The notes under the pieces: model-generated
What the model saw: the letters and a program-made list of their open reading frames with translations, nothing else
Database searches by the model: none
Told to the model about the DNA's origin: nothing
Assembly (NCBI RefSeq): GCF_000003605.2
Contig: NW_003154739.1
Coordinates: 228,766 to 251,507 of the forward strand
Direction: 5' to 3'
Length of the DNA stretch: 22,742 bases
DNA from: Saccoglossus kowalevskii
Lineage: Eukaryota; Hemichordata; Enteropneusta; Harrimaniidae
Part shown: piece by piece, positions 1 to 22,742 of the stretch
Layout: each line of letters starts with the position of its first letter
How positions within the stretch are numbered: the first letter of the stretch is position 1
Program-made: the position numbers and the translations under genes

Positions 1-853
1 AATCTGCATGTGCATATACATGTGGTTTACAATCTGCATATGTATATCAATGTGGTTTACAATCTGCATATGTATATAAATGTGGTTAACAATCTGCATG
101 TGCATATACATGTGGTTTACAATCTGCATATGTATATAAATGTGGTTTACAATCTGCATATGCATATAAATGTGGTTTACAATCTGCATATGTGTATAAA
201 TGTGGTTTACAATCTGCATATGTATATAAATGTGGTTAACAATCTGCATATGCATATAAATGTGGTTTACAATCTGCATATGTATATAAATGTGGTTTAC
301 AATCTCATATGCATATAAATGTTGTTTACAATCTGCATATGCATACAAATGTTGTTTACAATCTGCATATGCATATAAATGTGGTGTACAATCTGCATAT
401 GTATATAAATGTGGTTTACAATCTCATATGCATATAAATGTTGTTTACAATCTGCATATGCATACAAATGTTGTTTACAACCTGCATATGCATATAAATG
501 TGGTTTACAATCTGCATATGTATATAAATGTGGTTAACAATCTCATATGCATACAAATGTTGTTTACAATCTGCATATGCATATAAATGTGGATTACAAT
601 CTCCATATGTATATAAATGTGGTTTACAATCTGCATATGTATATAAATGTGGTTAACAATCTGCATATGTATATAAATGTGGTTTACAATCTGCATATGT
701 ATATAAATGTGGTTTACAATCTCATATGCATATAAATGTGGTTTACAATCTTCATATGTATATAAATGTGGTTTACAATGTTCATATGTATACAAATGTG
801 GTTTACAATCTGCATATGCATATAAATGTGGTTCACAATCTGCATATGTACTA
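1..853. repeat. 30-bp minisatellite array with 119-bp higher-order repeats
   Basis: There are 28 full tandem units plus one partial unit, and the array is cut by the left window edge. Most units are 30 bp: aatctgcatatgtatataaa followed by tgtggtttac. Four units are 29 bp because they read aatctcatatg instead of aatctgcatatg; they start at 301, 420, 539 and 718. The four-unit blocks 301-419 and 420-538 are nearly identical and 119 bp long, which is a higher-order repeat. Each unit holds a near-palindromic catatgcatata core that could extrude as a small cruciform. Because 30 is a multiple of three, long reading frames appear on both strands, but they are by-products of the repeat and not genes. 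Confidence 0.97.
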
Positions 854-979
854 TGGACAACATGTAGAAATGCAGACATATATATGTGATATCAATGTAG
901 TGGTATGATGGCAGAATTAAAAATGCTGGCTGCTTGCTTTTACATTGGATTTTATACCTGACTAATTTGATATCGTAAT
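854..979. other. Array-edge flank, nothing identified
   Basis: This short AT-rich stretch lies between the minisatellite and the first block of the duplicated region. I see no gene, repeat or clear structural motif in it. Confidence 0.5.
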
Positions 980-1822
980 ACATTATATATATATTATTAA
1001 TATGTCAAACACGACCACGCATTATTTGATTGGATGATTTTATATTGAAGAGTATATTTGTGATTTTTTTTGGTGAATAGTTGACATGGTGTCACAGTAT
1101 CCAATGTGACAATAATAGTCACTATGTTTGACATAAAACGAATAATTACATAAAACAAACGTATGTATCATAGACATTGATGATACTTCTATAGTTCCCT
1201 AGCATACAAATACATTTTAAGATCAAAAAAAGAATTGTAGGCATTCTCCGTAGCGGCGGCCATGTTAGAAAACTTTATAAAGAACCCGGCAAACAAAATT
1301 AATATTGGACTAATGTCAAATGTACACACGACACACTTCAGGAATGTATAGTCTATCTTTTTTTACTTTTAAACGGGATTACAAATGAACGAAACAAGTT
1401 TCCGAACACATTATCATAGAAATCATTTTTCCATCGGAATATCATTTATTTTATACGCCGATTGACTGCATTTTAACACGAATTTGTGACCTTTGAGATA
1501 TTTGAAAATATTTCGCTGACACCAACTGGTTTATTTTTTTTCTAAAATATATTGCATGACATGTGTGTCATATATGCCAAATATGATAACTTGCGTAATC
1601 GGGAATAATTTGCTCTTAGGTACACACAATATTGATTTAAAATTTCAATAAGCCAATTTGTGTCAAAATACAAATCATGAAGGTAGTGTCGAAGAAAAGA
1701 GCTTTTCAAATACAAAATTACAAAAAGTGCACTCTGTTTCCGTTTATGTAGTTCACCGGGGATCTGCATAGACTTATTTAATGTCAAACACTCGTTTGCG
1801 TGAGCGTAATTGTGTTGTGAAT

Positions 1823-1845
1823 GCGACTGTATTAGTTACAGTCGC
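1823..1845. other. Perfect 9-bp inverted repeat, 5-nt loop
   Basis: gcgactgta and tacagtcgc are exact reverse complements separated by ttagt. The matching place in copy B (around 5418-5440) keeps only a degraded version. No function is assigned. Confidence 0.6.
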
Positions 1846-2021
1846 CTGGTGTTCGTAAGTAACATAGTCTGCCACCATTAATCCAATGTCGCCATGTAGT
1901 TATAGAATGTATAGAATCACTTCATATGTAAAACAAATTCACAGGTAAAGAATATACACATTAATAGTGACATGTCTGAATGAGCGTACAATCGAATCTC
2001 TTGCCGACGTCCGATATTTAT

Positions 2022-2678
2022 TTGAGGTTAATACATTTGAGGTTGACACTACGTCTAACTCCCGCATACCATGTCCTGCAATCACAATGCACCTGACTAT
2101 GGGGGGTTAGTTTGCCTCACTCATATCACAGTCTATTATTCACTGTTTCATTACCACACTCTTGCTTATCATAATCTGCTTTCTGCACCAAGCATCAGTC
2201 CTAGGTTTTACGTTTTATCACCAAGTGTACATTTCTTATTATGCACCTGTGACAACAAATTACATTTTGTGCGCACCATAAATTAAACATGTGCAACCAA
2301 TCAACTTTCAGTCTCCCCCGCCCGCCCAACGCTGAAGGTTACCATGATTTGGTGTTATGCAATAAAGGGCGAGGGCTGTCTCTGTGGTATGTCTCTTGTA
2401 CACAGTCATGCTTAGATACGAGGGCGTTCTTGCTGCGGCACTAGTCTACATTGAGACTAGTACCGAGAAAACAGCTTTTATGACGACTAACTGAATGGTT
2501 GTCGTAGTAACACTCAGGTAGCACGTTGTCCATGTCGTGTTGTAACTCAAATCTGCGAATTGAATCACGGTCGGTCGCACAGGAAGGTGCGAATCCCTCG
2601 AACCTACCGGCATCCATGTCTCAGCGTCATTTCCTTGGGGTTTCCCCCAGCTCATTTTAACAAGTCCCTTCAGTGTTA
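2022..2678. other. ~650-bp segment present only in duplication copy A
   Basis: Copy B runs straight from the gccgacg-like motif into the atgagcg-tacaaatt motif, whereas copy A has about 654 extra bases between them. Calculated offsets between flanking anchors change from about 3802 to 3148. The segment begins with a short direct repeat (tttgaggtt at 2021 and 2036) and contains a perfect 8-bp hairpin (2440-2461). I see no clear terminal inverted repeats or target-site duplication and no convincing protein, so an insertion in A and a deletion in B are both possible. Confidence 0.6.
2440..2461. other. Perfect 8-bp inverted repeat, 6-nt loop
   Basis: actagtct and agactagt flank acattg. The hairpin lies inside the segment unique to copy A. 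No T tract follows, and no function is evident. Confidence 0.55.
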
Positions 2679-3110
2679 AACATACATGAGCGGGTACAAA
2701 TTCGGTAACAGAGTCATATTTCAGAATTGGTGGTTATATATATAAAGGAGCAAGTCAAGATCACAACGTTGCTGTTTGACTTTTTCTTGGATGGATATAA
2801 TTATATGACCATCTCACAGACTAGACACACTAGACGTGTGTAGAATTACTATTTTGTTGTTATATATGCAATTATGTTATTCCCTACACATACATTCGAA
2901 GGATAGAGTCAGACTAACCCTTTGACCTAAACGAAATGCAATATTAACATTCAGTATTGTAAATGTATGGATAACAGAGTTAATGACATAAGCCCATTAT
3001 TTAAAAGGCCGTTCGGCTTTAAATTCTGGCCGCAAATTAAATAACTGCTTATTTTGTTGTCGACCTAAGGTTACCCATTATCCTTTTCGGATATACGATA
3101 GCTAAAATGT

Positions 3111-4219
3111 GAGATCATTTTACTTTTAGCAGCAATCATATACAAAGTCGTCATGGAAATGAACAAATTTGGTAGATAATCAACATGGTACATGCATGGT
3201 TTATATGGGAGCATTGCGTGTTGGTTTTTTTGCCAAAACACCGACAGACAGATGAGAGTAAGTTATTGTTATCCTGCGCCAATGCGCTACTTGCTGTGAC
3301 AAGGAAACAATGTAGTACAATGGGATTTGCAAAACATGCATTGCTTCATGCATTAAAACAGTCGATTCTGGTGGGAGGGTTTTTTTGGGGGGGAGACATA
3401 CCCCCGTCATGTAGTGGGTGAGTGTCACATGAATAACTGATAAGTTGTCGAATTTCTCAATCTCACTCCGTGTAATAGTGCCGTTAGTGATGTTGTGTTA
3501 TATTGTTTCCATACGAGGTTTCATAAATGTCAAGTATATTGGAAAGGTATAGAATACTAAAAATGCTCCTAGTATGTAGACATCTGAGACACTACGTAAG
3601 CTATTCTCGTAATGATTTGTTTAGGCAACAGATAACCGCCAACGCGGGAGACTTTGTGGCTTAGAATCACAGAGGGCAATAAAGAATTATCCATTAAAAT
3701 CAAGTAAATTATTAAATGAAAATAAGATTACAATTTCGATCATCAACCAATTGGTGTATTTGTCGTGCGTATATCATGTAGATTATTGCTAAAAATGTTC
3801 AGTTAAAGAAACAATTATTGAAGTACAATTGATTAAAATATCGTACGTTAGTTTGGGGTTGTTCGAGTCATACAAGTGGAACTGAAGAGCGAGAAAATGT
3901 TGACAGAAACGATACGATCCTGAGTGGAATCATGGTTACCAGAAAATAGAACTACATGTATATGCCTCAGCAGCAGTCAGCTCATACGGTTAACACATAC
4001 GGTAACTGTAATTGAAGTGTGCATTACATTGACATTGACTGAGAAATGTTCACCATCACCCCTTACCATCTTCCCATATTGATTGCAAATGTCGAATACC
4101 CCATGTTCAGTACACTTTACAATATTTCATTTCATATAGTGCCATTATTATGTACAACGACACAACTTTGAGTGAAAATAGTACCTTCTGAAACTGTTAT
4201 GCTCAAATGTGTTTGTTTA
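3111..4219. other. Intergenic, no gene recognised
   Basis: This is AT-rich sequence between the two duplicated blocks. It contains a G-rich patch (about 3370-3395) and open frames near 3185-3430 on both strands. Those frames are short, mutually overlapping and resemble no family I know. Confidence 0.5.
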
Positions 4220-4220
4220 C

Positions 4221-4317
4221 TATCTGCATGTGCATAAATATATGATTTCAATTTGCATATGCACACATAAGGCGATTCGCAATCTGATGCACACACATGT
4301 GGCGGTTTGAAATCTGC
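4221..4317 (+). repeat. Decayed relic of the 30-bp minisatellite
   Basis: Three degenerate units follow the same pattern as the array at 1-853: tatctgcatgtgcataaat... (4221-4249), aatttgcatatgcacacat... (4250-4280) and aatctgatgcacacacatg... (4281-4309), then a stub of a fourth. The relic sits immediately before duplication copy B, just as the large array sits immediately before copy A, so it belongs to the duplicated unit. Confidence 0.8.
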
Positions 4318-4459
4318 CCAGGGTCAACACGACAACATTTGTGACTAAAATCTGGTGGAGACAGAGGTTCCGGTTGTCAGGGCACATCTGAATTACAAAA
4401 ATAGTCGAAGCGTGTACCTACATCGAATTCTAATCTCAGACTGACTGATTTTAAATCAC

Positions 4460-6490
4460 ATACAGTATTGTATGATTAGTATGTCTGACACGATCACGCA
4501 TTATTTCATTCGATGATTTCATATTGCAGATCAAATTTGTAATTTATTTTACTTTGTTTCATTTTTTTGTTATGAAAGGTCAACACAGCGACGCAGTATT
4601 CAATGTGACAATAACAGGCACTATATTTTGCGCGATACAAATAATTACATACGATATAGAGGTGTGTATTTCAGGCATATACGATACTTTCTTTTTAAAC
4701 TTGTGATATATTATCAGTATCTAAATGTCTACAACAGATAAAAACACACAATTCTTTTGATGATATCGTGACGTCATTGTAACATTTATTGGTCATTCTT
4801 AGATAGATTATTTGTGTGTTGGAAAAACATATTTCAGATTTTCTCTGTAGGAGTATGCTCCATAACGGTGGCCATATGTTGATGAACTTTAGAGGGTTCT
4901 TTTTAATAACCAAGTAAGGGTTTCCCTAATTTGAAATGGATCATTATAAATTTTTCACACGTTGTATTTCAGAAATACCCAACTTTCATCGGTATATCAT
5001 TTCTTTTAAACGCTGAATGACATTCATTTTGAATACAAATTTGTGACATATGAGATATTTGCGAATCTCTGAGTTGGCAATAATTCGATGACCCCCCCCC
5101 CCAATTGGTTTTATATTCTTTCTAAATTATATTAAATTGAAGGTCATACCTGCCAAACATGATAACTTGCGTAAACGATGATCATTTTACCGTAGCTGCA
5201 CAAAAGATTGATTTGATAAGACATATACGCAAACTAGAGTGACGGGTTCGGAAATGATTTAAATAGCAGAGTTTAGAAACTATATTAAATAAATAAATTT
5301 GCGTCCAACTACAATTTTAGATAGATAAACCGGATGTTATGTTGAAGAAAAGAGCTTTTCGTTTAGAAAATTGCATTTATGTTGCTGTTCATGTAATTCA
5401 GCGCTGACTTGTTATGAATACCGCTGTTATACTTGCAGTCGCCACGGTCGGATGTTCACCTATCGAAACATATACAGCGTCTGTAGTCAGTGGCGGATCC
5501 AGAGGGGGGGGGGCCATGCCCCCCAAACGCATGACGATTCATATGATCTGGATTACGCATAGCTTCTCTGCGATTTACGCTCCGTATATCTTAACTTAAG
5601 CCAAGCTTGGACCCCCCCCCCCAATACATTTTGCTGGATCCGCCACTGTCTGTAGTCACGGTCTGTCGTCGTTGGTCTAATGCCATGACGTATTTGTATA
5701 TTGTACGAATCACTTTGCATGCAATTTTAAAGCAATCTACAGTAAATGTAACGGATATGTACATTAATGGTGACATGTCTGAGTGAGCGTACAATCGAAT
5801 CTCTCACCGACGTATGATGTTTATACACATATGAGCGTACAAATTGGGTTAGCGTGTCCTTTTTCAGAGTTGATGGCTATATATATGTGAGCCAGGGGCA
5901 AGTCGAGAACGCAAATTTACTTATTGGCTTTCTAGTGGGTATAATTGGATGACCATCTCACATACTAAATCTACGTGACACGTCTAGAAGAAAAAAATCA
6001 CAACGTGTGTAGAATTGTTACACAGTATTTATGCCATTCTCTCCGATGTTTCTCTATCTACGCACGATCGAAAGATGTACAATCGGATTAAACTTTTGAC
6101 CTTTGAGCCTCGAAGCCAAAGTCTTCAACAAAATTAACTTGTATAATTTTTCTATATATTTTTTTCGAACATTTGAACATGTACAGTTGTATTTGGCTCA
6201 AAATTAGCAAATAATAATATGCAAAATAATATTTCGGAACTGGTATAACCAAATAAAGGTGATATTCAAATGCCAAATTTCAGATTAACGGCCGGGCAAA
6301 ATTAATCATTCACACTGATTATTTATTTAAAATGTAATGATAACAGAATTAATGCCATAAGCCCATTATTCAAAAGACAATTCGGCTGTATATTCTGGCC
6401 ATAAATTAATTACTGCTTATTTTGTTTCGAATTGATGAGAAAGTTGCAATTTATCTTTTATCATGACTACCTATTGAACAATGATAGAGC
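4460..6490 (+). repeat. Copy B of the diverged ~2-kb tandem duplication
   Basis: This is the partner of 980-3110, starting near the cacgatcacgcattattt motif and fading after the agcccattatt...actgcttattttgttt stretch (6360-6425). It differs from copy A by a hAT MITE (5488-5648), by about 200 bp of extra sequence near 6105-6300, and by a run of 11 C at 5092-5102 where copy A reads gacaccaa. No shared open reading frame is visible, so the duplicated unit looks non-coding or long dead. Confidence 0.85.
5480..5656. mobile_element. hAT-type MITE with 8-bp target-site duplication
   Basis: The element occupies 5488-5648 (161 bp). Both ends carry the perfect 15-bp terminal inverted repeat CAGTGGCGGATCCAG, followed inward by a G run on the left (5504-5513) and a C run on the right (5612-5622). 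It is flanked by the exact 8-bp direct repeat tctgtagt (5480-5487 and 5649-5656). An 8-bp duplication with CAG-starting termini is diagnostic of the hAT superfamily. It is far too short to encode a transposase, so it depended on one supplied elsewhere. The corresponding place in copy A is empty, so it inserted after the duplication. Confidence 0.95.
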
Positions 6491-9100
6491 ATCTCATTGC
6501 CAGAACACCCCTCGGACATAAAATGTGTCGGAAATTCCGTCATAATCATCCGGTGGTTCAATTAAGCGTGATAAATTCTGGTAGAAACACCGAAGTGAGC
6601 GTATTTCTATGAAAGAAACACCACTGGGGTCAATAGTGTTTAAATAGTGAATGGGCCAGTCCTTTTTCTGAATAATTAGAAAAAAAATGGTAATAGAGGT
6701 AAACTTGTTTTAAAAAGCGTGGACCGTGTATAGAGGATTGACATTTGCCTCAATGGCGTCAGGAATGATGTTTCCACTGAGATTTCAATAATTCATATCC
6801 AAAGCTAGGAATAATTTTCGAATCACCTAGGGGAGATGAAATTTAGTAAATAAATAAATGAGTTCATTGAATTTTAATAGACAGCATAGTGCTATGATAT
6901 GTTATACTGATTTTATTTTACTATAACATTTGTGGCGCGTCATTAAAGGCTCTGGAAGGAGATTTTAAATAATAAGTCGACGTAAATAAATCAGTGCTTT
7001 CGAAATACTGAGATTAAGCTTAAAATGAAGTTAATGGTTCAACATTACGAGGAAACGTATTACTCATGGCCACAGATATAATAATTCATTTTGGAAATGC
7101 GTTTATTGAATTGCGGAGACGGAGACGATAAACAATGGCCGCCAGTCTGTCATATTTAATTGTACTAAAAAACGAAATGGCCTCCATATCTGTCCATGTA
7201 CCATGTAGAAATCCAGAAATAGCTCTTGATTCTCTAATGCATACACAGACAGAAGGGCGATGCCAAAATTAATCGCACTCATCGCCATTATTCAAAGCAA
7301 AAATAGTTCACAAGATAAATTCGTTTAAATAGATGAATGTTTTGATACTGAGCTGCTACGAAATATTAATGACTAACGAGTTGCATGATTCGGAGCTTAG
7401 AGACGCAAGATGTCAATCATGAAAGCAAATACCATGACCCAAATCGTTCTTTGATAAAACAAAGTAAATGTAGAATATAAAAGTCTCGCGGAATGAATGA
7501 AACATAGAATTGTGCATGTGTTAGTTGTGTTATTCAGTCAGCTATAACTACGGTAAACATGGTTTTACTGCACTCATACAATAATGAAACCGCTTTCAAT
7601 CGCAGTTAATAATAATTCAGGCCAACGCATCGACGTTATAAGTCTTGCTCTTGTGTGTCGTAAATGATACAGCGTTCGTGTCGTATTGTTTTGATATGTG
7701 GTTATCCAGCAATACCAAATAACCATTTTTTTGATTTTAGGTGTATTCTAAATGACGGACTTAATTACATAGTCAATCAAATTTATTGGCTATAAACTAT
7801 TCATATGCGTATTTACGTCATTTCGATGTCGCACGTTTCGTCGTTAGTTTCGTCGTTATTACAGCATCCGACTAAATATATCTGCACTTCCCTCTATCGT
7901 CATGGCATATTAGAATCAGTATATGTTCTCTTAAATTCACTACCGAGGGCGTAATTTCGGATTATGTCGAGCGTTCAGGCAGCAAATCTTGGATCGAGTT
8001 TTTTTTTCGACTTGGTCCCGAGCCTGAGACTCGGCATGTGCCGAGATCTCTAATGGGACGAAACTATTGATGCTATTCTTAATTAGCATATTGATTTACG
8101 GTATTTAGAATATGCGCCATAGTTGTCTGATAAGAATTCTTATTATGTTTAAATTGCTATTTTCCATCGTAAAAATACAATACTATTAATAACCATGTCC
8201 ACCAATGCATTGCCTCTTTACCTAGCCTCAAAGCTTCGTACATACACATTTCATTTAGGACGATGCAGGTTACAAGTCTCCAAATTGTAACATTTTTTTT
8301 CGAGCAGCAGCGTGACAAAATCCTATGAAGTGAAATTCATTGATTGCGCGATATAGCGGGGCTTGCTAATTACACAAGTTCACTCAGAGGGCGATTCAAA
8401 TCATGTCTGCGCTTAGTTTCAATATCGAGATTGTGATTGAAGACATTCTTTTCGATGCTGATTTATAAACCCTTCTAGATATTAGTCAGCGATGTAGGTG
8501 AGTTTTGCAAAATGCGCTACGATTTTTACATTCTTACGAAATCCGCTTTGTTAAATCTTATCGTAATACCTTTATGCGATCCGGAAGATGGATTATATGG
8601 AACACCTCTTCATCAGTCTTCATCGATATAACATCTTGTAGATTTTGTAGAATAGCGAATTTTACTTTCACTGTTACGGCTATTTTTAATATTATCATTC
8701 CTGTGCATAATTTAACCCTGGAGTGCACGTGACATGACCCGTATCGCCGGAAATACAATAAATAATATAAAGATGAGACAGTGAGTTCTTAGTCTCAATT
8801 TCCCCACATGATGACGTGCTACGCCACATAATTTTCTACATTTTAGAAACTATTCAAAAAGTCACCATCATGGCCACCCAGAACAAGGTACACAACACCG
8901 ATCATACAACGGGTAAATTATGGTCAGCCTAATCAACAAAAATTGAGTAAATATGTGTAACAGAAGCGGGGTTTGATGTAATGGGGGAAAGAATCCTGGA
9001 TATAGCTTGGGCAAAATAAACAACATCCGACTACATTCGCGCCACTGACCAAAGGTGTAGCGAAAACATCGGGTAAATGTTATTACACATATATTATACA
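6491..9100. other. Intergenic, no gene recognised
   Basis: This is AT-rich sequence without a convincing gene. It contains a hairpin at 8026-8050 and a TATA-like tataaaag at 7476-7483 with no recognisable gene downstream. A few frames of 60-80 codons (for example 7103-7288 minus and 8505-8732 plus) show no domain or motif I know and are of chance length. Confidence 0.5.
8026..8050. other. 10-bp hairpin with one bulge and ATGT loop
   Basis: GAGA-CTCGGC and GCCGAG-(A)-TCTC pair around a four-base atgt loop. No tandem copy or known RNA family is recognised. Confidence 0.5.
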
Positions 9101-9103
9101 CAC

Positions 9104-9163
9104 TATCCAACTCTAGGTGGCACTAGTCTGCAATTGTATACAGAGCTACAGCTACACCTTAAC
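9104..9163 (+). repeat. Dispersed repeat, copy 1 (CTCF-like core)
   Basis: The 18-base stretch tatccaactctaggtggc recurs at 13705, and similarity continues for about 55-60 bp through ...ctgca...a-agag...-tacacct. Both copies are in the same orientation. The family is unidentified; it may be the end of an old element. Confidence 0.75.
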
Positions 9164-9202
9164 ACTGCCTCTTGATCGTTTATTGATTTGAATTTCACTA
9201 GT

Positions 9203-9528
9203 TATCCTCGGGGCGGACATCCGGGCATTTTCTACCGCCTGGCAACCCTCGCGGTGAAAACAAAGACCAAAAACTCGCAGAAAACGAGTTGCGATGGTTG
9301 TTGAGAGTCCCCTGAACAGTGTAACAAGATTAGCCCTACGTGTGTAACATATATGAATTTGGTTGTTCAGGATTACTTCAAAAGAGAGTTTGTGCTGTTT
9401 TCTCGAGTTTTCACCGGCTCCACCGGCGTTCCACAGCAGCGCGCATAAAGCCCATAGAAATACGTGGTAAAGTGGTGCGCGTCTTAGCAACGTAGAACGT
9501 CCGTGACGTAGCTCCGCCCCCGAGGATA
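9203..9528. mobile_element. Candidate GC-rich MITE with TA target site
   Basis: tcctcggggcgga (9205-9217) and tccgcccccgagga (9513-9526) are inverted repeats differing by one base insertion, each bordered by TA. The interior is much richer in G, C and CpG than its surroundings. Similarity between arms fades after about 14 bp, apart from a shared cggtgaaaac further in. A 161-codon minus-strand frame (9152-9637) covers the segment but matches no family I know and is probably a by-product of the base composition. A small CpG-rich regulatory patch is the alternative reading. Confidence 0.45.
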
Positions 9529-9639
9529 TGCATTGAGTATGAACAGGCAAATCATTATCGTACACTAACAATAAAATGCTTAAATGAATTAACGTGTTCT
9601 TGCAATAATAATGTAACTCATCAATGTTAATAAACATTT

Positions 9640-11040
9640 ATTTATTATTCTTAGGTCAAGTAATTTTCCAAAGAAAATATTCTCAATCATTTGGACTTGG
9701 ATTTGAATGTTGCGGTTATTTTCAATCTGCGGTCACCGGTTTATGACTGCCTTTACAATTGCCTAACCGTAATAGGGGCATGTACACCGAAGGACCCCGG
9801 CGACCGTGCATCAAAAACGACCATAGCCACGACCTACATCAGAGTCTGGTTATCCACCATATCATCAGTAGGGCAATACACAATACAATTTAACTATTTT
9901 AACACTATTTATTTATTTACTTTATGTTTTGACCTTTGATGGTATGTTAGGTATTTGACCAAGGTAATTGTGCCTTGGGATCCTTCAGTGTTACTGTAGA
10001 AGTATACTTATAGTCTCGTCTCCACCAATGTCATCCAGGATTTGAATGTGATACACACTCTCTTTGAACAGTAGCTTCTAATGCAATGCATTTATTAGTC
10101 TCCCACGATGATCGTATAAATGTTGGTTGTTTTCATGATTTTCTTGAAGACATGCTTTTGACTAGCTAAAACAATATTCACTAGTACTACATCAAACTTC
10201 TGTGGACGGTGCCTAATCAGCATTACTAACCAATTAACATTAGACCTTCACACTTTCTATAGCACGACTAATCAAGAATGTTTTTAAAATATCTCAAAAC
10301 ATGTTTGATTGCTACCCAAAATGTGTTGATTGGTTTAGACAAATATTATGACATTGCTAAGTAACAAACCAAGCTATGTCCGGCTTAGAACATATCATGG
10401 CATATATCAAGCAAATAGGTGATTTTCGTACAATTGCGAGATCTCGCGAGATGCATGAAAAACGCGCGTCGAAAGTCTGCGGCAAAAATCGAACGATTTG
10501 ATTTTGAACTAGAATTTCTTTATTTCGTAGCTTACATTGACCGGCCGATCTTCGACAGAGGAATATTGCTTCCGAATACCTTTACTTAATCGAAATTGCC
10601 TATCATCAAATGTGGACAGCACATTATTAAGCATGGAAATATCCCCGAAATACTTTCGCGTTTGTCAAATCCCACGCGATGTTTGAGCCACAACGACGCT
10701 ATGACCTTTGTTTGTCCTGTTTTTACGTTCGATTTCACGCATAACGCGTGATTCTCGCAGTATCACAGTGGCGAATCCAGGTTTTGACATTGAATATTGC
10801 CTAAGAGTGAATTGTATTTCATGCAATTCGAATCTTTACCCTTATAGTTTCTTTCTGGTTAACTGAACTACCGCATGGGCGTACATAGGCATATTGAATT
10901 CCATTCATGTCTGTACATTAATTTCCCCTTTACTAACAGAAATACAATCTCTAATGAATTTTGCAGCTCTATACATCCGTTGTTTTGTCCGTTGCTGGGA
11001 AATAAGATAGATAAGCTAATATTCTTATCATATCTCGCTA
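9640..11040. other. Intergenic, no gene recognised
   Basis: No exon or RNA gene is recognisable. The one notable site is the double palindrome at 10436-10452, followed by a mildly CpG-richer stretch to about 10760. Confidence 0.5.
10436..10452. promoter_or_regulatory. TCTCGCGAGA element in overlapping palindromes
   Basis: GCGAGATCTCGC (10436-10447) and ATCTCGCGAGAT (10441-10452) are two overlapping perfect 12-bp palindromes. The second contains TCTCGCGAGA, a motif known from CpG-rich vertebrate promoters and linked to BANP and Kaiso-type factors. No gene start is recognised beside it, so a regulatory role here is inference. Confidence 0.45.
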
Positions 11041-11042
11041 AA

Positions 11043-11300
11043 TTTTTTTTTTTTTTTGCATCGTGAATACATTTTATTACACACACCTAAGACAACTAAT
11101 AATAGTTTCTACTATAAAGGTACAACCAGTTACCTATTTCTCATTTCACTGCAATGTTTGGCTACAAGGCAGACTTTCTTCCTTTCACAGTATATTTGGC
11201 TTTCTTTGTTATAATTTTTATTCTTTTAGTGTAAGTTTTATAGTATGATTGTAGAAGTTTATTCACATGGATGTATTTACCCCAAGCTAGGGGAAACTTT
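11043..11300 (-). mobile_element. Candidate 3' end of a retrotransposed transcript
   Basis: Read on the minus strand, AATAAA (11078-11073) is followed after 15 nt by 15 consecutive A (11057-11043). That is the order and spacing of a polyadenylation signal and a genomically integrated poly(A) tail. The minus-strand sequence upstream looks like 3' UTR and shows no coding frame I recognise. No flanking target-site duplication was identified, so the left limit of the copy is unknown and a chance A tract cannot be excluded. Confidence 0.35.
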
Positions 11301-11524
11301 GGTTATGGTGGCTGTGCTGGCATGTAGCCACAAGCCTACCTGTTTAACAAGTCATTGTGCATGCCAGTGGTCTAGTAGTCCCCGTTGGAATTAAAGAAAT
11401 ATTATTCATGCTAGAAATAAAGTTGCGGACCAAAAGTATAGTTAGTAATTTAGAGTGAATAAATGGCTGGTCTAGTACAAATAGTAATTAGATGTTTGGG
11501 CTCGTGTAGTATGGTCAAAAAGCA

Positions 11525-12070
11525 AAATTGCGGGCGGTCAACCATCTTTGATCCGATTGTGAAAATAATTGTCATGGACATGTATAATTTGAAGACAGAC
11601 ATGTTAACAATACATTTTGGGAAAAAAACAAGATGGTCAAGTTGATTATTTTGAATTCGAACACTAAATAAATCATCAAGGACATGTATCTCAACATAAA
11701 CAATGTTTGTATCAAATTTGAATAGAAAACGACAAATCCTGTTACAGAAACGAATTTAAAAAAAAAAACACACAAGAAGGATGCCAGTCGGCCATCTTTT
11801 GTCTGATTATGAAACAAACTGATATCAACATGTATTTCTATATTTATGATGTATGTGCCAAAAATGAATGAAAATGGTCTAAAAACCTTAGTCTAAAGTC
11901 GCCTATCTTTAATCCGATTGTAACACATTTTAGTGGACATGTAATCTAAAACGTACCATTCATGTGAATCTTACTTATACATACTTATAACAAAAACTGG
12001 GAAAGGCATACATAAAATACCACATTTTCAAAAAATCAAAGTGGCTGCCAGTCAAATGATTTCAGTTGTG
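11525..12070 (+). repeat. Degenerate ~110-140-bp repeats
   Basis: A phrase like ccatctttgatccgattgtgaa recurs in altered form near 11540, 11790 and 11905, with related ggctgccagtcaaatgatt at about 12045. The companion phrase ggacatgta recurs near 11575, 11680, 11825 and 11935. Spacing is irregular and identity low, which points to an old tandem family or decayed element. Reading frames across it are short and unconvincing. Confidence 0.5.
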
Positions 12071-12109
12071 AACGCCTGGTGCAGTACGATATCCGCCATG
12101 TTTTTCCAT

Positions 12110-13690
12110 ATACGAGATAGAAATGTGTTTTTTGATCTGGTAACTCGTGTGGTTAATTAACCAATCAAAATGTTGTATTGTGCCAACGTGTTCAAATTAT
12201 AATAGTTCAATTCATTTATATATGTTAATGACAGTTATGCGACACGGAAGAAATTTGCCGATGTTGCAGTACGATCTTTTGGCTTTGATTTTGATGGGAA
12301 AACGGCCAGATTTTTTTTTAAATCAAAAAATCAGTTAATTTTCGAATGTTAAACTGAGCATTGAAGAATATTTGTTTATATTTTGTCACCGTGATAACAC
12401 GCCAGCCACAATAAACCATACTCAGACTCTTGATAGGCGTCAATGACTGCGGGAAAAACATAAACTGAATTAGAATTAAATTTAGAGGTCAGGAAGATTG
12501 AAATGTTCGAAAATGACGCCTAAATTAGAGATTTTACTAAAAATGAGTTAACGAGCCCGACAGAGTCGAATGCGAAATCCGTACGAATGTTTACCTCCCA
12601 TACAATACTTTCTTTTTTTAGGACACAATGTGAAAAACGATTGTCGTGTGCGCATCCATAATATTTGCAGATCTGCATCTTTCTGGAACACAGCTTTGTA
12701 CAGGACCCGTGAATAAATCCAATGGTTTCCACGTAGTTTGCTGGCAACTAGCAAAAATCGTGACTTCCCAGAAAGTTTTTTGAGTGAATACCCTTATGTT
12801 GTCATGGATTAATCAGAAGACATTACGTAACGGCGCTACACTTAAATTGTCAGTCATAGCCGCGTGAGGGCGTTTTTATTTAGAACAATGGCGATTTACG
12901 TAGCCTTTGGGGAGGCATGTATTAAAACCCTTCGAATTCGACATGCACACCACAATTTTCAACAACGAAGATATTTTAATTAACAGCACATACACATAAT
13001 ATTAGGCAACTACAAAAAAATGACATTGACCTTCCCTTCTTCCTCCAGTAGGTTGTTTTGAGTTACTAAATACATTCAAACCGTTGTGAATTTTTATTGG
13101 GGACATGAATTCATTAATTTACGACGTTTTTAAAATTTCTCGGCGATAGCTACGTGAAATGGAACCAAAAAGATATCGGCAAGATTCAAGGAACGACAGC
13201 GACAACCACCAAAACGTAATTGAAGACAAATAAACATGTGAAGCATAAAAACTGACCCATTGTTGACTTTTGAGGGGAATGGAAATGACTCAATTTGTGG
13301 GTGTCACAATAAGCGAGGGAGCAAATCGTTTTTATGCTTCGAAAAAGTGAAGACCTTGAACGTACTTTAGTACAACGTAATTTTTTGTTTGAATACCTAA
13401 CGTTTTTAGGTTTATGTGCTACAAGTTAGCGTGCACATACCTAAGCGGTGTCTCTAAGCAAATAATTTAGCCTAGGCATTTTCCGTGCCAAAATCGCGAA
13501 ACTATCCGTTTTACGCAGTGTACTAAGTCCGAATTACTGAACAAAGTAGCGGACGATTAAGCTGAAATATATTAAAACCAACACATGCCAAAAATTATAT
13601 CTCAAAAGTGAATATTCGTGGTGTAATTTAAGTCTAACCGAACCGGAAGTGGGTATTTGTTACTACTATAAATATCCACAAATATTATAG
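12110..13690. other. Intergenic, no gene recognised
   Basis: This AT-rich stretch has only short overlapping frames (for example 12520-12754 minus and 13602-13814 minus) without recognisable domains, and no RNA gene I can support. Confidence 0.5.
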
Positions 13691-13704
13691 TATAAGATAG
13701 TAAA

Positions 13705-13763
13705 TATCCAACTCTAGGTGGCGCTAGACTGCACCTATATATAGAGTTCTCAGGTACACCTGC
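13705..13763 (+). repeat. Dispersed repeat, copy 2 (CTCF-like core)
   Basis: This is the partner of 9104-9163. It begins tatccaactctaggtggcgc and keeps the downstream ctgca, atata-agag and tacacct blocks. It contains the intact core CTAGGTGGCGC. Confidence 0.75.
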
Positions 13764-14092
13764 AATACAATTTAGATCATAGCTAAAGGGACATACAAAA
13801 AACAGTGATGACAATTACAAGTAATAATTACTGGCTCATATTGATTGGAACACCTCAATAAAAATGGCCACAGTCTCCATATTTGATGCTAAAATTTGAA
13901 AATGTAAAGGCAACAGAGGCAGCCTTAAATTTGTTCAAAAGGGTCTTCTTCTTACATTGTTTAAACACATTAAAATGTTTCTTCACACAAAGACGAATCA
14001 CCACAGCTAATTAAAAAATCAAAATTACGTTTTCTAATCCATAATGAATCATTGAACAAAACACATAATTTTAACAATTGTATGAATTTACT

Positions 14093-14249
14093 GGCTTAGT
14101 CTTTTCCACGAAACGAAACGAAATGAACCGAAACGAAATAAAACTATATCAAATTTGTTAACGACATCGAAAATCGCCACGTCATGGAAATAAATAAATA
14201 CGAGTAAACTATAACATGGCATGACTGCCATTTCGATTGACAAAACATG
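14093..14249 (+). repeat. Left terminal inverted repeat arm
   Basis: It runs from GGCTTAGTC through a cgaaacgaaa-type A-rich tract to ttcgattgacaaaacatg. It is the reverse complement of 15639-15843, with substitutions and a gap of about 55 bp. Confidence 0.9.
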
Positions 14250-14471
14250 AAAATTATTAAGAGGTAACCAGTAAATTAACTAATTAAATAAGGCATCGCA
14301 ATAATTAATTAAATACATAAATAAAGTCTGAACCTACTATTTCCAGCTAAACTAAAAATCTATATTGCTTACTTCTAATTAAATCATTGAAATAACGCCA
14401 TAAACCAAATATTAATAGTGTTTAGAAAACTTAGGTTAGCCATGGACCAATTTATTATTTGCTGATGTATT

Positions 14472-15325
14472 ATAATACATAAATTAAATTTAAATTTTGG
14501 AAACGTATTCTGAAAATGTCATCTAATCGACTCGTTTACAAAGCCTATAAAGAGTCTGAAAAAATGGCACAGATAGGAAAACCATGTTTTGCTTTAGCTA
14601 TTAAGAAATTATTAATTAAACACAATATGCATACTGTTTGGGAGAATTGGTTTATCTCCCAAATTATCGATGAAACAACGTTGTTAATTGGAAAGAAAGA
14701 GAGAGATTTTTATTTCAAAAGTTGGAAAGATGCTTTATTTGACGATGTTCGTAGATCCCCAAACAGTAGAAATAAGTTACGAACGTTTCGCCAATTTAAA
14801 ACAAATATTTTTTACGAGAATTATTTGGATATTGTTCGTGTTCCCCTGTACAGACAAGCTTTAACTAAACTCCGGTGCTCTAATCATAAGTTACACATTA
14901 AGACCGGTAGATATTATGGAACTCCAGTGGAAAATAGAACCTGCCAAATATGTATAGATGCTGTTGAAGATGAAACTCATTTTCTGGTAGTTTGTCCAGC
15001 ATATAACCATATTCGAAAACCGCTTTTTGATCGAATTAACCGCATTGAACCACAATTCGAGTTCCTTTCGCCTATCCGTAAACTTACATATATTTTTTCT
15101 CAGGATAACCATGAAATCATCCAAAGTATTGCAAGATTTGTATACACAGCTTTTCAGATTAGATATAATTTGTTAGTGTGAGTTCTCTAATAGGTGAGTT
15201 ATAATACTTTATTTTATTGAGGCGATTAAAGTCACGCCTGTAACTTTCGCATTGTAACCTGTTCCCCCGGGTTAGTGGGGTATATTTCTTTAGAGAAATG
15301 GAAATAAAATAATAATAATAATATA
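14472..15325 (+). mobile_element. 5'-truncated non-LTR retrotransposon (LINE) 3' end
   Basis: The fragment comprises the last part of an ORF2-type protein, a short 3' UTR with AATAAA near 15303, and an (ATA/AAT)-type repetitive tail (15303-15325). The coding frame is open from just after a TAA at 14480-14482, so the fragment starts near there. Short 5'-truncated copies ending in a microsatellite-like tail are typical of CR1/L2-type insertions. It lies wholly within the inverted-repeat element, so it was either captured by that element or inserted into it. Confidence 0.75.
14516..15181 (+). CDS. C-terminal part of a LINE reverse-transcriptase polyprotein
   Basis: This is a 221-codon open frame ending in TGA. 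The in-frame codons from 14483 upstream of the first ATG read like the same protein, so the ATG is probably an internal methionine and not a true start. Residues about 118-145 carry the LRCSNHKLHIKTGRY stretch. The cysteine-histidine knuckle C-x2-C-x8-H-x4-C (CQIC...HFLVVC, then PAYNHIR) begins near residue 142. This combination is typical of the region after the reverse-transcriptase domain in non-LTR retrotransposons of marine invertebrates. The endonuclease and catalytic reverse-transcriptase motifs are absent, so the fragment cannot mobilise itself. The lack of stop codons suggests a fairly recent origin or some constraint. The clade (CR1, L2 or relative) cannot be settled by eye. Confidence 0.82.
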   Translation: MSSNRLVYKAYKESEKMAQIGKPCFALAIKKLLIKHNMHTVWENWFISQIIDETTLLIGKKERDFYFKSWKDALFDDVRRSPNSRNKLRTFRQFKTNIFYENYLDIVRVPLYRQALTKLRCSNHKLHIKTGRYYGTPVENRTCQICIDAVEDETHFLVVCPAYNHIRKPLFDRINRIEPQFEFLSPIRKLTYIFSQDNHEIIQSIARFVYTAFQIRYNLLV

Positions 15326-15408
15326 ATTGTGTATTACCGGTAGCGTCTTTATCATTTTATTATTTGCATACGTGCATATATTCATTACGATTTTTGATTT
15401 ATTTACTT

Positions 15409-15443
15409 GTGTTGACCATAGACCGGAGGGTCTATGTGTTGAC
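15409..15443. repeat. Mini-hairpin bracketed by 8-bp direct repeats
   Basis: catagacc-ggag-ggtctatg (15417-15436) is a perfect 8-bp stem with a four-base loop. It is bracketed by identical gtgttgac copies at 15409-15416 and 15436-15443. It lies in the non-LINE part of the long-TIR element. Confidence 0.6.
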
Positions 15444-15589
15444 TTCTTCTGGAACATTGGCTAATTAGCGAGATGGGAACAGCGCCTCCAACTGCCAGTT
15501 CAAAGTATTCTTTCAAAAATGGCTGACCGCTCACCTTTTTGATTTTATGCCCAATTTTTGTTCGTTTGTGACTCATTTTTGGTCCGTTT

Positions 15590-15629
15590 TTGGCTAGTTT
15601 TAAGTTATTTGGGTCGTTTGGCTAGTTTT
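15590..15629 (+). repeat. Subterminal short repeat of the long-TIR element
   Basis: ttggctagtttt occurs at 15590-15601 and again at 15618-15629, just inside the right inverted-repeat arm. Subterminal repeats of this kind often serve as transposase binding sites in DNA transposons; that role is inferred here. Confidence 0.5.
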
Positions 15630-15638
15630 GGGTCGTTC

Positions 15639-15843
15639 CATGTTTTGTCAATCGAAATGGCGGTCATGCCATGTTATAGTTACTCGTATTTATTTATTGA
15701 GCTGTCATGTTAGTTACTCGTATTTATTGAGCTGCAAACTAAATCTTGTCGAGAAATTTATTTCTATGACGTGGCGATTTTCAATGTCGTTAAAAAATGT
15801 TATATAGTTTTATTTCGTTTCATTTCGTGGAAAAGACTAAGCC
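15639..15843 (-). repeat. Right terminal inverted repeat arm
   Basis: Its reverse complement matches the left arm from GGCTTAGTC to caaaacatg. It holds an internal partial duplication in which agttactcgtatttat occurs at about 15678 and again at about 15712. Confidence 0.9.
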
Positions 15844-15852
15844 GAATTTACT

Positions 15853-16164
15853 AGCTTGCCTGAAAATGTACAACTTTCAAATTTCTTTAAATTGGCCGCT
15901 ATCAACATCCTTTGTTGTGTGAGCCATCAGTTCTGATGACAGTGCTGGTTATTGACAAGGCATACAAACTACCATTCATTTTTTTACTACGATAAGATGG
16001 TGAAATAAGTATAAAAGTTACTCCACAATTGACAAGTAAACCAGAATACAGTGGTAAAACTACGTACATTGCAACACTGAATTGCGTACAGTCGAAAAAC
16101 AGATTATTCCTTGCAGATTGTGTAAAACACAGAATAGAATTGAAATGAGAGACCAACCATCAAC
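15853..16164. other. Spacer between the mobile element and the KIAA1143 3' end
   Basis: A minus-strand frame of 84 codons (15902-16156) contains a hydrophobic stretch, but it matches no family I know and lies beyond the predicted polyadenylation site of the KIAA1143 homologue. I do not call it a gene. Confidence 0.4.
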
Positions 16165-16942
16165 AAGTTTTGAAAAGGATCATTTATTAAAAGTATATCC
16201 CAGTAGATCAAATATAAAATACAACATATTCAAATTTAATTAGTTAAACAACACTTCACATCACATGAAAATCTAAAATAATTTTAAGTGCTTTGATTTT
16301 GAAAAAAACATCTACCAGTAACATGGCGAATAATTTACATACAATCTTCAAAATTCTTATTACAAATAATTAGCATGTCAATAACTTTGGTTGTTTTCTT
16401 GAAAAAAATATGGCAGTCACAGATTGTTTGCAAAATGTTTAACTACTATATGTTAGTTCTGAGTTTTTAAAAATCAAGAAAATCATACAAATGTGTTCAC
16501 CACTTCACATTGAGTTAAGTATCAACTTAACAGTCTTTCCTGGGGTGAGTGTTGGCTAGTTTTGTTGATGGAGACCTGCCAGGACAGTCTAGAACTCTGA
16601 GTCAGTGCATTAGAGCAACGTATCGCAAGAAATGTCACATCATCAATTAACTAGTCTAATTCACGATCAGCCACTGGTGATATCAATCATGTTGTACAAC
16701 TATTGTGGCAAGCAGATTTCATGCTAAACATTTTATCACTTGTTGAAGCTTTCATTTATACTGTATAAGTAACTAAAGCATGATTGACTATTAAATGTAA
16801 ATCTTTTAAACTGTTCATACTTTTCAGAATTTACATCATCATAAAGTTTACACATTTGAATTGCAGTCAAGTGCAAGTTTAACAGTAAACTGAGATACTT
16901 AGTCAACATTGTTACTCAGCCAAAGACACATTGATGAGAACA
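16165..16942 (-). other. KIAA1143: Probable 3' UTR of the KIAA1143 homologue
   Basis: This is AT-rich sequence after the TAG stop (16945-16943), running to the inferred cleavage site. Its lower limit is inferred from the AATAAA at 16188-16183 and the GT-rich stretch beyond it. An ATTAAA near 16235 could give a slightly shorter form. Confidence 0.55.
16183..16188 (-). terminator. Polyadenylation signal AATAAA
   Basis: On the minus strand AATAAA is followed about 20-35 nt later by GT-rich ttgttgatggttggtct, the arrangement expected of a cleavage and polyadenylation site. It would give the KIAA1143 homologue a 3' UTR of about 780 nt. Confidence 0.55.
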
Positions 16943-19780
<2,838 letters not shown>

Positions 19781-19793
19781 ATGGCATCTACAG
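19781..19793 (+). CDS. KIF15: KIF15-like coding exon 1 (13 coding nt)
   Basis: ATGGCATCTACAG|GTAACT gives MAST plus one base (phase 1). The start context agaaATGG is good, and the 13 nt are needed to bring the later exons into frame. Confidence 0.82.
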
Positions 19794-21400
19794 GTAACTA
19801 TTGCTTGGTTTTCTATTGCAACATCACGACAATCAATAAGGACAAGACTATTTTGATTTAGGGACGTGCAGGCAGTTTTATCGGAACTTCTAGACTTTGT
19901 GCCAATAAATGGCTCCCAGACGGACGGGCCTCGGCTATGACTACATCGCATCACTACCCCCACTGTTGTTGAGTGACTGTAATCGCCTGACGTACTTCTA
20001 AAACCAGGATTGCAGAATTTATTTACACGTTAACTTATAGTCACAGTTTTTTTGTCGCTGGTATGTTGTCTGGTATATCTTACTCAAGTCGTGTATAAAG
20101 ATCACTCTGTTACTAAACAAATTTACGCAATGACCTTGACCTGTAAGCCGGAATAATCTTTGTTCAAATTCATCTCAAAACTTGATAATTTTTGTTTCTT
20201 TTTTTCCACAGATTCAAGCACTTGTACAAGGTGAGTTCGTGGTTCTTCAATATTTAATTTACATCAAAGAACTGTCATTCGAAATGTAATTTCAATAGTT
20301 ATAGAGGTGTCATCCTACAATGTTTTCTTGTATCTCAGTTCTATCCTAGCCAAGTATGGTTGTATTTGACAGAAAAATAAAAGGATGCATTCTGATTATT
20401 GAAAAAACCCTCCAACAGGATTCAATACCACGAAGTTGCTTGTGCATACTGCTAATGGGATGCCATCTTTCCTTTTGTACATCTGGATTCGTGGTTCATA
20501 GCCTAGATGTAGACAGAACAGTCAGTTCTCGAGCTGAAATATTTGAATGACTTTTCTTGTTCTCATGTTTATCCCAACAGTTGTAAGTTGTGTTGAAAAT
20601 GACATGTACATGTGTAATGTATAGTTAGTATATTTCTCGGTGTAAAATATATTATTTAATATATAATTTCAATTACTATAACTTACTAACATGATTTAAT
20701 TACAGTGAAGGGGACTCAATCAAGGTGTTTGTCAGAGTGCGACCTTCAGATAATGAGCAAGAAAATGAACACACCAAGAATCAATGTCTGGTTGTTAGGC
20801 CACCAAATAGTATTGTTGTGTTCAGCAAACCTGAGCCAAAAGTCTTCACATATGATCATGTTGCTGACATACACACAACACAGGTATGTCCAACAACCAT
20901 ACTACAAGTTATTGTTCCTTTTTTAATTACCAGATTTGTCCAGTCAATATAAAATCATTATAGTATGTTTTAAAATTGTTCGTAGCTTACATTGTGCAAA
21001 TTTTAATTTGCACTTTTGAAAAATTGTTAAAATTTTGATTTGGAAGTAATAGTATTTTTTGAATATTATGGTGCAAGGGTTCATGAGGGCAGAAACAAAA
21101 CCAACCACTTGGCATAGTGTCAGGTTTGGTCTGCGATAATACCTACATGTATAATGAATTTCTTGTTTTTAACAATTAAGATTCATAATCATTAAAATAT
21201 TATTTTGACCATAGAAAAACTTCTGAAATTTACGGAAGCACATCTCCTACTAATGGAACAAATATGTTGGTAAATATTCTTCATGGCCATTCTCTGACAA
21301 TAATTGTTTTGTTTTTAACTCAGGAAGGAGTATTTGGAGCGGTTGGGAAAAAGATTATTGAAAGTTGTGTTGAAGGGTACAATGGCACAATTTTTGCTTA
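19781..21400 (+). CDS. KIF15: KIF15-like kinesin-12, N-terminal part of motor domain (partial)
   Basis: Four exons (19781-19793, 20212-20230, 20706-20883 and 21324-21400) join in frame to give the first 95 residues plus two bases. After a short polar leader, the kinesin motor begins at residue 16 with IKVFVRVRP (beta-1). PEPKVFTYDHVADIHTTQ (53-70) and GYNGTIFAY (88-96) follow. The next residues should be the P-loop GQTGSGKT, whose exon lies beyond the window. KIF15 is a plus-end-directed spindle motor that helps keep spindle poles apart alongside kinesin-5. The EPKxFTxDHVAD...TTQ pattern and the divergent KIAA1143 neighbour, as in human, favour KIF15 over other kinesins. Confidence 0.93.
20212..20230 (+). 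CDS. KIF15: KIF15-like exon 2, a 19-nt microexon
   Basis: A strong pyrimidine tract and acceptor (tttttttccacag) precede 19 nt, then the consensus donor AAG|GTGAGT. The exon encodes DSSTCT across its junctions and joins exons 1 and 3 in frame. Confidence 0.82.
20706..20883 (+). CDS. KIF15: KIF15-like exon 3
   Basis: It encodes residues 11-70 with the beta-1 strand IKVFVRVRP and ends at HTTQ with donor CAG|GTATGT in phase 0. A perfect branch-point consensus tactaac (20684-20690) lies 16 nt before the exon. Confidence 0.96.
21324..21400 (+). CDS. KIF15: KIF15-like exon 4
   Basis: The acceptor is ttaactcag|GAA and the donor TTA|GTAAGT (phase 2). It encodes EGVFGAVGKKIIESCVEG then YNGTIFA, with the next tyrosine split by the intron just before the expected P-loop. 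Confidence 0.95.
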
Positions 21401-22742
21401 GTAAGTATTTGTCTAGAAACGATAGCTGCTGATTATATATTTGTATTTCAGATTATATCAAATTTTTTTTGGTATAAAAACAGCCAAAAAAAATGTATGT
21501 GTCTTTCAAATTGGTAGATTAATACGAGCATTCAAACACAGTAAATGTTAAGAATTTGTATTATTTAGTAAACAGTGTTCTCCACAATCCAAAATAGCTG
21601 GTGGGCAACCTAATTAGCATAAATTTGCATATTAATTTGCATGTCATTTATATACAGCATTCTAGCATTTATGTCTAGAACTGCAATACACACTAGGTTA
21701 TTTACTATTCTCTTTTTAATTTAATTGAAACATGTTACAATTTTTTGAAATACAAACAGATTGGTCACTATCAATATTTACGAAATGCAAAAAGTTTGAA
21801 ATCGATGTTTTATACGTTCGCAAATTATTCTGCGTTCATGAAATGCATTTCGAGTAACCAAGAGCAAGTACAAAACATAATTGAGTTATAATGTAGAAAA
21901 TATACAAAGTGATTTGTCCCCGAAGCCAAAACGGACGATTTGTCAAAACAAAACCCATAACATTTTTATTTGTGGCACGCTAACGAAAAAAATCCTTTGT
22001 TTTCCACTGACTTCCTGTTCCGGTCAGTCAGTAAGAATCAGTACTCACCCGTGCCGACGGACGGTAAGATGCATTTACGCATGTACGGTCTACAGGCGCC
22101 TGTGGTACGGTCACAATACGTTGCGTTTTCATATGTTGTTTTGGAATTCAAGAAAAAATGCTAGCAATCGGCAAATAAAAGAATCTGCTTTGTTCTCGAA
22201 AGATTAGACATAAAACATGGATAAATTGAAAAAAGTACGTGGAAAAGATAACTAAAATATTATTCAATTACAAATACTGGCGGTAAACTAATCCGGCAGC
22301 CATGTTTGATGTTTATTACCGCTTCCCGAATTCAGTACCTGAACACCCAGAATGCGCTGTTCCCCTATGCCGACGATCGTTGAATGGGGTAGGCCAAAAG
22401 GTCACCAGTTTGCCTTCTCCATGCTGTTTTCACGATGAAAATCGAGCGAACGTTGTAAATACGGCTAAAATTTTAATTTTTGTTCGAGTTTACATGCAAT
22501 CTGCTAATATATTTATTTTCTGTACATATACATTTCGTTCGTATTTAATTTTCTTTCGTGATCGGAAGACGATTATTAAAAATACATCTGTAAATTTAAA
22601 CCACTGTAGTTGCACATCGTGAGCAATAAGTGGCAACAATGTCGGGCGACAATGAATTCAGGCGATTGACACATTGCCATGAATACACTTGACAAGCCGG
22701 TAGGCTGGTTGGCGATCCGCTCCGCTCAGAAACAAGCAATAT
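21401..22742 (+). other. Intron 4 of the KIF15-like gene (incomplete)
   Basis: I find no P-loop-encoding exon (GQTGSGKT) before the window ends, so the intron exceeds 1.3 kb. It holds a taatttgcat-type octamer repeat patch (about 21610-21645) and a palindrome bracketed by direct repeats (22083-22112). Frames at 21881-22207 and 22302-22622 have no recognisable product. Confidence 0.75.
22083..22112. repeat. 12-bp palindrome bracketed by 8-bp direct repeats
   Basis: The perfect palindrome acaggcgcctgt (22092-22103) lies between identical gtacggtc copies at 22083-22090 and 22105-22112. The layout matches the mini-hairpin at 15409-15443. Confidence 0.6.

Follow-up and report, generated by a model that had tools for sequence, protein, structure and literature searches.

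A truncated LINE inside a 9-bp-duplicating non-autonomous transposon of Saccoglossus kowalevskii, of a lineage that probably gained its outer arms

Target duplications of 8-11 bp are reported for the Mutator superfamily (MULEs; PMC6446971), and the plant members include elements with tandem terminal inverted repeats (TIRs), in which external and internal long TIRs are present at both ends; acquisition and recombination were also named by the authors as possible origins of tandem TIRs (PMC3310237). In Drosophila, Galileo lengthens its arms when sequence adjoining one arm is copied to the opposite end; chimeric copies occur, and a repair model was described in which the opposite arm serves as template (PMC3573991). 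The Tm1 Mutator/foldback family of root-knot nematodes has foldback-like arms, 9-bp duplications, and MITE-like and non-coding members (PMC3169594).

The locus studied lies in a stretch of 22,742 nucleotides (contig NW_003154739.1, positions 228,766 to 251,507), called here the window as a whole. Its element is like the plant tandem-TIR MULEs in that the duplication lies only outside, with none at the inner TIR, and in having single-TIR relatives and amplified copies; the plant tandem pairs SLMULE18 and SLMULE46 are each of one TIR family, whereas here two families of different sequence are present (PMC3310237), and the common family of inner and outer TIR described for the plant type is lacking. 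Growth of arms by copying to the other end, with chimeric copies and templating by the other arm, would be shared with Galileo; that element, however, belongs to the P superfamily, makes 7-bp duplications (9 bp here) and recruits internal sequence, while the sequence recruited here is external (PMC3573991). Foldback-like arms, 9-bp duplications, and MITE-like and non-coding members are shared with Tm1, which differs in having arms of tandem 14-bp motifs and a member with a Phantom-type transposase, none being found here (PMC3169594). In a search of open-licence papers with few terms, outer ends of one family around the inner ends of another were described in none of the titles and abstract openings listed. 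The locus is read here, with a probability of about 0.8, as a truncated LINE nested in a 9-bp-duplicating non-autonomous transposon from a lineage that has gained outer arms.

The window element and its LINE

The long-armed element occupies 14093-15843 and is flanked by exact 9-bp direct repeats, GAATTTACT (Table 1); this perfect duplication and the inverted arms of 157 bp (14093-14249) and 205 bp (15639-15843) had been reported in an earlier note made from the letters alone, and both were confirmed. When the left arm was locally aligned with the reverse-complemented right arm, the score was 115, whereas none of 200 shuffles exceeded 30; the alignment covers left-arm bases 1-103, after which a deletion follows. 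Foldback was a fair description of this long-TIR element. It contains two arm pairs, one nested in the other. Across 128 aligned bases, the two outer arms of the window copy are 93.8% identical; the left one is 90.5% identical to the left arm of a small element, L053. Relative to the copy L044, most of the left inner arm is absent (about 320 bp after 14249, which aligns with L044 1611, the L044 inner end being at 1276), and about 2.2 kb of the body is missing before 14341.

Table 1. Parts of the window element and its LINE insert (positions in the window).
Feature	Position	Strand	Remarks
Left target site duplication, GAATTTACT	14084..14092	.	Exact match to 15844-15852
Left outer arm, end GGCTTAGTCTTTTCC	14093..14235	+	About 50 bp shorter than right arm (internal deletion)
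Left inner end remnant, ATTGACAAAACATG	14236..14249	+	From junction list
Body, left piece	14249..14343	+	94.7% to L044 1611-1705
Body, right piece up to LINE	14341..14476	+	91.9% to L044 3907-4042
Probable LINE target duplication, left copy, TATTATAAT	14468..14476	.	8/9 with 15319-15327; single in empty relatives
3' end of 5'-truncated LINE	14477..15318	+	(TAA)n tail; homology begins at 14490, after 13 unmatched filler bases
Open frame, 221 codons + stop, C-terminal part of LINE protein	14516..15181	+	232 codons from stop to stop
Probable LINE target duplication, right copy, TAATATAAT, merged with tail	15319..15327	.	8/9 with left copy
Body between LINE and right inner arm	15328..15473	+	Contiguous with 14341-14476 in relatives
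Right inner arm, end ATTGACAAAACATGGAACGACCC read inward	15474..15652	-	Common to free-ended inner family; similarity ends at 15652
Right outer arm	15653..15843	-	Identity 91.1% with left, 64.4% with right arm of L053
Right target site duplication, GAATTTACT	15844..15852	.	Exact match to 14084-14092

Between the arms lies a LINE segment of about 840 bp. The LINE 3' end with an uninterrupted 221-codon frame, as claimed in the earlier note, was upheld, and its limits were moved from 14470 and 15330 to about 14477 and about 15318-15327. Other copies in the same genome are longer upstream and reach a reverse transcriptase domain (RVT_1, E 2.3e-20, in one frame at locus L019); on its own, the window frame had no significant hit in Pfam (zf-RVT E 0.16, from the second codon). 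In a whole-element search in which 40 of 152 candidates were scored, the LINE was found in at least 36 places besides the window, and several copies are closed by TAA-type repeats. Since shared sequence continues upstream of the cut point of the window copy at seven of nine loci (L012-L017 and L019), the window copy is 5'-truncated; the copies at L018 and L020 start further in. A discrete short element starting at 14490, where the matches share a 5' start, was considered and rejected because 7/9 copies continue upstream, and 14490 is only the truncation point of this LINE copy. The length of the LINE target duplication is uncertain because the tail is A+T-rich.

The LINE was absent from all 11 host relatives readable across its site, five outer-armed (L009, L041, L042, L044 and L048) and six free-ended (L045, L046, L047, L050, L051 and L059). 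A GTATTATAAT-type site is single in ten of these, with one base changed in L047, and L046 carries a small deletion there. The site is not shown by L043 and is not covered by L049, L052 and L054; at 1508-1964, near the position of the window LINE, L043 has a 457-bp insert of other origin. The LINE is thus a nested insertion in the window copy, the sole holder among the copies read, and is itself ordinary. A Pack-MULE-like capture, in which the LINE coding fragment was taken up and moved along with the element, is suggested by the position of an open-framed LINE between the arms; it is extremely improbable, with 0/11 readable relatives holding the LINE, the site single in ten, and a LINE tail and probable target duplication at the junctions. 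The capture and co-mobilization considered in the earlier note, and with them the Pack-MULE trait of a captured coding fragment common to copies, are unsupported because, among the copies read, the window copy alone carries the fragment, the outcome that the note itself had named as pointing to a simple nested insertion.

Two end types and mirrored junctions

The inner ends (GGCCATTGAC) and the outer ends (GGCTTAGTC) differ in sequence, and each type has its own members. Eight relatives (L045, L046, L047, L050, L051, L052, L054 and L059) align with the body and with the inner portion of the arms, but no further than 15652 or its mirror position, 14236. These free-ended copies read GGCCATTGACAAAACATGG or similar at the edge, next to unrelated flanks; the flanking repeats are TATCGGGAA/TATCAGGAA in L045 and TACAAGTG/TATCAAGTG, with a one-base indel, in L046, while L050, one of three free-ended copies with both ends read, shows no target duplication. 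Because the edges adjoin unrelated flanks, with flanking repeats in L045 and L046, GGCC appears to serve as an element end by itself. A genome-wide pattern search, which misses copies with further changes, placed inner ends at 20 positions: 12 GGCC-like starts at 0-2 mismatches, seven TTCG or ATCG starts at 3 mismatches (outer-armed copies) and one AGTC. Two inner ends 25.7 kb apart on contig C96 were considered as one large element, which was rejected; they were taken as separate because the flanking 9 bp do not match. The inner pair and body were probably supplied by an older, diverse family with ends GGCCATTGAC.

In outer-armed copies, the shared inner sequence is preceded by GCCATTTCG instead of a GGCC start. 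All five copies read with both outer ends carry GCCATTTCG before ATT in mirror image at the two sides, and both junctions of all five have the same TTCG where the inner GGCC would stand. When scored as a direct repeat, GCCATTTCG matched at 2 of 9 positions in each of three copies tested, and a plain insertion with a 9-bp duplication is therefore no explanation of these junctions. The TTCG-type junction was found at eight loci (the window, C1223, C1343, C1363, C1398, C1614, C2261 and C4259), five of which were read with both ends.

The outer arms themselves are alike at the two ends. All 13 arms compared are 86-93% identical to the left arm of L053 and 63-69% identical to its right arm, the two arms of L053 being only 65.1% alike; L053 is the sole small element found with a full outer arm. 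Left and right outer arms of the same copy share 90-95% identity (5/5), and identities between copies are 93.7% for left against left, 92.9% for right against right and 93.1% for left against right. Since identity within copies is no higher than between them, the doubling of the outer arm is about as old as the group. No copy was recognized as having a one-sided outer arm; for L009, L048 and L049 the reading covers a single end.

Alternatively, this arrangement could have arisen if the inner element had inserted at the middle of a small element that was itself a long, almost perfect palindrome. The foldback-like character of small elements of the outer-end family accords with it; however, the inner junctions show no direct 9-bp repeat in the three copies tested, GGCC is gone from both inner ends, and both outer arms are of one arm type although the arms of L053 differ. 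Such an insertion is considered unlikely.

Runs of CCCTAA, a telomere-type repeat, were seen just inside the end in one arm each of the small GGCTTAGTC elements L055, L056 and L060.

Duplication length and the search for a transposase

Among 11 copies in which both outer ends were read, the 9-bp repeat is exact in six and matches at 8/9 positions in three; in L056 it is displaced by 7 bases, and in L058 6 of 9 positions match. For the double-ended copies with both outer ends (n = 5), it is exact in three and 8/9 in two. The end GGCTTAGTCTTTTCCACGAAACGAAACGAAA was found 111 times in the genome at up to 3 mismatches, and not once when read backwards. Positions were listed for 100 of the 111, among which about 32 plus-minus pairs no more than 350 bp apart were counted as small elements; 20 of these, in contig order and excluding one already read, formed the sample for duplications, about nine pairs lying outside it. 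An exact 9-bp repeat was present in 15/20, and 17/20 had no more than one mismatch; the remaining three matched at 1, 7 and 7 of 9 positions. In the control, 0/380 wrong pairings reached 8 of 9. The 9-bp duplication is a trait of the family. Exact repeats of 6, 7, 8, 10, 11 or 12 bp were found in none of the 20, among them the 8-bp duplication that the earlier note had named as pointing away from MULEs to a hAT or P-type element. Target duplications of 8 bp are made by hAT and P elements, a habit that the 9-bp repeats do not fit.

The duplication length lies within the range given above for Mutator, and the TIRs are long (157/205 bp in the window; for L041-L044, 366-435 aligned bases). The exact 9-bp duplications and the GGC...GCC ends favour the Mutator label for this candidate element. 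From the earlier Mutator-like reading, the 9-bp duplication and long TIRs were found to be family-wide, and a transposase with the same ends was not found. Neither end type was present within about 1.5 kb of the 12 MULE-domain (PF10551) places in the genome, and no MULE-domain contig was among those of the listed ends (100 of 111 outer and 20 of 20 inner), in a search that would miss autonomous members whose ends have diverged or lie farther apart. One of these MULE-domain places, L064, lies between inverted arms of tandem repeats of about 52 bp, which resemble foldback-type arms. A single Merlin (IS1016-type)/IS1595-type place (PF12762) is on C3085, a contig without a listed end, as judged by contig only.

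A coding partner within L041-L046 was also considered and was rejected, no long frame proper to the element body being present. Frames of at least 110 aa, stop to stop, were absent from L041, L042 and L046; L043 has one of 135 aa, almost wholly within its own 457-bp insert, and in each of L044 and L045 a single frame (116 and 123 aa, respectively) runs over the element edge. The inter-copy matches listed are spread over several frames of both strands and include stops, and by eye no frame was preferred.

Direction of change and proposed origin

The 13 copies that reached 300 aligned columns were used for a tree of the shared body, while the window copy (231 columns), L048 and L054 fell short and were dropped. 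Six outer-armed copies were separated from seven free-ended ones with 100% support, and the outer-armed copies were on shorter branches. With the root at the midpoint, which is not independent, the outer-armed copies nest inside the diversity of the free-ended ones, with L045 and L052 nearest. The window copy was placed by its arms, junctions and pairwise identity, the last being 91-97% to six outer-armed copies but also 95% to the free-ended L052.

The direction could be the reverse: the double-ended form would be ancestral, and the GGCC family would have lost its outer arms, the transposase acting thereafter on the inner ends. The split as such, being unrooted, gives no direction and leaves room for this order of events. 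It is nevertheless doubtful, given the short, nested branches of the outer-armed copies under midpoint rooting, the fact that many small elements carry the outer ends alone (111 such ends with no more than 3 mismatches) and the same TTCG in place of GGCC at both junctions in 5/5 copies; the midpoint root on its own only disfavours such a loss.

For the preferred reading, in which outer arms were gained, the following course is proposed. The junction would have formed once, when an inner element was joined to one arm of a GGCTTAGTC small element and GGCC was lost. The inverted inner arms may then have primed or templated a repair or conversion that copied junction and arm to the opposite end. 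A transposase supplied in trans, acting on the outer ends as it would on the small elements, could have spread the double-ended form. The window copy received its LINE at some time. We tentatively suggest, as a possibility somewhat short of even odds, that a long-armed non-autonomous element in this way took on the ends of a small family in mirror image, came under a different transposase and was amplified, the ends having been swapped by arm conversion. If so, one genome would contain the product of such a swap together with relatives of both parents; the redirection of a transposon family by ends taken from another family could be dated here, and the case could serve to test whether end swaps by conversion are promoted by long inverted arms, as proposed for Galileo.

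Two further features were seen elsewhere in the window. An open frame at 20695-20952 on the plus strand, resembling the start of a kinesin motor domain, is a short piece without a Pfam match at E 0.01. Positions 1-848 are a tandem array with a 30-bp unit in 28 copies or, alternatively, a 119-bp period.
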